Below, piece after piece: positions 1 through 64,000 of a DNA stretch of 64,000 nucleotides (position 1 is the stretch's first letter; each line of letters starts with the position of its first letter). Below the pieces are notes generated by a model. The model did not search any database and had not been told where the DNA came from. It worked only from the letters and a program-made list of their open reading frames with translations. This DNA comes from Sphaerisporangium krabiense. GTDB taxonomy: Bacteria > Actinomycetota > Actinomycetes > Streptosporangiales > Streptosporangiaceae. The stretch covers positions 806,001-870,000 of the forward strand of contig NZ_JACHBR010000001.1 in assembly GCF_014200435.1 (NCBI RefSeq), given 5' to 3'. The position numbers and the translations under genes were made by a program.

Positions 1-812
1 ACGAGAACCAGGTCCGCGACGATCTCGCGCGCGCCTCGGTGACCGCCCTGTCCTTCGTCGCCCAGTCCGCCCGCGGGCTCGGCCTGCCCATGGTTCCGCA
101 GTCCCGCGTCGACGAGGCCGACACGATCGTCGAGCGCTTCATGATCCGCTGGCGCGGCGAGCCCGACCCCAAGCACGTCAAGGCCATCGACGCCTACTGG
201 ACCTCCGCCGCCGAGCACGGCATGAACGCCTCCACGTTCACCGCCCGCGTCATCGCCTCGACCGGCGCCGACGTGGCCGCCGCGCTGTCGGGCGCCGTCG
301 GCGCGATGTCCGGCCCGCTGCACGGCGGCGCGCCCGCGCGCGTGCTGCACATGATCGAGGAGGTCGAGCGCATCGGCGACGCGGAGACCTACGTCAAGAA
401 CGCCCTGGACTCCGGCGAGCGCCTGATGGGCTTCGGCCACCGGGTGTACCGCGCCGAGGACCCGCGGGCCCGCGTGCTGCGCCGCACCGCCCAGGAGCTC
501 AACGCGCCGCGCTACGAGGTGGCGTGCGCGCTGGAAAAGGCCGCGCTGGCCGAGCTGCACGCCCGCAAGCCCGACCGCGTCCTCGCGACGAACGTGGAGT
601 TCTGGGCCGCGATCATGCTGGACTTCGCCGAGGTCCCTTCGCACATGTTCACCTCCATGTTCACCTGTGCGCGCACCGCGGGCTGGGCCGCACACATCCT
701 GGAGCAGAAGCGCACCGGACGCCTCGTGCGGCCGAGCGCGCGTTACGTCGGCCCGCCGCAGCGCTCGATCAACGACGTGCCGGGCGCGGCCGAGGTCGTC
801 GGCAAGAGCTGA
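1..812 (+). CDS. Citrate synthase 2 (5' end outside window)
   Basis: C-terminal part of a citrate synthase family enzyme that condenses acetyl-CoA (or another acyl-CoA) with oxaloacetate in the cytoplasm. The reading frame is open to the window edge (first full codon at 3), so the GTG at 39 is probably internal and the N-terminus is missing. The family motifs EHGMNAS, GPLHGG and GFGHRVY carry the expected histidines. At the position where most citrate synthases have the catalytic Asp of an NVDFY motif this protein reads NVEFW, a conservative Asp-to-Glu change that I recall being normal for the actinobacterial citrate synthase 2 group. A hairpin terminator follows at 913-939 and serC lies downstream on the same strand. 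The family is clear; whether the substrate is acetyl- or propionyl-CoA is not. Confidence 0.9.
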   Translation, partial: ENQVRDDLARASVTALSFVAQSARGLGLPMVPQSRVDEADTIVERFMIRWRGEPDPKHVKAIDAYWTSAAEHGMNASTFTARVIASTGADVAAALSGAVGAMSGPLHGGAPARVLHMIEEVERIGDAETYVKNALDSGERLMGFGHRVYRAEDPRARVLRRTAQELNAPRYEVACALEKAALAELHARKPDRVLATNVEFWAAIMLDFAEVPSHMFTSMFTCARTAGWAAHILEQKRTGRLVRPSARYVGPPQRSINDVPGAAEVVGKS

Positions 813-912
813 CCCCCGCGCTTCCCCTTCCGAGCAGATTCCGGGCAGATCCCGAGCAGACCCTCCCCCGCCGTCCCGGCCCTCGCCGGACCGGCGCACA
901 CACCCCCGTGCG

Positions 913-939
913 AGGCCCGCAGCCCCCGGTTGCGGGCCT
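913..939 (+). terminator. Hairpin terminator after citrate synthase gene
   Basis: A perfect 9-bp inverted repeat (AGGCCCGCA at 913-921, TGCGGGCCT at 931-939, 9-nt loop) lies about 100 nt past the citrate synthase stop. A strong GC stem with little T-run is the usual actinomycete terminator form. It separates this gene from serC. Confidence 0.6.
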
Positions 940-1050
940 TGAGCGTGTTCCCGGCCCATCCCGGCCCAGGGCGTGCCGCGCGGACCCACGGCACGCCCAC
1001 CTGGCCGTTCGCCCGCGGCTCGCCCGTATCTCACGATCCGGACCCTCGGC

Positions 1051-2197
<1,147 letters not shown>

Positions 2198-2253
2198 CGC
2201 CCGGCCCGTCGCGCCCCTGAGGGCGTCGCGCTCCTGAGGGCCTCGCGGGGCTC

Positions 2254-2670
2254 TCAGGAGGACGGTGGCGGCACCCAGCCGGGGCCGCCACCCCCGAGGT
2301 CGCCGTGCCCGGCGGTGCGCCGGGCGAGCTCCTCCAGGAGGCGCAGGGCGTCGTCCAGGTCGACGCTGCGGGCGAAGCAGGACAGCACGGGAGCCCGGTC
2401 GGGGCTCGCGGCGAGGGCCTCCAGCATCACGGCGGTGACGTGTTCGTCACGGGTGCGGCTCGCGGAGTAGCGGAACGCCTTGCGCTCGGCGGTGCGCCGC
2501 ACCAGGCCCTTCCTGGCCAGCCGCTCGGCGACGGTCTGGACCGTGGTGTACGCGAGCGGCTTTTCCGCCCCCTCGTTGAGCAGGCTCAGCACCTCGCGGA
2601 CGAGCAAAGGGTGCGGGGAATCCCAGAGCACCTCCATGATGGCGCTCTCCAAGGACCCCAGATTGTTCAC
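2254..2670 (-). CDS. BlaI/MecI/CopY-family transcriptional repressor
   Basis: A 138-residue winged-helix regulator of the penicillinase-repressor family. The N-terminal half (LGSLESAIMEVLW, then YTTVQTVAERLARKGLVRR, about residues 4-60) is the DNA-binding domain; the rest is the dimerisation region. The GTG start at 2670 is preceded by GGAGAG at a normal distance. The usual partner, an M56/BlaR-type membrane sensor protease, is not next to it; the adjacent membrane protease on this strand is a rhomboid, an unrelated family. The C-terminus is unusually Gly/Pro-rich. The target genes cannot be told from here; cell-wall stress or metal response would be usual for the family. Confidence 0.85.
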   Translation of the reverse strand: MNNLGSLESAIMEVLWDSPHPLLVREVLSLLNEGAEKPLAYTTVQTVAERLARKGLVRRTAERKAFRYSASRTRDEHVTAVMLEALAASPDRAPVLSCFARSVDLDDALRLLEELARRTAGHGDLGGGGPGWVPPPSS

Positions 2671-2763
2671 GCCGCCATTCTCTCCAATCGTCCGGGTCCA
2701 CGGCCAGGCGAACGGAGAAGGCTCTGGCCCGCCGCGGCCGGGCCTCCCGGACGGCGGCGGGGG

Positions 2764-3420
2764 TCAGGCCGGGAGCGCGCGCCTCCTCCTGCGGAGCGTC
2801 CAGGCGGCGAGGACGCCGCCGATCAGCCCGAACAGGTGACCCTGCCACGAGATGCCGGGCTGACCGGGGAGCACGCCCCAGATCAGGGAGTAGTAGAGGA
2901 GGGCGACGCCGAGGCCGAGGGCGATGTCGAGGATGTGCCTATCGAAAAGCCCGCGCGTCACGACATATCCGAAATAGCCGAATACGAGGCCGCTGGCCCC
3001 GACCGTGAGCCCGCCCGGAGCGCTGAGGAACCAGACGCCGAGCCCGCTCACCAGGATGATGATCAGGCTGGCGGCGAAGAAGCGGCCGAGACCGCGCAGG
3101 GCCGCGAGGAAACCCAGAATGGCGAGCGGCAACGTGTTCGCCATGAGGTGACCGAAGCCCGCGTGCAGGAACGGGGCCATCAGGATGCCCCCGAGGCCGT
3201 TGACGTCGTGGGCGACGATGCCGAGCCGGTCGAGGTCCATCGGCATGATGTAGTCGGCGATCTCGACGGCCCATTCGAGCGCCACGAGGAGGGCCACGAC
3301 CACGGCGGCGGCCGCCGCCCCCGTGACCAGGCTGCCCACGCGCCGTCTGACCGCCTGCCCGGAGTACCCGGACGCTCCGGACGTACGTTCCGGGGTCAGC
3401 CCGGTCGCGTAGTCGTTCAT
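2764..3420 (-). CDS. Rhomboid-family intramembrane serine protease
   Basis: A membrane protein of 218 residues with about six hydrophobic segments. The rhomboid signature is complete: HLMAN (His91, Asn95) for the oxyanion hole, GASG with nucleophile Ser143, and GHLFGLIGG with catalytic His195. It should cleave transmembrane helices of unknown partners in the cell membrane. The ATG at 3420 opens a short cytoplasmic N-terminus before the first helix near residue 31. It lies upstream of the BlaI-type gene on the same strand with a 93-nt gap, so co-transcription is possible. Nothing suggests loss of activity. Confidence 0.9.
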   Translation of the reverse strand: MNDYATGLTPERTSGASGYSGQAVRRRVGSLVTGAAAAAVVVALLVALEWAVEIADYIMPMDLDRLGIVAHDVNGLGGILMAPFLHAGFGHLMANTLPLAILGFLAALRGLGRFFAASLIIILVSGLGVWFLSAPGGLTVGASGLVFGYFGYVVTRGLFDRHILDIALGLGVALLYYSLIWGVLPGQPGISWQGHLFGLIGGVLAAWTLRRRRRALPA

Positions 3421-3502
3421 CGCTCTCCTCTTGTACCGCCCCGCTCAACTCTCCCTTTACCGTACGCAATGCGGGTTTAACCCGCGATTTCGCGGGAGAC
3501 AC

Positions 3503-3545
3503 AAAAAAGGCGCATGTTGCCCACATTGAGGCGGCAACATGCGCC
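3503..3545 (-). terminator. Rho-independent terminator after enoyl-CoA hydratase gene
   Basis: A perfect 13-bp inverted repeat (3509-3521 with 3533-3545, 11-nt loop) is followed on the minus strand by a run of six T (AAAAAA at 3503-3508 on the plus strand). It sits 46 nt beyond the stop of the enoyl-CoA hydratase gene, with the T-run on the correct side for minus-strand transcription. Confidence 0.85.
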
Positions 3546-3591
3546 GAACGGTGATCATTTATGCGGATAAAGATCACTCAGCGTTCGATGA

Positions 3592-4356
3592 TCATTCTCC
3601 GGTCCACCGGGGCGCCCGCTTCTGCGCGAACGCCGCCGCGCCCTCCTGGGCGTCCTTGGAGCCGAACACCGGACCGCTGATCGCCGCCTGCCGCGCGAAC
3701 ATCTCCTCGCGCGGCCAGTCGGCGGACTCCACCACGATCCGCTTGGTCGCCAGCAGCGCCAGCGGCGCGTTCGCGGCGATCTTCTCCGCGACCTCCCTGG
3801 CCGCCGCCAGCGCCTCCCCCGGCGGGGTCACCCGGTTGACCAGCCCCAGCTCGCGCAGCCGGTCGGCCGGGTAGAAGTCGCCGGTCAAGGCGATCTCCAT
3901 GGCGATGTGGTACGGGATGCGGCGGGGCAGCCGCATGATCCCGCCCGCGGCCGCCACCAGGCCGCGCTTCGGCTCCGGCAGGCCGAACCTGGCCTCCCGC
4001 GACGCCACGACGATGTCGCAGGACAGCACCAGCTCGAACCCGCCGGCCAGCGCATACCCCTCCACGGCCGCGACGACGGGCTTCCTCGGCGGACCCTCGG
4101 TGATGCCGCCGAACCCTCGCCCCTCGACGACGGGAAGGTCACCGCTCAGGAAACCCTTCAGGTCCATGCCCGCGGAGAAGTTGCCGCCCGCCCCGGTCAG
4201 GACGTACACCGAGACGTCCTTGCGCTCCTCCAGCTCGTCCAGCGCCGCCGCCACGCCGCGCGCGACCGCCCCGTTGATGGCGTTCCTGACCTCGGGCCTG
4301 TTGATGGTGATGACGGCGACGCCGCCGTCCACCTCGACGAGAACCTCGTCGGACAT
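3592..4356 (-). CDS. Enoyl-CoA hydratase/isomerase (crotonase family)
   Basis: A 254-residue crotonase-fold protein of typical length. Oxyanion-hole segments are visible at FSAGMDLKG (about residue 60) and YALAGGFEL (about residue 101), and the FGLPEPKRGL segment supplies the usual acidic residue around position 124-128. It probably hydrates or isomerises an enoyl-CoA in fatty-acid, branched-chain or aromatic degradation. It follows the SDR gene on the same strand with an 18-nt gap, and both activities belong to successive steps of beta-oxidation, so the two likely form one operon. The exact substrate is unknown. Confidence 0.9.
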   Translation of the reverse strand: MSDEVLVEVDGGVAVITINRPEVRNAINGAVARGVAAALDELEERKDVSVYVLTGAGGNFSAGMDLKGFLSGDLPVVEGRGFGGITEGPPRKPVVAAVEGYALAGGFELVLSCDIVVASREARFGLPEPKRGLVAAAGGIMRLPRRIPYHIAMEIALTGDFYPADRLRELGLVNRVTPPGEALAAAREVAEKIAANAPLALLATKRIVVESADWPREEMFARQAAISGPVFGSKDAQEGAAAFAQKRAPRWTGE

Positions 4357-4374
4357 CCTGCACCTCCGCTGGGG

Positions 4375-5148
4375 TCACTTGGGCTGGAAGCGGATGCCGC
4401 CGTCGAAGCGGATGACCTCGCCGTTCATGTAGTCGTTCTCGACCAGCGAGCGGACGAGCCGCGCGAACTCCGACGCGCGGCCCATGCGCTTGGGGAAGGG
4501 GACCGGCGCGGACAGCTTGGCCTTGAACGCCTCGGCCTCCGGGCCGCTCCCGTAGATCGGGGTGTCGATGATGCCGGGGCAGATCGTCAGCACCCGGACG
4601 CCGATCGCGGCCAGGTCGCGCGCGGCGGGCAGGGTCATGCCGATGATGCCGCCCTTGGAGGCGGAGTAGGCGACCTGGCCGGTCTGTCCCTCGATGCCCG
4701 CCACCGAGGCGGTGTTGACGACGACGCCGCGCTGACCGTCCTCGTCCACCGGGTCGGTCTTGGCGATCGCGGCGGCGCCGATCCGCATGAGGTTGAACGT
4801 GCCGATCAGGTTGATGTCGATCACGCGCCGGTAGGCGGCCAGATCGTGCGGCGCGCCGTCGCGGGCCACCGTGCGGGCCGCCCAGCCGATGCCGGCGCTG
4901 TTGATCACACCGCGCAGGGGCCTGCCCGTCGCCACGGCGGCGTCCACCGCCGCCTGGACCGAGGTCTCGTCGGAGACGTCGGTGTGCGCGAAGACCCCGC
5001 CGAGCTCGTCGGCGATCGCCTTGCCGCGCTCGGCGTTGACGTCGGCGATGACGACCGTGGCGCCGATGCGCGCCAGTTCGCGAGCCGTGGCCTCACCGAG
5101 GCCGCTGGCACCGCCTGAGATGATTGCTGCTGCTCCGTTCAGGTCCAT
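4375..5148 (-). CDS. SDR oxidoreductase, 3-hydroxyacyl-CoA dehydrogenase-like
   Basis: Short-chain dehydrogenase of 257 residues. The nucleotide-binding GGASGLG motif is at residues 12-18, an acidic residue after VVIAD points to NAD(H), NSAG is at 83-86, and the catalytic Ser148, Tyr161 and Lys165 (YSASK) are all present. The overall pattern resembles HSD17B10-type 3-hydroxyacyl-CoA dehydrogenases, which fits the enoyl-CoA hydratase gene directly downstream. I start at the ATG at 5148 because the fold begins there and AGGG lies upstream; a GTG at 5169 would add seven residues but has no ribosome-binding site. Confidence 0.88.
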   Translation of the reverse strand: MDLNGAAAIISGGASGLGEATARELARIGATVVIADVNAERGKAIADELGGVFAHTDVSDETSVQAAVDAAVATGRPLRGVINSAGIGWAARTVARDGAPHDLAAYRRVIDINLIGTFNLMRIGAAAIAKTDPVDEDGQRGVVVNTASVAGIEGQTGQVAYSASKGGIIGMTLPAARDLAAIGVRVLTICPGIIDTPIYGSGPEAEAFKAKLSAPVPFPKRMGRASEFARLVRSLVENDYMNGEVIRFDGGIRFQPK

Positions 5149-5195
5149 ATCGTGGACCCTAACGGGCACCCGAATGAAGTTCTACTACGGGTGGC

Positions 5196-5537
5196 TCAAA
5201 TCTCGCCGGAGATCGCGGCGTCGACGTCGGCGTACACCTTGATGCGGCGGTCGAGGCCGGTCGTCCGTAAGATGCGCGCCACCGGAGGCTGCGGGGCGGC
5301 CAGGGAGACGCCGCCGCCCTCGCCGGTCGCGAGGCGCCACGCCTCGATCAGCACCGACAGGCCGCTCGAATCCATGAACGACAGCTTGTCGAGGTCGAGG
5401 ACGAGGCGGTTGGCGTCCTGCAGGATGGCCTCGCGCACCTCGTCGCGCAGGAACGGCGCCGTGAAAAGATCCAGCTCGCCTTCGACCGCGACCACGACGG
5501 CATCGGCGTACACGCGTCGCGCGAGCCGCAATTTCAT
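5196..5537 (-). CDS. STAS-domain anti-sigma factor antagonist
   Basis: A single STAS domain of 113 residues, like SpoIIAA/RsbV. The phosphorylatable motif FMDSSGL is at residues 54-60. Such proteins bind and release anti-sigma kinases in partner-switching control of stress or developmental sigma factors. The ATG at 5537 has an AGGAGG ribosome-binding site. No anti-sigma kinase or sigma factor gene is adjacent, so the partners must be encoded elsewhere. A second stand-alone STAS protein is at 10299-10670. Confidence 0.88.
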   Translation of the reverse strand: MKLRLARRVYADAVVVAVEGELDLFTAPFLRDEVREAILQDANRLVLDLDKLSFMDSSGLSVLIEAWRLATGEGGGVSLAAPQPPVARILRTTGLDRRIKVYADVDAAISGEI

Positions 5538-5678
5538 AGGAACCTCCTCCGCGGGCCCACTTTACTTCGCGGAGACGGGGACGGCGGTCACGCCGCGTGA
5601 GATCGCCGAAATCGGCGGCCACCGACGCGGGAGCCGCCGGCCTTCGCGTGCGGACGCGCGAGGCCGGGCGTCACCGGC

Positions 5679-6428
5679 TCAGGCGGGGCGGTCGGCCACC
5701 GCGAAGCCGAACGGCAGCTCCAGGCGGTGCGCGGCGAGCAGGGCGTCGTCGGCGAGGATCTCGCGGGTGGGGCCGTCGGCCGCGATCACGCCTCCGGACA
5801 GGATGAGCGAGCGTTCGCACAGCTCCAGGGCGTACGGCAGGTCGTGCGTGACCATCAGCACCGTGACGTCCAGGGACCGCAGGATCTGCGCCAGCTCGCG
5901 GCGCGAGGCCGGGTCGAGGTTGGAGGACGGCTCGTCCAGCACGAGGATCTCCGGCCGCATGGCCAGCACCGTGGCCACCGCCACCCGGCGGCGCTGCCCG
6001 AAGGACAGGTGGTGCGGCGGCCGGTCGGCGATGTCGGGCAGCCCGACCTGTTCCAGGGCCTCCTTGACCCGCAGCTCCAGCTCGGCGCCGCGCACGCCGA
6101 GGTTGGCCGGGCCGAACGCCACGTCCTCGCGCACCGTGGGCATGAACAACTGGTCGTCGGGATCCTGGAACACCAGCCCGACCCTGCGGCGGATCTCGGG
6201 CAAGGTGTCCTTGCGTACCGGCAGGCCGGCGACCTCGACGGTCCCGTGCCCGGCGGTCAGGATGCCGTTGAGGTGCATGACCAGCGTGGTCTTCCCCGCG
6301 CCGTTCGGGCCGAGCAGCGCCACCCGCTCGCCGCGCCCGATGGTGAGATCGACGCCGAACAGCGCCTGGGTGCCGTCGGGGTAGGCGTAGGCGAGCTCGC
6401 CGACCCGCAGCGACGGGGGCACGGTCAC
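5679..6428 (-). CDS. cbiO: ECF metal transporter ATPase (CbiO-like)
   Basis: ATP-binding subunit of a group I energy-coupling-factor importer for cobalt or nickel, at the inner face of the membrane. Walker A GPNGAGKTT begins at residue 40, the signature is LSFGQ (141-145) and Walker B is ILVLDEP (161-167), with the H-loop MVTHD following. The GTG start at 6428 overlaps the cbiQ stop by 4 nt (GTGA), so translation is coupled. It is the last gene of the cbiM-cbiQ-cbiO operon. The 249-residue product is slightly short for CbiO but complete. Confidence 0.92.
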   Translation of the reverse strand: MTVPPSLRVGELAYAYPDGTQALFGVDLTIGRGERVALLGPNGAGKTTLVMHLNGILTAGHGTVEVAGLPVRKDTLPEIRRRVGLVFQDPDDQLFMPTVREDVAFGPANLGVRGAELELRVKEALEQVGLPDIADRPPHHLSFGQRRRVAVATVLAMRPEILVLDEPSSNLDPASRRELAQILRSLDVTVLMVTHDLPYALELCERSLILSGGVIAADGPTREILADDALLAAHRLELPFGFAVADRPA

Positions 6429-7189
6429 GCGAGGCTCCAGGAGAGCGCGGCCGTGACCAGCGCGGCCGCCGGGAGGGCGGCGGCGACGGCCCAGCTCGCC
6501 GCCGGGGCCGCGATGTCGTCGATGATGGGCATGGACCCGTTGTACCCCCTGCTGAGCATGGCCAGGTGCACCCGCTCCCCCCGCTCGTAGGAGCGGATGA
6601 ACAGCGCGCCCGCCGACTTGGCCAGCACGGGGAGCTGGCGGACGTCGCGGGCCGCGAAGCCGCGCGACTCGCGGGCGACGCGCATGCGGCGCATCTCGTC
6701 CAGGATGACGTCCATGTAGCGCAGCATGAACATCGCGATCTGCACGAGCAAGGGGGGCAGCCGGAGCCGCCGCGCGCCGAGCAGCATCATGCGCGGCTCG
6801 GTCGTGGCGGCGAGCAGGATGCTGGCGACGACGCCGAGCGTCGCCTTGGCCAGGATGTTCCACGCCGCCCAGAGCCCCTCGGCGCTGAGCGACAGGCCGA
6901 GGACCTCGACGCGCTCCCCCAGCCCGATGACCGGCAGCGCGACCGCGAAGACCACGAACGGCACCTCGATCACCATGCGCCGCAGCACGAACCCCGCGGG
7001 CACGCGGGCCAGGGCCGCCACCGCCGCCAGCAGCAGGGCGTACACCCCGAAGGCCCAGAAGGCGTCCCTCGGGGTGGCGACCACGACGACGGCGAACGCG
7101 GCCACGGCGGGCAGCTTGCACTGCGGGGGCAGGCGGTGGACCACCGTGTCCCCCGGCCGGTAGAGCTGGTGGTGGTGCCCGGCGCCCAC
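6425..7189 (-). CDS. cbiQ: ECF metal transporter T component (CbiQ)
   Basis: Transmembrane coupling subunit of the cobalt/nickel ECF importer, 254 residues with several hydrophobic helices. The conserved coupling-helix pattern is visible (RESRGF near residue 176, then LSRGYNG further on), matching the paired Ala-Arg-Gly type motifs that dock on the ATPases. The GTG at 7189 starts within the cbiM stop codon (TAGTG, 1-nt overlap). An N-terminal HHH stretch follows the start. It works with CbiM/N as substrate-binding part and CbiO as motor. Confidence 0.9.
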   Translation of the reverse strand: MGAGHHHQLYRPGDTVVHRLPPQCKLPAVAAFAVVVVATPRDAFWAFGVYALLLAAVAALARVPAGFVLRRMVIEVPFVVFAVALPVIGLGERVEVLGLSLSAEGLWAAWNILAKATLGVVASILLAATTEPRMMLLGARRLRLPPLLVQIAMFMLRYMDVILDEMRRMRVARESRGFAARDVRQLPVLAKSAGALFIRSYERGERVHLAMLSRGYNGSMPIIDDIAAPAASWAVAAALPAAALVTAALSWSLA

Positions 7190-8229
7190 TACGCGCCCGT
7201 TCGCACGACGCTCTCGCCGTGGCGGGCGCGGCGGCGGACCCCGTAGAAGATCGCTCCTCCGGCCAGCACCGTGATGCCCACCCCGGCCACGCCGGCGACG
7301 CCGACGGCCAGGCGCTCGTTGCCGACGCCCTTGACGCCGTAGTCGGCCAGCGGCGAGTCGCCGAGGGCGTGGTCGCGCTCCTGGGCGTTCAGGCCCTTGT
7401 CGCCGGCGACCTTCTCCAGGCCGTCGGGGCTGCTGGAGGCGTAGAAGGAGACCACCCCGGCGAGCAGGACGGCCACCAGCGCGCCGCCGACCAGCAGAGG
7501 GCGCGGGCTCCGGGCCGGCGCGGGCGCGGGCTCGGGGGCGACCTCGGTCTCGACGCCGTCCCTGCGCAGCCTCAGCGGCGCGGTGAGGCCCCGCGCGCCG
7601 TACACGAGGTCGGGGCGCACGGCCAGCACGCTGCTCACCGTCAGCGCCGTGATCAGACCCTCGCCGATGCCGATGAGGACGTGCACGCCGCCCATGGCGA
7701 CCGCGACCGAGGACACGTCGATCGGCGCGGTGCCGCCGATCCAGAACAGCAGCGTGAACACCAGCGCGGAGGCGGGGACCGAGACCAGGGCCCCGGCGAA
7801 CGCGGCGACGGGGACCGCGGCGCGCCCGCGCGGCAGGGCGCGGGCGACCAGGCGGAACACCGCCCATCCCACGACGGCCGTCACGATCGCCATCAGCGAG
7901 ATGTTGACGCCCAGGGCCGTCAGGCCGCCGTCCGCGAAGAAGAAGCCCTGGACGAGCAGGACGACGGCGACGCAGAGCACGGCGGTGTACGGCCCGACGA
8001 GCACGGCGGCGAGGGCGCCCCCGAGGAGGTGACCGCTGGTGCCGGCGGCGACGGGGAAGTTGAGCATCTGGACGGCGAAGATGAACGCCGCCACGAGGCC
8101 GGCCATGGGGGCGGTGCGGTCGTCCAGCTCGCGGCGCGCGCCGCGCAGGCAGACGCCGAGCCCCGCCACGGCGAAGGCTCCGGCCCCGATGGACACCGCT
8201 GCGTCGAAGAAACCGTCAGGTACGTGCAC
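7189..8229 (-). CDS. cbiM: CbiM-CbiN (NikMN-type) fusion, metal-binding S component
   Basis: Substrate-binding membrane subunit for Ni2+ or Co2+. It starts with the diagnostic metal-chelating N-terminus, (M)HVPDG, where His2 and the free amino terminus bind metal; this fixes the GTG at 8229, which has GGAGG 6 nt upstream. Residues 1 to about 210 form CbiM; an Ala/Pro-rich linker (about 225-240) leads to a CbiN-like domain with a helix on each side of the segment GDKGLNAQERDHALGDSPLA. Such M-N fusions occur for both Co and Ni. The Nur-like box in its promoter favours nickel. Confidence 0.9.
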   Translation of the reverse strand: MHVPDGFFDAAVSIGAGAFAVAGLGVCLRGARRELDDRTAPMAGLVAAFIFAVQMLNFPVAAGTSGHLLGGALAAVLVGPYTAVLCVAVVLLVQGFFFADGGLTALGVNISLMAIVTAVVGWAVFRLVARALPRGRAAVPVAAFAGALVSVPASALVFTLLFWIGGTAPIDVSSVAVAMGGVHVLIGIGEGLITALTVSSVLAVRPDLVYGARGLTAPLRLRRDGVETEVAPEPAPAPARSPRPLLVGGALVAVLLAGVVSFYASSSPDGLEKVAGDKGLNAQERDHALGDSPLADYGVKGVGNERLAVGVAGVAGVGITVLAGGAIFYGVRRRARHGESVVRTGA

Positions 8230-8261
8230 GTGGAGCCTCCGGCGATGGTTCGGACCGCCCA

Positions 8262-8300
8262 ACTCTATGCCGATGGGTTGTATTTGCAAAAGACTGGCAT
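8262..8300 (-). promoter_or_regulatory. cbiMQO promoter overlapping a Nur-like nickel box
   Basis: On the minus strand, TTGCAA (8284-8289) and TAGAGT (8262-8267) form a -35/-10 pair with a 16-nt spacer, about 33 nt before the cbiM start. The same TTGCAA is one arm of TTGCAA-N5-TGGCAT (8284-8300, plus-strand reading), close to the Streptomyces Nur consensus TTGCAA-N5-TTGCAA as I remember it. A nickel-loaded Fur-family repressor bound here would block the -35 element. The second half matches only 4 of 6 positions. Confidence 0.45.
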
Positions 8301-8325
8301 TAAGGGCGGTGACGTGAACGTCCCC

Positions 8326-10158
8326 TCAACGCTCGGTGCGCGCCCGGCGGCGGCCCATGCGCATGGACCGGCGCACGACGGCGCGCGGGCCGGTCGCCAG
8401 CACCGTCACCACCAGGCGGCGACGCACCTTGGAGGCCCTCGGCCGCGCCGTCCACCGCCGCCGCCCGCGCCACCACACCGCGCCGGCGCCCAGCCTGCCA
8501 GGCTCGGCCTCGGCGATCTGCACCGGGTAGCGCACCGGCGGCCCGCCGAGGGTCAGCTCCAGGTCGGCCTCCCAGACGCCGGGGGCGTCGAGCGTGGCCG
8601 TGGCGGTGAAGGCGGCCTCGCCCACCGCGGAGGCCGGCGCCCTGCGCTCGTGGCCCGAGGAGCGTTCGCGCCACACCAGATGGCGCACGCACCGCGCCGC
8701 CGGGCACCCCGCCCCGACGCTGACCGTGCCCTCGACGGTGAGCACGCCCTTGCCGCCCCAGGTGAGGCGGGCCAGGCGCGCCGCTCCCCGCACCGTGACG
8801 ACGTGGCCGCCGACGTCGATGCTGAGGTTGCCGTACTGACGGGTGAAGTACGGCGCCGCGACGGCGTTCACCAGCCGGGGGGCAGGGCGGGCGATCCCGG
8901 GGTCGCGGCGCGCGCCGAACCGCGCCACCCGGCGCACGCCCTCGCAGGCGACCACGACGTGGACGTCCCACACCCCCGGGGGAAGGCGCGAGACCTGCAC
9001 GCCGCCCGCGAAGACGTCGGCCACGGAGGTCACCGGGACGCGCCGCTCGGCGGCGGTGAAGCGTTCGCGCAGGAGCAGGCCGACCGCGACGCCGTTCCAG
9101 GAGCCGGTGAGCGCGGCCCGGCCGGAGACCTCCAGCCGGTCGCCGGCCCAGGCGAGCCCGGTCAGGTGGTGGCGCAGGCCGGCCGTCTCGACCTGGGCGA
9201 TGCGGACCAGCCGCTCGGGGTCGCCGAGGGCGGCGATGCGCAGGCGGTCGATCGGGCGCAGCCGCTCCAGGGCGCCGTCGGTGAGCCAGCCGGCGCACAT
9301 GTCGGCCACCTCGCGGATCACGGCGTGCCGCGCGGCGGCGTCCAGCGACAGCAGCGGGGCGGCGAGCTGGGCCAGGATGTCGAAGCGGAAGTGCCTGCGC
9401 AGCAGATGGTCGCGCAGGGGGCCCGCGGGGACGTGGCGCATCATCAGCTCGACGGGCGTGCGGATCATGCGCAGCCAGGACAGCGGGTCGCGGCTGCCCG
9501 GCTCCTGCATGACGCTGGTGCCGTCCGGGCGGGCCACGAGGTGGTAGCAGTCGTGGTCGGCGACCACGGAGATGGTCTCGGCGTGGCAGTAAGCGTGGAC
9601 GGAGAACACGATGTCCTCGCCGACGCGCAGCGACTCGTCGAAGCGGATGTGGTTGCGCGTGAGCATCTCGCGGCGGAAGAGCTTGAAACAGGTCAGGACG
9701 TTGTAGACGGTGGTCTCGCCGAGCGGCGCGCGGTCGCGGTTCTCGCGGAACATCGAGGACGGCACGCGGCGGCCGTGCCCGACGATCTTGCCGAGGACGA
9801 TGTCGGAGCCGTTGCGGTCGGCCATGGCGAGCATGCGCGGCAGCGCCTCGGGGCCGAGATGGTCGTCGGCGTCGCAGAAGAAGACGTAGCGGCCGCTGGA
9901 GTGGGCGATGGCGCGGTTGCGGGGGCGGGCGGCGCCTCCGGAGGCGGGCTGGTGGTAGAGCCGGATCTCGGGGAACCTCGCCGCGTAGTCGGCGAGGAGG
10001 TCGCGGCTGCCGTCGGTGGACCCGTCATCGACGATGACGATCTCCTTGCTGACGGCCTGCTTCAGCAGCGAGGCGAGGCAGCGGTCGAGATAGGGGCGGC
10101 AGTTGTGGACGGGCACCACGATGCTCACGTCGACAGGCCGGTCACTTTCCGTCTTCAT
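8326..10158 (-). CDS. Family 2 glycosyltransferase with long C-terminal beta-rich region
   Basis: A 610-residue protein. Residues 10-250 are a GT-A fold GT2 domain: SIVVPVHNC at the start, IVIVDDGSTDGS at 40-51 and the metal-binding DADD at 96-99. After about residue 320 follow roughly 270 residues without a recognised family, rich in Arg, Val and short beta-like segments, reminiscent of the C-terminal parts of actinobacterial teichoic-acid or capsule polymer transferases. There is no signal peptide or clear membrane helix. It probably adds sugars to a cell-surface polymer. The ATG at 10158 begins the fold directly. No other polysaccharide gene is adjacent. Confidence 0.85.
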   Translation of the reverse strand: MKTESDRPVDVSIVVPVHNCRPYLDRCLASLLKQAVSKEIVIVDDGSTDGSRDLLADYAARFPEIRLYHQPASGGAARPRNRAIAHSSGRYVFFCDADDHLGPEALPRMLAMADRNGSDIVLGKIVGHGRRVPSSMFRENRDRAPLGETTVYNVLTCFKLFRREMLTRNHIRFDESLRVGEDIVFSVHAYCHAETISVVADHDCYHLVARPDGTSVMQEPGSRDPLSWLRMIRTPVELMMRHVPAGPLRDHLLRRHFRFDILAQLAAPLLSLDAAARHAVIREVADMCAGWLTDGALERLRPIDRLRIAALGDPERLVRIAQVETAGLRHHLTGLAWAGDRLEVSGRAALTGSWNGVAVGLLLRERFTAAERRVPVTSVADVFAGGVQVSRLPPGVWDVHVVVACEGVRRVARFGARRDPGIARPAPRLVNAVAAPYFTRQYGNLSIDVGGHVVTVRGAARLARLTWGGKGVLTVEGTVSVGAGCPAARCVRHLVWRERSSGHERRAPASAVGEAAFTATATLDAPGVWEADLELTLGGPPVRYPVQIAEAEPGRLGAGAVWWRGRRRWTARPRASKVRRRLVVTVLATGPRAVVRRSMRMGRRRARTER

Positions 10159-10298
10159 TGCGATTCATTATGTAACCGCCGACCCGTGCGATGAAGGGCA
10201 ATCATCCGCGATGGCACCACCTGGCCTACCCGGATATTTGCCTTTGTGGGCTTATTGCCTTTTCGTCAGGGTAACGACTGTGCAACGGAGGTGATGAC

Positions 10299-10670
10299 AT
10301 GGCGTATCCGGCGCGCGAAAGAGGACTGGAGATCCAGCAGAGGCGCCAGGGAACGTGCACGGTGGTCGAGGTCGCCGGCGAGCTCGACATGAACGCCGTC
10401 CCGCGGTTGCGCGCCGAACTGGACGTGGCGTTGAAGGCCAGGCGGCCACCGCGCATGGTGCTGGACCTGTCCGCGACGGCGTTCTGCGACTCGCTCGGCC
10501 TGGGCCTGCTGGTGAGCACGCTGAACAGGGTTCGCGAGACGGGGGGCACGCTCGCCCTGGTGGTGACCCCGGGAATGATCTCGAGGCTTCTGACGATCAC
10601 GAATCTGGACCGGCACTTCGCCACGTTCGAGACGGCGGACGAGGCGGTCAGGTGGCTTGAGGCCGCCTGA
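10299..10670 (+). CDS. STAS-domain anti-sigma factor antagonist
   Basis: A 123-residue SpoIIAA/RsbV-like STAS protein. The phosphoacceptor region reads FCDSLGLG, with Ser65 at the usual position but Leu in place of the second Ser/Thr. GGAGG lies 8 nt before the ATG. It is divergent from the glycosyltransferase gene and has no kinase partner beside it. It should take part in partner-switching regulation of a sigma factor or other signalling output encoded elsewhere. Confidence 0.88.
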   Translation: MAYPARERGLEIQQRRQGTCTVVEVAGELDMNAVPRLRAELDVALKARRPPRMVLDLSATAFCDSLGLGLLVSTLNRVRETGGTLALVVTPGMISRLLTITNLDRHFATFETADEAVRWLEAA

Positions 10671-10824
10671 TCCGGGACGGCCGGACGGATCCGGATGGAC
10701 CGCTCCAGCGGGGAGCGGTGCGGTAAGAGGAGTGCGGGCGGGAGCGGGGGCTGTTACGCTCGCTCGGTTGAGCATCTCCTCGCGATGAGCCGTACACCCT
10801 GCCCATAAGGAGTATACCACACCG

Positions 10825-13140
10825 ATGGAGCATCGTGCATCCGAATCCGCCCGCGCCGAGGCGCTGCGCGCGGAGCAGTCCTACGTCTCCATGCTGTACG
10901 ACCGCCTGGACGCGACCCGCGAACGCGCCGAGGCGTCGCTGCGCGGCGAGCACGGACGCGGCACGGAAGGGGGCACGCACCAGGCGCGGCTGGAGCGTGA
11001 CGTGTCCGCGGCCGAGCACGCGCGGCAGGTCTCCCGGCTCTCCTCCATCGAGCGCGGGCTGTGCTTCGGCAGGATCGACGACACCGGCGGCGAGAGGTAC
11101 TACATCGGCAGGGCGTCCCTGCGCGACGCCCGCGACGAGCTCGTGCTCATCGACTGGCGCGCCCCGGCCGCGCGCCCGTTCTACACCGCGACGCCGAGCG
11201 ACCCCGGCCCGCTGGTGCGCCGCCGGCACCTGCACACCCGGGGGCGCACGGTCGTCCACCTCGACGACGAGGTGTTCGACCTCGCCCGCATGAGCGAGCC
11301 CGAGCGGCGCGCGCTGGTCGGCGAGGCCGCGCTCCTGGCGGCGCTGCGGCGCGGGCGCACCGGGCGCATGGGCGACGTGGTGGCCACCATCCAGGCCGAG
11401 CAGGACCGGGTCATCCGGTCGGGACTGCCCGGGGTGCTGGTCGTCCAGGGCGCGCCCGGCACGGGCAAGACGGTCGCGGCCCTGCACCGCGCCGCCTACC
11501 TCCTGTACACCCACCGCGAGACCCTGGAGCGCCGCGGCGTGCTGGTGGTCGGGCCGAACACCCTGTTCCTGCGCTACATCGGCCAGGTGCTGCCCTCGCT
11601 CGGCGAGACCGACGTCGTCCTCACGACGGTCGGCGAGCTGTTCCCCGGCGTGCGGGCCACCGCGCACGACTCCCCGGAGGCGGCGGTGGTGAAGGGCGGC
11701 GCGCGGATGGCCGAGGTGGTCAGGGCCGCCGTGCGCGACCGGCAGCGCGTGCCGGAGGGCGACCTGACCGTCATGATCGACGTGCGCACCTCGGTGCGCG
11801 ACGGGGTCGAGGTCGTCGTGGAACGGATGCCGCTGCGGGTGGACCACGCCACCTGCGTGCGGGCCCGCGACCGCGCCCGCGCCGTCCGCAACCCGCACAA
11901 CATCGCGCGGAAGCTGTTCGTCGACTCCGCGCTGACGGCGCTGGCGCTCGACGAGGCGCGGCAGCTCGACCTGCCGATGGACGAGGAGGACCTGCGGTAC
12001 GCGCGGGCCACGCTGTGGAGCCGTCCCGAGGTGCGGGAGGCGCTGGACGCGCTGTGGCCGCTGCTCACGCCGCAGCGGCTGGTGGCGGAGCTGCTGTCCG
12101 ACCCCGCGCTGCTGCGCGCGGCCTCCTCGGGCCCGGACGGCGAGCCGCTGCTCTCGCCGCGGGAACGGCGGGCGTTGCTGCGCCCGGCGGGCTCGCCGTG
12201 GACGACCGGCGACGTCCCGCTGCTCGACGAGGCCGCCGAGCTGCTCGGCGAGGACGACGCCGCGCGCAAGGCCGCCGCCCGCGAGGACCGCCGCCGCCGC
12301 GACGACGAACGCGCCTACGCGCGCGGCGTACTGGAGATCAACGAGCTGACCGAGGTGATGGACGCCCGCGCCCTCGCCGAGCGCAATCCGTCCGACGCCG
12401 CGACCCTGACCACCGCCGAGCGGGCCGCGGGCGACCGCGAGTGGGTGTACGGGCACGTGATCGTGGACGAGGCGCAGGAGCTGTCGGCGATGGCCTGGCG
12501 CACGGTCATGCGCCGGGTCCCCACGCGCTCGCTGACCGTGGTCGGCGACGTGGCCCAGACCGGGTCGGCGGCGGGCGCGCGCTCGTGGGCGCAGGTGCTC
12601 GACCCGTACGTGAAGGGCCGCTGGCGCGAGGCGCGTCTCCTGGTCAACTACCGGACGCCCGCGGAGATCATGGCGGTCGCCGCCGACGTGCTGGCGGCCG
12701 TCGATCCCGGCCAGGCCCCGCCGATCTCCGTGCGCGACGGCGAGGCGCCGCCGCGCGCGGTGCGCGCCGCCCGGCCGGAGCTGGCCACGGTGCTGCCGGA
12801 GCTGGTGCGCGCGGAGCTGGCGCTGGTGACCGGGGACGGCGCGGGCCGCCTGGGCGTGCTGACGCCGGACGCCCGGCACGCGGAGGTCGCGGCCCTGCTG
12901 CCGGAGGCGGCGTCCGCGCTGAGCGCCGAGGCGCTGGACGCGCCGTCGGTGGTGCTGACCGTGACCCAGGCGAAGGGGCTGGAGTTCGACGCGGTGATCG
13001 TGGTCGCGCCTGACGAGATCCTGACGCAGGGGCCCAAGGGCGGGCAGGACCTGTACGTCGCGATCACCCGGGCCACCCGGCGGCTGACGGTGGTCCACGA
13101 GACCGAGCTGCCGCCCATGCTCGCGCGCCTGCGTGATTGA
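10825..13140 (+). CDS. helR: HelD/HelR-type RNA polymerase-associated helicase-like ATPase
   Basis: A 771-residue superfamily 1 helicase-like ATPase. The N-terminal helical arm (residues 10-80), Walker A GAPGTGKT (209-216), VIVDEAQEL, VVGDVAQTGS, the LVNYRT segment and the C-terminal KGLEFD and YVAITRATR motifs match the HelD group. HelD proteins enter RNA polymerase channels and release it from nucleic acid; the HelR branch protects polymerase from rifamycins in some actinomycetes. AAGGAG lies 12 nt before the ATG. It stands alone between a STAS gene and a copper-protein gene. I did not find a rifamycin-associated element I could be sure of, so the HelR name is an inference. Confidence 0.8.
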   Translation: MEHRASESARAEALRAEQSYVSMLYDRLDATRERAEASLRGEHGRGTEGGTHQARLERDVSAAEHARQVSRLSSIERGLCFGRIDDTGGERYYIGRASLRDARDELVLIDWRAPAARPFYTATPSDPGPLVRRRHLHTRGRTVVHLDDEVFDLARMSEPERRALVGEAALLAALRRGRTGRMGDVVATIQAEQDRVIRSGLPGVLVVQGAPGTGKTVAALHRAAYLLYTHRETLERRGVLVVGPNTLFLRYIGQVLPSLGETDVVLTTVGELFPGVRATAHDSPEAAVVKGGARMAEVVRAAVRDRQRVPEGDLTVMIDVRTSVRDGVEVVVERMPLRVDHATCVRARDRARAVRNPHNIARKLFVDSALTALALDEARQLDLPMDEEDLRYARATLWSRPEVREALDALWPLLTPQRLVAELLSDPALLRAASSGPDGEPLLSPRERRALLRPAGSPWTTGDVPLLDEAAELLGEDDAARKAAAREDRRRRDDERAYARGVLEINELTEVMDARALAERNPSDAATLTTAERAAGDREWVYGHVIVDEAQELSAMAWRTVMRRVPTRSLTVVGDVAQTGSAAGARSWAQVLDPYVKGRWREARLLVNYRTPAEIMAVAADVLAAVDPGQAPPISVRDGEAPPRAVRAARPELATVLPELVRAELALVTGDGAGRLGVLTPDARHAEVAALLPEAASALSAEALDAPSVVLTVTQAKGLEFDAVIVVAPDEILTQGPKGGQDLYVAITRATRRLTVVHETELPPMLARLRD

Positions 13141-13356
13141 TGGCGCATTCGGTGGCATTGGCGGCGAACATCACGTTCGTCTACGACCGTGGCCGCACAC
13201 GTCCCGGCTCGGCTCAGCCCACGGGATGAGCCGCTTCGACCTCAGGACGGATGCCGGGCGCCTCCCGGAGCGGCGAGGCTGGAAAAGGATCGGCCGGCGC
13301 ATCCGCGATGCGCGCGCCCGAACGTCTGGAACTTCACGGGGACATCAGGAGGCTCA

Positions 13357-14595
13357 ATGAACAACGCGGCCCGGCCGGCGCGGTGGGTGGGCGGGGTGGC
13401 GCTCGCCGTCGCCGGCGCCCTTCTCGTCGCGTCATGCGGAGGAGGGAACAACGCCACCACCACGGGGACACAGGGCAGCGCGGCCCCGTCGTCGCAGCAG
13501 GCCGAGACGCCGTCGGCCGGCGGCCACGGCGGGCACGGCGGCACATTCTCCGCGCCGCCACCGGCCCCCTTACGCGAGTCCGAGCGCTTCGTCGACGTCA
13601 AGCTGGCCGAGCCCTACAAGCCCGTGGCGCCGAACGGCGGGACCGACGAGTACCGCTGCTTCATCGTCGACCCCGGCCTCACCGAGCGGTCGTTCCTGAC
13701 CGGCAGCCAGTTCTTCCCGCAGAACACCTCCCTCGTCCACCACGCCATCATCTTCCGCATCGACCCCGACAAGGTGAAGCAGGCCCGCGACCTCGACGCG
13801 AAGACGCCGGGCGAGGGGTGGACCTGCTTCGGCGACTCGGGCGTCGACGGCGGCGGCTGGGTCGGCCACTGGGCGCCCGGCGCGAACGAGACGCTGCTCA
13901 AGCAGAAGGTCGGCTACCCGCTGCAGCCCGGCAGCATGCTCGTGATGCAGATCCACTACAACCTGCTCGCCTCGCAGGGCAAGGCGGACCAGTCCGACCA
14001 GTCGAGCATGCGGCTGCGGCTCACCGACGGCAAGGCCGAGCTCAAGCCGCTGATCACCGGGTTGCTCCAGGCCCCGATCGAGCTGCCCTGCACGAGCGAG
14101 GAGTCCGGTCCCCTGTGCGACCGCGACACCGCCGTCAAGGACGTCGCGAGCCGCTTCGGCCAGGAGGCCGGCGAGAACGTCGCCCAGCTCGCGCAGTACT
14201 GCGGCAAGGGCAAGCCGCTCACTCCCGGGCCCACCCAGCACTGCGACATGAACTTCGAGAACAAGGCGACCGTCTACGCCGTCGCCGGGCACATGCACCT
14301 GCTCGGACGCTCGATCAAGGTCGAGGTGAACCCGGACACGCCCAAGGCGAAGACGCTGCTGGACATCCCGGCCTATGACTTCGACGACCAGCAGATCCGC
14401 CCGCTGCCCGAGCCCGTCACCCTCCAGCCCAAGGACAACCTGCGGGTGACCTGCACCCACGACGCCGGCCTGCGCAAGACCCTGCCGGCACTGAAGGGCC
14501 AGCCCGCCCGGTACGTGGTGTGGGGCGACGGCACCAGCGACGAGATGTGCCTCGGCCTGCTCATCCTGTCCCCCGAGGGACGCCGCGCGGGCTGA
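13357..14595 (+). CDS. Copper type II ascorbate-dependent monooxygenase-like lipoprotein
   Basis: A 412-residue exported lipoprotein: signal peptide, then lipobox VASC with Cys27. A Gly/His-rich linker (GGHGGHGG near residues 55-62) precedes a fold matching the PHM/dopamine beta-monooxygenase family. All copper ligands can be assigned: His128-His129 (VHHAI) and His200 (MQIHYN) for the CuH site, His312-His314 (GHMHLLG) and Met397 (DEMC) for the CuM site. It may hydroxylate a small organic substrate or, as in several bacterial relatives, act in copper handling. AGGAGG at 13347-13352 fixes the ATG start at 13357. The gene is monocistronic, ending in a shared terminator. Confidence 0.85.
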   Translation: MNNAARPARWVGGVALAVAGALLVASCGGGNNATTTGTQGSAAPSSQQAETPSAGGHGGHGGTFSAPPPAPLRESERFVDVKLAEPYKPVAPNGGTDEYRCFIVDPGLTERSFLTGSQFFPQNTSLVHHAIIFRIDPDKVKQARDLDAKTPGEGWTCFGDSGVDGGGWVGHWAPGANETLLKQKVGYPLQPGSMLVMQIHYNLLASQGKADQSDQSSMRLRLTDGKAELKPLITGLLQAPIELPCTSEESGPLCDRDTAVKDVASRFGQEAGENVAQLAQYCGKGKPLTPGPTQHCDMNFENKATVYAVAGHMHLLGRSIKVEVNPDTPKAKTLLDIPAYDFDDQQIRPLPEPVTLQPKDNLRVTCTHDAGLRKTLPALKGQPARYVVWGDGTSDEMCLGLLILSPEGRRAG

Positions 14596-14622
14596 GCGCC
14601 ACCGGACATATCCCCAGATGGG

Positions 14623-14657
14623 CCGTGCCGCCCGCCGACACACGGCGGGCGGCACGG
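14623..14657. terminator. Bidirectional hairpin terminator
   Basis: A perfect 15-bp inverted repeat (14623-14637 with 14643-14657, 5-nt loop) fills the gap between two convergent genes, the copper monooxygenase and the winged-helix gene. It can serve both directions. Confidence 0.75.
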
Positions 14658-14661
14658 GCGG

Positions 14662-15774
14662 TCAGGAGATCGCGATCGAGATCGGCTTTCCACCGCTCAG
14701 CAGGGCGCCGAGGTGGGTCGCCTCGGTTTCGAGCGCGGTGGTGTCCGGCTTGGGGGCGTCCGGGAACAGGGTCACGGAGAGCGCTCCCTCGTCGTTCTCC
14801 CACACGCCGGTCACCTTGCCGGCGTGGACGAGGACGGGCGAGATCCACCCCGAGGTCCTGCTGACCTCCCTGCGGTGCGCGGACGGGATCACGCGGGTGT
14901 CGTCGGTGCCGACGCCGAGGACGTACTGGTCGAAGGCGGGCAGGAGGCGCAGCATGTCGGTGGGCGCGGCCGAGGCGAGCGAGTCGGCGTCCTCGGTGCG
15001 GACCCAGAGCCGCTCCCCCTCGACGTCGACCTCGGTGAGGACGTCGCCGAGGTCGGCGAACCACCGGCGCACGGTGGTCTTCTTCAGCGCGCCCCGCACG
15101 AGCCAGCGGTTGAAGGCGTCCGGCCCGGCCGGGCCGTACGCCGACAGGTAGGCGGGGATGGCGACCCGGGCGGCGGCGTCCGGCTCGGGCAGTCCCGGCC
15201 AGCCGGGAAGATGGGTCGCCGGGTTGGTGAACGTCACCCGGCCGTCCTCGCCGTCGCCGTTGCACAGATCGCCCAGCCAGGCCAGCGGCTTCAGCACCGT
15301 GCCCCAGCCGGACCGCACGGCCTCGCCGATGGTGGCGTCCTTGGTCCGCCTCTCGACGGCCGCGACCAGTTCCTCGCGGGTGAGCACGGCGCCGTCCAGC
15401 TCGGCGCGGACGGCGTCGGCGAGCCGCGCCATGCGCGGCGCGTCGAGGAAGGACCGCTGCCAGGCCCCCTTCTCCCAGGTGCGGGCCGAGGCCAGCAGCG
15501 ACAGGAAGGCGGGCGCGTCGCGGGTCGACAGGGCGTGCAGGGTGCCGCGCATGGCCCAGGTGCGCATCAGCTCCTTGGCGGCGATCCCCCGCTGGACGGC
15601 GTCCTTCACCGGGGTGGGCGAACGCACCGCCACCGCGAGTTCGGCGTAGGACCTCACCTGGCTCTGGACCCCGCACAACCTGCGAACGACCTGCTCGGTG
15701 GACGTGGACTGCGGGCGGTCCAGGAACTGCCGCCGCATGCGCCAGGCGAGAACGGCGTCCCAGGTCAGCTTCAT
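14662..15774 (-). CDS. Winged helix DNA-binding domain protein (HTH_42 / AlkX type)
   Basis: A 370-residue protein of the HTH_42 (formerly DUF1006) family. The N-terminal pattern LTWDAVLAWRMRRQFL, then RLCGVQSQV and MRTWAMRGTLHAL, is typical, as are the FDQYVLG segment and a C-terminal W-rich beta region. Related proteins (YcaQ/AlkX) are DNA glycosylases acting on crosslinks or alkylated bases; others have no known role. The ATG at 15774 is where family similarity begins; the upstream in-frame extension is not conserved-looking. Monocistronic, between two terminators. Confidence 0.8.
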   Translation of the reverse strand: MKLTWDAVLAWRMRRQFLDRPQSTSTEQVVRRLCGVQSQVRSYAELAVAVRSPTPVKDAVQRGIAAKELMRTWAMRGTLHALSTRDAPAFLSLLASARTWEKGAWQRSFLDAPRMARLADAVRAELDGAVLTREELVAAVERRTKDATIGEAVRSGWGTVLKPLAWLGDLCNGDGEDGRVTFTNPATHLPGWPGLPEPDAAARVAIPAYLSAYGPAGPDAFNRWLVRGALKKTTVRRWFADLGDVLTEVDVEGERLWVRTEDADSLASAAPTDMLRLLPAFDQYVLGVGTDDTRVIPSAHRREVSRTSGWISPVLVHAGKVTGVWENDEGALSVTLFPDAPKPDTTALETEATHLGALLSGGKPISIAIS

Positions 15775-15872
15775 CGTCAGTCCCCCAATTTCGTGTGCCG
15801 GCGGCGCCCGCGGCCGAGGATACCGACACAGACCACCTGCAACCGGACGGCTCACGGCTCCGCCGCACGGGA

Positions 15873-15906
15873 AAGGGCCGCCCCCGATGACCCGGGAGCG
15901 GCCCTT
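15873..15906 (-). terminator. Hairpin terminator after chitinase gene
   Basis: Inverted repeat AAGGGCCGC (15873-15881) and GCGGCCCTT (15898-15906) located 14 nt past the chitinase stop on the minus strand. GC stem without a long T-run. Confidence 0.6.
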
Positions 15907-15919
15907 CACGTTCTACCGG

Positions 15920-17497
15920 CTAGCGGCCCTGCAGCGCCTTGACGTTGTCGCCGAAGCTCCAGCTGCGCGAGCCGTCCCAGTTGATGGACCAGTCCATCAG
16001 GCCCTTGAGCTGCCCGTTGAACGCGTTCCAGCTCTGGCTCACCAGCGACGGCGCCATGTAGCCGCCGCCCGCGCCCGCCTGGGCGGGCAGACCCGGAACC
16101 TGCTTGTCGTAGGGCACCTTGATGGTCGTGCCCTGGATGGTCAGGCCGTTGTTGAGGCAGGTGGTCTGGACGGTGAAGCCCTGCACCGTACCGGCCTGGT
16201 AGGAGTCGCCCGAGCAGCCGTACATGCTGCCGTTGTAGTACTGCATGTTCAGCCACCACAGGCGGCCGTTGTCGACGTACTTCTTGATGATCGGCAGGTA
16301 CGCGCCCCAGATGGAGCCGTAGGTGACGCTACCGCCGGTGACGTACGCCGTCTCGGGGGCCATGGTCAGGCCGAAGTTGGACGGCATCTGGGCGAGCACG
16401 CCGTCGATGATGCGGATCAGGTTGGACTGCGAGGCCGACAGCGTGTTGATGTTGCCGCTGCCGGACAGGCCGGTCTCGATGTCGATGTCGATGCCGTCGA
16501 AGTTGTACTTCTTCAGGATCGGCACGACCGTCGCGACGAAGCGGTCCGCGACGGTGCTGGAGCTGAGGTCGATGCCGGCCGTCGCCCCGCCGATGGACAT
16601 CAGGATCGTGGCGCCCGCGGCCTTGGCGGCGCACATCTCGGCCGGGGTGGAGACCTTCACGGTCGCGTCCATCCCGTCCTCCCACAGCACGGTGCCGTCG
16701 CTGCGGATCACCGGGAAGGCGGCGTTGATGACGTTGTAGCCGTGCTGCTTGATCCGCGGGTCGTTGATCGGGGTCCAGCCGAACGGCGGGTGGACGCCGT
16801 TGACGGCGCCGTCCCAGTTCTCCCAGTAGCCCTGCAGCACCTTGCCGGCCGGACGTCCCTTGACCGCGCAGGTGGCGTCACCGGTCGGGGTCACCGTGGG
16901 AGTCACGGTCGGGGTCACCGTGGGGGTCACGGTGGGGGTCACCGTGGGAGTCACGGTGGGGGTCACGGTCGGGGTCACCGTGGGAGTCACGGTCGGCGTG
17001 GAGGTGGGCTGGGTGCCCGGCCCGTCGAAGACGACGTCGTCGGCGTAGTAGGTGCCCTGGCCGTACCAGCCGTTCAGGTAGATCGTGGCGGAGGTCTGGC
17101 TCGCGCCGGTGGTGAACGACACCGTGACCTGCGTGTACGCCGAGGGCGACGACACCCAGCGGGACGCGCCGTTCTGCACGCCGACGTACACGAAGTTGCC
17201 GCGCAGCCACGCGCTGAGCGTGTACGCGGTGCTGGCCCGCAGGCCGGTCACGGTCTGGGTGCACTGGGCGATGTCCTGCCCGCCGGCCTCGCCGGACAGG
17301 GCGCCCGAGCCGGAGTGGACGGGCGTGCTGACCACGGAGCCGTGACCGCTGGCGCAGGTCCACGACGAGAGCCCGGACTCGAAGCCCGGGTTGGACAGCA
17401 GGTTGGCCGCGTAGGCGGAGGACTGCGTGACGAAGACGCCCACCGTGGCGAGCAGTAACGAGACTGCCAGCAACAGTAGGCGCAGGGGTTTCTTCAT
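15920..17497 (-). CDS. Secreted GH18 chitinase with N-terminal carbohydrate-binding module
   Basis: A 525-residue secreted enzyme. Sec signal peptide with likely cleavage after SSAYA (about residue 30); a CBM4/9/16-like jelly-roll domain (about 31-160, LLSNPGFESGL to YADDVVF); a linker of nine TVTP repeats; then a family 18 catalytic barrel from about residue 218. The DGIDIDIE motif near residue 340 holds the catalytic Glu, SIGG and the MQYYN segment are also family marks. It cleaves chitin outside the cell. AGAAGGG precedes the ATG. A perfect palindrome about 105 nt upstream may be the operator. Confidence 0.93.
   Translation of the reverse strand: MKKPLRLLLLAVSLLLATVGVFVTQSSAYAANLLSNPGFESGLSSWTCASGHGSVVSTPVHSGSGALSGEAGGQDIAQCTQTVTGLRASTAYTLSAWLRGNFVYVGVQNGASRWVSSPSAYTQVTVSFTTGASQTSATIYLNGWYGQGTYYADDVVFDGPGTQPTSTPTVTPTVTPTVTPTVTPTVTPTVTPTVTPTVTPTVTPTGDATCAVKGRPAGKVLQGYWENWDGAVNGVHPPFGWTPINDPRIKQHGYNVINAAFPVIRSDGTVLWEDGMDATVKVSTPAEMCAAKAAGATILMSIGGATAGIDLSSSTVADRFVATVVPILKKYNFDGIDIDIETGLSGSGNINTLSASQSNLIRIIDGVLAQMPSNFGLTMAPETAYVTGGSVTYGSIWGAYLPIIKKYVDNGRLWWLNMQYYNGSMYGCSGDSYQAGTVQGFTVQTTCLNNGLTIQGTTIKVPYDKQVPGLPAQAGAGGGYMAPSLVSQSWNAFNGQLKGLMDWSINWDGSRSWSFGDNVKALQGR
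16887..16994 (-). repeat. Nine tandem 12-nt repeats coding the chitinase linker
   Basis: Nine near-identical 12-nt units encode TVTP repeats between the binding module and the catalytic domain. Units differ at silent positions only. Such arrays can change copy number by slippage, altering linker length while keeping frame. No intergenic repeat or CRISPR structure is involved. Confidence 0.9.
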
Positions 17498-17879
17498 GGG
17501 GGGTACAACCCTTCTGTCGCCCGGTCTGGGGGGTGTTTCCGGGCACGACGACGCGGCGGAGGGTTGCGAGGTGCGGGGAAACTCGCAGCTAGCACCAAAT
17601 TATCGGAAGAAATCCGATCAGTGTCCATCAAATGTTTCATTCCGGCAACGTCACCCCTTGTCCGCTATGCCCCCTACCTAGCGGACCGTCCTCCCCGTCC
17701 CCCTCCTGACGTGCGCCGACTCCGTCACATCAGGGGGCCGGAACCGAGGAATGCGGCGCCCGGGCGGGCGAGGACGTGAACGCTCGCGGTGAGCGGTGCG
17801 TCTCATTGGGCGCGTGCGCGGTTCTCTGCGGCCGCAGCAATTACATGAAAGCACTCATTGATGACGTTAGTGGGACATT
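17498..17879. other. Intergenic region between divergent chitinase and Trypco2 genes
   Basis: This 382-nt stretch holds the regulatory DNA of two divergent genes. The AT-richer part at about 17595-17640 carries a palindrome (separate entry). A pyrimidine-rich block at 17680-17710 and further GC-rich sequence follow. I see no convincing small gene; short open frames here lack ribosome-binding sites. The Trypco2 start has only a weak AGTGGGAC before it. Confidence 0.6.
17602..17618 (-). promoter_or_regulatory. Perfect palindrome, possible chitinase operator
   Basis: ATCGGA-N5-TCCGAT at 17602-17618 is a perfect 6-5-6 inverted repeat in an AT-rich patch about 105 nt upstream of the chitinase start. 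It does not match the TGGTCTAGACCA-like DasR or chitinase direct-repeat elements I remember. An operator for a regulator not encoded here is the simplest reading. Confidence 0.35.
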
Positions 17880-18218
17880 GTGGGCGAGCATGCGTGGGTG
17901 GGACTGGCCGATGCGGTGCGCGGGGTCCGGGAGGAGCTGGCCGCGGCGATGGAGTCGGCCGACGGAGAGCGGCTGCGGTTCGAGGTCGGGCCGGTGGAGC
18001 TGGAGTTCATGGTCGAGGTGCGCCATGAGGGCCAGGCCGAGGGCAAGGTGAAGGTGTGGGTGGTGGAGGCCGGCGCCTCGGGCACGACCGCGCGCGGGTC
18101 CTCGCACACGTTGAAGGTGGTGCTGAACCCCGTCGACACCGGCACCGGCGCCGCTCCCTTGGTGAACGACGCACCGGCGGCGCCACCGCCGCGTCCGGGC
18201 CGCGCCGGGCAGAGGTAG
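17880..18218 (+). CDS. Trypsin-co-occurring domain protein (Trypco2-like)
   Basis: A small 112-residue protein. The pattern VGLADAVRGVREELAAAM, then LRFEVGPVELEFMVEV and KVKVWVVEAG, followed by a Ser/Thr-rich turn and a strand LKVVLNPV, matches the Pfam Trypco2 domain, defined by its association with trypsin-like genes. The C-terminal 25 residues are Pro/Ala-rich and probably disordered. It lies 6 nt before the trypsin/NTPase gene, so the two are co-transcribed and probably coupled. In this family the small protein is thought to be a sensor, substrate or regulator of the protease, but this is untested. GTG start at 17880. Confidence 0.8.
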   Translation: MGEHAWVGLADAVRGVREELAAAMESADGERLRFEVGPVELEFMVEVRHEGQAEGKVKVWVVEAGASGTTARGSSHTLKVVLNPVDTGTGAAPLVNDAPAAPPPRPGRAGQR

Positions 18219-18224
18219 GCGCCG

Positions 18225-21200
18225 GTGAGGCGGCCGGGGCGGGTGGTGGACGTCACCGGGTGCGCGCCCGGCGGCGGGACGGTGTTCGGCTCCGGGTGCC
18301 TGGTCGGCGACGGGCTGGTGCTGACCGCCCGGCACGTGGTGGTCGACGCGGCCTCCGGGCGTGCGGTCGAGGGGCTGGCGGTCCGCTCGCTGGAGGACGA
18401 CCAGGCGTGGCCGTGCGAGGTGACCTGGGCGGGGAGCGCACGGCTGGACGCGGCGCTGCTGCGGGTGGTGGATCCGCGGGGGTTGCGGGCGGGGCCGGTG
18501 CGGTGGGGGCAGGTGGCCTCCGCGACCGGGAAGGTGGCCTGTGAGGCGATCGGGTTCCCACGGGCGATGGAGCAGACCCACGGACCGGACGCGGGAGTGC
18601 GTGACACCGAGCGGTTCACCGGCAATGTGAACGCCGGGACGGGGCTGCTCGGCGGGCGGTTGCACGTGAGCGCCGACGACCAGGTGCCCGAGCGGGGCGG
18701 CTGGCAGGGAATGTCGGGGGCGGCGCTGTGGGCGGGCGAGCTGCTGATCGGCGTGATCGTGGAGGACCCGCCGGCCTGGCGGGCGCGGCGGCTGGTCGCC
18801 GAGCCGGTCTCACTGCTGTGGGCCGAGCCGGGGTTCCGCGAGGCGCTGGGACCGGGGGCGGTCCTGGAGTCGGTGGAGTTCGCCGGGCCGCCTCGGGTCG
18901 CGGCGTCCTCTCCGGCGTACCTGCTGCGGGCGGACGCGCGGGCGGTACGGTTCCGCTCCCGGGTCAGGGAGCTGGTGTCGCTGACGGAGTGGTGCGGCGG
19001 GGGCGGGCTGCGCGTGCGACTGCTGACCGGCCCGGGCGGTCAGGGCAAGACCCGCCTGGCCGGAGAGCTGTGCCGGCGTCTGGAGCAGGCCCCGGAGCCT
19101 TGGTTCACCAGCTGGTGGAACGACGGGCCCGCCGTAGGCGAGCACGGGCGGTCGCGGGCGCTGGAACGGCCGGACGGCCCGGTGCTGGTCGTGCTGGACT
19201 ACGCCGAGACCCGGCCGGACGTCGTGGCGGAGGCGGTGTACTCGGCGCATCGGGCCGCCGCGGCCGGGGCGACGGTGCGGGTGCTGCTGCTGGCCCGTGG
19301 CGCGGGCGACTGGTGGCAGCGGCTGATGGAATCGGACGGCCTGCTGGAACAGGTGCTGGACGACGCGCTGGTCGAGGAGCTCGCCCCCTTGGAGACCGAC
19401 CCCGGCGCCGTTCCCGTCGCCTACGGCGAGGCCCTCGCCGACCTGGACGCCGCGCTCACGACGATGGACTGGCCGCACCACCCGCCGTCCGCCGTCCCAC
19501 CCCTCGACGACCGGGCGCCGGGACGGTTCACCGGGCCGGGCGCCGCGCTCAGCCTGCAGATGAGCGCACTCGCCGCCCTGCTCGGCGACGACACCGGACC
19601 GGAGCCGGCGACCGGGGTCCGCGGCCCCGTGAGCTCTCATCGGGACCCGCCGGTGGAATCCGGGCAGCGGGTCGACCCCGGCGGGCAGGCGGAACCCGGC
19701 AGGCCCGCGAAGACCGGCGGACCGGTGGAGGAGGTCATCCTGCGCCATGAGCGCCGGTACTGGAGGAACAGCGCGCGTCACCACGGGCTGACATTGACGG
19801 ACCTGACGCTGCGGCGGGCGGTGGCCGTGGCCACGCTGTGCGGAGCCGCGGGAGAGGACCAGGCGGTGGCCCTGCTCGAACAGGTGCCCCGGTTGGGTGA
19901 CCAGAGCGAGGACGTGCGGCTGGCGCTGGCCCGATGGCTGCGCGACCTCTACCCGCCCGCGACCCCGCACGCGCCGGCTCCGCCGTCACCGGCATACCGC
20001 ACCGCTCCCTCGCCAGGCGGACGCCACGACGGCGGACCGGTCGCCTCCACCGCTCAGAACGCCTACTGGAGCCCGCTGCAGCCCGACCGCCTGGCGGAAC
20101 ACCTGGTCGCCTCGATGGTGAACGAGTTCCCGGGTTGGTTACGCCACCTGGCCGGGCACACCTCCGCCGAACAGGACTACCAGGCACTGACCGTGCTCGC
20201 CCGCGCCTGGGTCCGCCACCGAGAGATCCACGCCGAAGTGGTGGGGATGATCGCCGCCCAGCCCGCGGTGGCGGCGATCGCGCTGCGCGTCGCCACCCAG
20301 AGCGAAGACCCCTCCGTGCTGCTCTCCGGCCTGACGGCCCTGCTCCGCGACACGGATCTCCCTCTGCTGGAGGCGGCCGCGCTGGTAGACCTGCTGCCGC
20401 GGAGGTCCCGCGTCCTGAGCGGCTTCGCGGTGGACATCACGGCGTCCCTCGCCGACATGTTCGAACGCCTGCCCACGAGCCGCCTCGACACCTACCTGCC
20501 CCTCCTCGCCAACATCCTCAACAAGCTGTCGGTCCGGCTGAGCGAGGCGGGCCGGAGCGAGGAGGGCCTGACGGCGAACCGGCGTGCCACCTCCATCTAC
20601 CAGCGTCTGGCCGAGAATCACGTCCACCTCGCCGCGCTCGCCGACGCGCTGAACAACCAGTCGAACCTTCTCAGTGAGCTGGGACGGCACGAGGAGGCCC
20701 TGGCCACCATCCGGCGCGCCGTCGAGATCCGCGAGCGCCTGGCGGGAACCGACCCTGACCCCTCCTCCGCGCTCGCCAACTCCCTGACCAGCATGTCCGT
20801 CATCCTGGCCTTGCTGGGACGGCACGAGGAGGGCCTGGCCGCGAGCGGGCGCGCCAACGCGATCCATGAGCGGCTCGCCGAAAGCGCCCCGGACACCTCC
20901 CTGCCCGACCTCGCCGCCTCGCTCAACATCTTGTCGATCCACCTGGGCGAGCTGGGACGGCACGAGGAGGCCCTGGCCGCCATCCGGCGCACGGTCGAGA
21001 TCCGCGAACGGCTGGCGGACACCGCCCCCGACGCCCATCTGCCGAACCTCGCCGGTTCACTGGCCATCCTGTCGATCCGGCTGGGCGAGCTGGGCCGGCA
21101 CGAGGAGGCCCTGGCCCCTGCCGAACGCGCCACCCGGGCCTACGAGCACCTGGCGGAGACCGATCCCGCGGTGTACCTGCCCGGTCTCGCCCGTGCTCTC

Positions 21201-21833
21201 GACAACCTGACCACCCGGCTCGTCCGGCTCAGACAGTACGAGGAGGCTCTGGAGGCCGGGCAGCGCGCCGTCCACGTCTACGAGCGGCTGATCGAGGCCG
21301 CCCCCGGCGCCTACCCGCGCCACCTCGCCGCCTCACTCACCAACCTGTCGGGGCCTCTTCACGTGCTCGGACGGCTGGAGGAGGCACTGGCCGCCGTCCT
21401 GCGCGCCGTCCACGTCTACGAGCCCCTCGCCGAGGCCGACCCGGACGCCCACCTGCACCACCTCGCCGGCCTGCTCACCAACGTGGCCGACCTGGCGGGC
21501 GAGCTGGGACGCCGTGACGAGGCCCTGACGGCCTTGCGCCGGGCGATCGGCATCTACGAGCCTCTGACGGAGGCCCACCCGGACCGCTTCGCGCCGGACC
21601 TCTTCAGGTGCTACCTGATCGCGGACGAGCTGGCCCCGATGACCGATCCCCGCGAGCGCGCCGCCCTGGTGATCACCACGCTGACGATCGGCCTCGACCG
21701 AGGCCATGAGCCCCTGGCCAGAGCCGCGGCACAGAGGCTCCGCCACCTCTCCCGCACACACCCCATCATGGTGACCCAAGCCTGGCACGAACTAATGGAA
21801 ACCGAACCCCCCGACTGGCTCCTCCAGGACTGA
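18225..21833 (+). CDS. Trypsin-like protease / P-loop NTPase / TPR multidomain protein
   Basis: A 1202-residue cytoplasmic protein in three parts. Residues 1-200: chymotrypsin-fold protease with triad His37 (LTARHVV), Asp75 (LDAALLRV) and Ser164 (GMSGAA); no signal peptide, so it acts inside the cell. Residues about 235-560: P-loop NTPase of the STAND/AAA-like kind, Walker A GPGGQGKTR (269-277), Walker B LVVLDYAE (321-328), and a low-complexity insert near 460-500. Residues about 760-1160: eight TPR-like repeats. This is the layout of NTP-dependent effector proteins in which the repeats sense a signal, the NTPase oligomerises, and the protease is the effector. The Trypco2 gene precedes it. 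GTG start at 18225. Confidence 0.85.
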   Translation: MRRPGRVVDVTGCAPGGGTVFGSGCLVGDGLVLTARHVVVDAASGRAVEGLAVRSLEDDQAWPCEVTWAGSARLDAALLRVVDPRGLRAGPVRWGQVASATGKVACEAIGFPRAMEQTHGPDAGVRDTERFTGNVNAGTGLLGGRLHVSADDQVPERGGWQGMSGAALWAGELLIGVIVEDPPAWRARRLVAEPVSLLWAEPGFREALGPGAVLESVEFAGPPRVAASSPAYLLRADARAVRFRSRVRELVSLTEWCGGGGLRVRLLTGPGGQGKTRLAGELCRRLEQAPEPWFTSWWNDGPAVGEHGRSRALERPDGPVLVVLDYAETRPDVVAEAVYSAHRAAAAGATVRVLLLARGAGDWWQRLMESDGLLEQVLDDALVEELAPLETDPGAVPVAYGEALADLDAALTTMDWPHHPPSAVPPLDDRAPGRFTGPGAALSLQMSALAALLGDDTGPEPATGVRGPVSSHRDPPVESGQRVDPGGQAEPGRPAKTGGPVEEVILRHERRYWRNSARHHGLTLTDLTLRRAVAVATLCGAAGEDQAVALLEQVPRLGDQSEDVRLALARWLRDLYPPATPHAPAPPSPAYRTAPSPGGRHDGGPVASTAQNAYWSPLQPDRLAEHLVASMVNEFPGWLRHLAGHTSAEQDYQALTVLARAWVRHREIHAEVVGMIAAQPAVAAIALRVATQSEDPSVLLSGLTALLRDTDLPLLEAAALVDLLPRRSRVLSGFAVDITASLADMFERLPTSRLDTYLPLLANILNKLSVRLSEAGRSEEGLTANRRATSIYQRLAENHVHLAALADALNNQSNLLSELGRHEEALATIRRAVEIRERLAGTDPDPSSALANSLTSMSVILALLGRHEEGLAASGRANAIHERLAESAPDTSLPDLAASLNILSIHLGELGRHEEALAAIRRTVEIRERLADTAPDAHLPNLAGSLAILSIRLGELGRHEEALAPAERATRAYEHLAETDPAVYLPGLARALDNLTTRLVRLRQYEEALEAGQRAVHVYERLIEAAPGAYPRHLAASLTNLSGPLHVLGRLEEALAAVLRAVHVYEPLAEADPDAHLHHLAGLLTNVADLAGELGRRDEALTALRRAIGIYEPLTEAHPDRFAPDLFRCYLIADELAPMTDPRERAALVITTLTIGLDRGHEPLARAAAQRLRHLSRTHPIMVTQAWHELMETEPPDWLLQD
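20676..21600 (+). repeat. Near-identical TPR-coding repeats
   Basis: The TPR region encodes units of 45-46 residues. The DNA of units starting at 20676 and 20949 is close to identical over about 70 nt, and the unit at 21087 shares the first 29 nt with one change. Such DNA-level similarity points to recent duplication of the units in the sensor part of the protein. Confidence 0.75.
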
Positions 21834-21969
21834 CCACAATCCCTCGAGAAGAACGGACCGGCACCCGCCAAGCACAGGTCCTCCGCTCCGGGCTGTTCTT
21901 CCCAGGGGCCCACCCCCTTCGCCCCCCGAGCTGAGGACCGTGCTTCCGAGATGCACGCGCGGCCAGGTG

Positions 21970-22518
21970 TCAGCCCATGGACTTGGCGCCGTCCAGGGAC
22001 TCGCGGAGGATGTCGGCGTGACCGGCGTGCTGGGCGGTCTCGGCGATGATGTGCAGGAGCGCCCGGCGGGCCGTCCACGTCTCTTCCGTGTTCCAGGGGG
22101 CCTTGGGCAGCGGGTGCGCGACGTTCAGGTCCGGGAGCGTGGCGACCAGCTCGTCGGTCCGGCGCGCGACCTCGGCGTAGTCCTCCAGGATTCCGGCGAG
22201 CGTCTCCCCCGGCAGCATCCGGAACTCGTCCGCGCGCCGCGCCCAGTCCTCCTCGGTCATGGCCGTGAAGTCCCCCATCGCCGCCGGCCCGTTCACCATG
22301 AAGTCGGCCCAGTTCCGCTCGGCGACCGTCACATGCTTGATCAGTCCCCCAAGGCACAACTCACTGACAGTGGTCCGCCGCCCGGCCTCCTCATCACTGA
22401 GCCCCCGCGTCGTGAACCGCAGAAAATGCCGCTGCTTCCCCAGCATGGCCAACAGATCGGCCCGCTCCCCATCGACCACGACACCCTCCACCCGCTCCAC
22501 CTGCGCACTGATGGTCAT
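21970..22518 (-). CDS. DinB-family (DUF664) metal-binding protein
   Basis: A 182-residue four-helix-bundle protein of the DinB/DUF664 type. Probable metal ligands are His62 (LIKHVTVAERNW) and the pair His164 and His167 in AQHAGHADILRE near the C-terminus. Actinobacterial members are often mycothiol-dependent S-transferases or isomerases. The ATG at 22518 is preferred over a GTG at 22572 because the domain starts there and AAGGG lies just upstream. Stand-alone gene. Confidence 0.85.
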   Translation of the reverse strand: MTISAQVERVEGVVVDGERADLLAMLGKQRHFLRFTTRGLSDEEAGRRTTVSELCLGGLIKHVTVAERNWADFMVNGPAAMGDFTAMTEEDWARRADEFRMLPGETLAGILEDYAEVARRTDELVATLPDLNVAHPLPKAPWNTEETWTARRALLHIIAETAQHAGHADILRESLDGAKSMG

Positions 22519-22636
22519 ACCCTTCGCCCTTCTCCGGCCGTTCCGTCGTTCCTTCGTAACGCTACGGCCCATAGCGGCCAGTTTCCGACCGCAATCAACG
22601 CGAGGTTTCCTCGTGGCAACGTGCGGGGTCCGGCCT

Positions 22637-23308
22637 TCACCTCGTGATCAGGTCGTAGTCGAGCCGCCAGCGGACGTGCCGGCCCTCCCACGTGGGTGGT
22701 CCCGGCGTCAGCGGCGCCGGTCGCGCCGGCGGCTCCGGCGCCACCTCGGCCTCGTAGAGGGTCAGGTACGCGGGGCAGCCGGGCTCGGGGTGCTGAAGCT
22801 CCCGCCACAGCTCGAAGCGCACACACCGGTCGTACCCGAACGCTTCGCTCGTCTCGGGCAGGTGGACGCGGGAGGAGAAGTGCTCGAAGTCCGGCCCGGT
22901 GGCGCCGTCCGCGGGATCGATGCCGGTCAGCGCGACCGGGCCCGCGGACACCTCGTCCCGGCCGGTCCACGACGTGCGCCGCCAGAGCAGCCGCCACACC
23001 AGCGTCGCCCTCCGCCATGCCGGCGGCCCCGGCGGGTACTTGGGCCGCTCGCGGGCGGCGTACCCGCGCGCCGACTCCTCGCCGTCCACGCCGTACACGG
23101 CGAGCCAGCGAGGCCCGGCGCCCGGCGGGTCGGTCCGGGCGAGTTCGTACCGCGCCCCGCGGACGAACCCGGGGTTGCGGAACATGACGTCGTCGAGGTG
23201 GGCGGCGTAGAACTCGTTGAACGCGTCCAGTTCGGCCTGCGGCTCGTCGGGACGCGTGTCGAACCCGACGGCGTACACGAACGGGCAACTCCACGGCGAA
23301 GGCGTCAT
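22637..23308 (-). CDS. Uncharacterised protein, possibly two ferredoxin-like (EthD-type) modules
   Basis: I do not recognise a named family. The 223-residue product has an N-terminal stretch, about residues 8-100, with PFVYAVGF, AFNEFYAAHLDDV and NPGFVRGARYEL, resembling dimeric alpha-beta barrel (EthD-like) proteins, and a second half that repeats the order of a strand, FEHFSSRVHLPE and CPAYLTLYEAEV. No signal peptide. The ATG at 23308 is chosen; in-frame TTG codons upstream are less likely. The ribosome-binding site is weak. Confidence 0.6.
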   Translation of the reverse strand: MTPSPWSCPFVYAVGFDTRPDEPQAELDAFNEFYAAHLDDVMFRNPGFVRGARYELARTDPPGAGPRWLAVYGVDGEESARGYAARERPKYPPGPPAWRRATLVWRLLWRRTSWTGRDEVSAGPVALTGIDPADGATGPDFEHFSSRVHLPETSEAFGYDRCVRFELWRELQHPEPGCPAYLTLYEAEVAPEPPARPAPLTPGPPTWEGRHVRWRLDYDLITR

Positions 23309-23641
23309 GGCGCGTCCGTCACCTCTGTTCCCTGCATCCTCATCCTCCAAAAAGCGGGCGACGGAAGGGAACTAAAAGACCCAAGTGCTTACAGCTTACG
23401 TAACAGCCAACCTAAAAGGTATAGACGTACCATCCTAAATGAATGACGCCGGCCGCCCTCAAAGAAGACCCGCGCACCGGCCGGCGGCGCCGACCAGCGC
23501 GGGACCGTCCAGAACGCTCGGCGTGAACGCCACTCCGGTGATATCGCGGGCCGATGAGCGGTGCCGCCACCCGAGCGCCCCTCTCGCCAGGTTTCCCCTT
23601 CGCACGTCAAACCGATCACGGTCATTCGGCGTCTTAGTGTT
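23309..23641. other. Divergent intergenic region with AT-rich patch
   Basis: This 333-nt stretch separates two divergent genes. An AT-richer block at about 23370-23440 probably contains the promoters. I see no clear operator repeat, RNA gene or small gene with a ribosome-binding site. Confidence 0.5.
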
Positions 23642-24571
23642 GTGAACCCGTACAGGTTGGTCAGTCTCGGACTCGCGGCGGTCGGAGTGTGCGCGATGGC
23701 CGTGACGGTGTCGGCGTCCTCGCCCGACAGGTCGCCGCCCGTGCCGTCCACGTGCCCGCAACGCTGGGACAGCGACGAGATCGGCGGCTGGGTGCCCGCC
23801 GCCGTCCGCGTCGACGGCGCGGCGGAGTCGCTCGTCCCCGGGGCGCCGGTGGCGGCTCTCATCTGTGCCTATCCCGGGGACAACACGCGGCCGGGCGGTG
23901 AGCGGCTCGCCGGGTCGCGGACGTTGACCGGTCCGGCGGCGGCGATGGCCCGCGACCTCGCCTATCTCCCGGTCGCCGGCCCCGAGGTGGGCCGCGCGTG
24001 CACGCTGATGGGCGGACCGATGACCAACTACCTCGTCCGGTTCGCCTACCCCGACGGCCGCGCCCTGTGGGTGGGCAGCGCCGAGGAGGTCAACCGCTGC
24101 GTGCGGACCACGAACGGCACGGCGGTCAGCCACGCCTACCTCGGGCCCGCCATCACCACCGCCTACAAGAAGGGCGTCTGGCGGCCGGTACCGCCGGAGG
24201 ACCCCTGTCAGGGTCCCGGTGGCCGGCGCGGCCAGGACGAGGCAGTCGTTCCCGGACGACCCGGGCGGGTCACCGTGTGCAGGGACGCCGTCTACCGGCG
24301 GCCGCCGTACCGGAAGCGGCACGGCAGGGACGTCGCCCGCCCGCTGGCCGCGGCGCTGAACTCCCTGGACACCCGGCCGAGCCGGAACGGGTGCCACGGC
24401 ATACCCGGCTCCGACGAACGCGACGTGCGTCTCGTCTTCGACTATCCGCAGGGACCGCCCGCCGCGGTGCGCATCTCCCTGAGCTGCGTCCCCGCCATCG
24501 ACAACGGCCTCCTCCAAGCCGACCTGACCCCGCAGATCCGCGAGGAGGTCCTCCGCCTCGCCCCACGGTGA
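23642..24571 (+). CDS. Exported protein of unknown function
   Basis: A 309-residue protein that I do not recognise. An N-terminal hydrophobic segment (LVSLGLAAVGVCAMAVTV, residues 6-23) followed by ASSPDRS indicates a signal peptide or membrane anchor. The exported part contains eight or so Cys residues spaced as if in disulfide pairs (CPQRW, LICAYPG, GRACTLM, NRCVRT, DPCQG, TVCRD, GCHGI, LSCVP) and two similar halves, about 45-170 and 185-305, each ending in a strand before a Cys. I choose the GTG at 23642, which puts the hydrophobic segment at the terminus. Confidence 0.65.
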   Translation: MNPYRLVSLGLAAVGVCAMAVTVSASSPDRSPPVPSTCPQRWDSDEIGGWVPAAVRVDGAAESLVPGAPVAALICAYPGDNTRPGGERLAGSRTLTGPAAAMARDLAYLPVAGPEVGRACTLMGGPMTNYLVRFAYPDGRALWVGSAEEVNRCVRTTNGTAVSHAYLGPAITTAYKKGVWRPVPPEDPCQGPGGRRGQDEAVVPGRPGRVTVCRDAVYRRPPYRKRHGRDVARPLAAALNSLDTRPSRNGCHGIPGSDERDVRLVFDYPQGPPAAVRISLSCVPAIDNGLLQADLTPQIREEVLRLAPR

Positions 24572-24682
24572 CGTGTCCCGCGCCGTCACGCCGATCGCTC
24601 GGATCAGGACGACCTCACACCGCTTTCACCCGGCCGGCGCCCAAGGGGTACGACTGCCGGATCACCGCGACGCCGGGCGAGG

Positions 24683-25189
24683 TCAGTCCAGGGGCTTCAC
24701 CCAGCGGCCCCACTGGGGCTGGCGGGCATAGCCGGACGCCGACCAGGCGTGGTGGGCGAGGGTGTTGTCGTCGAGGACCATGGCGTCGGCGCGGAATGCG
24801 CCGAATGTCCTGAACCGCGCCTCTGCCGCCGCGATGAGCCGCGAGCCGATGCCCATGCGCCGATGCCCGGGGGCCACGGCGAGCCGGTAGAGATGGGCGC
24901 GCCAGCCGTCCCATCCGGCGATGAGGGTGCCGACCATCCGCCCCTCCAGCTCGGCGACGAGCAACGCCTCGGGATCGCGCTCGACGAGCTGGACGACCTT
25001 GTCCGGGTCGTCGTGCCGATCGGTTCCCTCGGCGGCCTCGACCCAGAAGCGGAGCACCGCCTCGATGTCGTCCGACTTTCCGGCGCGTATGGTCAGTTCG
25101 GAATTCCCCACAGCCGGGAAGCTACCAGCGAGCCGGTCGGCCCCGCTCCTCCGAGAGCTCACGGGCGGCCCCGGACGAACTCCCGTCAC
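24683..25189 (-). CDS. GNAT-family N-acetyltransferase
   Basis: A GNAT acetyltransferase. The acetyl-CoA binding motif reads LAVAPGHRRMGIGSRLIAAAE, with the Arg/Gln-x-x-Gly-x-Gly type core RRMGIG. The GTG at 25189 lies 1 nt past the amine oxidase stop, which suggests translational coupling, but the fold only begins near LTIRAGKSDD, so the GTG at 25111 is an alternative start that removes 26 Arg/Gly/Ser-rich residues. The substrate is unknown; its coupling to an amine oxidase suggests an amine or amino acid. Confidence 0.82.
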   Translation of the reverse strand: MTGVRPGPPVSSRRSGADRLAGSFPAVGNSELTIRAGKSDDIEAVLRFWVEAAEGTDRHDDPDKVVQLVERDPEALLVAELEGRMVGTLIAGWDGWRAHLYRLAVAPGHRRMGIGSRLIAAAEARFRTFGAFRADAMVLDDNTLAHHAWSASGYARQPQWGRWVKPLD

Positions 25190-25190
25190 G

Positions 25191-26801
25191 CTAGTCGGTG
25201 TGGGGCTCGGCTCGGGTGGCGGCGGTGCGGGCCTGGATGGCCTGGAGTACGTGGTGGGTCGCGCGGATGGAGCCTTCCTGCCAGCCGTTGATGTGGCTCA
25301 TGTGCTCGCCCGCGAACCAGTACGGCCCGTCCGGCGGCAGGAGCACGGGGTAGACGTCGCGGCGCGCGTCCGGGTCGCCGCCCCACTCGGCCCACGCTCC
25401 CCCTTGGAACGGCACGTTGGACCACGCGATGGAGACGGGCCGCCGGACCAGATCGCGGTAGCCGGGGAACAGGTGCTCGCCGTCGGCGATCGCCGCGGCG
25501 GCGCGCCGCGCGGGCGTCATCGCCGCGAAGGAGTTCCCGATCTCGGTCGTCCAGATGTAGGAGCCGACAAGGATGCCTTTGCGGTCGTGGATGCCGTGGC
25601 TCGGGTACCACATCTGCGTGATGTCCCGGCCGGTCCACGAGATGCCGCCGTAGATGTGATGGTCCTGCTCCCACCACCGTCGTTCCGACTGGAAGGCGAT
25701 CTTGACGGCGGGGATGTAGAGCCGGCCGCCCGCTTCCACGGCCGCTTTCACCTTGGGCGAGAAGTCGTTGTCGATGGCGCCGACGACCGGCAGGGGAACC
25801 GTCACGATCACGTGATCGGCCTCCCACGCCCGCACGCGTCGCGTGACACGGTCGCGCCAGGTGACGCGGGCGCCGGATCCCAGCCGCTGGAGTCTCGTCA
25901 CCTGCGCGTTGAGCGTGATGAACTGCCGGGTCCGCTGGTAGAAGGCATGCGCGACGGCGTCCATGCCCCCGGTCGGCTCCATGACGGTGGCCTGCTGGTC
26001 GTACCGCTCGGCGAAGATGGCGAACCAGGGCAGCCACGTGCCCTTGGAGATCTCGACGAGGTCGAGCGGCTCCAGCAGGCGGCCCGGCGTGGGCCCTCCC
26101 GGTGGCTCCGCGTACCCGGAACTCCACGACCCGCGGTACCGGTACCCCTCGTCGAGCGCGCCGAAGTTCCGGAGGAAGTCACGCACCCGGGCGAGGTCTT
26201 CCTCCGACATCTCGCCGTCCAGATCCTGCCGGAGGGCGCGCGCCGCGAGTTCCGCGACCGCCCCGCGCGTATCGTTGATCACGCGGCGCGCGCGCTGCGG
26301 TCGTCCGCCGAACGCGTCGCCGTCGTGGAAATAGGCGTTGCGGTTGTCGTTGACGAATACCTGCAGAGGAACTCCGAAGTCGCGGCAGTATCCGAGAATC
26401 GCCTCATGATGGTGCGGTATCCGCGCGGGCCCGGCGTTGAAGTAGAGGTTCGGATCGCGGTCCCAGTCGACACGCTGGGCCGAATCGTTCTCGACGACGG
26501 TGTCGCCGCCGCGGTAGGTCCTGATCCGGCCGCCGACGCGCTCCTGCGCCTCGAAGACCCGCACCTCGTAATGGGCGGCCGAGAGTTCGAGCGCGGCGAC
26601 CATGCCGGAGATGCCGGCGCCGATCACCGCGACCCTGACGCCTCGCCCGCCACCACGCCGGGCGAGGTCCGGCCGGCCGGCGTAGGCCTCCGGCACGGGC
26701 AGCAGCCCCATCGCCGCCATCGTCCCGTACGCGGCTCCCACGCCACCGGCGCGACCGACCATGTTCACGAACGCCCGGCGGGTCAACCGGCCATTCCGCA
26801 T
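25191..26801 (-). CDS. Tat-exported flavin amine oxidase
   Basis: A 536-residue FAD-dependent amine/L-amino-acid oxidase. The N-terminus LTRRAFVNMVG is a twin-arginine signal, so the folded flavoprotein is likely exported. The dinucleotide-binding motif GAGISG is at 61-66, followed by EAQERVGGRI, and the C-terminal FAGEHMSHINGWQEG contacts the flavin. It oxidises an amine or amino acid, releasing peroxide and ammonia. The ATG at 26801 has GGAGGG 4 nt upstream and places the Arg pair correctly. The GNAT gene follows at once. Confidence 0.9.
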   Translation of the reverse strand: MRNGRLTRRAFVNMVGRAGGVGAAYGTMAAMGLLPVPEAYAGRPDLARRGGGRGVRVAVIGAGISGMVAALELSAAHYEVRVFEAQERVGGRIRTYRGGDTVVENDSAQRVDWDRDPNLYFNAGPARIPHHHEAILGYCRDFGVPLQVFVNDNRNAYFHDGDAFGGRPQRARRVINDTRGAVAELAARALRQDLDGEMSEEDLARVRDFLRNFGALDEGYRYRGSWSSGYAEPPGGPTPGRLLEPLDLVEISKGTWLPWFAIFAERYDQQATVMEPTGGMDAVAHAFYQRTRQFITLNAQVTRLQRLGSGARVTWRDRVTRRVRAWEADHVIVTVPLPVVGAIDNDFSPKVKAAVEAGGRLYIPAVKIAFQSERRWWEQDHHIYGGISWTGRDITQMWYPSHGIHDRKGILVGSYIWTTEIGNSFAAMTPARRAAAAIADGEHLFPGYRDLVRRPVSIAWSNVPFQGGAWAEWGGDPDARRDVYPVLLPPDGPYWFAGEHMSHINGWQEGSIRATHHVLQAIQARTAATRAEPHTD

Positions 26802-26864
26802 GTGCCCTCCGATACAGGGGGTGAGCAAGTCGGGTCTGGTGAGTCTCACCCGATAGCGGAGGAT

Positions 26865-26894
26865 GCTATATGCGAGCCCTTTTGGGGCCTACAA
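26865..26894 (-). promoter_or_regulatory. Possible promoter of amine oxidase operon
   Basis: On the minus strand TTGTAG (26889-26894) and TATAGC (26865-26870) are separated by 18 nt, about 63 nt before the ATG. A near-palindrome GCCTATGTAGGC at about 26918-26929 lies just upstream and could be an operator. Inferred from sequence only. Confidence 0.35.
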
Positions 26895-26949
26895 GCTATT
26901 TGACCAATATTGACGGCCTATGTAGGCGACGACTTTCCCCGCCCATCGG

Positions 26950-27681
26950 TCATGCCGCGCCGAGCGCCAGGTCGGCGACCCGGCGGGCCAGCAGGCGGGC
27001 CGGGTCGAGGGCCGGGACGGGGACCACGGAGACGTCCAGGGCCAGCACGATCTCCGTGCAGGCCATGACGATCCGCTCGGCGCCCCGGTCCGCGAGGGAA
27101 TGGGCGACCCGCGCCAGGGCCTCCCTGTGGGACGGCTCGGCGCCGCCGCTCTTGACGGCGGCGATGGCGGCCGTGACCTGCCGCTGGGCGGGCTCGTCCG
27201 GCTCGATCACCGTCAGGCCGCGCCGCCGCAGAGCCTCGGCGTACAGGCCCGCGCGCAGGGTGCCGGTGGTGGCCAGCACGCCGGCCGTCCGGACGCCGTC
27301 GGCGGCGAGGGCGTCGGCCGTGACCTCGATGATGCTCACCAGCGCCAGCCCGGCCTCGTCGGCCAGGCGGGGGACGAAGGCGTGGGCGGTGTTGCACGGC
27401 ACGGCGAGCACCTCGCATCCCGCCCGCTTGAGCGCCTCGATGCCGCGCCGCAGGTACGGGGTCGGATCCTCGCCGCGCCCGAGCAGGTTCAGGGAGCGGT
27501 CGGGCACTCGGGGGTCGCCCCAGATGACGACGGGAACATGGCCCTGGTCGCAGGTGGCGGCGGTCTCCTCCACGAGCTTGCCGTAGAAGTCGACGGTGGC
27601 CGCCGGTCCCATGCCGCCCAGGACGCCGACCAGTCGCGGCCCGCTCACCTGGGCATCGTCACGGTCGGCCGTCAGGGTCAT
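26950..27681 (-). CDS. Aspartate/glutamate racemase family protein
   Basis: A cofactor-independent amino acid racemase of 243 residues. It has the GVLGGMGPAAT N-terminus of aspartate racemases and both catalytic cysteines: Cys96 in PCNTAH and Cys208 in ACTEI. It would interconvert L- and D-aspartate or glutamate in the cytoplasm. The ATG at 27681 is used; a longer in-frame extension to 27834 would overlap the promoter region and is rejected. It is divergent from a double Lrp regulator, which probably controls it. Confidence 0.9.
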   Translation of the reverse strand: MTLTADRDDAQVSGPRLVGVLGGMGPAATVDFYGKLVEETAATCDQGHVPVVIWGDPRVPDRSLNLLGRGEDPTPYLRRGIEALKRAGCEVLAVPCNTAHAFVPRLADEAGLALVSIIEVTADALAADGVRTAGVLATTGTLRAGLYAEALRRRGLTVIEPDEPAQRQVTAAIAAVKSGGAEPSHREALARVAHSLADRGAERIVMACTEIVLALDVSVVPVPALDPARLLARRVADLALGAA

Positions 27682-27755
27682 CGCAGGCGTCCTCTCCCTC
27701 GCGGCGAACCGGGCGCGGAGCCGGGCGCGAGGATGAACCGGCGACCGCCGCACAA

Positions 27756-27777
27756 GGATCCAGGTATAAGGTGATCC
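27756..27777. promoter_or_regulatory. Inverted repeat between racemase and Lrp genes
   Basis: GGATC-N12-GATCC at 27756-27777 flanks a TATAAG that can serve as a -10 element for the plus strand (and TATACC for the minus strand). It lies between the divergent racemase and Lrp genes and is a candidate autoregulatory site. Confidence 0.35.
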
Positions 27778-27817
27778 GGACCTCGAAACGCAGCAAACCG
27801 GCATAGAGGGAGCTACT

Positions 27818-28855
27818 GTGCAGGAATCCGACATCGAGCCTCAGCGGTTGCTGTCGGAGACCGATCTCGAACTCATCGACGCCCTCCAGATCAACCCGCG
27901 AGCGAGCTGGACCGAGGTCGGAGCGGCGATCGGCGCGGACCCGGTGACGGCGGCGCGGCGATGGCAGCGCCTGCACGGCCACGGGGAGGCATGGACCACC
28001 GTCGCCCTCGGGCCGCGCCAGACCCACGCGATGAGCATGACGTTCCTGGAGATCGACTGCGAGCCGGGCGCCGCGGTCGAGGTCGCCGACGCCCTGGCCG
28101 GGGAGGGACACCTCATCACCGTCCAGCACGTCGCCTCCGGTCACGACCTGTTCGCGATCGCCGTCGCCGCCTCACTGCCCGCCCTGGCGCACTACCTGCT
28201 CACGGACCTGCCGAAGGTGCCCGGCGTGGCGAAGGTGCGCACCCATGTCGCCACCCGCGTCTTCGAGACCTCGTGCCGGTGGCGGCTGCGTGTGCTCCCG
28301 GCCCGGTCCGCCGACGCGCTGGCCAGGCGGCACGCGGCGCCGGTGGGCACCCGGCGGATGGACGAGATCGACAGGCGGCTGTTCAGGGCCCTCGGCACGG
28401 ACGGCCGCGCCGGCTACTCCAAACTCGCCGGAGCCGTCGGCACGTCCGAGCGCACGGTGCAACGCAGGTTGTCGCGCCTGGTCGCGACCGGCGACATCGA
28501 TTTCCGGTGCGACCTGGCGCGCGCGCACGCGGGCTGGCACTCGTCGGCGGTGCTGTGGCTCCGGATGCCGGACGGGCTGCTGGAGGAGACGGGCAGAGCG
28601 CTGCTCGGCTGGCCGGAGACCCGCACGTGCGCGGCGCTCGCGGGGGCGCGCAACATGCTGCTCACCGTCGGCCTGCACGGGGTGTCCGACCTGCACGCAC
28701 TGGTCGTGCGTCTCGAGGAGCGGTTCCCGCACGTCAGCGTCGCCGACCGGCAGATCGTGCTGCGGCAGACGAAGCTCTACGGGCGTCTGCTCGACCACTT
28801 CGGCCGCTGCACCGGCGTCGTCCCGGTGGACCCATGGAGCCTGCCGGGCCCCTGA
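27818..28855 (+). CDS. Double-length Lrp/AsnC family regulator
   Basis: A 345-residue regulator made of two AsnC/Lrp units, whereas ordinary Lrp proteins have about 150 residues. The first helix-turn-helix is at about residues 13-60 (SETDLELIDALQINPRASW) and the second at about 180-235 (MDEIDRRLFRALGTDGRAGYS); each is followed by a ligand-binding alpha-beta domain. Both recognition helices look intact. AGAGGGAG precedes the GTG. It likely senses an amino acid and controls the divergent racemase, and perhaps the amidase whose stop codon is only 3 nt away. Confidence 0.88.
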   Translation: MQESDIEPQRLLSETDLELIDALQINPRASWTEVGAAIGADPVTAARRWQRLHGHGEAWTTVALGPRQTHAMSMTFLEIDCEPGAAVEVADALAGEGHLITVQHVASGHDLFAIAVAASLPALAHYLLTDLPKVPGVAKVRTHVATRVFETSCRWRLRVLPARSADALARRHAAPVGTRRMDEIDRRLFRALGTDGRAGYSKLAGAVGTSERTVQRRLSRLVATGDIDFRCDLARAHAGWHSSAVLWLRMPDGLLEETGRALLGWPETRTCAALAGARNMLLTVGLHGVSDLHALVVRLEERFPHVSVADRQIVLRQTKLYGRLLDHFGRCTGVVPVDPWSLPGP

Positions 28856-28858
28856 CGT

Positions 28859-30094
28859 TCAGCGCGGCGCCGGGATCGCCTCTCCGGCGGCCTCCCAGCA
28901 CAGGCCCGCGCGCAGCACGTCGGTCTCTCCGCGCCCCACGATCTGCAGGTCCCCGATGGCGAGGGCGGGCAGGCCGAGCGCGGACACGGTGGCGGTGATC
29001 CGGCCGACCTCGCCGCGGATCGCGGCCTCGTCGCACCCGACCCGAGGCGCGGGGCCGCCGAGCGTCGGCGCGATCACAAGGTCGACGCCGGACATGTCAG
29101 CCATGAACCCGGCCCGTAGCGCGGAAAGCTCGTCCACGGCCCCGCGGTACTCCCGGTGCCCGATCCCGGCGGCGCCGTCCAGCTTCCGCCGCACGCCTTC
29201 GCTGTAGGCCGCGGCGTTCCTCGGGTACGTGGCCTCGTGGGTGCGCCGCGCCTGCGCGCCCATGATCGTCCAATACGGAGCGAGGATCTCCCGCGGCAGG
29301 GTGATCTCGCGGACCTCGGCGCCCAGGTCCGCGAACCGCCCGGCCTGCGCGCACCCGTCGGCGACGCCGACGACCAGCCCCGACAGCGAGCGCGGCGGCG
29401 CGGCGGCCTCCCCGGTGAGCACCCGCCACACGCGCGCGCAGTCGGCGACCGATCCGGCCATCGGCCCGACCACGTCGAACATCGGCGCGAGCGGCGCGAC
29501 GCCCTCGCCGGGCACGGCCCCGGCCCGGGGGCGCAGCCCCACCACGCCGCAGCAGGCCGCCGGGATCCGCACCGAGCCGCCGGTGTCGGTGCCGAGCCCG
29601 AACCGGGCGATTCCCGCCGCGATCGCCGCCGCCGTGCCGCCGCTCGACCCGCCGGAGGTCAGGTGCGCGTGGCGCGGGTTGCCCACGTCCCCCCAGTGCG
29701 GGTTCTGGCTGGTGACGCCCCAGGCGAACTCGTGCTGGTTCGCCTTGCCGACCAGCAGCGCCCCGGCGCGCTCCAGCACCTCGACGCACGGCGCGGTGGT
29801 GACCGCCTCCTCGCTCCCGTACAGGACCGAGCCGCGGGTCGTGCGCAGGCCGGCGACGTCGATCATGTCCTTGACCACGAACGTCCAGGCCCACAGCTCG
29901 GGCGGCGTGGCGGGCGCCGGCCGGTCGCGGCGGGCGAGCCGGTCGACGACCCGCTCGGCGCCGGACTCGATGAGGATGTTGTGCGCACGGTGGAGCCGGA
30001 TGGCCTCGGCGGACGCGGCGACCGCCGCCTCCCGCTCGGCGGCCGACGCCGCGGACGCGGCCGACGCGGCGGACGCAGGCAACGGGATCGACAC
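28859..30094 (-). CDS. Amidase signature family hydrolase
   Basis: A 411-residue amidase. Lys75 (VVKDMID), the GGSSGG motif (148-153) with the cis-Ser, and nucleophile Ser174 (TDTGGSVR) make the Ser-cisSer-Lys triad. It hydrolyses an amide to acid and ammonia in the cytoplasm. The GTG at 30094 is chosen because AGGAGG precedes it; the N-terminus then carries an Ala/Ser repeat (ASAASAASAAS). It is convergent with the Lrp regulator (3-nt gap) and sits downstream of the LysR gene on the same strand. Confidence 0.88.
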   Translation of the reverse strand: MSIPLPASAASAASAASAAEREAAVAASAEAIRLHRAHNILIESGAERVVDRLARRDRPAPATPPELWAWTFVVKDMIDVAGLRTTRGSVLYGSEEAVTTAPCVEVLERAGALLVGKANQHEFAWGVTSQNPHWGDVGNPRHAHLTSGGSSGGTAAAIAAGIARFGLGTDTGGSVRIPAACCGVVGLRPRAGAVPGEGVAPLAPMFDVVGPMAGSVADCARVWRVLTGEAAAPPRSLSGLVVGVADGCAQAGRFADLGAEVREITLPREILAPYWTIMGAQARRTHEATYPRNAAAYSEGVRRKLDGAAGIGHREYRGAVDELSALRAGFMADMSGVDLVIAPTLGGPAPRVGCDEAAIRGEVGRITATVSALGLPALAIGDLQIVGRGETDVLRAGLCWEAAGEAIPAPR

Positions 30095-30234
30095 GGGGAG
30101 GGCCTCCTGACATCCGTCCGGCGGACGGGACGCCTGCCGGTGACACCCGGCGCGACGGGGCGTCACCGGCCGCACACAATCCGGCAAATGCTGACATATC
30201 TCCCGATGCCCGTCCAGTCGCCGCCCCTCGCCGA

Positions 30235-31110
30235 TCACACCGTCAGCGCGTCCAGCAGCGACCGCAGGCGGATGGTCTCACGGTCGGGGCGCACGAGGCT
30301 GAAGATGCTGCGGCTGGTGTTCAGCCACGGCACGTCGGCGACCACGACGTCCGGGCCGTGCCCGCGCAGCGCGAGGTCGGGGACGAGCGCCGCCCCCATC
30401 CCCGCCCCGATCATGTCCATGGTGATCTTGAAGTCGTCGGAGTGGCAGACCACCCGGGGATTCAGGCCCCAGCGGGCGAACACGCCGTCGAAGAAGGAGG
30501 CGTCGCCGCTGGCCGGGTGGTGCATGATCCACGGCAGGTCGACGAGCTGCTCGACCCGGTAGGGCTCCAGGTGGCGCCACGCACGCGGCAGGACGACCTT
30601 GTAGCGGTCCTCGGCGATCCAGCGCCGGCTCAGCGCCGAGGGCCACGACAGGCCGGAGTTCGCCACCTGGTAGACGATCGCCGCGTCCATCTCGCCGCCG
30701 GCGCCGAGGCGGGGAATGAGCTGGGAGCACTCCGCGACGGAGACCCTGACGCCGGCGCGTTCCTCGGGTTCCATCCCCCGCAGGACGTCGGTCAGCACGC
30801 CGGCGAAGCTGGGGAAGATGCCGATGTGGATCCGCCGCCCGCTGTTCCTGTGCACGGCCTGGACGGTGGCGACCATGCGCTCCATGTCCATGAGCACGAC
30901 CTTCGCCTGCCCGGCCAGCACCTCGGCGGCGTTGGTCGGCAGCACGCTGTGGGCGGAGCGCTCGAACAGCTTCACGCCCGTCGCCCGCTCCAGCGCGGCC
31001 ATCTGCTGGGAGACGGCCGAGGAGGTGTACCCGAGCCGATTGGCCGCGGCGGCGAAAGATCCGAGCTGAACCACCTCCAGCAGTGTGCGTAGGTGTTCTG
31101 GCTTCAGCAT
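30235..31110 (-). CDS. LysR-family transcriptional regulator
   Basis: A 291-residue LysR regulator. The N-terminal winged helix reads LRTLLEVVQLGSFAAAANRL and SSAVSQQMAALE; residues about 90-290 form the periplasmic-binding-like effector domain. It is divergent from the amidohydrolase/ABC-importer operon starting at 31223, which by the usual LysR rule is its target; the amidase downstream on its own strand may be a second one. No unambiguous T-N11-A site stands out in the 112-nt gap. Confidence 0.92.
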   Translation of the reverse strand: MLKPEHLRTLLEVVQLGSFAAAANRLGYTSSAVSQQMAALERATGVKLFERSAHSVLPTNAAEVLAGQAKVVLMDMERMVATVQAVHRNSGRRIHIGIFPSFAGVLTDVLRGMEPEERAGVRVSVAECSQLIPRLGAGGEMDAAIVYQVANSGLSWPSALSRRWIAEDRYKVVLPRAWRHLEPYRVEQLVDLPWIMHHPASGDASFFDGVFARWGLNPRVVCHSDDFKITMDMIGAGMGAALVPDLALRGHGPDVVVADVPWLNTSRSIFSLVRPDRETIRLRSLLDALTV

Positions 31111-31222
31111 CAGATTTCCTTGCTCTCAGCGTGGCTAAAAGTCGTGTTTATATCGCTTCATACTTCTTTGCGCCACTCCTACAGTGATGGCCACCGTTCC
31201 TACGAGCCCCCCTGAGAGGCAC

Positions 31223-32791
31223 ATGAGCATGCGTGTTTACCGCAACGCCGCCATCCGCACCGGACATCGCGGCACCCCGTTGGCCCAGGCCATGGCCGTG
31301 GAAGGCGAACGGTTGCTGGCGGTCGGCACGGAGGCCGAGGTGCGTGAGGCCGCCGGCCCGGGGGCGGAGCTGATCGACCTCGAGGGCGCCGCGGTGCTCC
31401 CCGGTCTCTACGACGCCCACATCCACACGGCGCAGTACGCCCAGAGCCTGGACGCGGTGGACCTGCGCGACGTGCGCTCCCTGGACGACGCCCTCGCCCG
31501 GGTGGCCGCGCACGCGGCCCGGCTGCGGCCGGGCGCCTGGCTGTTCGGCGGCCGGTGGAACAGCAACACCTGGGATCCGCCCGCGCAGCCGGACCGGTAC
31601 GCGCTGGACTCGGTCTGCCCGGACCTGCCGGTCGCGCTGCCCAGCGTGGACGGCCACACGGTGTGGGCCAACTCCGCGGCCCTGCGGCTGGTCGGCATCG
31701 ACGCCTCGACCCCGGACCCGGTGGGCGGCGAGATCGTCAGGGACGCGAGCGGGGAACCCACGGGAATCCTGCGCGAGTCGGCCTCCTACCCGCTGCGCGA
31801 GCGCATGGTCTCCGCCGACCTGCGCGACCAGCTCCGCGCCGCGCAGGAGGAACTGCTCGCGCTCGGCCTGACCAGCGTGCACGACATCGACGGCGAGGAC
31901 TGCCGCGCCGCCTACCTGGCGCTGCGGGAGGCCGGCGAGCTGAAGCTGCGCGTGCACAAGGCCATCCCGGCGATCCACCTGGAGGCGGCCATCGCCGAGG
32001 GCCGCCGCACCGGGCAGGGCGACGACTGGTTCCGCACCGGACCCGTGAAGATCTTCAGTGACGGCGCGCTGGGCTCGCACACCTGCCACATGAGCGAACC
32101 CTTCGCCGGAGAGCAGAGCAACGCGGGCATCGCCGTCACCCCGTACGAGGACCTGGTCGAGCTGTTCGCCAAGGCCGCGGACGCGGGGATCGCGGTGGCC
32201 ACGCACGCGATCGGCGACCAGGCCAACCACCTGGTCATCGACGCCTACGAGGCCATCGGCCGCAGGGAAGGACTGCGGCACCGCATCGAGCACGCCCAGC
32301 ACCTGCGGCCCGCCGACCTGGCGCGGATGGCCAGGCTCGGCATCGTCGCCTCGATGCAGCCCGTGCACTGCACCAGCGACATCGACCTCGTCGACTCCCT
32401 GCTGGCGGGCCACGACCTGGCCTCCTACGCCTGGCGCGGAATGCTGAACGTCGGCGTCGCGCTGGCCTTCGGCTCCGACGCCCCCGTCGAGCACCCGAAC
32501 CCCTTCCCCGCGCTGTACGCGGCCGTCACCCGTACCCGCACCGACGGCACGCCGGCGGGTGGCTGGCAACCCGAGGAGCGGCTGAGCATGGGCGAAGCCC
32601 TCACCGCGCACACCCTCGGCGCCGCCTACGCCGCGGGCGAGGACGACCACAAGGGGGTCCTCGCGCCCGGCAAGCTCGCCGACTTCGTCGCGGTGGACAC
32701 CGACCCCTTCGTGGAGTCGCCGGACGCGGTGCTGCGCACCAAGGTCATGACCACCGTCGTCGGCGGCGAAGTCCGCTGGCAGCGAATCTGA
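31223..32791 (+). CDS. Metal-dependent amidohydrolase, YtcJ-like
   Basis: A 522-residue amidohydrolase of the AmidoHydro_3 (YtcJ) group. Metal-site motifs: DAHIHT after the N-terminal beta domain, KIFSDGALG (mid-protein lysine region), THAIGDQAN, IEHAQHL and FGSDAPVEHPNPF. It probably hydrolyses an amide, carbamate or cyclic amide imported by the ABC genes downstream. GAGAGG lies 3 nt before the ATG at 31223 and 9 nt before a second ATG at 31229, so the latter may be the true start. First gene of a four-gene operon. Confidence 0.88.
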   Translation: MSMRVYRNAAIRTGHRGTPLAQAMAVEGERLLAVGTEAEVREAAGPGAELIDLEGAAVLPGLYDAHIHTAQYAQSLDAVDLRDVRSLDDALARVAAHAARLRPGAWLFGGRWNSNTWDPPAQPDRYALDSVCPDLPVALPSVDGHTVWANSAALRLVGIDASTPDPVGGEIVRDASGEPTGILRESASYPLRERMVSADLRDQLRAAQEELLALGLTSVHDIDGEDCRAAYLALREAGELKLRVHKAIPAIHLEAAIAEGRRTGQGDDWFRTGPVKIFSDGALGSHTCHMSEPFAGEQSNAGIAVTPYEDLVELFAKAADAGIAVATHAIGDQANHLVIDAYEAIGRREGLRHRIEHAQHLRPADLARMARLGIVASMQPVHCTSDIDLVDSLLAGHDLASYAWRGMLNVGVALAFGSDAPVEHPNPFPALYAAVTRTRTDGTPAGGWQPEERLSMGEALTAHTLGAAYAAGEDDHKGVLAPGKLADFVAVDTDPFVESPDAVLRTKVMTTVVGGEVRWQRI

Positions 32792-32802
32792 AGGAGCCCC
32801 CG

Positions 32803-33765
32803 TTGAACACCCGGATCCTCACCACGCTCGCCGCCGGCGCGCTCCTGGCCGCCACCGCCGCCTGCGGCGGCCAGTCCCTGGACGACGACAACGCCACCGC
32901 CGGGACCGGCTCGGCCGCGCCGGCGGAGGTCGTCCTCGACCAGGCTCCCGCCGAGGAGAAGGCGGCCGACGTCATCAACGCCATCACCCCGGACAAGGAC
33001 CTCGCGGCCAAGGCGGCGCCGAGCCTGAAGTCCGGCGTCCTCAAGGTCGTCTCCTCCATGGGGTACCCGCCGATGGAGCTGTTCGCCAGCGACGGCACGA
33101 CGGCGATCGGCTTCGACCCGGCCCTGGCCAGGGCCATCGCCAGGAAGCTCGGCGTCAAGGTCACCATCACCGACGAGGAGTTCAACTCCCAGATCCCCGG
33201 TGTGCTCACCGGCCGCTACGACTTCGTCATCTCCTCCATGACCGACACCCCCGAGCGCCAGGGCCAGGTCACCTTCGTCGACTACGTGCAGGCCGGCGCG
33301 GGAATGCTGGTCAAGTCGGGCAACCCGGCCGGCATCGCCGGGCCGAAGGACCTGTGCGGCAAGACGGTCTCCGTCGTCGACAACGGCTCCTCGATGGAAC
33401 TGGCCGAGGGCTACGCCGCCGACTGCGAGAAGAGCGGCGGCAAGAGCGTCAACGTGCTGAAGTTCCCCGGTGACCAGGAGGCGCTGCTCCAGGTCACCGG
33501 CGGCCGCGCGCAGGCGAGCATCACCGACTTCGTGGTGGCCGCGAGCAAGGCCGCCGACCCCAAGCTCGCGGTCGACGCCGTCCCGCTGGACGGCACCGAG
33601 AGCCCGTGGGGAATCGGGATGAAGCCCGACAACAAGGTGCTGATCGACTCCGTGAAGGGCGCGCTCGACTCGCTCATCCAGAGCGGCGAGTACGCCAAGC
33701 TGCTCAAGGCCTGGAACCTGGAGAAGCTGGCCGTCCAGTCCGCCGTGGTCAACGGCGGTAAGTGA
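32803..33765 (+). CDS. ABC importer substrate-binding lipoprotein, polar amino acid type
   Basis: A 320-residue extracytoplasmic binding protein of the SBP_bac_3 family. The lipobox ATAAC puts the lipid anchor on Cys21; residues about 70-310 have the two-lobed fold ([34 protein letters not shown]). The start is a TTG at 32803 with AAGGAG 6 nt upstream that overlaps the amidohydrolase stop. It delivers an amino acid or related compound to the permease encoded next. Confidence 0.9.
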
Positions 33766-34676
33766 CCGTGCGCACCGAACCGATCACCGGCGCGTCGGGG
33801 ACGCCCGTCCCCGTCGTACGCACCTGGCACTGGGGCCGCTGGCTGGCCGGGGCCGTCGCGCTGGCGGTCGTGGGCTGGCTGGTCTACCTGCTCGTGGTCA
33901 ACCCCCACCTGAACTGGGGCAAGGTCGCCGAGTACCTGTTCAACGGCCGCATCCTCGACGGGGTCTGGGTCACCATCGAGATCTCGGTGCTGGCGACCGT
34001 GCTCGGGCTGGTGCTCGGCGTGCTGATCGCCATCATGCGGCTGTCGCACAACCCGGTGCTGAGCAAGCTGGCCACGTTCTACATCTGGTTCTTCCGCGGC
34101 ACGCCGGTGCTCGTGCAGCTCATCTTCTGGTACAACCTCGCCTTCCTGTTCCCGGAACTGGTGCTCAAGATCCCGTTCACCAGCATCGGCCTCAAATGGG
34201 ACACCAACGAGGTGATGACCGGCTTCACCTCGGCCATGCTGGGGCTCGGGCTGAACCTCGCGGCCTACTTCGCCGAGACCGTGCGCGCCGGCATCCAGGC
34301 CGTCGACCACGGCCAGACCGAGGCGGCGTACGCGCTGGGCATGACCCCGGCCAAGAGGATGCGGGTGATCGTGCTGCCGCAGGCGCTGCGCATCATCATC
34401 CCGCCGACCGGCAACGAGTTCATCTCCATGCTGAAGACCACCTCGCTGGTCTACGTGGTGGCCGGGCACGACCTGATGACCAACGCCAGCCAGATCTACA
34501 AGGCCAACAATCTGATCATGGAGCTGCTGATCGTGGCCAGCCTGTGGTACATGCTCATGACCGCCGTGGCCACCTTCCTGCAGAGCAGGCTGGAACGCCG
34601 CTTCGGCGCCGAGGCCGTACGGCTGGTCCGCGGCGGCGGCCTGGCCGCCAGGTTCATGCCGAAGGTGGCCGCGTGA
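33762..34676 (+). CDS. ABC importer permease, polar amino acid (HisM/GlnP) type
   Basis: A 304-residue inner-membrane permease. One hydrophobic segment at about residues 27-47 precedes the core of five helices. The EAA loop reads [24 protein letters not shown], the site that docks the ATPase. The GTG start overlaps the binding-protein stop by 4 nt and its own stop overlaps the ATPase start by 4 nt, so the three genes are translationally coupled. It likely works as a homodimer because no second permease is present. Confidence 0.92.
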
Positions 34677-35455
34677 ACGCCGTCGTGAGCGCCTCGGGCG
34701 TCCGGATGAGCTACGGCGACGTGCAGGTCCTCAACGGCGTGGACTTCACCGTGGCCTCCGGCGAGGTGAGCTGCGTCATCGGCCCCTCCGGGTCGGGCAA
34801 GTCCACGTTCCTGCGCTGCATCAACGGCCTGGAGCCGGTGCTCGGCGGCAGCCTGCGGGTGCTCGGCGAGGAGGTCGGCCACGCGCTGCGCGACGGGAAG
34901 TACCACCCCTGGACGCCCAAAGAGTTCGCCGCCTTCCGCAGGAACATCGGCATGGTGTTCCAGCGCTTCAACCTGTTCGCCCACCAGAGCGCGGCGGAGA
35001 ACGTCGCCTGCGGTCCCGTCCACGTCCTCGGCACCCCGGCGGACCGGGCGCGGACGGTGGCCATGGAGCACCTCGACCGGGTGGGCCTGGCCGACCACGC
35101 GCACAAGCGGCCCCACCAGCTCTCCGGCGGGCAGCAGCAGCGGGTGGCGATCGCCAGGGCGCTGGCCATGAACCCGGCGCTGATGCTGTTCGACGAGCCG
35201 ACCTCCGCGCTGGACCCCGAGCTGGTGGACGAGGTCCTGGAGGTCATGAAGGCACTGGCCGCCGACGGGATGACGATGGTCGTGGTGACCCACGAGATCG
35301 GCTTCGCCCGGGAGGTCGGCGACCGGCTGACCTTCTTCTCCGACGGCGTGGTCGTCGAACAGGGCCGGCCCCGCGAGCTCCTGGCGGCCCCCCGGCACGA
35401 ACGCACCAAGGCCTTCCTGTCCAGCGTCGCGTCACGCTCCACGCCGCACGGGTGA
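34673..35455 (+). CDS. ABC importer ATPase, polar amino acid (GlnQ) type
   Basis: A 260-residue ATP-binding subunit. Walker [11 protein letters not shown]-loop in [12 protein letters not shown], signature LSGGQQQR and Walker [14 protein letters not shown] are complete, and the switch His is in VTHEIGFA. It starts at GTG 34673, overlapping the permease stop. It ends the operon of amidohydrolase, binding protein, permease and ATPase. Confidence 0.93.
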
Positions 35456-35509
35456 ACAGGGGCGCCACCTCCGCGTGACCGGAAGGGGACCGGCCACGCG
35501 GAGGCGCCC

Positions 35510-36445
35510 TCACGACGTCAGCGCGGCGACCCGGCGGATCACCTCGCGGCAGAAGTCCCCCACCTTGTCGGGATCGTCGGTGAACTGCGAGGGCTTGATG
35601 CAGAACGTCGTGTAGCCCTCGGCCATGCGCGCCGGGATGTGCTCCAGCGCCGGCCCGAGCGGCGCGCACGACGTGCCGTCGGGGAACACCGCCCGGGTGC
35701 CGCCGGCGAGTTCCAGCTCGCCGAAGTCGCGTCCGGCCGCCTTCATGCCCTCGGCCAGCGCCTTCATGTCCGCCTCCGGCGGGTAGCCGAGCGGGTTGAA
35801 GCCGCTCCCCCACCGCGCCAGCCTGCGCACCAGGTGCTCGCTCGCTCCGGCGCCGCCGAACCACAACACCGGGCCGCTCTCCCGGTACCCCTTCGGCTCG
35901 AAGTACACCTCGTCGAAGCGGTAGTACTCTCCGTGATAAGACGCCGGTGAGCCCCGCCACAACAGTTCCCAGATCTCCAGGTGCTCGTCGAGCAGCCGGC
36001 CGCGGCGCTCGAACGGCACGCCGAGCGCCGCGTACTCGTCCCTGCTCCAGCTCACGGTGGGCAGCACGATCAGCCGCCCCTCCGACAGCAGGTCGAGCGT
36101 GCCGAGTTCGCGGGCCAGCGCGAGCGGGTGCCGCAGCGGCGCGAGCACCGCGGTGGCGGACAGGCGCAGCGTGGAGGTGACCGATGCGATGGCGGCCAGC
36201 AGGCTCAGCGAGTACGGCCAGGGCGTGTAGGGGTCCTGGTTGCCGGGCAGCGCGTACTCGCGCGGGTTGGCCATCCGCCCCCGTGCGCCCGCGTCGGGGC
36301 CGAGCACGATGTGCTCGCTGATCATGACCGAGTCGAACCCGGCGTCCTCGGCCTCACGCGCCCATCGGACCAGCGTGGTCAGGTCACGGCCGGAGGTCAT
36401 CGTCCAGTTCTCGGACAGCACGAGTTGCATGCGGGGTTGTTCCAT
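35510..36445 (-). CDS. LLM-class flavin-dependent oxidoreductase
   Basis: A 311-residue luciferase-like (F420- or FMN-dependent) oxidoreductase. Typical segments are REAEDAGFDSVMISEHIV near residue 30, ATAVLAPLRHPLALARELGTLD and SEGRLIVLPTVSWSRDEYAALG. It lies between two ABC importer operons, convergent with the first and divergent from the second, and could oxidise the same imported compound. The cofactor cannot be decided by eye. Confidence 0.88.
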   Translation of the reverse strand: MEQPRMQLVLSENWTMTSGRDLTTLVRWAREAEDAGFDSVMISEHIVLGPDAGARGRMANPREYALPGNQDPYTPWPYSLSLLAAIASVTSTLRLSATAVLAPLRHPLALARELGTLDLLSEGRLIVLPTVSWSRDEYAALGVPFERRGRLLDEHLEIWELLWRGSPASYHGEYYRFDEVYFEPKGYRESGPVLWFGGAGASEHLVRRLARWGSGFNPLGYPPEADMKALAEGMKAAGRDFGELELAGGTRAVFPDGTSCAPLGPALEHIPARMAEGYTTFCIKPSQFTDDPDKVGDFCREVIRRVAALTS

Positions 36446-36484
36446 CTTGCCTTCATACCCGAACGATCTTTATCAATCGAGCTC

Positions 36485-36513
36485 TTGAAACGGGTCGTTT
36501 GGAGCCTTACGAT
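36485..36513 (+). promoter_or_regulatory. Promoter of the branched-chain-type ABC operon
   Basis: TTGAAA (36485-36490) and TACGAT (36508-36513) are separated by 17 nt, a good housekeeping-type promoter, 29 nt before the ATG at 36543, which has GAGAGG upstream. It would drive the importer, amidohydrolase and MarR genes. Confidence 0.6.
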
Positions 36514-36542
36514 CCCCCCACCATTCTCAGAGAGGCTCGCCC

Positions 36543-37742
36543 ATGATTCCGAAGAGGGCACTCGCCGTCCTGCTCGCCGTCTCCCTCGCCGCCACCGGAT
36601 GCGGCCTGTCCGACGAGCCCACGGACGCCTCCCCCGGCGCCACCGGCGGCACCGGCACGATCAAGGTGGGCGGTGTCAGCTCGCTGAGCGGGGCCGTCAC
36701 GTTCCCGGACTCCTCCGCCGCCGCCAAGGCGGTATTCGACCGGGTCAACGAGCAGGGCGGCGTCAACGGCCAGAAGATCGAGTACGTCAGCGCCGACGAC
36801 AAGGGCGACCCCGCCGCGGCCGCCCAGGCCGCCAGGGACGTGGTCACCAACCAGGGCGTGGTGGCGCTGGTCGGCTCGGCCAGCCTGCTCGACTGCGCCG
36901 TCAACGCGCCCTTCTACCAGCAGTCGAACATCGTCTCCATCCAGGGCACCGGCGTGGACCCGACCTGCTTCGAGTCGCCGGCGATCTCTCCCGTGAACAC
37001 CGGGCCCTACCTGAACATGGCCATCAACCTCTACTACGCCTCCGAGGTGCTCAAGCGGGACAAGGTCTGCATGTTCCTGGCGATCCTCGGCAACACCAAC
37101 GACGCCTACGGCGGGGCCGTCAAGAGCTGGACCGGCCTCACCGGCAAGAAGCTCACGGTCGACGACCGGACCGTCAAGCCGGACTCCGACCCGACGCCGT
37201 TCGTGCTGCGGGCCAGGAAGGAGGGCTGCCAGGCCGTCCTGTACAACGGCACCGAGCCGATGGCGATCGCCTGGATGAAGGTCGTCAAGCAGCAGGACAT
37301 CACCGGCATCGACTGGCTCATGACCACCGCCCCGTACACCGAGGCCGTGGGCAAGGCGCTGGGCGCCGACGGTGACGGCATGTACGCCAACGCCGAGTTC
37401 GAGCCGTTCACGGACCCCGACTCGGCCGCGCTCAAGGACTGGCGCACGCTGATGACCGCCAAGAACGTGCCCCTCACCTCCTTCGGCCAGGGCGGCTACC
37501 TGGCGGCCACCTACTTCGTGGACGTCCTGAAGAGCATCAAGGGCCCGATCACCCGGCAGTCGGTCGCGGCGGCGTTCAAGGCGCTCCAGCCGATCCAGAC
37601 GCCGATGACCGGCACCCCGTACGAGTTCGGGCAGGCCGCCAAGCACATGTCCAACCGGGCCGGGAAGATCGTGCAGCTCAAGGGCGGGCAGTGGCAGGTC
37701 GTCACGTCCGACTGGGTCAAGTACCCCGGGACGCTCGGCTGA
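36543..37742 (+). CDS. ABC importer substrate-binding lipoprotein, Leu/Ile/Val type
   Basis: A 399-residue type I periplasmic-binding-like lipoprotein. The lipobox AATGC anchors Cys20; the mature protein begins with a short linker, then IKVGGVSSLSG and the Peripla_BP_6 fold. It captures a branched-chain amino acid, amide or similar small molecule. Its stop overlaps the permease ATG (TGATG). First gene of a six-gene operon. Confidence 0.9.
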   Translation: MIPKRALAVLLAVSLAATGCGLSDEPTDASPGATGGTGTIKVGGVSSLSGAVTFPDSSAAAKAVFDRVNEQGGVNGQKIEYVSADDKGDPAAAAQAARDVVTNQGVVALVGSASLLDCAVNAPFYQQSNIVSIQGTGVDPTCFESPAISPVNTGPYLNMAINLYYASEVLKRDKVCMFLAILGNTNDAYGGAVKSWTGLTGKKLTVDDRTVKPDSDPTPFVLRARKEGCQAVLYNGTEPMAIAWMKVVKQQDITGIDWLMTTAPYTEAVGKALGADGDGMYANAEFEPFTDPDSAALKDWRTLMTAKNVPLTSFGQGGYLAATYFVDVLKSIKGPITRQSVAAAFKALQPIQTPMTGTPYEFGQAAKHMSNRAGKIVQLKGGQWQVVTSDWVKYPGTLG

Positions 37743-38599
37743 TGTTCCAGGGCCTGGTCTCCGGGCTGGCCGCGGGCGGCACGTTCGCCGCCCTCGGCCT
37801 CCTGCTCACCGCCATGTACCGGCTGACCGCGACCGTGAACCTGGCCATCGCGGCCACGGGCGTGGCCGGCGTGTACGTGATGGCCGCGCTCGCCGGGGCC
37901 GGATGGCCGTACTGGGCCGCGGCCCTGGCGGGGACGGCCGCCGGAGCGCTGGTGTCGGCCGGGTGCGGCCTGGTGATGACGCGGTGGTTCGCCGAGAGCG
38001 GGCCGCAGACCCGCACGGCGGTGTCGATCGCGCAGCTCATCGGCATCATCGCGCTCGCCTACATCGCGTTCGGGGACGAACCGCGCGTGCTGCCCAACCC
38101 GGCCGCCGGGCGGGTCGCCACCGTCGCCGGCGTGGTGGTCACCCAGGGGGCCGTCGTGCTCATCCTGCTGGCCGTCGTGATCGGCGCGGGCACGTCCCTG
38201 CTCCTCACCCGGACGCCGCTCGGGCTGCGCCTTCGGGCCATGGCCGAGCGGCCCGTCACCACCGAACTGCTGGGCATCGGCACCCGCGCGCTCACGATCA
38301 CCGTGTGGGCGCTGGCGGGGGCGCTGTCGGCGCTGGTGCTGCTGCTGGTGGCGCCGGTGCGGTCCAGCGACATCCTGTCGCTCAGCATGCTCATCGTGCC
38401 CTCGTGCGCGGCCGCCCTGGTCGGCGGGCTGCGCCGCCTCGACGGAGCGCTGGCGGGCGGCATCGCGCTCGGGCTGCTGGAGGGCGTGCTCGCGGGGTCG
38501 GCGGTGGTGCAGCAGTACCGGGACGTGGTGCCGTTCGTGGCCATCCTGCTCATTCTCGTGTGGAGCCGGCGCCGGGAGGTGTGGGATGCGTCCCGCTGA
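37742..38599 (+). CDS. Branched-chain-type ABC permease (LivH-like)
   Basis: A 285-residue membrane permease with about eight hydrophobic helices (GLVSGLAAGGTFAALGLLL at the start). LivH-type marks are the start-proximal Gly-rich helix and the RAMAERPVTTELLGI loop that contacts the ATPase. The ATG overlaps the upstream stop by 1 nt; the 3' end overlaps the next gene by 14 nt. Confidence 0.9.
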   Translation: MFQGLVSGLAAGGTFAALGLLLTAMYRLTATVNLAIAATGVAGVYVMAALAGAGWPYWAAALAGTAAGALVSAGCGLVMTRWFAESGPQTRTAVSIAQLIGIIALAYIAFGDEPRVLPNPAAGRVATVAGVVVTQGAVVLILLAVVIGAGTSLLLTRTPLGLRLRAMAERPVTTELLGIGTRALTITVWALAGALSALVLLLVAPVRSSDILSLSMLIVPSCAAALVGGLRRLDGALAGGIALGLLEGVLAGSAVVQQYRDVVPFVAILLILVWSRRREVWDASR

Positions 38600-40493
38600 C
38601 GAATCGACGACCCCGCGGCCCGCGGCGGCCGGCATCGACCACGGTGACGACCTGGCGCCTCGCGCCGCGCAGGGCGGCGTCCGTGCCTTCGCGGCGCGCG
38701 GCGTCGTGCGGTGGAGCGCCGCCGCGGTCGTGCTGGCGGTGCTCGCCTACGCGCTGGCCGCCGGGCTCCCGGTCTACTGGGTCTTCCTCGCCATGTCGGC
38801 GGTGATCTCGGGCGTGCTGCTGCAGAGCCTCGGAGTCGTGGCCGGGCAGGCGGGAATGGTCTCGCTGTGCCAGATGGCCTTCGCCGCCATCGGCGCCTGG
38901 ACCACGGCCCAGCTCAACGTGTGGGGCGTGCCCGGCGGCCTGTACGTGTGGCTGCCCCTCGCGGGCCTGGCCGCCGTGCCGTTCGGCCTGCTGATCGGCC
39001 TGCCCGCGCTGCGGCTGCGCGGCGTCCACCTGGCGATCATCACGCTGGGCTTCGCCGCCACCGTGGACATCGTCATGGCCGCCAACTCCTTCCCCGGGGT
39101 CAGCCAGGGCATCGTGGTGGGCCGGCCCGCCGGGCTCGGCTCGGACCGGCAGTACTTCCTGTTCTGCTGCGGGGTGTTCGCGCTGGTCGCCGTGGCGCTG
39201 GCGCTGGTGCGGCGCACCCGGCTCGGGGCCTCGTGGCGGGCGCTGCGGGAGTCCGAACGGGCCACGGCGGCGGCCGGGACCAGCGTGCCCGGGGCCAAGC
39301 TGAGCGCCTTCGCGGTCAGCGCGTTCATCGCGGGCCTCTCGGGCGCGTTGCTCGCCGGGCAGCTCGCGATGGTGGTGTCACGGAACTTCGACCCCGGCCA
39401 GTCGCTGGTCGCGTACGCGGTGGCGATCATGGCGGGGGCCCACCTCGCCGAGGGAGCGCTCATCGGAGGGGCGCTGGGGGTGGTGGTGGCCGAACTGCTG
39501 CGGCGGTTCGACGTGCCGCAGCAGTGGGCGAACGTGGTGTTCGCGGTCGGCGCGGTGCAGGCGATGACGCAGGGGTCGGGCATGAGCGACGGCCTGCGCG
39601 CGGTGCTCCACCGCCGGCGCCGTCCCCGCACCGGCTCCGGCTCGCCGGATTCCGCGGGCTCCGCCGCCCCCGCCGACTCCCCCGCCGCGACACCGTCCCC
39701 CTCGGCCGCGCCGTCGCCCTCGTCACCGCCGCCGGCCGCGCCGTCGTCTTCGGAGACGCGCGCGGAGACGGCCGGGTCCGGCAGGGCGGACGCGTTGCGG
39801 ATCGCCGGGGTGAGCGTGCGGTACGGGCAGGTGGTCGCGGTGAACGACGTCGCGCTCACCGTGCCCGCCGGAGAGGTTCACGGCCTGGTCGGGCCGAACG
39901 GCGCGGGAAAGTCGTCCCTCGTGGACGCGATCAGCGGCTTCGTCCCCGCGGGCGGCGGCACGGTGGAGGTCGGCGGCGTGGACGTGTCCGGGCTGGCCGT
40001 GCACCGGCGCGCCAGGGCCGGGCTGCGCAGGACGTTCCAGCAGGACCGGGTGCCCGTGGGGCTGACCGTGCGCGAGTACCTGCGCTTCGCCGCCCGCCGC
40101 CCCCTCGGCGACGCCGAGCTGGCCGACGGGCTGGCCGGGCTGGCCGCGGTGGCGCCGGGCGACCCGATCGCGGCGCTGGACGTGGGCACGCGGCGGCTGC
40201 TCGAGGTGGCGGGCACACTGCTGGCCCGCCCCGCCGTCGCCGTCCTGGACGAACCGGCCGCCGGGCTCGGGCACTCGGAGAGCGAGCGCCTCGGCGCGTG
40301 GCTGCGGCAGGTGCCCGCCAGATACGGCACGTCGGTGCTGCTCATCGAGCACGACCTCGACCTGGTCAGGGCGGCGTGCTCGGGCGTGACCGTGCTGGAC
40401 TTCGGCGAGGTGATCGCCGCGGGGCCACCGGCCGAGGTGTTCGCCGAGCCCCGGGTCCAGCGGGCCTACCTGGGCCAAGAGCCCACGACCTGA
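38586..40493 (+). CDS. Fused LivM permease and LivG ATPase
   Basis: A 635-residue fusion. Residues about 40-340 are a LivM-type permease (GQAGMVSLCQMAFAAIGAW; coupling loop WRALRESERATAAAGT). A Pro/Ser/Ala-rich linker (about 343-400) leads to a LivG-type ATPase: Walker A GPNGAGKS (436-443) and Walker B VAVLDEP (551-557). The ABC signature is degenerate: LDVGTRR (531-537) replaces the usual LSxGxxR/Q, so the Ser that contacts ATP in the partner is lost. The LivF partner gene (40509) keeps a normal signature, so one of the two ATP sites is probably weak. The fusion forces 1:1 stoichiometry. Confidence 0.9.
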   Translation: MRPADESTTPRPAAAGIDHGDDLAPRAAQGGVRAFAARGVVRWSAAAVVLAVLAYALAAGLPVYWVFLAMSAVISGVLLQSLGVVAGQAGMVSLCQMAFAAIGAWTTAQLNVWGVPGGLYVWLPLAGLAAVPFGLLIGLPALRLRGVHLAIITLGFAATVDIVMAANSFPGVSQGIVVGRPAGLGSDRQYFLFCCGVFALVAVALALVRRTRLGASWRALRESERATAAAGTSVPGAKLSAFAVSAFIAGLSGALLAGQLAMVVSRNFDPGQSLVAYAVAIMAGAHLAEGALIGGALGVVVAELLRRFDVPQQWANVVFAVGAVQAMTQGSGMSDGLRAVLHRRRRPRTGSGSPDSAGSAAPADSPAATPSPSAAPSPSSPPPAAPSSSETRAETAGSGRADALRIAGVSVRYGQVVAVNDVALTVPAGEVHGLVGPNGAGKSSLVDAISGFVPAGGGTVEVGGVDVSGLAVHRRARAGLRRTFQQDRVPVGLTVREYLRFAARRPLGDAELADGLAGLAAVAPGDPIAALDVGTRRLLEVAGTLLARPAVAVLDEPAAGLGHSESERLGAWLRQVPARYGTSVLLIEHDLDLVRAACSGVTVLDFGEVIAAGPPAEVFAEPRVQRAYLGQEPTT

Positions 40494-40508
40494 CCGGAGG
40501 AAGACCCT

Positions 40509-41192
40509 ATGGATCTCCAGTTGCGGGACCTCACCGTGGCCAGGGGCGGCCAGCCGGTCGTCAGGGACGTGACGCTGACCGCCGGCGAAGGCCGGGTCAC
40601 GGTCCTGCTCGGGCCGAACGGCGCGGGCAAGACGACGTTGCTCGAAGCCGTCTCGGGCGTCGTCCCGGCCGTCAAGGGCGAGATCGAGCTGGGCGGCCAG
40701 GTGCTCACCAAGTGGCCGCGCACCCGCCGGGCCCGGTACGGGCTGGCGCACGTCGAGCAGGGCCGTGCCGTGTTCGGCACCCTCACCACCCGCGAGAACA
40801 TCACGCTGGTCGGCGATCCCGCGCGGGCCGTGGAGCTGTTCCCCGAGCTGGAGCGGCGCCTCGACGTGCGGGCGGGGCTGCTGTCCGGCGGCGAGCAGCA
40901 GATGCTCGTGCTGGCCAGGGCCATCCTGACCGGCCCCGCCGCGCTGCTGCTCGACGAGATGTCCCTGGGCCTCGCCCCGGGCATCGTGCGCCGCCTGCTC
41001 CCGGTGATCAGGCGGCTGGCCGACGAGGGCTGCGCGGTACTACTGGTAGAGCAGTTCGCGCACGCGGCGCTGGCCCTGGCCGACACGGCCTACGTGATGG
41101 CACACGGAACCATCACGTACGGCGGCGACCCCGCGCCGCTGCGCGAGTCCGACGCCGCGCTGAAGCGCGCATATCTGGGAGATGATTCGTAA
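40509..41192 (+). CDS. Branched-chain-type ABC ATPase (LivF-like)
   Basis: A 227-residue ATPase with intact Walker A (GPNGAGKTT), signature LLSGGEQQM and Walker B ALLLDEMSLGL; the Met after the Walker Glu is usual for LivF. It pairs with the LivG half of the upstream fusion. CGGAGGAAG lies before the ATG. Its end overlaps the start of the amidohydrolase gene. Confidence 0.92.
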   Translation: MDLQLRDLTVARGGQPVVRDVTLTAGEGRVTVLLGPNGAGKTTLLEAVSGVVPAVKGEIELGGQVLTKWPRTRRARYGLAHVEQGRAVFGTLTTRENITLVGDPARAVELFPELERRLDVRAGLLSGGEQQMLVLARAILTGPAALLLDEMSLGLAPGIVRRLLPVIRRLADEGCAVLLVEQFAHAALALADTAYVMAHGTITYGGDPAPLRESDAALKRAYLGDDS

Positions 41193-42756
41193 CGTGAACA
41201 GGGCAGATCTGGTACTGGTCAACGGGCGCGTGGTCACGATGGACCCGGCGCGGCCGCACGCGACGGGCGTGGCGGTGCGCGACGGGAAGATCGTGCACGT
41301 CGGCGACGCCGCCGGCTGGACCGGCGCCGAGGTGGTGGACCTGCGCGGCCGCGTCGTGCTGCCGGGCATCAACGACTCGCACCTGCACGCGTGCGGCTAC
41401 GCCTTGCTCAGCCCCCCGTTGTGCCTGAACGTCGCGGTCGGCTCGATCTCCGAGGCGCGGGAGAAGGTCGCCGAGGCGGTACGGCAGGCCGGGCCGGGCG
41501 AGTGGATCCGCGGGACCGGCTGGAACCCCGGCGTCCTGGCCGAGCACCGCATGCCGGGCAAGGCCGATCTGGACGACGTGGCGCCGCACCACCCCGTGGT
41601 GCTGCAGGACTTCTCCGGCCACACCACCTGGGTGAACTCCAAGGCGCTGGAACTGGCCGGGCTGGACGGCGACGGGTTGCTGCACCACGGCGAGCAGGGG
41701 CTGGTGCAGGGCTTGGTGCCGCCGCCCGCGGGCGGCCTGGCGCAGGTGCTCCGCGGCGTGCTGGCCGAGCTGAACGCCTACGGCATCACCAGCTTCACCG
41801 AGCCGGGGCTCGGGCCCGGCGGCGGGTCGACGTTCGCGGGCGGGATGGGCGCCGGGGTGCTCTCGGCGTACGCGGAACTGGCGCGGGCGGGCGAGCTGAC
41901 CGCGCGGGTGAGCGTGCTCGGCCTGCCCAGCCCCATGTCCGGCGCGTCCGTGGCCGACACCCAGGCGTACCTCGCCGACCTGCCCAAGGACCTGGACGGA
42001 GTGGACGAACGGGTCCTGCGCCTGCTCGGCGTGAAGGTGTTCGCCGACGGCATCCCGCCGACGGAGACCGCGTGGATGCGCGAGGCGTACCCCTCGGGCG
42101 GGCACGGCTCGCTGTGCACGCACGGCGCGACGGAAACCGAGCAGGTGGCCGAGCTGGACGAGATCCTGCGCCTGGTGCACGTGGCCGGGCTCCAGGCGGG
42201 CGTGCACGTGGTGGGCAGCCGGGGCATCGACGCCGTGGTCGACGCGCTGGCGACGATCGCCCGCGAACATCCGAGGCCGGACGCCAGGCACTACGTGATC
42301 CACGGCCAGTTCGCCTCCAAGTCCGCCCTGGCCACGCTCGGCGAGCTGGGCTACGGGATCAACCTGCAGCCGGTGCTGCAGGCCATGGAGTCCGGCACGA
42401 CGCGGGACATGTTCGGGGCCGAGGCGGCCGAGCGGGAATGGCCGGCCAGGTCGGCCATCGACGCGGGCGTGCTGACCGCGTGCAGCTCCGACGCCCCGGT
42501 GACCGGCCCGGACTGGCGGGCGGGCGTGGCCGCGCTAGTGGCGCGGGACGGCGAGGGGATCACGCTGGAGGAGGCGCTGGCCACGTACACGGTCGCCGCG
42601 GCCCGGCAGGACTTCGCCGAGACGTGGAAGGGCACGATCAGCGAGGGCAAGGTGGCCGACCTGTGCGTGAGCGGCGCGACGGACGCCGCGGACGTCGTCG
42701 CGGCGCCGGTCGAGCTGACCGTGTTCGACGGCCGGATCGTGTGGTCCCGTCCTTGA
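41182..42756 (+). CDS. Metal-dependent amidohydrolase, YtcJ-like (second copy)
   Basis: A 524-residue AmidoHydro_3 enzyme. Motifs: NDSHLHA, KVFADGIPPTETAWM, a histidine in GVHVVGSRG, IHGQFA, and SSDAPVTGP. It is only distantly similar to the amidohydrolase at 31223, so it is not a recent duplicate. It probably hydrolyses the compound imported by the Liv-type transporter. The ATG at 41182 overlaps the livF-like stop by 11 nt; a GTG at 41194 is an alternative with GGGAG upstream. Confidence 0.88.
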   Translation: MIRNVNRADLVLVNGRVVTMDPARPHATGVAVRDGKIVHVGDAAGWTGAEVVDLRGRVVLPGINDSHLHACGYALLSPPLCLNVAVGSISEAREKVAEAVRQAGPGEWIRGTGWNPGVLAEHRMPGKADLDDVAPHHPVVLQDFSGHTTWVNSKALELAGLDGDGLLHHGEQGLVQGLVPPPAGGLAQVLRGVLAELNAYGITSFTEPGLGPGGGSTFAGGMGAGVLSAYAELARAGELTARVSVLGLPSPMSGASVADTQAYLADLPKDLDGVDERVLRLLGVKVFADGIPPTETAWMREAYPSGGHGSLCTHGATETEQVAELDEILRLVHVAGLQAGVHVVGSRGIDAVVDALATIAREHPRPDARHYVIHGQFASKSALATLGELGYGINLQPVLQAMESGTTRDMFGAEAAEREWPARSAIDAGVLTACSSDAPVTGPDWRAGVAALVARDGEGITLEEALATYTVAAARQDFAETWKGTISEGKVADLCVSGATDAADVVAAPVELTVFDGRIVWSRP

Positions 42757-42793
42757 ACCGCGATCGTTCACTGCCGGCTCACCCTTCCGCGTC

Positions 42794-43291
42794 ATGACGG
42801 GACACCACACGTTGCGCCAGACCGAGGAGGCGATCGGCCAGCGGCTGGGCGGCCTGAACGTCGATTCCGAGGCCATGTGGGCGGTGTCGAACATCTACCG
42901 CGCCTCCTCGGCGATCCGCAACCACCTGGAGCAGACCGTGCTGCGGGACACCGGCCTGACCTGGACCGGATTCGTGGTGATGTGGGTGGTGTGGATCTGG
43001 GGCGAGAGCGAGCCCCGCCACGTCGCGGCCGAGGCGGGCATCTCCAAGGGCACGCTCACGGGCGTGGTCAAGACGCTGGAGTCCTACCGGCACCTGCGGC
43101 GTTCCCCCCATCCCACGGACGGCCGGCGCGTGACGCTGGCGCTCACCGCGACCGGGGAGCGGCTGATGCGGGAGCTGTTCCCGCAGTTCAACCGGCAGGA
43201 GGCGTTCGTGGTGAAGGAACTCGACAGTGAACGCCGCCGTGACCTCGCCACCTCGCTCAAGCGAATCGTGGAACACCTGGAGAACGGCTGA
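42794..43291 (+). CDS. MarR-family transcriptional regulator
   Basis: A 165-residue winged-helix protein. The recognition region reads HVAAEAGISKGTLTGVVKTLE, followed by the wing RRSPHPTDGRRVTLALT. It lies 37 nt after the second amidohydrolase and most likely senses the substrate or product of this operon. A hairpin terminator follows. Confidence 0.9.
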   Translation: MTGHHTLRQTEEAIGQRLGGLNVDSEAMWAVSNIYRASSAIRNHLEQTVLRDTGLTWTGFVVMWVVWIWGESEPRHVAAEAGISKGTLTGVVKTLESYRHLRRSPHPTDGRRVTLALTATGERLMRELFPQFNRQEAFVVKELDSERRRDLATSLKRIVEHLENG

Positions 43292-43334
43292 CCGGTTGCT
43301 CGGGATCCGTCCCTGTCGCCGGAACGCGTGAAGA

Positions 43335-43365
43335 AGGCCCCTGCTGACATACGACGCAGGGGCCT
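43335..43365 (+). terminator. Hairpin terminator after MarR gene
   Basis: Perfect 10-bp inverted repeat AGGCCCCTGC (43335-43344) and GCAGGGGCCT (43356-43365) with an 11-nt loop, 43 nt past the MarR stop. It ends the importer operon. Confidence 0.7.
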
Positions 43366-43846
43366 GGGAGTCGACGCGGGAATCGAGCCCCGGGCCGCGC
43401 TTCACAAGCCGGCCGAAAATCGGCTCCCCGTCACTCAACGCCCTTCACGTCTGCTTGGAACGTTTAAATCCGCGACCGTCTTCCACCACCCATTGACGTC
43501 CATGAACGCGGTCAATACCGCACCGGTGAGATCTACGGAATCGGACTCCATCCACCCAGAAAGTCACCGCGCCGCCCCAGGATATTCATTCCCCGGATTC
43601 GCCGGCGACGGCCAGGTCTGCCGTGACCGGCCGCTCGGCCGCCCCGCGCCCAACCCCCCGCTCACCAGCGGATTCTCCTCGTCCGGCCCACAGAACGCCC
43701 CATTCAGGCCGATCCGGGTATCGCCCGGACCAAAGACCGCAATTCGCCGCATACCACGGATTTACGCTGCCGATGATCTTCCCGTAAGGGCGATTCGCCG
43801 TTCCCATCTGGACTTAAGTAGGGACAACCGCCGTTTTTTATTGAAA

Positions 43847-43926
43847 AAACATCTCAGTGAACAGTCTATACGATTCTTACACGGGGATGGCCGCCGTTCT
43901 GGCGGGAACAAACATCTCAGTGAACA
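43847..43926 (+). promoter_or_regulatory. 17-bp direct repeat, candidate PHO boxes of phoD
   Basis: AAACATCTCAGTGAACA occurs at 43847-43863 and again at 43910-43926, 63 nt apart. Read on the other strand each contains GTTCACT, close to the GTTCACC half-site of Streptomyces PHO boxes bound by PhoP. The second copy ends 48 nt before the GTG of phoD. Position and sequence suggest phosphate control, although the units occur in reverse orientation and singly rather than as 11-nt tandem pairs. Confidence 0.5.
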
Positions 43927-43974
43927 CTTTGTGCGGTTATTGGGTTAACGAGAAATGACACGTACGAACTGTGC

Positions 43975-45486
43975 GTGACTCATTTACATCGACGGACTTT
44001 CCTCATCGGCGGGTTGGCCGGCGCCGGCGCGGTCGCCCTCAACGCGGGGCCCGCCCTGGCCCTGGCCTACCCCTTCACCCTGGGCGTCGCCTCCGGTGAC
44101 CCCGCCTCGGACGGCTTCGTCATATGGACGCGCCTGGCCCCGAGCCCGCTCAACGCCAACGGCCTCGGCGGCATGTCCAGCTCCCCCGTCACCGTCGAGT
44201 GGCAGGTGTCCAACGACCAGTACTTCACCCAACTGGCCCGCACCGGTTCCGTCACCGCGGTGCAGGCCTCCGCGCACAGCGTCCACGTCGAGGTGAACGG
44301 GCTGCAGCCGGGCCGCGAGTACTGGTACCGGTTCCGCGCGGAGGGCCACATCTCGCAGGCCGGGCGCGCCAGGACCGCGCCCGCGGTGGGGACCTCCCCG
44401 GCGATGACCATGCTGTTCGCGTCGTGCTCGCACTACGAGGCGGGCTACTTCACCGCCTACCGCAGGATGGCCGAGGAGAACCCGGACCTCATCCTGCACC
44501 TGGGCGACTACATCTACGAGGGCGGCGCCGGCGCCGACGCGGTGCGGACCCACTCGCCGTCGACCGAGATCACCACCCTCGCGAACTACCGCGTGCGGCA
44601 CGCGCTGTACAAACGCGACACCGACCTGCAGGCCGCGCACGCGGCCGCGCCGTGGCTCGTGGTGTGGGACGACCACGAGGTGGAGAACAACTACGCCAAC
44701 CTGGTCCGCGCCGACAGCTCCCCCGCCGGTGACTTCCGGGCCCGGCGCGCCGCGGCGTACCAGGCGTACTACGAGCACATGCCGCTCCGCGCCGCACAGG
44801 CGCCCGTCGCCGAGAACCTGCGGCTCTACCGCCGGATACGGTGGGGCGGCCTGGCCACCTTCCACATGCTCGACACCCGCCAGTACCGCGACGACCAGGC
44901 GTGCGGTGACGGTACGAAGCTCTGCCCCGCCGCCGACGACCCGGCCCGCACGATCACCGGCGCGGCCCAGGAGGCATGGCTGCTGGACGGCATGGGCCAG
45001 CACCTGGGCACCTGGGACCTGATCGGGCAGCAGGTGTTCTTCGCGCAGCGGCTCGCGGCCGCCGACGGTTCCAAGAGCATGGACGCCTGGGACGGCTACA
45101 CCGCCAACCGCGGCAGGATCCAGCAGGGCTGGGAGGCGCGGGGCAACACGAGCACGGTCGTGCTCACCGGCGACGTGCACCGCCACTGGGCCAGCAACCT
45201 GATGGCCGACTACACCACGCAGAACCGGATCATCGGCACCGAGCTGGTCACCACGTCGATCACCTCCACCGGCGACGGCAACGCGGCGGACAACGGCCTG
45301 TCCAGCCTGAACCCCCACGTGAAGTTCTACAAGAACCTCCGCGGCTACGTGCGCACCGTCACCACGCCGACCCAGATGACCGTGGACTTCCGCGCCCTGG
45401 ACAGGGTGACCGTCCGCGACTACCCGATCAAGACAGTCCAGAGTTACGTGATCCAGGCCGGCAGCCCCGGGTTGCGGACGCCGTGA
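43975..45486 (+). CDS. phoD: Alkaline phosphatase D (PhoD), Tat-exported
   Basis: A 503-residue phosphodiesterase/phosphatase. The N-terminus LHRRTFLIGG is a twin-arginine signal. PhoD marks are present: VASGDPASDGFVIWTRL in the N-terminal domain, HLGDYIYEG, WDDHEVENNYAN and LTGDVHRHWA, which provide Fe/Ca ligands. It releases phosphate from phosphate esters, including teichoic acid type diesters, outside the cell. The GTG at 43975 puts the Arg pair at residues 6-7. A gene for a secreted repeat protein follows after 11 nt and is probably co-transcribed. Confidence 0.92.
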   Translation: MTHLHRRTFLIGGLAGAGAVALNAGPALALAYPFTLGVASGDPASDGFVIWTRLAPSPLNANGLGGMSSSPVTVEWQVSNDQYFTQLARTGSVTAVQASAHSVHVEVNGLQPGREYWYRFRAEGHISQAGRARTAPAVGTSPAMTMLFASCSHYEAGYFTAYRRMAEENPDLILHLGDYIYEGGAGADAVRTHSPSTEITTLANYRVRHALYKRDTDLQAAHAAAPWLVVWDDHEVENNYANLVRADSSPAGDFRARRAAAYQAYYEHMPLRAAQAPVAENLRLYRRIRWGGLATFHMLDTRQYRDDQACGDGTKLCPAADDPARTITGAAQEAWLLDGMGQHLGTWDLIGQQVFFAQRLAAADGSKSMDAWDGYTANRGRIQQGWEARGNTSTVVLTGDVHRHWASNLMADYTTQNRIIGTELVTTSITSTGDGNAADNGLSSLNPHVKFYKNLRGYVRTVTTPTQMTVDFRALDRVTVRDYPIKTVQSYVIQAGSPGLRTP

Positions 45487-45497
45487 ACGGGAGAACC

Positions 45498-46718
45498 ATG
45501 CGCCGCCTCATGACGATCATCGCGCTGACCCTCGCGGGCGCCCTCGCCCTCACCGGCATGGCGCACGCCGACGGCGCCATCACCTGGACCGTGGCCAACA
45601 GCGCGTCCACCGGCGACCAGGACGACGCCGCGGTCGCGGCCGTCCGCACCGGCTACACCGCCGTCGTCTGGGAGGACGACCGCGACACCACCAACCCCGA
45701 CGATCCCCTGCACAGCGAGATCTTCGTGCGGCTGTACCAGGACGGGGTGTCGCTGTTCGAGAAGAAGCTGTCGGCGGGCGGCACCGGGAACTGGCGGCAC
45801 GTGCAGCCCGACGTGGCGCTGCACGAGGACGGCACGCTCGTCGTGGTCTGGGCCGACGACGGCGACGGCAACGGCTACTTCCAGATCGCCGTCCGCGCCC
45901 TGAACACCGCGGGCACCGTCACCGGGTCCGCCACGGCCAACGCCGACTCGGCCGGCCAGCAGATCGCCCCGGCGGTCGCGGCCGACCCCGACGGCCCCGG
46001 ATTCGCGGTCGCGTTCGAGGACAAGCAGGGCACGTCCGCGCCGACCGTGCGGCTCTCGGGCTTCGCCTCGATCACCTCGAAGACCTACGAGGCGCAGGTG
46101 CACGCCACCGGCGGCACCCACCAGCGCCCGGACGTCGCCATGGGCGCCGCCCAGAACGCGATCGTGGTCTGGGACGAGGACGGCGACGCCAACGGCGCGT
46201 TCAACGTGGCGCGCAAGATCTTCACCCCCGCCGGTGGCGTCAAGCTGGCCCAGGCCGTGGCCAACGTGACCACCGCCGGCCAGCAGCGGCACCCGTCCGT
46301 GGCGGCGAACTTCAACGGCGACTTCGTCGTCGGCTGGGAAACCGACCACACCGGCGCCCCGCAGATCGGCGTCCGGTCGTTCACCGCCACCGGCGCCGCC
46401 GGCTCCACCGTGGACACCTTCGTGCCGGGCGCCGACCCGCAGGTCGGCATCGACGACCAGCGTGCCGCGGTCGTGAACTGGACCGAGGCCTCCGACATCT
46501 ACGTCCAGGGCCTCAACCCCGACGGCTCCGCCACCGGCCGCCAACCCCGCCTGCGCGCCAACACCACCACCACGGGCCGCCAGGACGAACCCGCCCTGGC
46601 CGTCGACCCGTGGGGCCTGATCACCCTGATCTACACCGATGACAACGACGGCAACGGCTTCGACCAGGTCTACCTCGGCACCGGCCTGGTCAACAGCACC
46701 TGGGAAGACTTGCGCTGA
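45498..46718 (+). CDS. Secreted repeat protein of unknown function
   Basis: A 406-residue exported protein. Signal peptide with cleavage after GMAHA. The mature part consists of repeats of about 55 residues with a pattern of strand, then W/Y-x-D-D-x-D-x-N-G-x-F: VVWADDGDGNGYFQIAVR, VVWDEDGDANGAFNVARK and LIYTDDNDGNGFDQVYLG. This suggests a beta-propeller-like fold with acidic loops that could bind calcium. I know no function. GGGAGA precedes the ATG at 45498. Its place after phoD suggests phosphate starvation or cell-surface work. Confidence 0.75.
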   Translation: MRRLMTIIALTLAGALALTGMAHADGAITWTVANSASTGDQDDAAVAAVRTGYTAVVWEDDRDTTNPDDPLHSEIFVRLYQDGVSLFEKKLSAGGTGNWRHVQPDVALHEDGTLVVVWADDGDGNGYFQIAVRALNTAGTVTGSATANADSAGQQIAPAVAADPDGPGFAVAFEDKQGTSAPTVRLSGFASITSKTYEAQVHATGGTHQRPDVAMGAAQNAIVVWDEDGDANGAFNVARKIFTPAGGVKLAQAVANVTTAGQQRHPSVAANFNGDFVVGWETDHTGAPQIGVRSFTATGAAGSTVDTFVPGADPQVGIDDQRAAVVNWTEASDIYVQGLNPDGSATGRQPRLRANTTTTGRQDEPALAVDPWGLITLIYTDDNDGNGFDQVYLGTGLVNSTWEDLR

Positions 46719-46734
46719 CCCTGTCCCGCCACGG

Positions 46735-46763
46735 AGGCCCCTTGCCATGACGGCAAGGGGCCT
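46735..46763 (+). terminator. Hairpin terminator after secreted repeat protein gene
   Basis: Perfect 12-bp inverted repeat AGGCCCCTTGCC (46735-46746) and GGCAAGGGGCCT (46752-46763) with a 5-nt loop, 16 nt past the stop. Confidence 0.8.
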
Positions 46764-46994
46764 TCGTGTGCCGGGCCAGAGCGGCCGGTCTTCAATTACC
46801 CTCAATTCCCGCCTGGGAAATGGATAATTCCTCCCGGCCGGGCGCTCCCGTAGAACGGAACGATCAAAAATTGGAATCGGAGGACCGAAAACGAAGGGTG
46901 AGACCTATGTCACTCACCCGCGAATATCATTCGACACCCCCAGGTCGACTAATGCATTTGACTCTGTGTAAATAACCGGTCACGCCGTCGTCCC

Positions 46995-47024
46995 TTGAAT
47001 CGTTTGATCACATCGTGCTAGCAA
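46995..47024 (+). promoter_or_regulatory. Possible promoter of egtD cluster
   Basis: TTGAAT (46995-47000) and TAGCAA (47019-47024) with an 18-nt spacer give a plausible promoter, leaving a leader of about 140 nt before the egtD ATG. Sequence-based guess only. Confidence 0.3.
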
Positions 47025-47173
47025 TGGAAGCCGCGCCAATGCGCGTCCCGCTCCGGCACCGGCACCGCGAGCTCGATTCGACTAATTCGTCCGGCTCACC
47101 GCGCAGATTCCGATTCGACTCCTGTTCACCTTCGCCATGGCGTCGTGTTCCAGCCCAGTCGTCAAGGAGCGTT

Positions 47174-48118
47174 ATGCACGTCTATCTGCAGGACAATGAT
47201 CTCCACGAGGCACTTCGCAGGGATGTCGCGCTCGGGCTGACCTCCGAGCCCAAGACCCTGCCGCCCAAATGGTTCTACGACGAGCGCGGCAGCGAGTTGT
47301 TCGACGAGATCACCCGGCTTGACGAGTACTACCCGACCCGGTGCGAGCGCGAGATCCTCATCGAGCGGGCCGACAACATCGCCCGGGTGACCCAGGCGCG
47401 GACGCTGGTCGAGCTCGGTGCGGGCTCCTGCGAGAAGACCCGGCTCCTGCTCGGCGCCCTGCGACTGGAGCGCTACGTTCCCGTGGACGTGAGCGGCGAC
47501 TATCTGGGCGAGGCCGCGGCGACGATCGCCGCGGAGCACCCGGAGGTGGCCGTTCACCCGGTCGTCGCCGACTACGAACGTCACCTGGAGTTGTTACCCC
47601 GCGGCCCGCGCAAGGTCGTCGCGTTCCTCGGCAGCACGATCGGCAACATGTTCCCGTCCGAGCGGCACCGGTTCCTGGCCGACGTCAGGAAGATCCTGGA
47701 CTCGGGTGACTTCCTGCTGCTCGGCGCCGACCTCGTCAAGGACCAGGACCGGCTCGTGCGTGCCTACGACGACGCGCTGGGCGTGACGGCCGAGTTCAAC
47801 CGCAACGTGCTCCGGGTCATCAACCAGCGGCTCGACGCCGACTTCGTGCCCGAGGCGTTCGCGCACGTGGCTCTCTGGGACCCGGCCAACGAGTGGATCG
47901 AGATGCGTCTGCGCTCGCTGGCCAAGCAGGACGTGCGCATCGACCGCCTGGGCATCACGGTTCATTTCACCGACGGCGAGGAGGTTCGTACGGAGATCTC
48001 CACCAAGTTCCGCAGGACATGCCTGGAGGAGGGACTGGCCACGGCGGGCTTCACGCTCCGCGAGTTCTGGACCGACCCGCGCAGTGACTTCTCCCTCGTC
48101 CTGGCGCAGCCCAACTGA
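47174..48118 (+). CDS. egtD: L-histidine N-alpha-methyltransferase (EgtD)
   Basis: A 314-residue SAM-dependent enzyme that trimethylates the alpha-amino group of histidine to hercynine, the first step to ergothioneine. SAM motif ELGAGS is at 80-85. Four histidine-binding residues of M. smegmatis EgtD (Asn166, Tyr206, Glu282, Ser284) have counterparts at Asn158, Tyr198, Glu274 and Ser276, all with the same offset of 8, so histidine specificity is probable. AAGGAG lies 4 nt before the ATG. The usual partners egtA, egtB, egtC and egtE are absent; instead a methyltransferase and a sulfotransferase-like gene follow. Confidence 0.9.
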   Translation: MHVYLQDNDLHEALRRDVALGLTSEPKTLPPKWFYDERGSELFDEITRLDEYYPTRCEREILIERADNIARVTQARTLVELGAGSCEKTRLLLGALRLERYVPVDVSGDYLGEAAATIAAEHPEVAVHPVVADYERHLELLPRGPRKVVAFLGSTIGNMFPSERHRFLADVRKILDSGDFLLLGADLVKDQDRLVRAYDDALGVTAEFNRNVLRVINQRLDADFVPEAFAHVALWDPANEWIEMRLRSLAKQDVRIDRLGITVHFTDGEEVRTEISTKFRRTCLEEGLATAGFTLREFWTDPRSDFSLVLAQPN

Positions 48119-48206
48119 GCCCGGGTGGTCGTCAGACACCTCGATCCGTCACGCCCCGGCTCATTCGGCACGCCCCCGTCCCTGGACCACCCCCGGAGGT
48201 TGGCAG

Positions 48207-49085
48207 ATGACCCGATCGTCGCAGAGCGAGATCACCCGTCGCAGCAACGACTACTACCGTGCGGGCGCGCTGGACCACGAGCGATGGGCGAAGATCGCCG
48301 AGTTACCCGACTACGACAGGGTCATCGCCGGCTTCGACTGGGCGAAGGTCCTCGACGCGCATCGCGGAAAAGCCTCCGCCGCCATTCTCGACTGCGGGTG
48401 CGGAATCGGATACTTCCCGCGCCGACTCCACGAGAAGGTCTCCTTCCCACCACACGTGGTATTCGACTACGACACCCTGGACCCGTCGTCCTATTCGCTC
48501 ACCGAGCATCGGAAGAATCTGCCGCCCCCCTTCAGGGCGAGACACTCGCTCAACAGCGGTATCGAGGACTTCCGGCCGGAGTCGTGGCTCGGCGCCTACG
48601 AGATCATCTGGTGTATGCATTCCCTCTACACCGTGCCGCGTGAACGCCTGCGCGAAGTGCTGAGCACGCTGGCGTCGCTGCTCACCCCCGACGGCACGTG
48701 TTTCATTTATCTGCCGAAGAAGCGGTCGGCCTACATGGCCCTGTTCGACCTCTACCTGGAGGAAACGGGTCACGAGCGGATCCAGCCCTACCTGACCGCG
48801 GAGGAGGTTCTGTCGGAGCTGACGGGACCGACCCCCTTCACGGTGGCGACCGTCGACTGCGATTTCGACCACTGGATCGACGCGGCCGAGCCGCAGACGC
48901 TCGCCACCTATCTGAACCAGATCTCCCTGCGCCCGGTCCGGCTCACCTTCGACGAGTGGCGACGGCACGCCGCCTTCGCGCCCTACCTCGACGAGGCGTT
49001 CGACCCCGCACGGTCGGCGTGGCGCTTCCGGCAGGAGATGAGCCTGATCTCGTTCTCTCGAACGACGGCGAGGGAGGTCCGATGA
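48207..49085 (+). CDS. SAM-dependent methyltransferase of unknown substrate
   Basis: A 292-residue class I methyltransferase. Motif I reads ILDCGCGIGYF (60-70), and a later IIWCMHSLYTVP with LLTPDGTCFIYLP fits motifs III-IV. The family resembles EgtD-like or small-molecule methyltransferases, but I cannot name the substrate. GGAGG at 48195-48199 precedes the ATG at 48207. It lies 88 nt after egtD and overlaps the sulfotransferase-like gene by 4 nt (ATGA). Context suggests action on a histidine-derived product. Confidence 0.8.
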   Translation: MTRSSQSEITRRSNDYYRAGALDHERWAKIAELPDYDRVIAGFDWAKVLDAHRGKASAAILDCGCGIGYFPRRLHEKVSFPPHVVFDYDTLDPSSYSLTEHRKNLPPPFRARHSLNSGIEDFRPESWLGAYEIIWCMHSLYTVPRERLREVLSTLASLLTPDGTCFIYLPKKRSAYMALFDLYLEETGHERIQPYLTAEEVLSELTGPTPFTVATVDCDFDHWIDAAEPQTLATYLNQISLRPVRLTFDEWRRHAAFAPYLDEAFDPARSAWRFRQEMSLISFSRTTAREVR

Positions 49086-49807
49086 AGAAGATCGCCTTGT
49101 GGGCCATCCCCAGGGCCGTGGGCACGGCCTTCGAGCGTGTCTTCCTGGAGAGGGACGACACCACCGTCGCACACGAGATCTTCATGCCCGCGCACTACTA
49201 CAGCAGCCACCGGGCCAGCCCACGGTACGACGGGACCGTCGCGCCGAAGCCGGAGTACGAGTACGAGCACATCAAGCGGAGCATCGGGCGGATGACCGGC
49301 CGGCCCATCCTCTTCCTGAAGGAGATCGCCTTCCACATGCGGGGCGTCTTCGAGGCGGACTTCTGGGCGGACTTCACCCACACCTTCATCATCCGCGACC
49401 CCCGGGTCTCGATACCGTCCCTCTACAAGCTCATGCCCGACGCCACTTCCGAAGAGACCGGCTTCGCGTGCGTCAAGGACATCTTCGACCTGGTGCGGGA
49501 CAAGTATGGGACGACCCCGATCGTGGTCAACGGCGATACCTTCCGGCGTCACCCGAAGGAGACCCTCGAGTCCTACTGCCGCCTTGCGGGAATCCCCTTC
49601 CAGGACACGACCACGTGGCGGACCGGGAAGGTGATTCCCGAGTGGAAACAGTGGGAGGAATGGCACGCCGAGGCGCTGAAGAGCTCCGGCATATTCAAAC
49701 CGCCGCCCGAACCGCGCTCCGTCGACCTGCCCGCTCATGTGGAGAAGATGATAGCGGACGCACTGCCACACTATGCGGAGATGAACCGTTATTCGATCAC
49801 CGTCTGA
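49082..49807 (+). CDS. Sulfotransferase-family P-loop protein
   Basis: A 241-residue protein of the sulfotransferase superfamily. The PAPS-binding loop reads LWAIPRAVGTAFERVF (6-21), in place of the usual TPRSGST; the 3'-phosphate-binding segment FIIRDPRVSIPSLY (102-115) carries Arg105 and Ser110/113. It would transfer sulfate from PAPS to a hydroxyl or amine of the cluster product. Variant members of this group do other P-loop chemistry, so the activity is not certain. The ATG overlaps the methyltransferase stop (ATGA). Its 3' end overlaps the convergent MFS gene by 19 nt. Confidence 0.78.
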   Translation: MKKIALWAIPRAVGTAFERVFLERDDTTVAHEIFMPAHYYSSHRASPRYDGTVAPKPEYEYEHIKRSIGRMTGRPILFLKEIAFHMRGVFEADFWADFTHTFIIRDPRVSIPSLYKLMPDATSEETGFACVKDIFDLVRDKYGTTPIVVNGDTFRRHPKETLESYCRLAGIPFQDTTTWRTGKVIPEWKQWEEWHAEALKSSGIFKPPPEPRSVDLPAHVEKMIADALPHYAEMNRYSITV

Positions 49808-51048
49808 TCGGCCCCGCTCCCACTCACTCCCCGATACGAGCGGGCGACCCTGAAGGTGAGTCCGGCGGTGACCGCGATGATGCCGCCCAGAACCATGAGC
49901 AGTGCGATCGAGCGGTCGGCGATGACACCGCCCAGCATGGCGGCGGCGATGTTCGAGAGAAAGAACATCGACGCGATGACGCCCATCAGCCTGCCCTGCT
50001 CGACGTACGCGTACGCATCGGACAGCCACGCGTTGGAGCTGCTGTTGAATATGGCCAGCGAGACACCGAACACCACGAAGACCGGATAAAGGGCAAGCAG
50101 CCGGTCCGGGACCACGAAGAGCGCGATGCTGAAACCGAGCATCAGCATGCTGCAGAAGTACAACTGCCCCGTGTTCCACCTGCGCAGGATCGGCCGCATG
50201 CCGACCACGCTCAGGGTGATCATCGTGGCGGTCGCGACAATGGTCGCATAGCCGATCTGCTCGGGCGTCGCATTCCACTTCTCCACCATCAGCGCCGGAA
50301 AGAACTCGTGATAGATGTTTATCGTGAACGTGATGAAGAACTGGATGGCGAGGGCCACCACCAGGCCGGGAGCCCTCCAGATCGACACCGAACCCCGCCG
50401 AGGGGTCTCCTCGACCCGGAACCGGGTCTCTGGCATGGAGGCCCTGCACGCGACGGCGGCCAGCACGCACAGGCCCGCCGCGAGGAAGAACGGCGTGGCG
50501 AAGTGCAGGTGTGACAGGAATCCGCCGAGCAGCGGCCCCGTCAGGTAGCCCGCGTAGCCGGCCGAACTCAGGTAGCCGAAGGCCACCGCTTTACCGGCCC
50601 CGAGATCAAGGTCGGCCACCACCGCCCTCGCCACACTGATATTGCCTTCGCAGACACCTGTGAGAAATCGCGCGAGGAACAGCAACCCGTAGTTCTCGGC
50701 GAGGATCGCGTATCCGGCGAGCGCGTTGGTGAACACGCCCACGATCAGGGTGGAGAGGATGACCTTTCTTCGTCCCACACGATCGGACAACTGCCCGAGA
50801 TAGAAGCTCCCGATGAGCGTTCCCAACGGATAAACGGCCACGAGCAGGGCGAAGAGCATGGTCGGACTCAGCACGCCGGACCGCGCGATCGCCGAATCCG
50901 TCCCCAGGAACAAAGGGGCGAACACCGGATAGGGCATCGCCGTGCCCACGTACCCGAGCAGGGTCACGACAATGACCGACCAGAGCGCAGGGGTCATCGT
51001 TTTCTCAGCGGATCGTTCTTTGCTGACCTTTCGCCGCAAATAACGCAT
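49789..51048 (-). CDS. MFS transporter, drug/metabolite efflux type
   Basis: A 419-residue major facilitator with 12 predicted helices. The loop 2-3 motif GQLSDRVGRRKVIL and the acidic/Arg pattern of TetA-like exporters are seen. Its stop lies within the 3' end of the sulfotransferase-like gene, so the two genes are convergent and overlap by 19 nt. It is the natural exporter candidate for the product of the egtD cluster, although a separate promoter is needed. Confidence 0.88.
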   Translation of the reverse strand: MRYLRRKVSKERSAEKTMTPALWSVIVVTLLGYVGTAMPYPVFAPLFLGTDSAIARSGVLSPTMLFALLVAVYPLGTLIGSFYLGQLSDRVGRRKVILSTLIVGVFTNALAGYAILAENYGLLFLARFLTGVCEGNISVARAVVADLDLGAGKAVAFGYLSSAGYAGYLTGPLLGGFLSHLHFATPFFLAAGLCVLAAVACRASMPETRFRVEETPRRGSVSIWRAPGLVVALAIQFFITFTINIYHEFFPALMVEKWNATPEQIGYATIVATATMITLSVVGMRPILRRWNTGQLYFCSMLMLGFSIALFVVPDRLLALYPVFVVFGVSLAIFNSSSNAWLSDAYAYVEQGRLMGVIASMFFLSNIAAAMLGGVIADRSIALLMVLGGIIAVTAGLTFRVARSYRGVSGSGADQTVIE

Positions 51049-51204
51049 CGACTGATGTTATCAGCTCTTGTCGGAACATCCACCGCACCGGACAGGAGGG
51101 TGATGGCGCCTGGTCAACGAGAACGTGTCTTCCACATGAAAACCGCTATGCCCATTCCCAAATAATCCATGCGTGTCTGTTCACATGACATAAATGGCTT
51201 ATTG

Positions 51205-51240
51205 CCCGCACCCTCGCCGTCCCCGACGGCGGCGCGGGCT
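51205..51240 (-). terminator. Hairpin after MerR-HEAT gene
   Basis: Imperfect GC-rich inverted repeat (GCCCGC 51205-51210 with GCGGGC 51235-51240; CGCCG 51216-51220 with CGGCG 51228-51232), 80 nt past the MerR-HEAT stop on the minus strand. No T-run. Confidence 0.4.
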
Positions 51241-51319
51241 TCGTGGACGGGCCCGGACTCCATCCGTCGCCGACCGCCCGGCGGGCCGCCGAGCCTGACG
51301 ACGTCCTGGGCGTGCTCCG

Positions 51320-52324
51320 TCATCGTGCGTCGCGGAGCTTGAGAATGTACGTCGCGGTGAGCGCGACGGCGCGGTCTTCGTCATGTGACAGATCCGCGAG
51401 GGCACGTGACGTCGTGGTCCCCGGGACGTCCGCGAGCGCCTGCGTCAGCCGTCGGCGTGCGGACGGTTCTATGGCGCCATCGCCGAGGCGGTGGACGAGC
51501 CTGGTGGCGATCTGGTCCGCCAACGCGGGATCATGCGCCAGCGCGCTCAGGGCATCGGCCGCATCGGCGTCGTTCGCCCCGTCGACGATCATGTCGACGA
51601 GCGTCGGGACCGCGTCGGCCACTCCCCGTCCCCCGAGCGCCAGAGCCGCATACCTGCGGACCACGAGGTCGGCGTTCGTGAGGGCGTCCCGCAGCAGCGC
51701 GGTCGCCGCACCGTCCGGGATCTCGGCGATGGACTGGACGGCACGTTTCCGCACCTCCGCCGCCGGTGAGCCGAGACCCTGCGCCAGCAACGCCAATCCT
51801 CCATCGCCCGACTGCGCCAGAGCCCATCGAAGGGCTCCGGCGACGTTCGGGTCCGTCTCACTCAACGCCGCCTCGACCAAGGCTTCCACCGGCACGGAAA
51901 CCTCTCCGACCGAGGACAACGCCGCGCGCTGACGCCTGCCCGCGCTCTCCGATCCCAGGCCTTGGAGGAGTGCGATGATCTGGAGGACGTCCTCCCAGCC
52001 GGCGGGTTCCGCGGCGCCGATCCTCCGAAGCCGGGTGAGCAGCTCCGTCTCGGCCGCGATGCGTTCTCTCGTCCGGCGGATGAGGTCGGCGACGAGCTCC
52101 GAGGGCGTGAAGCCGGATTCGTCCAGCGCACGCCCCACTTCACGCAGTGACAGCCCCAACGACCGCAGGCTCTCGATATGGAAGATCCGCTGAATGTCCT
52201 CGCCGGAATACTCCCGATAGCCGCCCTCGGTACGACCGGTCGGCCGCACCAGCCCAAGCGCGTCGTAATGCCTGAGCATCCGCGCGCTGACCCCGGACCG
52301 CCGCGCCACCTCGCCGATCAGCAC
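51320..52324 (-). CDS. MerR-family regulator with HEAT-repeat C-terminus
   Basis: A 334-residue protein. Residues 1-70 are a MerR DNA-binding domain (LIGEVARRSGVSARMLRHYDALGLV, then GYREYSGEDIQRI), followed by the dimerisation helix to about 120. Residues about 150-330 form HEAT repeats (for example AEVRKRAVQSIAEIPDG and VVRRYAALALGGRGVADAVPTL). HEAT repeats replace the usual small-molecule domain, suggesting control by a protein partner. The GTG at 52324 is used. A separate HEAT protein is encoded 55 nt upstream on the same strand. Confidence 0.85.
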   Translation of the reverse strand: MLIGEVARRSGVSARMLRHYDALGLVRPTGRTEGGYREYSGEDIQRIFHIESLRSLGLSLREVGRALDESGFTPSELVADLIRRTRERIAAETELLTRLRRIGAAEPAGWEDVLQIIALLQGLGSESAGRRQRAALSSVGEVSVPVEALVEAALSETDPNVAGALRWALAQSGDGGLALLAQGLGSPAAEVRKRAVQSIAEIPDGAATALLRDALTNADLVVRRYAALALGGRGVADAVPTLVDMIVDGANDADAADALSALAHDPALADQIATRLVHRLGDGAIEPSARRRLTQALADVPGTTTSRALADLSHDEDRAVALTATYILKLRDAR

Positions 52325-52379
52325 CGTCCATCTCCCCTCCTGGCCGGTCGCGCCGAGAACCGGCCGGTCATGCCGAGGG

Positions 52380-53048
52380 CTACGATCCCTGGCCGCCCGC
52401 GCCGAGGGCCACGATGCGCTTCGCCTCCTCGACCGCGAACTCGAACCCGGCATCCGGGTCACGCGACAGCCGTTCCGTGGCGATCGCGTGCTGACGCACG
52501 CGAGGGTCGGCGTCCGTCGTCGCCGCACGCACCATCGGCGCGCTCACCTCACCCAGCGCGATCAACGCCCGGCTGAGGCTCAACTGGGTCTCCCGCTCGC
52601 CCCGCCCGAGCTGCGTCGCCAACACCCCGGCCAACTCGGCTTCTTCGCCTTCCGGCACCAGGGCGACCGCCGCCCGCCAGGCACTCCGCGCCACCTCGTC
52701 ATCGGCATCGGCCAGCAACGCCCGCGTGATCGCCGGCCACGCCCGCCGATCCCCGATCTTGGACAACGTGTGCAACGCCTGACTCCGCGCCTGCGCCCCC
52801 TCCGCCCGAAGTTCACCGACGACCTTCGGAACCGTCACCGCCGGCGAGTGCCGGGTGAGCGCCCACGTAAGTATCTCACGCACATAGAAATCAGGCTCGA
52901 CCGCGCACCGCTCGACGAGCTTGTCGACGACCCGCGGATCCGGACCGGTACCGACCGCCAACGCCGCCTGCAACCGCACCGACGAATTACTGCTCTCCAG
53001 CCCCTGAAGAGCCCGCTCCGTACTCGTGTCCTCTTCCGGCATGGACAT
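52380..53048 (-). CDS. HEAT-repeat protein
   Basis: A 222-residue protein composed mainly of HEAT-like helical repeats (SSVRLQAALAVGTGPDPRVVDKLV, then ARSQALHTLSKIGDRRAWPAITRALL and so on). No catalytic motif or export signal. It precedes the MerR-HEAT gene on the same strand with a 55-nt gap, so they are probably co-expressed and may interact through the repeats. The ATG at 53048 has GGGAGG upstream; a GTG at 53057 is possible. Confidence 0.85.
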   Translation of the reverse strand: MSMPEEDTSTERALQGLESSNSSVRLQAALAVGTGPDPRVVDKLVERCAVEPDFYVREILTWALTRHSPAVTVPKVVGELRAEGAQARSQALHTLSKIGDRRAWPAITRALLADADDEVARSAWRAAVALVPEGEEAELAGVLATQLGRGERETQLSLSRALIALGEVSAPMVRAATTDADPRVRQHAIATERLSRDPDAGFEFAVEEAKRIVALGAGGQGS

Positions 53049-53301
53049 CCGGACCACCTCCCAGGGTCGAGTGAAGACCTTGTCACCGTGTCAAGGTCAA
53101 GCGGAACCTGAGACGGGCGGCGTCACTTCTCCGGTGAGCCGATCGGGGACAGGCCGAGCGCTTTGTCGGATTACTCCAAAAATGTGAGCATTGTCAGTGT
53201 TTGCTGCTCGTTCGCCTTTGCTCCATGCGTGCGAAGCAAACCGTTTCGCCTGCTGTGGTTTTTGTGATCGGCACACCAGAACCATCCGAAACGGTAGAAA
53301 C

Positions 53302-56300
53302 ATGACGCGCAGCAGCGCACCACGAACACCTGCCTGGCCCGGTGCGATCACCGCGATCGCACTCGCGGCCGGCGCACTCGTCGTCGCGCCGGCTTCACCG
53401 GCCGCGGCGGCCGCCGTGGAACGGCCGGTCTACCTCGGCAAATCCCTGTACACCGGCGAGTTCCACGCGCACACGGGGATGAGCGACGGAGCCGAGAACC
53501 CGAACGCGGCGTTCGACCACGTACGCGATGAGACGGACGCGGACTTCTTCGCCCTCACCGAGCATGACGTGATGTGGGACGTCCGCAATGGCGACGACTT
53601 CATCAAGGACTGGCGGGACGCCGACTCCGACGAGTGGCGTGCCCTGCACGAGCAGGCGGGCGAGTTCAACGCGTCCCAGAAAGACCTCACCGTGGTCCCC
53701 GCGGTCGAGAACACCTGGTACGACGGCACCGGCCACATCAACCTGTTCAACACCAGCTGGCACGCGACGGCCCGGGGTACGGAGAAGGGCACCGTCGACG
53801 GGTACGCCAACGGCTTCGGCATCGGCGACATGAAGTACGACTACTTCACCTACCTCGCCCGCCTCAAGCAGGACCCGGACGCGATCGGCCAGTTCAACCA
53901 CCCGTCGCCCACGGGCAAGGGCGAGTTCTTCGGCTTCAAGGGCCTGGACAGGACCGTCGACGACCGCATGGAGTTGATCGAGGTCAAGTCCGCCGACCAG
54001 GTCAAGGAGTTCCAGAAGGCGCTGGACGCCGGCTGGCACCTGGCCCCGGTCTGGAACGGCGACGAGCACTCCGCGACCTGGGTTTCGGGCAACCCGTCGA
54101 TCACCGGCGTCTGGGCCACGGGCAAGAGCCTGGACGACCTCTACGCGGCGATGCACGACCGCAGCACGTACTCCTCGGGCGACGTCAACGCCGTCCTCGG
54201 CTTCGGCGGCGACGCCAAACCGATGGGCTCGATCCTGCCCGCCGGAACCACCACCCTGGACGCCGAGGTCCTGCTGAAGGACCCCGACGCCAAGGACTCC
54301 TTCACGGGCGCGCAGCTGATCACCAACGGCGGGAAGGTCGCCTACGACTTCGGCAGGCTCGGCGGCGACGACCTGACGCTGAAGAGGAAGCTGGAGGTCA
54401 AGGACGGCGACTTCTACTACGTCCGCGCCGACCAGGCCGACGGCGACCTCCTCATCTCCGCCCCGATCTGGATCGGCGAGACGACGAGCGGCGCGAACTA
54501 CGCCCCGCAGATCACCGTCGCCGACGTGCCCGCCACCGCCCGGTACGGCCAGACGGTCGCGCTGCCGAAGGTGAGCGCCACCGACGACTCCGGCAAGCAG
54601 CCCACCATCGCCTTCGAGGTGTGGGACTCCGCAGGCCAGGTCCCGGTCAAGGACGGCGCCTTCCAGATCCGCTCCTACGACGACACGTTCGTCGTCGTGA
54701 AGGCGACCGACGACAAGGCCAACACCAACGCCGAGCTGCGCCGGATCCAGATCGACCAGAAGACGCAGGACCCGGCGGGCGTGTTCCGCTTCACCAACAA
54801 CGCGGCCGTGGGCGTCGAGCCCGGTACGGCGGGCATCGCCGTCACGAGCGACCGGGACGTCCGGCACGTCTACGCGCAGGTCCTGCCGGAGGGCCAGGCC
54901 GACTGGTCCAAGGCCCAGGTCCTCACCTCGACCGGCGACAGCCCGTACGAGACGGAGACCGTCGGCAACGACGAGCCGGTGTTCCAGCACTCCATCACGG
55001 GCCAGACGCTGCGCTCCCACGAGTTCCGGCTCACCGGCCTGAAGGTCGGCACGACCTACCGGTACCGTCTCGGCGTCACCCGGGACGGCGCCGCCCCCAA
55101 GGCCGCCGACACGGCCGCCTGGACGGACGTCAAGGGCCGATTCCGCGCGGGCGGGTCCGACGGCGAGCCCGTCTACCTCCTCGGCGACGTCCAGGTCCCC
55201 GACGGCAGCCGACAGCCTCAAGCTGCCGGGCAAGGTCCTCGACCAGCTGAAGTCCAAGGCGCCCGGCGGCGGCACCGTCGTCCAGCTCGGCGACCTCGTC
55301 GAGAACGGCGGCCGCACCAAGATGTGGGACGAGATCGACGACTCGTTCCTGTCCGGCCTCGACACGCAGTACGCGGGCGTCAAAGGCAACCACGAGACCT
55401 ACGAGGACCCCGACTACAACTCGGTCGCCGGCGAGCCCGCCTCGGTCTTCACCAACATGTTCGCGCTGCCCAAGAACGGCGCCGTGGGCGAGGCCAACTA
55501 CTCGTTCGACCGCGGGCAGGTCCACTTCTCCGTCCTCAGCTCCACCGCGCGTCTCGACGACCAGCTCTCCTGGCTGGTGAAGGACGTCCGGGCCTCGGAC
55601 AAGAAGTGGAACGTCGTCCTCGGGCACTACTCCTACTACGGCGGCCGCCACGGGGCCGACGCGGGCATGGACATCGACCGCGAGAAGGTCACGCGCGTGC
55701 TCGACCAGCTCGGCGTCGACCTCTACATCGGCGGCCACGACCACGTCTACAAGCGCTCGACGATCTACGACGGCCGGCTGGCCAGGACGCCGGAGGAAAC
55801 GGCCGAGGGCACCACGTTCGTGACGATGGGCTCGGCCGGCCCCAAGTTCTACGACAACGCGAAGTACTGGTGGGACGACAAGGTCGACGACGAGGACGTC
55901 CAGATGGGCGGTGTCCTGACGGTCACCGACGCGGGCCTGCGACTGACGGCGTACAAGATCGACGGCCGTCCGGTCGACGACTTCACCGTCACCAAGCCGC
56001 AGGGCACCTGGAAGGTCTCCTCCGCCGAGATCAGGAACCGTGAGCTGGACGGCGTCGGGCTCCTCTCGTCCCCGGGCAGCCTCGACAAGCTGACCGTCAC
56101 GGCCGCGACGTACGACGCCTCGCAGCAGAAGATGATCGACGTGCGCTCGGCCGACGTCACGCTCGACCACCGCGGCCGTGAGCAGTACGTCCGTTTCGGC
56201 GAGCCGCTCGCGGTCGCGCCGAGCTCGACCGTCAAGCTGTTCGTCTGGGACTCGCTGAAGTCCGGCAAGCCGCTGCGGCCCGCCGTGACCCTGCGCGAGG

Positions 56301-58843
56301 GCCTGGCCGGTGACGGCACCGCACAGACCCCGTACCTGATCGACTCCGCCGACGACCTGGCGAAGATCGACAACGACCCGGCCGGACACTACAAGCTGGC
56401 CGGCGACCTCAACCTGAGCGGCCTCGGCCGTTCCCAGATCGGCCGCGCGATCGCCTTCACCGGTGTGCTCGACGGCGCCGGGCACACCATCTCGGGCCTG
56501 TCCGCGCTCTCCGGCCAAGGCCCCGGCCTGTTCGCCGACAACCACGGCACGATCGAGAACCTGGTCGTCAACGGCGACGTCACCACCGACCGCACCCCGG
56601 CCGGTCTCGTCGCCGACATCAACCACGGCACGATCGAGCGGGTCCGCGCCGACGGGTCGCTGACCGCCGCGAGCTATGCCGGCGGCATCACCGGCCACCA
56701 GTTCGGCATCGTCCGCGACAGCGTCTCGACGGTGAACGTCAAGGCCACGACCCAGTACGTCGGCGGCGTCGTCGGCGTCGCGATGGGCGGCTCGGTCACC
56801 CAGAACGTGCTGGCCACCGGCTCGGTCACCTCGGCCGGGGCGTCGGCGGGCGGCATCGCGGCCTACGGGTACGACGCGACCGAGGTCAGCCACTCGGTCG
56901 CGCTGAACTCGAGCATCTCCGGCACCGGCTACGCGCACGCCATCGTCGGCCGCGTGCTCGCCGGTCAGACGGCCACGCTGGAGGACAACCACGTCAGCCG
57001 GGCCGTGCCGATCAGCGGGCAGACGCTGACGGACCCGCCCGCGGCCGGCAACCAGAGAGGCAACGTCGTCTCCCCCACGGAGATCCAGAAGCGGTCCTTC
57101 TACGAGGCGCGAGGCTGGGACTTCACCGACGTCTGGCAGTGGAGCGAGACCGGCGCGCGGCCGACCCTGAAGGTGGCGCCCGAGCCCCTGCAGGCCGGTG
57201 CGACGCCTCAGCTGCCGAAGGACGACCGGGGCTTCTACGTCATCAAGAGCGCCGACGACCTCACGCAGATCGGTACGCACCTCTCGTATGACTATGTGCT
57301 CGGCGCCGACCTCGACCTGAGCGGCAGGCCGTTCACCACCCTGCCGGGCGCGTTCACCGGTGAGCTGGACGGCGCGGGCCACACGATCAAGGGCCTGACC
57401 TCCGCCGGCGGCCTGTTCACGCAGGTGTCCGGGAACGTCCACGACCTCGCGATCACCGACGCCAAGGTGACCGCCGCCACCGCGCGCGCGGGCATCCTCG
57501 CGGGCGCGAGCACCGGCACCGTCGAGCGCGTGTGGGTCTCCGGCTCGGTGACCGCGGCCTCCCGGGCCGGCGGCCTGCTCGGCGACTCCCAGGGCGTCGT
57601 CCGTGACGTCTACTCCACGGCGGACGTGCGCGCGCTGTCCACCGAGGCGGGCGGAGTCATCGGCGTCGCGCTGGCGGGATCGCTCACCGAGCGCGTCTTC
57701 GCCACGGGCGCCGTCCGCGCGGACACCCGCAACGTCGGCGGCGTGGCCGGGTACGGCTACACCGGCACCACGATCCGTAACTCGATCGCGCTCAACCCGA
57801 CGGTCACCGCGCCGTCCTGGGCGCACCGCTTCCTCGGCCGGGTGCTGGCCGGCAACGTCGCCACGCTCGAGGGGAACTGGGCGGTCGAGACCGTCGAGGC
57901 CACCACACAGCAGGAGACCACGATCGGCCCGGCGACGCTCAACGGCGCCACCGTGGCCAAGGCCGAGGCCCGCGGCCAGGACTTCTGGACCGGCAAGCTC
58001 GGCTTCGACCTCACCACGGTCTGGAAGTGGGACGAGGACGGCAAGCGGCCCGTGCTGCGCGCCGTGCCCGAGGACGTCCCGGCCGTCTCCGACCCCGCGC
58101 CCACGGGCCCGCCTCTGGCGACACCCGCCGCGGCGACGGTGGCGGAATCCGCGGCCGCGGGAAAGAGCGGTGACGAGGAAGGGGCGGCGCGGACCACCGC
58201 GTTCACCACCGCGGCCCCGGCGGCGGCCGAGGTCGCCCAGACCGGCGGCATCCACCATGAGGCGGTCAAGAACGACGACGGCACCGTCACCGTGACGGTG
58301 TCCGCGGGGGCCGCCGCGGCGGCCGGGCAACTGTCGTTCCTCCTGCTGAAGCCCGGCGCCGCGCCGTCGGCCCCGGCCGAGGACGACATCGCCTACCTCG
58401 GCGAGGTCCGCCTCGATGATCAGGGCAACGCGACGCTGACCGTGCTCCTGGACCAGCCGGACGGCACGATGCTCGCGCTCAACACCTCCGGCGACACCGA
58501 GCGCCACGTCGCCCCGCTCCTCCCGCGCACGCCCGAGACCACGGCGATGAGGGTGCTCCACGACACCGTCACCGCCACGGTCAAGCCCCAGGGGAACGCC
58601 CCCGCGCAGGCGACGATCACCCTGGTCTGCACGGGTGCGGACAAGTGCCAGGAGGAGGTCGCCGTCTCCCACGACGGCCGCCCTGTCGACGCCAAGAAGG
58701 TCACGCTCCAGCCCGGCAAGACCCGGGACCTGAAGCTCAACCTCCGCGACGAGGCCCGCGCCGCCCTCCTCGCCGGCAGGTCGATCATCCTGGAGGTCCG
58801 GATCGGCACGGCCCCGGCGGTCCAGGTGACGGTCACTCCGTGA
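53302..58843 (+). pseudogene. Secreted PHP / metallophosphoesterase / GLUG-repeat protein, one frameshift
   Basis: A gene of about 1846 codons split by a single frameshift at 55197-55200. Up to that site: Sec signal peptide (about 1-37), a PHP phosphoesterase domain (FHAHTGMSDG at 54-63, TEHD at 86-89) and Ig/fibronectin-like domains. After it, in the next frame: calcineurin-type metallophosphoesterase (GDVQ, GDLVENG, GNHE, GGHDHVYKR), GLUG-like repeats (GLFADNHGTIENLVVNG and others) in two blocks, and a C-terminal Ig-like domain. The second part can be read from an ATG at 55322. Intact, it would be a cell-surface or extracellular nuclease or phosphatase. The shift may be a real mutation or a sequence error. 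Confidence 0.8.
55197..55200 (+). other. Frameshift in a run of four C
   Basis: Removing one C from CCCC at 55197-55200 joins the two halves of the large secreted protein, giving GDVQVPTAADSLKLPGK across the junction. In the present sequence the first frame runs on out of phase to 56043. Domain content shows that metallophosphoesterase motif I (GDVQ) is in the first frame and the rest in the second. Confidence 0.8.
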
Positions 58844-59160
58844 CACGCCGGCCGGAGAGGCTCCCACCTCTGCGGTGACTCCGTGACCCATGGCGCCCGC
58901 AGCCTCCTCGGCTGCGGGCGCCATGGCTCATTCCCCGAACCGACCAGGGGCGGTGTCGCATGCGGGCGCATGGCGCGAGCCGGGAGAAGCCCGTCCACCG
59001 CACCCGTGAACGCGACCGCGTCCGGGCCCCGGTCCGCTGAGCGGGACGATTTCATGGGCAATGCCTTCCGGGCGGCCGATCATCTCCGCATGGCCGAGGC
59101 GACAGGAGTCCGCTGTGAGGCGGGCCGCCGGCGGCGCGATGTGACCCCCGAGGAGATCTC
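58844..59160. other. 317-nt intergenic region
   Basis: It holds the hairpin terminator at 58888-58926, then GC-rich sequence without recognisable features, and the ribosome-binding site AGGAG (59151-59155) of the 37-residue gene. A promoter for the 59161 operon must lie here, but no clear -35/-10 pair is seen. Confidence 0.5.
58888..58926 (+). terminator. Strong hairpin terminator
   Basis: Perfect 16-bp inverted repeat, CCATGGCGCCCGCAGC (58888-58903) with its complement at 58911-58926 and a 7-nt loop, 45 nt past the end of the large secreted protein gene. Confidence 0.85.
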
Positions 59161-59274
59161 ATGCCACGCATTCCGCTGATCCTGTTGGTCTGCGGCGCCC
59201 TCGTGGCGGCGCCGGTGCTCTGGCGCTGGTTCGCGCGGGCCAGTAACACCCAGGTTCGCCGGATCAACCAGTGA
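59161..59274 (+). CDS. Small membrane protein, 37 residues
   Basis: A short gene with good signals: AGGAG 5 nt before the ATG, and a stop overlapping the GTG of the M20-like gene by 4 nt (GTGA). The product has a hydrophobic helix (IPLILLVCGALVAAPVLW, residues 4-21) followed by a basic tail with three Arg. It is probably a single-span membrane peptide with the basic end in the cytoplasm. Its strict coupling to the next gene suggests that it anchors or regulates the M20-like protein. I do not recognise a family. Confidence 0.6.
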   Translation: MPRIPLILLVCGALVAAPVLWRWFARASNTQVRRINQ

Positions 59275-60602
59275 AGGCCCCGGACGGACTGGACGGCCTC
59301 GACCGGCGGCGGCGTGACCAGGTCGCGGCGGCCTGGCGGCACGTCACCGTGGACCGGCTGCGGGAACTGCTCCGCGGTCTGGTGAACGTCACCAGCCCGA
59401 CCGGTGGGGAACGCCGCCTCGCCGAGCACATCACCGACACCCTGGCGGCCGCCGGCATCATGGCGGCGACCCAGCCGCTCGACGACCGGCAGGCCAACGC
59501 GTGGGGGCGGCTGCGCGGCGACGGGAGCGGCCCCGACCTCATGTTGTACGCGCCGCTCGACACGCTGACCACCGGCCGCGAGGACGAGGACGTTCCGTGG
59601 ACCGGCCCCGGAGCGCGCCCCGACATGCGGCCGGCCGCCCGGGTCGAGGGCGACCTGGTGATCGGACTCGGCGCCGGCAACCCGAAGGGCCACGCCGCCT
59701 GCGTGCTGATGGCCGCCGAGGCCGTCCACCGCGCCGGGCTGCCGTTGACCGGGGACCTGCTGGTCGCGTTCGGGGCCGGCGGCATGCCCGTCAACGCGCC
59801 GCCCGGCGGCGGGCGGCGCAACGTCGGGCAGGGCGTCGGCTGTTCGTTCCTCCTCGAACAAGGAGTCTGGGCGGACTTCGCGGTGATCGCCAAGCCCGGC
59901 TGGACGGTCTCCTCGGAGGAGGTGGGGCTGGCCTGGTTCGAGGTCACCGTCCACGGTGTGCACACCTATGTCGGCTCACGGCATCGCCTGCCGTACGAGA
60001 ACGCGATCGCCCGGGCGGGCGAGGTCGCCGTGCGGCTCGAGGAGTGGTTCGCCGGCTACACCGAACGGCACACGAGCGGGACGGTCGCCCCTCAGGGCAT
60101 CGTCGCCGCGGTGGAGGGAGGCCGGCCGCACATGGCGGCCGTCACCCCGGCCACGTGCCGGCTGCTCGTGGACCTGCGCCTGAGCCCGCGCACGACTCCC
60201 ATGGAGGCCAAGCGGGAGTTCGGCGCCGCGATCGAGAAGATCCGCGCCGAGCTGCCCGGCGCCGCGGTGACGTTCGAGATGGTGCTCGCCATCCCCGGCA
60301 CCGCCTCCGACCCGCGGAGCTGGGTGGTCCGCAGCGCCACCGCCGCCTGGGAGGCCATGGAGGGGCGCCCGCACGAGGTGATCCGCGGCAACAGCGGCGC
60401 GACCGACGCCAACGTCCTGCGGAGCCGGGGAATCCCGACCGTGCGCGTCGGCATGCCCAAGGTCACCGACGCGCCGTTCGAGGTCGACTTCTCCATGGGG
60501 ATGAACACCGCCGACGTCCGGGAGATGGAACGGCTCACCCGCCTTCTGATCCGCACCGCCGTCACCACGGTCACCCGGTCCCGATCAGAGGTGGGGGTAT
60601 GA
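59271..60602 (+). CDS. M20-fold peptidase-like protein with degenerate metal site
   Basis: A 443-residue protein with the two-domain fold of M20 peptidases/deacylases. The usual metal ligands are largely missing: HxD reads YAPLDT (Pro95 for His, Asp97 kept), the bridging Asp is Asn137 in GAGNPKG, the catalytic EE is replaced by GG (about 170-171), and the C-terminal HxxNE region reads FSMGMNTADV. The dimerisation domain (from about 220) with VHGVHTYVG and the segment SGATDANVL remain. It may be a binding protein, an enzyme using other chemistry, or regulatory. GTG start at 59271, coupled to the small membrane protein. Confidence 0.8.
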   Translation: MKAPDGLDGLDRRRRDQVAAAWRHVTVDRLRELLRGLVNVTSPTGGERRLAEHITDTLAAAGIMAATQPLDDRQANAWGRLRGDGSGPDLMLYAPLDTLTTGREDEDVPWTGPGARPDMRPAARVEGDLVIGLGAGNPKGHAACVLMAAEAVHRAGLPLTGDLLVAFGAGGMPVNAPPGGGRRNVGQGVGCSFLLEQGVWADFAVIAKPGWTVSSEEVGLAWFEVTVHGVHTYVGSRHRLPYENAIARAGEVAVRLEEWFAGYTERHTSGTVAPQGIVAAVEGGRPHMAAVTPATCRLLVDLRLSPRTTPMEAKREFGAAIEKIRAELPGAAVTFEMVLAIPGTASDPRSWVVRSATAAWEAMEGRPHEVIRGNSGATDANVLRSRGIPTVRVGMPKVTDAPFEVDFSMGMNTADVREMERLTRLLIRTAVTTVTRSRSEVGV

Positions 60603-60679
60603 CCGGGGCGGTGCCCGGTGCGGGCCCCTTGGACAGCGCCCTGACGACCGTACGCGCCCACCGTCCGGAGCTGGCGTAG
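60599..60679 (+). CDS. Short coupled frame, possible gene remnant
   Basis: A 26-residue frame begins at an ATG overlapping the M20-like stop by 4 nt (ATGA) and encodes a peptide ending TTVRAHRPELA before a TAG. The coupling looks genuine, but the product has no domain. It may be the 5' remnant of a lost third gene. Low confidence that it makes a protein. Confidence 0.25.
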   Translation: MTGAVPGAGPLDSALTTVRAHRPELA

Positions 60680-60786
60680 ACGCACGTCCGTCCAGGTCCC
60701 CGTCATGACGGCCGGGGGTGGCGGTTTCGCGTGGAACGCACCAAACTCTTCACAGGTCTCCGAAGCAGCCGGGAGGTCCCCCTGCC

Positions 60787-61602
60787 ATGACAACGCTTCC
60801 GTTCGCCCGACCAGGATCGACGGCTCCAGAGGGCACCGGTCCGGCGGGCACCGGCGACGCCGAGGCGATGAACTCCGTCCTGGGCAAAGCGCGCCTGATC
60901 ATCGAAGCCTTCACGGCGGAGGACGACTCCCTCTCGCTCGCGGAGCTCGTCAAGCGCACCGGGGTGGCGAAGGCCAGCGTGCACCGGCTCGCCCAGGAAC
61001 TGCTCGGCTGGGGGGTGCTGGAGCGGGCGGGGAACCGCTACCGCCTCGGCCTGCGGCTCTTCGAGATCGGCCAGCGGGTGCCCCGGCAGCGGATCCTGCG
61101 CGAGGCGGCCCTGCCCTACATGGAGGACCTGCTGCTCGCCACCCAGGAGACCGTCCACTTCGCCATCCACGAGGGCCTCGACGTGCTGTACGTCGAGAAG
61201 CTCATGGTGCACCGGGGCCTGCGGAAGCAGTCCCGGGTCGCCGGGCGGCTCCCCCTGTTCTGCACCGCCACCGGGAAGGTCATCATCGCCTTCTCACCCC
61301 CGGCGCTCTTCCACGAGGTCGTCCGGCACGGCCTCACCCCCCTGACCCACAAGACGATCATCCAGCCCGGACGGCTCCTGGCCCAGCTCGACAAGATCCG
61401 GGCCGAACGTCTCGCGGTCGAGGTCGAGGAGACCAGGCTCGGCTACACGAGCCTGGCCGTACCCGTCTTCGCGGACACCGGCACGCTGGCCGGCGCGCTG
61501 TCGATCACGGCCCCCACCTTCCGGATGAACCAGGGCCGGTTCACGGCCGCGCTGCGCACCGCCGCGCTCGGCATCTCCCGCACGCTCCAGGCGACGGGCT
61601 GA
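60787..61602 (+). CDS. IclR-family transcriptional regulator
   Basis: A 271-residue IclR regulator. Winged helix at about residues 28-85 (LSLAELVKRTGVAKASVHRLAQEL), then the GAF-like effector domain with ETVHFAIHEGLDVLYVEKL and LPLFCTATGKVIIAF. IclR proteins often control aromatic-compound catabolism, which fits the convergent C-C hydrolase/dioxygenase operon. The ATG at 60787 has GGGAGG somewhat far upstream (11 nt). Confidence 0.88.
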   Translation: MTTLPFARPGSTAPEGTGPAGTGDAEAMNSVLGKARLIIEAFTAEDDSLSLAELVKRTGVAKASVHRLAQELLGWGVLERAGNRYRLGLRLFEIGQRVPRQRILREAALPYMEDLLLATQETVHFAIHEGLDVLYVEKLMVHRGLRKQSRVAGRLPLFCTATGKVIIAFSPPALFHEVVRHGLTPLTHKTIIQPGRLLAQLDKIRAERLAVEVEETRLGYTSLAVPVFADTGTLAGALSITAPTFRMNQGRFTAALRTAALGISRTLQATG

Positions 61603-61677
61603 CCGCCCGGGAGGACGGCCGCCCGCCTGCTCGGCGCCCGCCTCAGCGCGAGCGGTACGCGCGAGAACTCCGCTCCG

Positions 61678-62556
61678 TCACCTGGTGACCGGATGCTTGG
61701 CGAGGAAAGCGAGGCTCAGCTCGTTGTACCGCGCCGCCTGCTCGTGCTGGGGCCAGTGGCCGCACTCGTCGAACAGCACCAGCTCCGAGCCCGCGATGGC
61801 CTCGTGCATCGCGGCGGCCTCGGGTACCTCGCCGAACGGGTTGTCACGGCCCCACACGATCAGGGTGGGCGCGGTGATCCGGGCGAGGTCCTCCGGGCGG
61901 AGGACGTTGCGCAGCCGGGTCTCCATGTTCTGCAGGCACAGCAGGTTGTCGATGGTGGCGACGAAGTCGGGCCGGTGGTAGATGGCGTGCCTGACCGCGA
62001 CCAGCTCCTCGGTCGCGTCCTTCGCGTCGGCCATGAGCAGCCGCATCCGCGCCCGGGTCAGCTCGACGTCGTCCCTGGTGACCGCCTCCCGGGTGGTGGT
62101 GCGGATGCGCTCCATGACCCGCGGGTTGGCCACGGTGCCTCCGGCGCAGAGCAACTGGAGGGAGGCGACCCGCTCGGGCGCGTCGATCGCCGTACGGGCG
62201 CCGGCCCATCCGCCGAGCGACTCCCCCACGATGTGGGCGGACTCGATGCCGTTGGCGTCCATATAGGCGAGCAGGTGGTCGCGGTAGCGGGGAATCTCGT
62301 AGGGGAAGTCGGGCTTGCCGGTGTAACCGTGACCGAGCATGTCGATGGCGTGGCAGGCGTACCGCCGGGCGTGGTCGCCGATGTTGCGGGCGAAGGCCTC
62401 CAGGTGGCCGCTGGTGCCGTGGAGGAAGATCACCGGTTCGCCGGCGCCCGCCTGGAGGGAGCGGGTCGGAACCCCACCGGCGTCGACGGTGGTGACCCGG
62501 AAGTCGACGCCGGCCAGTTCGGTCCAGATGGTGGGGACGATGGTGGGGGAGGTCAT
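61678..62556 (-). CDS. Alpha/beta hydrolase, meta-cleavage product hydrolase-like
   Basis: A 292-residue alpha/beta hydrolase. HGTSG forms the oxyanion region, nucleophile Ser lies in GESLGGW, the acid in WGRDNPFG and the base in CGHWPQHE. The pattern (DMLGHGYTGKP) is like MhpC/HsaD C-C hydrolases that cut ring-cleavage products. It is the last gene of the minus-strand operon after a second hydrolase and an extradiol dioxygenase. It starts at the ATG at 62556, 34 nt after the upstream gene. Confidence 0.85.
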   Translation of the reverse strand: MTSPTIVPTIWTELAGVDFRVTTVDAGGVPTRSLQAGAGEPVIFLHGTSGHLEAFARNIGDHARRYACHAIDMLGHGYTGKPDFPYEIPRYRDHLLAYMDANGIESAHIVGESLGGWAGARTAIDAPERVASLQLLCAGGTVANPRVMERIRTTTREAVTRDDVELTRARMRLLMADAKDATEELVAVRHAIYHRPDFVATIDNLLCLQNMETRLRNVLRPEDLARITAPTLIVWGRDNPFGEVPEAAAMHEAIAGSELVLFDECGHWPQHEQAARYNELSLAFLAKHPVTR

Positions 62557-62590
62557 GGGTTGCTCCAGTGGTCGAGGGGATGGGGCCGGG

Positions 62591-63481
62591 TCACGGGTGG
62601 TCGACGGAGCGGAGGAACCCGTCGACGACCGCGTGGTAGGCGGCGGGCCGTTCCTCCTGGAGGTGGTGGGAGACGTGGTCCATGACGTGCAGGTTTCCGC
62701 GTCTGACCATCCGCGACAGCATGAGCGGGTAGTCGGGGGTGAGGAACGCGTCCTCGCGTCCCCACACGAAGAGCACCGGCGCCTCGATCCGTCCCAGCTC
62801 GTCGGTGAGGTCCTGCCAGTCGCCGCGTGGTGAGTCCGACATCGCGGCGAGCTCCCGCTCTCCCGGGTCGAGGCTCTGCCGCCATCGCATCTCGACGGTC
62901 TCCTCGGGCAGGCGGGCGGCGTCGTACCACTCCAGCCGGGTGATCAGGTGGCGCATCTTCTCGCGGGTGGGTCCCTCGCCGCCGTAGTAGACGTCCCGGG
63001 CGGCGCGGCCGCGGTGGCCGCGTTCGGGCAGGGGCGCGAGCGGTCCGTAGAAGACCGGCATGCTGCCGGTCACCACGAGGGAGCGGACGCGGCCGGGATA
63101 CCGGGCCGCGAGACACAGCGCGATGGTGCCGCCCCAGGAGTTGCAGATGAAGTCGGCCCGTTCGAGGCCGAGGGTGTCCATGAGGGCGACGGTCTTGGCG
63201 GCGTGGAAGTCCCACATCGGGCCGCTGATGCGACATTTGTCGGACTTGCCGTACTGGAGGATGTCCACGATGAGGCAGTGCCGGTCGGCGGCGAAGTACG
63301 GCGCGACCGGGCCGAAGTCGCTCCAGCCGGTGCACCCGGGGCCGCCGCCGTGCAGGAAGATCGTGTCCGGGCCGGTGCCGAACTCGTGGAAGTGGTAGGT
63401 GACACCGCCGGCGTCGGCGAAGCGGCTCTCCGGCGCGGCGCCGGCCGGGGGTGAGGGGAGGCGGGCGGGCATGATCGTCAT
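62591..63481 (-). CDS. Alpha/beta hydrolase, second C-C hydrolase-like
   Basis: A 296-residue alpha/beta hydrolase. HGGGPGCTGWSDFGP near residue 44 is the hallmark oxyanion segment of meta-cleavage product hydrolases; Ser lies in CNSWGGTIA, Asp in WGREDAFLT and His in DHVSHHLQ. It may be the true C-C hydrolase, with the 61678 gene acting on another intermediate. The ATG at 63481 overlaps the dioxygenase stop by 4 nt (ATGA), which rules out the longer in-frame start. Confidence 0.85.
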   Translation of the reverse strand: MTIMPARLPSPPAGAAPESRFADAGGVTYHFHEFGTGPDTIFLHGGGPGCTGWSDFGPVAPYFAADRHCLIVDILQYGKSDKCRISGPMWDFHAAKTVALMDTLGLERADFICNSWGGTIALCLAARYPGRVRSLVVTGSMPVFYGPLAPLPERGHRGRAARDVYYGGEGPTREKMRHLITRLEWYDAARLPEETVEMRWRQSLDPGERELAAMSDSPRGDWQDLTDELGRIEAPVLFVWGREDAFLTPDYPLMLSRMVRRGNLHVMDHVSHHLQEERPAAYHAVVDGFLRSVDHP

Positions 63482-64000
63482 CGACGGTCTCCTGAGGCGG
63501 GGACGGCGGCGGGGTCGAGCACGGCCACGCCCATTCCGGTGAGCCACTCGGGCATGGGCGCGTAGACCAGCGGTGTGCCCGGCGTGAAGCCGAGGGCGGC
63601 CGCCATCACCAGCCACGTGCGCAGTTCCTGGCCGCCGTTCCCGGCCGCGGACTCCACCTCGGCGGTCGTCATCGACGCGTAACGGCGCAGGCGGCCATTC
63701 GCGAGGTCGTCGAGGAACTCCCGGTCGAACTCAGGAGAGATCGTCGGGCGGGCGGCCACGATGATCTCCCGGCGCCGTTCGTCGTACCGCTCCCACTCGC
63801 CCCGCCCGTTGATCCAGGCGTCCACGAGGAACGCCTCGTCGTCGCCCTGGGGATCGGTCCAGTCGCTCGGCCACGGCAGCCGGTGGGACAGCCCGCCGGA
63901 GGCGATCACGACGACGCGGCGCTCCCCGGCGATCCGCCCGACGGCCGCGGCGAGGTTCTCGCCGAGCCGGACGCAGCGCGCCAGCGTGGGCAGCGGCCGG
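63478..64000 (-). CDS. Class III extradiol ring-cleavage dioxygenase (5' end outside window)
   Basis: C-terminal part of a LigB/MhpB-type dioxygenase. The frame stays open to the window edge. VVIASGGLSHRLPWP matches the conserved SGGLSH segment with a catalytic His, and the later SAAGNGGQELRTWLV is typical of 2,3-dihydroxyphenylpropionate-type dioxygenases. It opens a catechol-type ring at the meta position, producing the substrate for the two hydrolases encoded next. The Fe-binding N-terminal part is outside the window. Confidence 0.85.
   Translation of the reverse strand, partial: RPLPTLARCVRLGENLAAAVGRIAGERRVVVIASGGLSHRLPWPSDWTDPQGDDEAFLVDAWINGRGEWERYDERRREIIVAARPTISPEFDREFLDDLANGRLRRYASMTTAEVESAAGNGGQELRTWLVMAAALGFTPGTPLVYAPMPEWLTGMGVAVLDPAAVPASGDRR

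What the first reader, a model, noticed from the sequence alone, without database searches (positions are those of the whole stretch)
47174..51048. Orphan egtD with methyltransferase, sulfotransferase and MFS exporter: possible new small-molecule cluster
EgtD keeps all four histidine-contacting residues (Asn158, Tyr198, Glu274, Ser276; constant offset of 8 from the M. smegmatis enzyme), so it should make hercynine. None of egtA, egtB, egtC or egtE is nearby. Instead there is a second SAM methyltransferase coupled (ATGA overlap) to a PAPS-type sulfotransferase, and a convergent exporter. This predicts a sulfated, further methylated histidine betaine rather than ergothioneine.
Basis: partly seen in the sequence, partly recalled or inferred. 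Interest (0 to 1): 0.78.

Follow-up and report, generated by a model that had tools for sequence, protein, structure and literature searches.

The report
Rare hercynine-type gene cassette, product unknown
Four neighbouring genes in an actinomycete look like a small self-contained pathway that borrows the first enzyme of ergothioneine synthesis to make a different, still unknown exported compound.

Summary
A true EgtD (47174-48118) is followed by a methyltransferase (MT), a Sulfotransfer_5 protein (ST) and a convergent MFS transporter, with no egtA, egtB or egtC match in the window. The genome carries a separate egtABCD set, so this egtD is a second copy. It groups not with the host's operon EgtD (58%) but with operon EgtDs of other genera. 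The same four genes plus about 365 bp upstream occur in Sphaerisporangium melleum at an unrelated place, with sharp edges and purifying selection; the window copy has low GC: a discrete, apparently mobile cassette. It was found in 2 of 11 congeners and not elsewhere in the searches made. The hercynine step is well supported by the pocket residues. Best reading: a hercynine-committed specialised-metabolite cassette whose later steps are unknown.

The parts
46808..47173 (+). Upstream leader of the cassette, low GC (57%), shared with S. melleum; probable promoter and ribosome-binding region
   Evidence: blastn block edge; alignment with L036; GC. The consensus scan found no sigma-70 site here
47174..48118 (+). 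egtD, second copy: L-histidine N-alpha-methyltransferase, expected to make hercynine
   Evidence: TIGR03438 373.8 bits; match to solved EgtD E 1e-95; pocket residues conserved
48207..49085 (+). Class I SAM-dependent methyltransferase (292 aa), perhaps an N-methyltransferase, substrate unknown
   Evidence: Methyltransf_23 37.1 bits (cut-off 27) and Methyltransf_PK 27.2 (cut-off 27); 89% identical in S. melleum
49082..49807 (+). Sulfotransfer_5 family protein (241 aa); 5'-phosphosulfate loop altered (A12, G14), 3'-phosphate contacts R105 and S113 kept
   Evidence: PF19798 47 bits, cut-off 23.2; family profile matches CurM sulfotransferase 4gbm E 5e-8; residue counts
49789..51048 (-). MFS transporter (419 aa), convergent with a 19-bp overlap; probable exporter
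   Evidence: PF07690 116.7 bits; best NCBIfam match is a Tet efflux family, 83.9 bits, far below its cut-off of 475

Best explanation
A discrete, apparently horizontally moving specialised-metabolite cassette. Shown by sequence: its first enzyme is a bona fide EgtD that has the residues of the histidine pocket, is a second copy beside a complete egtABCD set, and groups with operon EgtDs of other genera. Inferred: this EgtD converts histidine to hercynine as a dedicated supply; the methyltransferase and the sulfotransferase-fold enzyme then modify hercynine, or join it to or act on another cell metabolite; the MFS protein exports the product. The identity of the product is not predicted with confidence.
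For: Own egtA, B, C and D are adjacent on contig C4; S. melleum has egtA, B, C and D together on C18 besides its cassette. Cassette DNA is shared over window 46808-51063, nothing outside, and the window's right-flank gene has no match in S. melleum at E 1e-40. dN/dS is 0.12, 0.20, 0.24, 0.20 for egtD, MT, ST, MFS, dS 0.23-0.31, lower than for the egt genes of the same two genomes (dS 0.36-0.63). Cassette GC is 64.1% against 71.8%; none of 239 equal-sized windows is lower. In the genomes searched, close relatives of the three companions were seen only with the cassette: ST 87% in S. melleum, next best 37% (149 genomes); MFS 2 of 250 at E 1e-50; MT one locus, S. melleum, in genome contigs. The tree puts the cassette pair in a 31-row clade of operon EgtDs (98/99) and the host operon EgtD in another; 28 of 28 nearest non-cassette EgtD loci fetched lie in egt loci.
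Against: Only two species, both in one genus. No expression or metabolite data. Functions of MT, ST and MFS rest on weak or general family matches. ST's donor loop is altered. No empty insertion site could be shown. Lower dS could reflect composition or selection as well as transfer. The genome searches score only the best few candidates per genome and the genome-contig scan needs exact short peptides, so distant copies may be missed. EgtD-family proteins outside egt loci exist (36-39% identity, L096-L098), so an EgtD relative away from egtABC is not by itself unique.
Confidence: 0.6

Rival explanations
1. One reading: hercynine is methylated again, for example on an imidazole nitrogen, then sulfonated by the PAPS enzyme and exported as a sulfated histidine betaine.
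For: Gene content and order; weak kinship of the MT to N-methyltransferases; PAPS should be available, APS kinase match in 11 of 11 congeners, not specific; the ST family profile matches the CurM sulfotransferase and 4gox.
Against: No ordinary acceptor atom in hercynine; N-sulfoimidazoles and acyl sulfates are labile (recalled). ST loop lost an invariant Ser.
Confidence: 0.15
2. The sulfotransferase-fold protein no longer transfers sulfate from PAPS in the ordinary way (altered donor loop) and does another reaction; the product is a hercynine derivative without a sulfate.
For: A12 and G14 in both cassettes where the 26 other aligned relatives have S, T, C or N at 12 and S at 14.
Against: R11, T15, K80, R105 and S113 are kept; purifying selection, dN/dS 0.24; one Ser contact may be dispensable.
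Confidence: 0.25
3. The second egtD simply raises hercynine supply for ergothioneine, and the three neighbours are unrelated.
For: EgtD is canonical in sequence; second egt gene sets occur in the order.
Against: The four genes recur together with sharp edges at an unrelated place in S. melleum. The six EgtD loci of the three genomes in which both copies were traced (G597, G086, G009; 53-62% identity) all have egtA, B and C beside them, unlike this one.
Confidence: 0.1
4. The cassette EgtD has changed substrate and makes another betaine.
For: Longer stem branch of the cassette pair (0.36) than the end branches of the operon EgtDs in its clade.
Against: All ten pocket positions checked equal the common operon residue; of the five positions that differ from a 97%-conserved residue, none is among the ten.
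Confidence: 0.05

Closest known systems
Ergothioneine biosynthetic operon egtABCDE
   Same: EgtD with the same family score and histidine pocket; EgtD groups with operon EgtDs
   Different: no egtA, egtB or egtC match in the window; MT, ST and MFS instead; host has a separate egtABCD set
Sulfotransfer_5 (PF19798) proteins, one seen beside peptide synthetase genes (L104), and CurM sulfotransferase (4gbm)
   Same: Family membership, 3'-phosphate motif R105/S113, PR loop start
   Different: 37% identity or less to those found outside the cassettes, A12 and G14 in the 5' loop, different gene neighbours
Methyltransferase-dioxygenase (PhyH-type) gene pairs of other actinobacteria (L056, L057, L102, L103)
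   Same: Homologues of the MT (31-35% over the matched part; 26% overall for two)
   Different: Paired with a dioxygenase gene; no egtD, ST or MFS match seen beside them

Membership tests
EgtD (TIGR03438) | Score above the curated equivalog cut-off | tested here: met
   373.8 bits against 290.9
EgtD (TIGR03438) | Residues of the histidine site (Tyr39, Tyr56, Asn166, Tyr206, Glu282, Ser284 in PMC8593015, passages seen) | tested here: met
   Y35, Y52, N158, Y198, E274, S276 present; each identical in the 35 operon-type EgtDs compared
EgtD (TIGR03438) | Makes hercynine from histidine and SAM | not testable with these tools
   needs an enzyme assay
Ergothioneine operon | EgtA, EgtB and EgtC encoded beside egtD | tested here: not met
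   no tblastn match in 64 kb; the set lies on another contig
Ergothioneine operon | EgtE encoded nearby | not tested
   no EgtE search made
PAPS-dependent sulfotransferase (Sulfotransfer_5) | Pfam family score | tested here: met
   47.0 bits against 23.2; 15 of 15 aligned family members scanned match PF19798
PAPS-dependent sulfotransferase (Sulfotransfer_5) | 3'-phosphate-binding Arg and Ser (role recalled) | tested here: met
   R105 and S113, identical in the 26 other relatives
PAPS-dependent sulfotransferase (Sulfotransfer_5) | 5'-phosphosulfate loop PR-[S/T/N/C]-x-S-T (motif from the alignment; role recalled) | tested here: not met
   PR-A-V-G-T; position 14 is Ser in 26 of 26 other relatives
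PAPS-dependent sulfotransferase (Sulfotransfer_5) | Sulfotransferase fold | tested here: inconclusive
   structure prediction from two sequences failed, mean pLDDT 33.7
Alpha-N-methyltransferase (PF05891) | Pfam family score | tested here: inconclusive
   27.2 bits against 27; two general methyltransferase models pass with a larger margin
MFS exporter | MFS_1 domain | tested here: met
   116.7 bits against 33.4; direction of transport not testable here

The most novel reading that the evidence does not exclude
A bacterial pathway that takes hercynine, which I recall in bacteria mainly as the precursor of ergothioneine and selenoneine, as the committed building block of a different exported metabolite, finished by a methyltransferase and by a sulfotransferase-fold enzyme with a rebuilt donor loop.
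Probability: 0.45. Interest if true: 0.65.

Novelty: new variant of a known kind. Interest (0 to 1): 0.5.

Why it matters
EgtD is commonly taken as a sign of ergothioneine synthesis (recalled). Here a bona fide EgtD sits in a separate compact cassette beside a full egtABCD set, so hercynine probably feeds a second, unknown product. With only four genes the pathway is small enough to rebuild in a laboratory host, which makes the question directly testable, and the altered sulfotransferase loop is a concrete enzymological puzzle.

Tried and rejected
Structure prediction of the ST from a two-sequence alignment gave mean pLDDT 33.7: unusable, no fold search made.

An empty insertion site was sought by following the right-flank MerR/HEAT gene in the genus (match in 6 of 11 genomes, own included). 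In the five congeners the sequence on the cassette side is unlike the window (blastn), and it differs among the three whose genes were listed; no empty site was shown. No tRNA in the window or in the S. melleum stretches; I judged none of the repeats a convincing boundary repeat.

The tblastx part was discarded (sum statistics gave meaningless matches). The APS-kinase dS line compared wrong frames and was discarded. Two of the 28 fetched ST loci (L018, L020) gave no local alignment and are not in the residue counts.

MT in 394 class genomes: 4 matches, own included, two at 33% and one weak (G249), which later gave no tblastn match in its region and was dropped. MT profile in 396 phylum genomes: 3 matches, own included. 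S. melleum is not among these matches, so I infer it was not in those two samples. Each of these searches scored only the best few candidates per genome. Plasmids: no MT match, five ST matches of 25.5-32.0%, one looked at, beside peptide synthetase genes.

Literature: EgtD + sulfotransferase + hercynine + gene cluster and hercynine + sulfotransferase gave 0 papers. For (25 of 7,277 listed; 20 of 32; 11 of 11; 8 of 8; 10 of 392) I saw titles and abstract beginnings only, and none of those told of such a cluster. Passages only were seen in PMC9103826 and PMC8593015.
Full report
What is there. The window holds four genes at 47174-51048: egtD (47174-48118, +), a class I methyltransferase MT (48207-49085, +), a Sulfotransfer_5 protein ST (49082-49807, +) and an MFS transporter (49789-51048, -). 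EgtD scores 373.8 bits against the NCBIfam EgtD equivalog (cut-off 290.9). MT passes the Pfam scores of Methyltransf_23 (37.1, cut-off 27), Methyltransf_25 (29.3, cut-off 27) and, barely, Methyltransf_PK, an alpha-N-methyltransferase family (27.2, cut-off 27). ST matches PF19798 (47, cut-off 23.2), the transporter MFS_1 (116.7, cut-off 33.4).

EgtD is genuine. It aligns over its length with solved EgtD structures (best E 1e-95). Positions Y35, F43, Y52, G153, N158, Y198, D199, M244, E274 and S276 were compared with 35 operon-type EgtDs: each is identical in all 35 except F43, which is F in 34. By the alignment they include the counterparts of Tyr39, Phe47, Tyr56, Asn166, Tyr206, Glu282 and Ser284, which PMC8593015 (M. 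tuberculosis EgtD; passages) names as contacts of histidine or of ligands in the histidine site.

It is a second copy. The genome has two EgtDs over the cut-off: this one and one on contig C4. On C4 egtA (371.5 bits, cut-off 370.8), egtB (414.5, cut-off 360), egtC (268, cut-off 218.65) and egtD (348.4, cut-off 290.9) are adjacent. No EgtA, EgtB or EgtC match lies in the window. EgtE was not searched.

The block is real and separate. One congener, G001, has all four genes at 94, 90, 87 and 89% protein identity. Its contig has the same length, 61,190 bases, as the Sphaerisporangium melleum JCM 13064 record NZ_BMNT01000048.1, the only relative of the MT that a scan of genome contigs returned (48 pattern matches, 1 confirmed; the scan needs exact 7-residue peptides). 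I take G001 to be that strain and the window to be from the same genus. Blastn of the whole window against the 19 kb fetched from S. melleum finds similarity only at 46808-49060 (86.2%) and 49059-51063 (89.0%): the four genes and about 365 bp upstream. Gene order and the 19-bp convergent ST/MFS overlap are the same; the MT/ST ATGA overlap is not, S. melleum having 112 bp between them. S. melleum also has egtA, B, C and D together elsewhere.

Selection and origin. dN/dS between the two cassettes is 0.119 (egtD), 0.199 (MT), 0.237 (ST) and 0.200 (MFS), with dS 0.230-0.306 (own Nei-Gojobori script). For egtA, B, C and part of D of the two operons dS is 0.533, 0.489, 0.625 and 0.355, so the cassette is less diverged than the hosts' own egt genes, which suggests transfer but does not prove it. 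The block has 64.1% GC against 71.8% for the rest of the window, and none of 239 equal-sized windows, those overlapping the block included, is lower. In a 42-row tree the two cassette EgtDs form a pair (100/100) beside G026 (94/93, below the tool's star) within a 31-row clade of operon EgtDs (98/99); the own operon EgtD groups with a congener's (100/98) elsewhere; the bootstrap had not fully settled. Of the 30 best EgtD loci fetched from 345 genomes of the order (308 with a match), 2 are the cassettes; 27 of the other 28 show EgtB and EgtC within the fetched flanks, and the last, in G480, lies about 3.5 kb after egtA-egtB-egtC. So the cassette egtD was most likely recruited from an ergothioneine operon of another lineage.

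Distribution. ST: 28 of 149 relatives have a match, own included, but apart from S. melleum (87%) none exceeds 37%; none of the 14 wider ST neighbourhoods read (L037-L050) has a match to egtD or MT. MFS: 2 of 250 family genomes at E 1e-50, the two cassette genomes. MT: 4 of 394 class genomes, own included, 3 of 396 phylum genomes, own included, with a profile; four clear relatives have a PhyH-type dioxygenase gene beside them instead, and the fifth, weak match was dropped. Within the genus the cassette is in 2 of 11 genomes. These searches score the best few candidates per genome, so counts of distant relatives are lower bounds.

Results against uniqueness. Second EgtDs are not rare: G597, G086 and G009 have two loci each, all six with egtA, B and C; G503 has one of 49% beside an EgtB-like gene of 34%; and three EgtD relatives of 36-39% traced (L096-L098) have no egtA, B or C beside them. 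The last show that EgtD-family enzymes do occur outside egt operons, though these are far more distant.

What the later steps could be. The MT's nearest solved relatives are weak: with the single sequence N-terminal Xaa-Pro-Lys N-methyltransferase 1 (E 0.0026), with a four-sequence profile an uncharacterised protein (E 0.0002) and aminosugar N-methyltransferases (E 0.0006-0.001) among others. An N-methyl transfer is thus plausible. A profile of the ST family matches the CurM sulfotransferase (E 5e-8) and 4gox (E 1.5e-5). In the cassette ST, R11, T15, K80, R105 and S113 are kept, but position 14, Ser in 26 of 26 other aligned relatives, is Gly in both cassettes, and position 12 is Ala where they have S, T, C or N. 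Position 14 belongs to the loop that holds the 5'-phosphosulfate of PAPS (recalled). PAPS itself should be available: an APS kinase match is found in 11 of 11 congeners, which is not specific. Hercynine has no hydroxyl and no free amine, so a plain sulfate on it would need an imidazole nitrogen or the carboxylate, both giving labile groups (recalled chemistry).

Mechanism proposed. Histidine to hercynine by the cassette EgtD (strongly inferred from sequence); modification by MT and ST in unknown order (inferred from co-inheritance); export by the MFS protein (inferred from family). Shown: the genes, their co-inheritance, selection, and separation from the egtABCD set. Not shown: any reaction or product.

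Novelty. Enzyme families are known; the combination was not met in the paper searches made (listings only) nor in the genomes searched outside the genus. I file it as a new variant of a known kind, a small specialised-metabolite cassette built on EgtD.

Noticed in passing
window 53191-58843 (+): A long phosphatase-like gene is split by a frame change near 55190-55210 (seen by eye); the halves read on in different frames. Could be a sequencing error or a broken gene.
   Followed up: partly
left of window 51303; L123-L127: The MerR/HEAT gene pair on the right of the cassette is kept in five congeners, but what lies on its cassette side is unlike the window in all five: a variable junction.
   Followed up: partly
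L033, L040 (own genome C1:4161436-4162029): A second Sulfotransfer_5 gene (34% identical) in the own genome with an ordinary loop, in a neighbourhood that by eye resembles those in congeners G006 and G008.
   Followed up: no
L056, L057, L102, L103: Rare methyltransferases related to the cassette MT sit beside a PhyH-type dioxygenase gene in four other actinobacterial genomes.
   Followed up: partly
L090-L093, L099, L100: Three genomes (G597, G086, G009) carry two sets of egtA, B, C and D at different places.
   Followed up: partly
L096 7399-8307, L097 826-1830, L098 6921-7922: EgtD relatives of 36-39% identity without egtA, B or C beside them; in L097 and L098 each overlaps an upstream gene that by eye looks alike in both.
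   Followed up: no
L095 4518-7629: In G480 three genes, by eye a two-component system and a binding protein, lie between egtC and egtD.
   Followed up: no
L049 3893-5552: A distant Sulfotransfer_5 gene overlaps a class IV aminotransferase gene.
   Followed up: no
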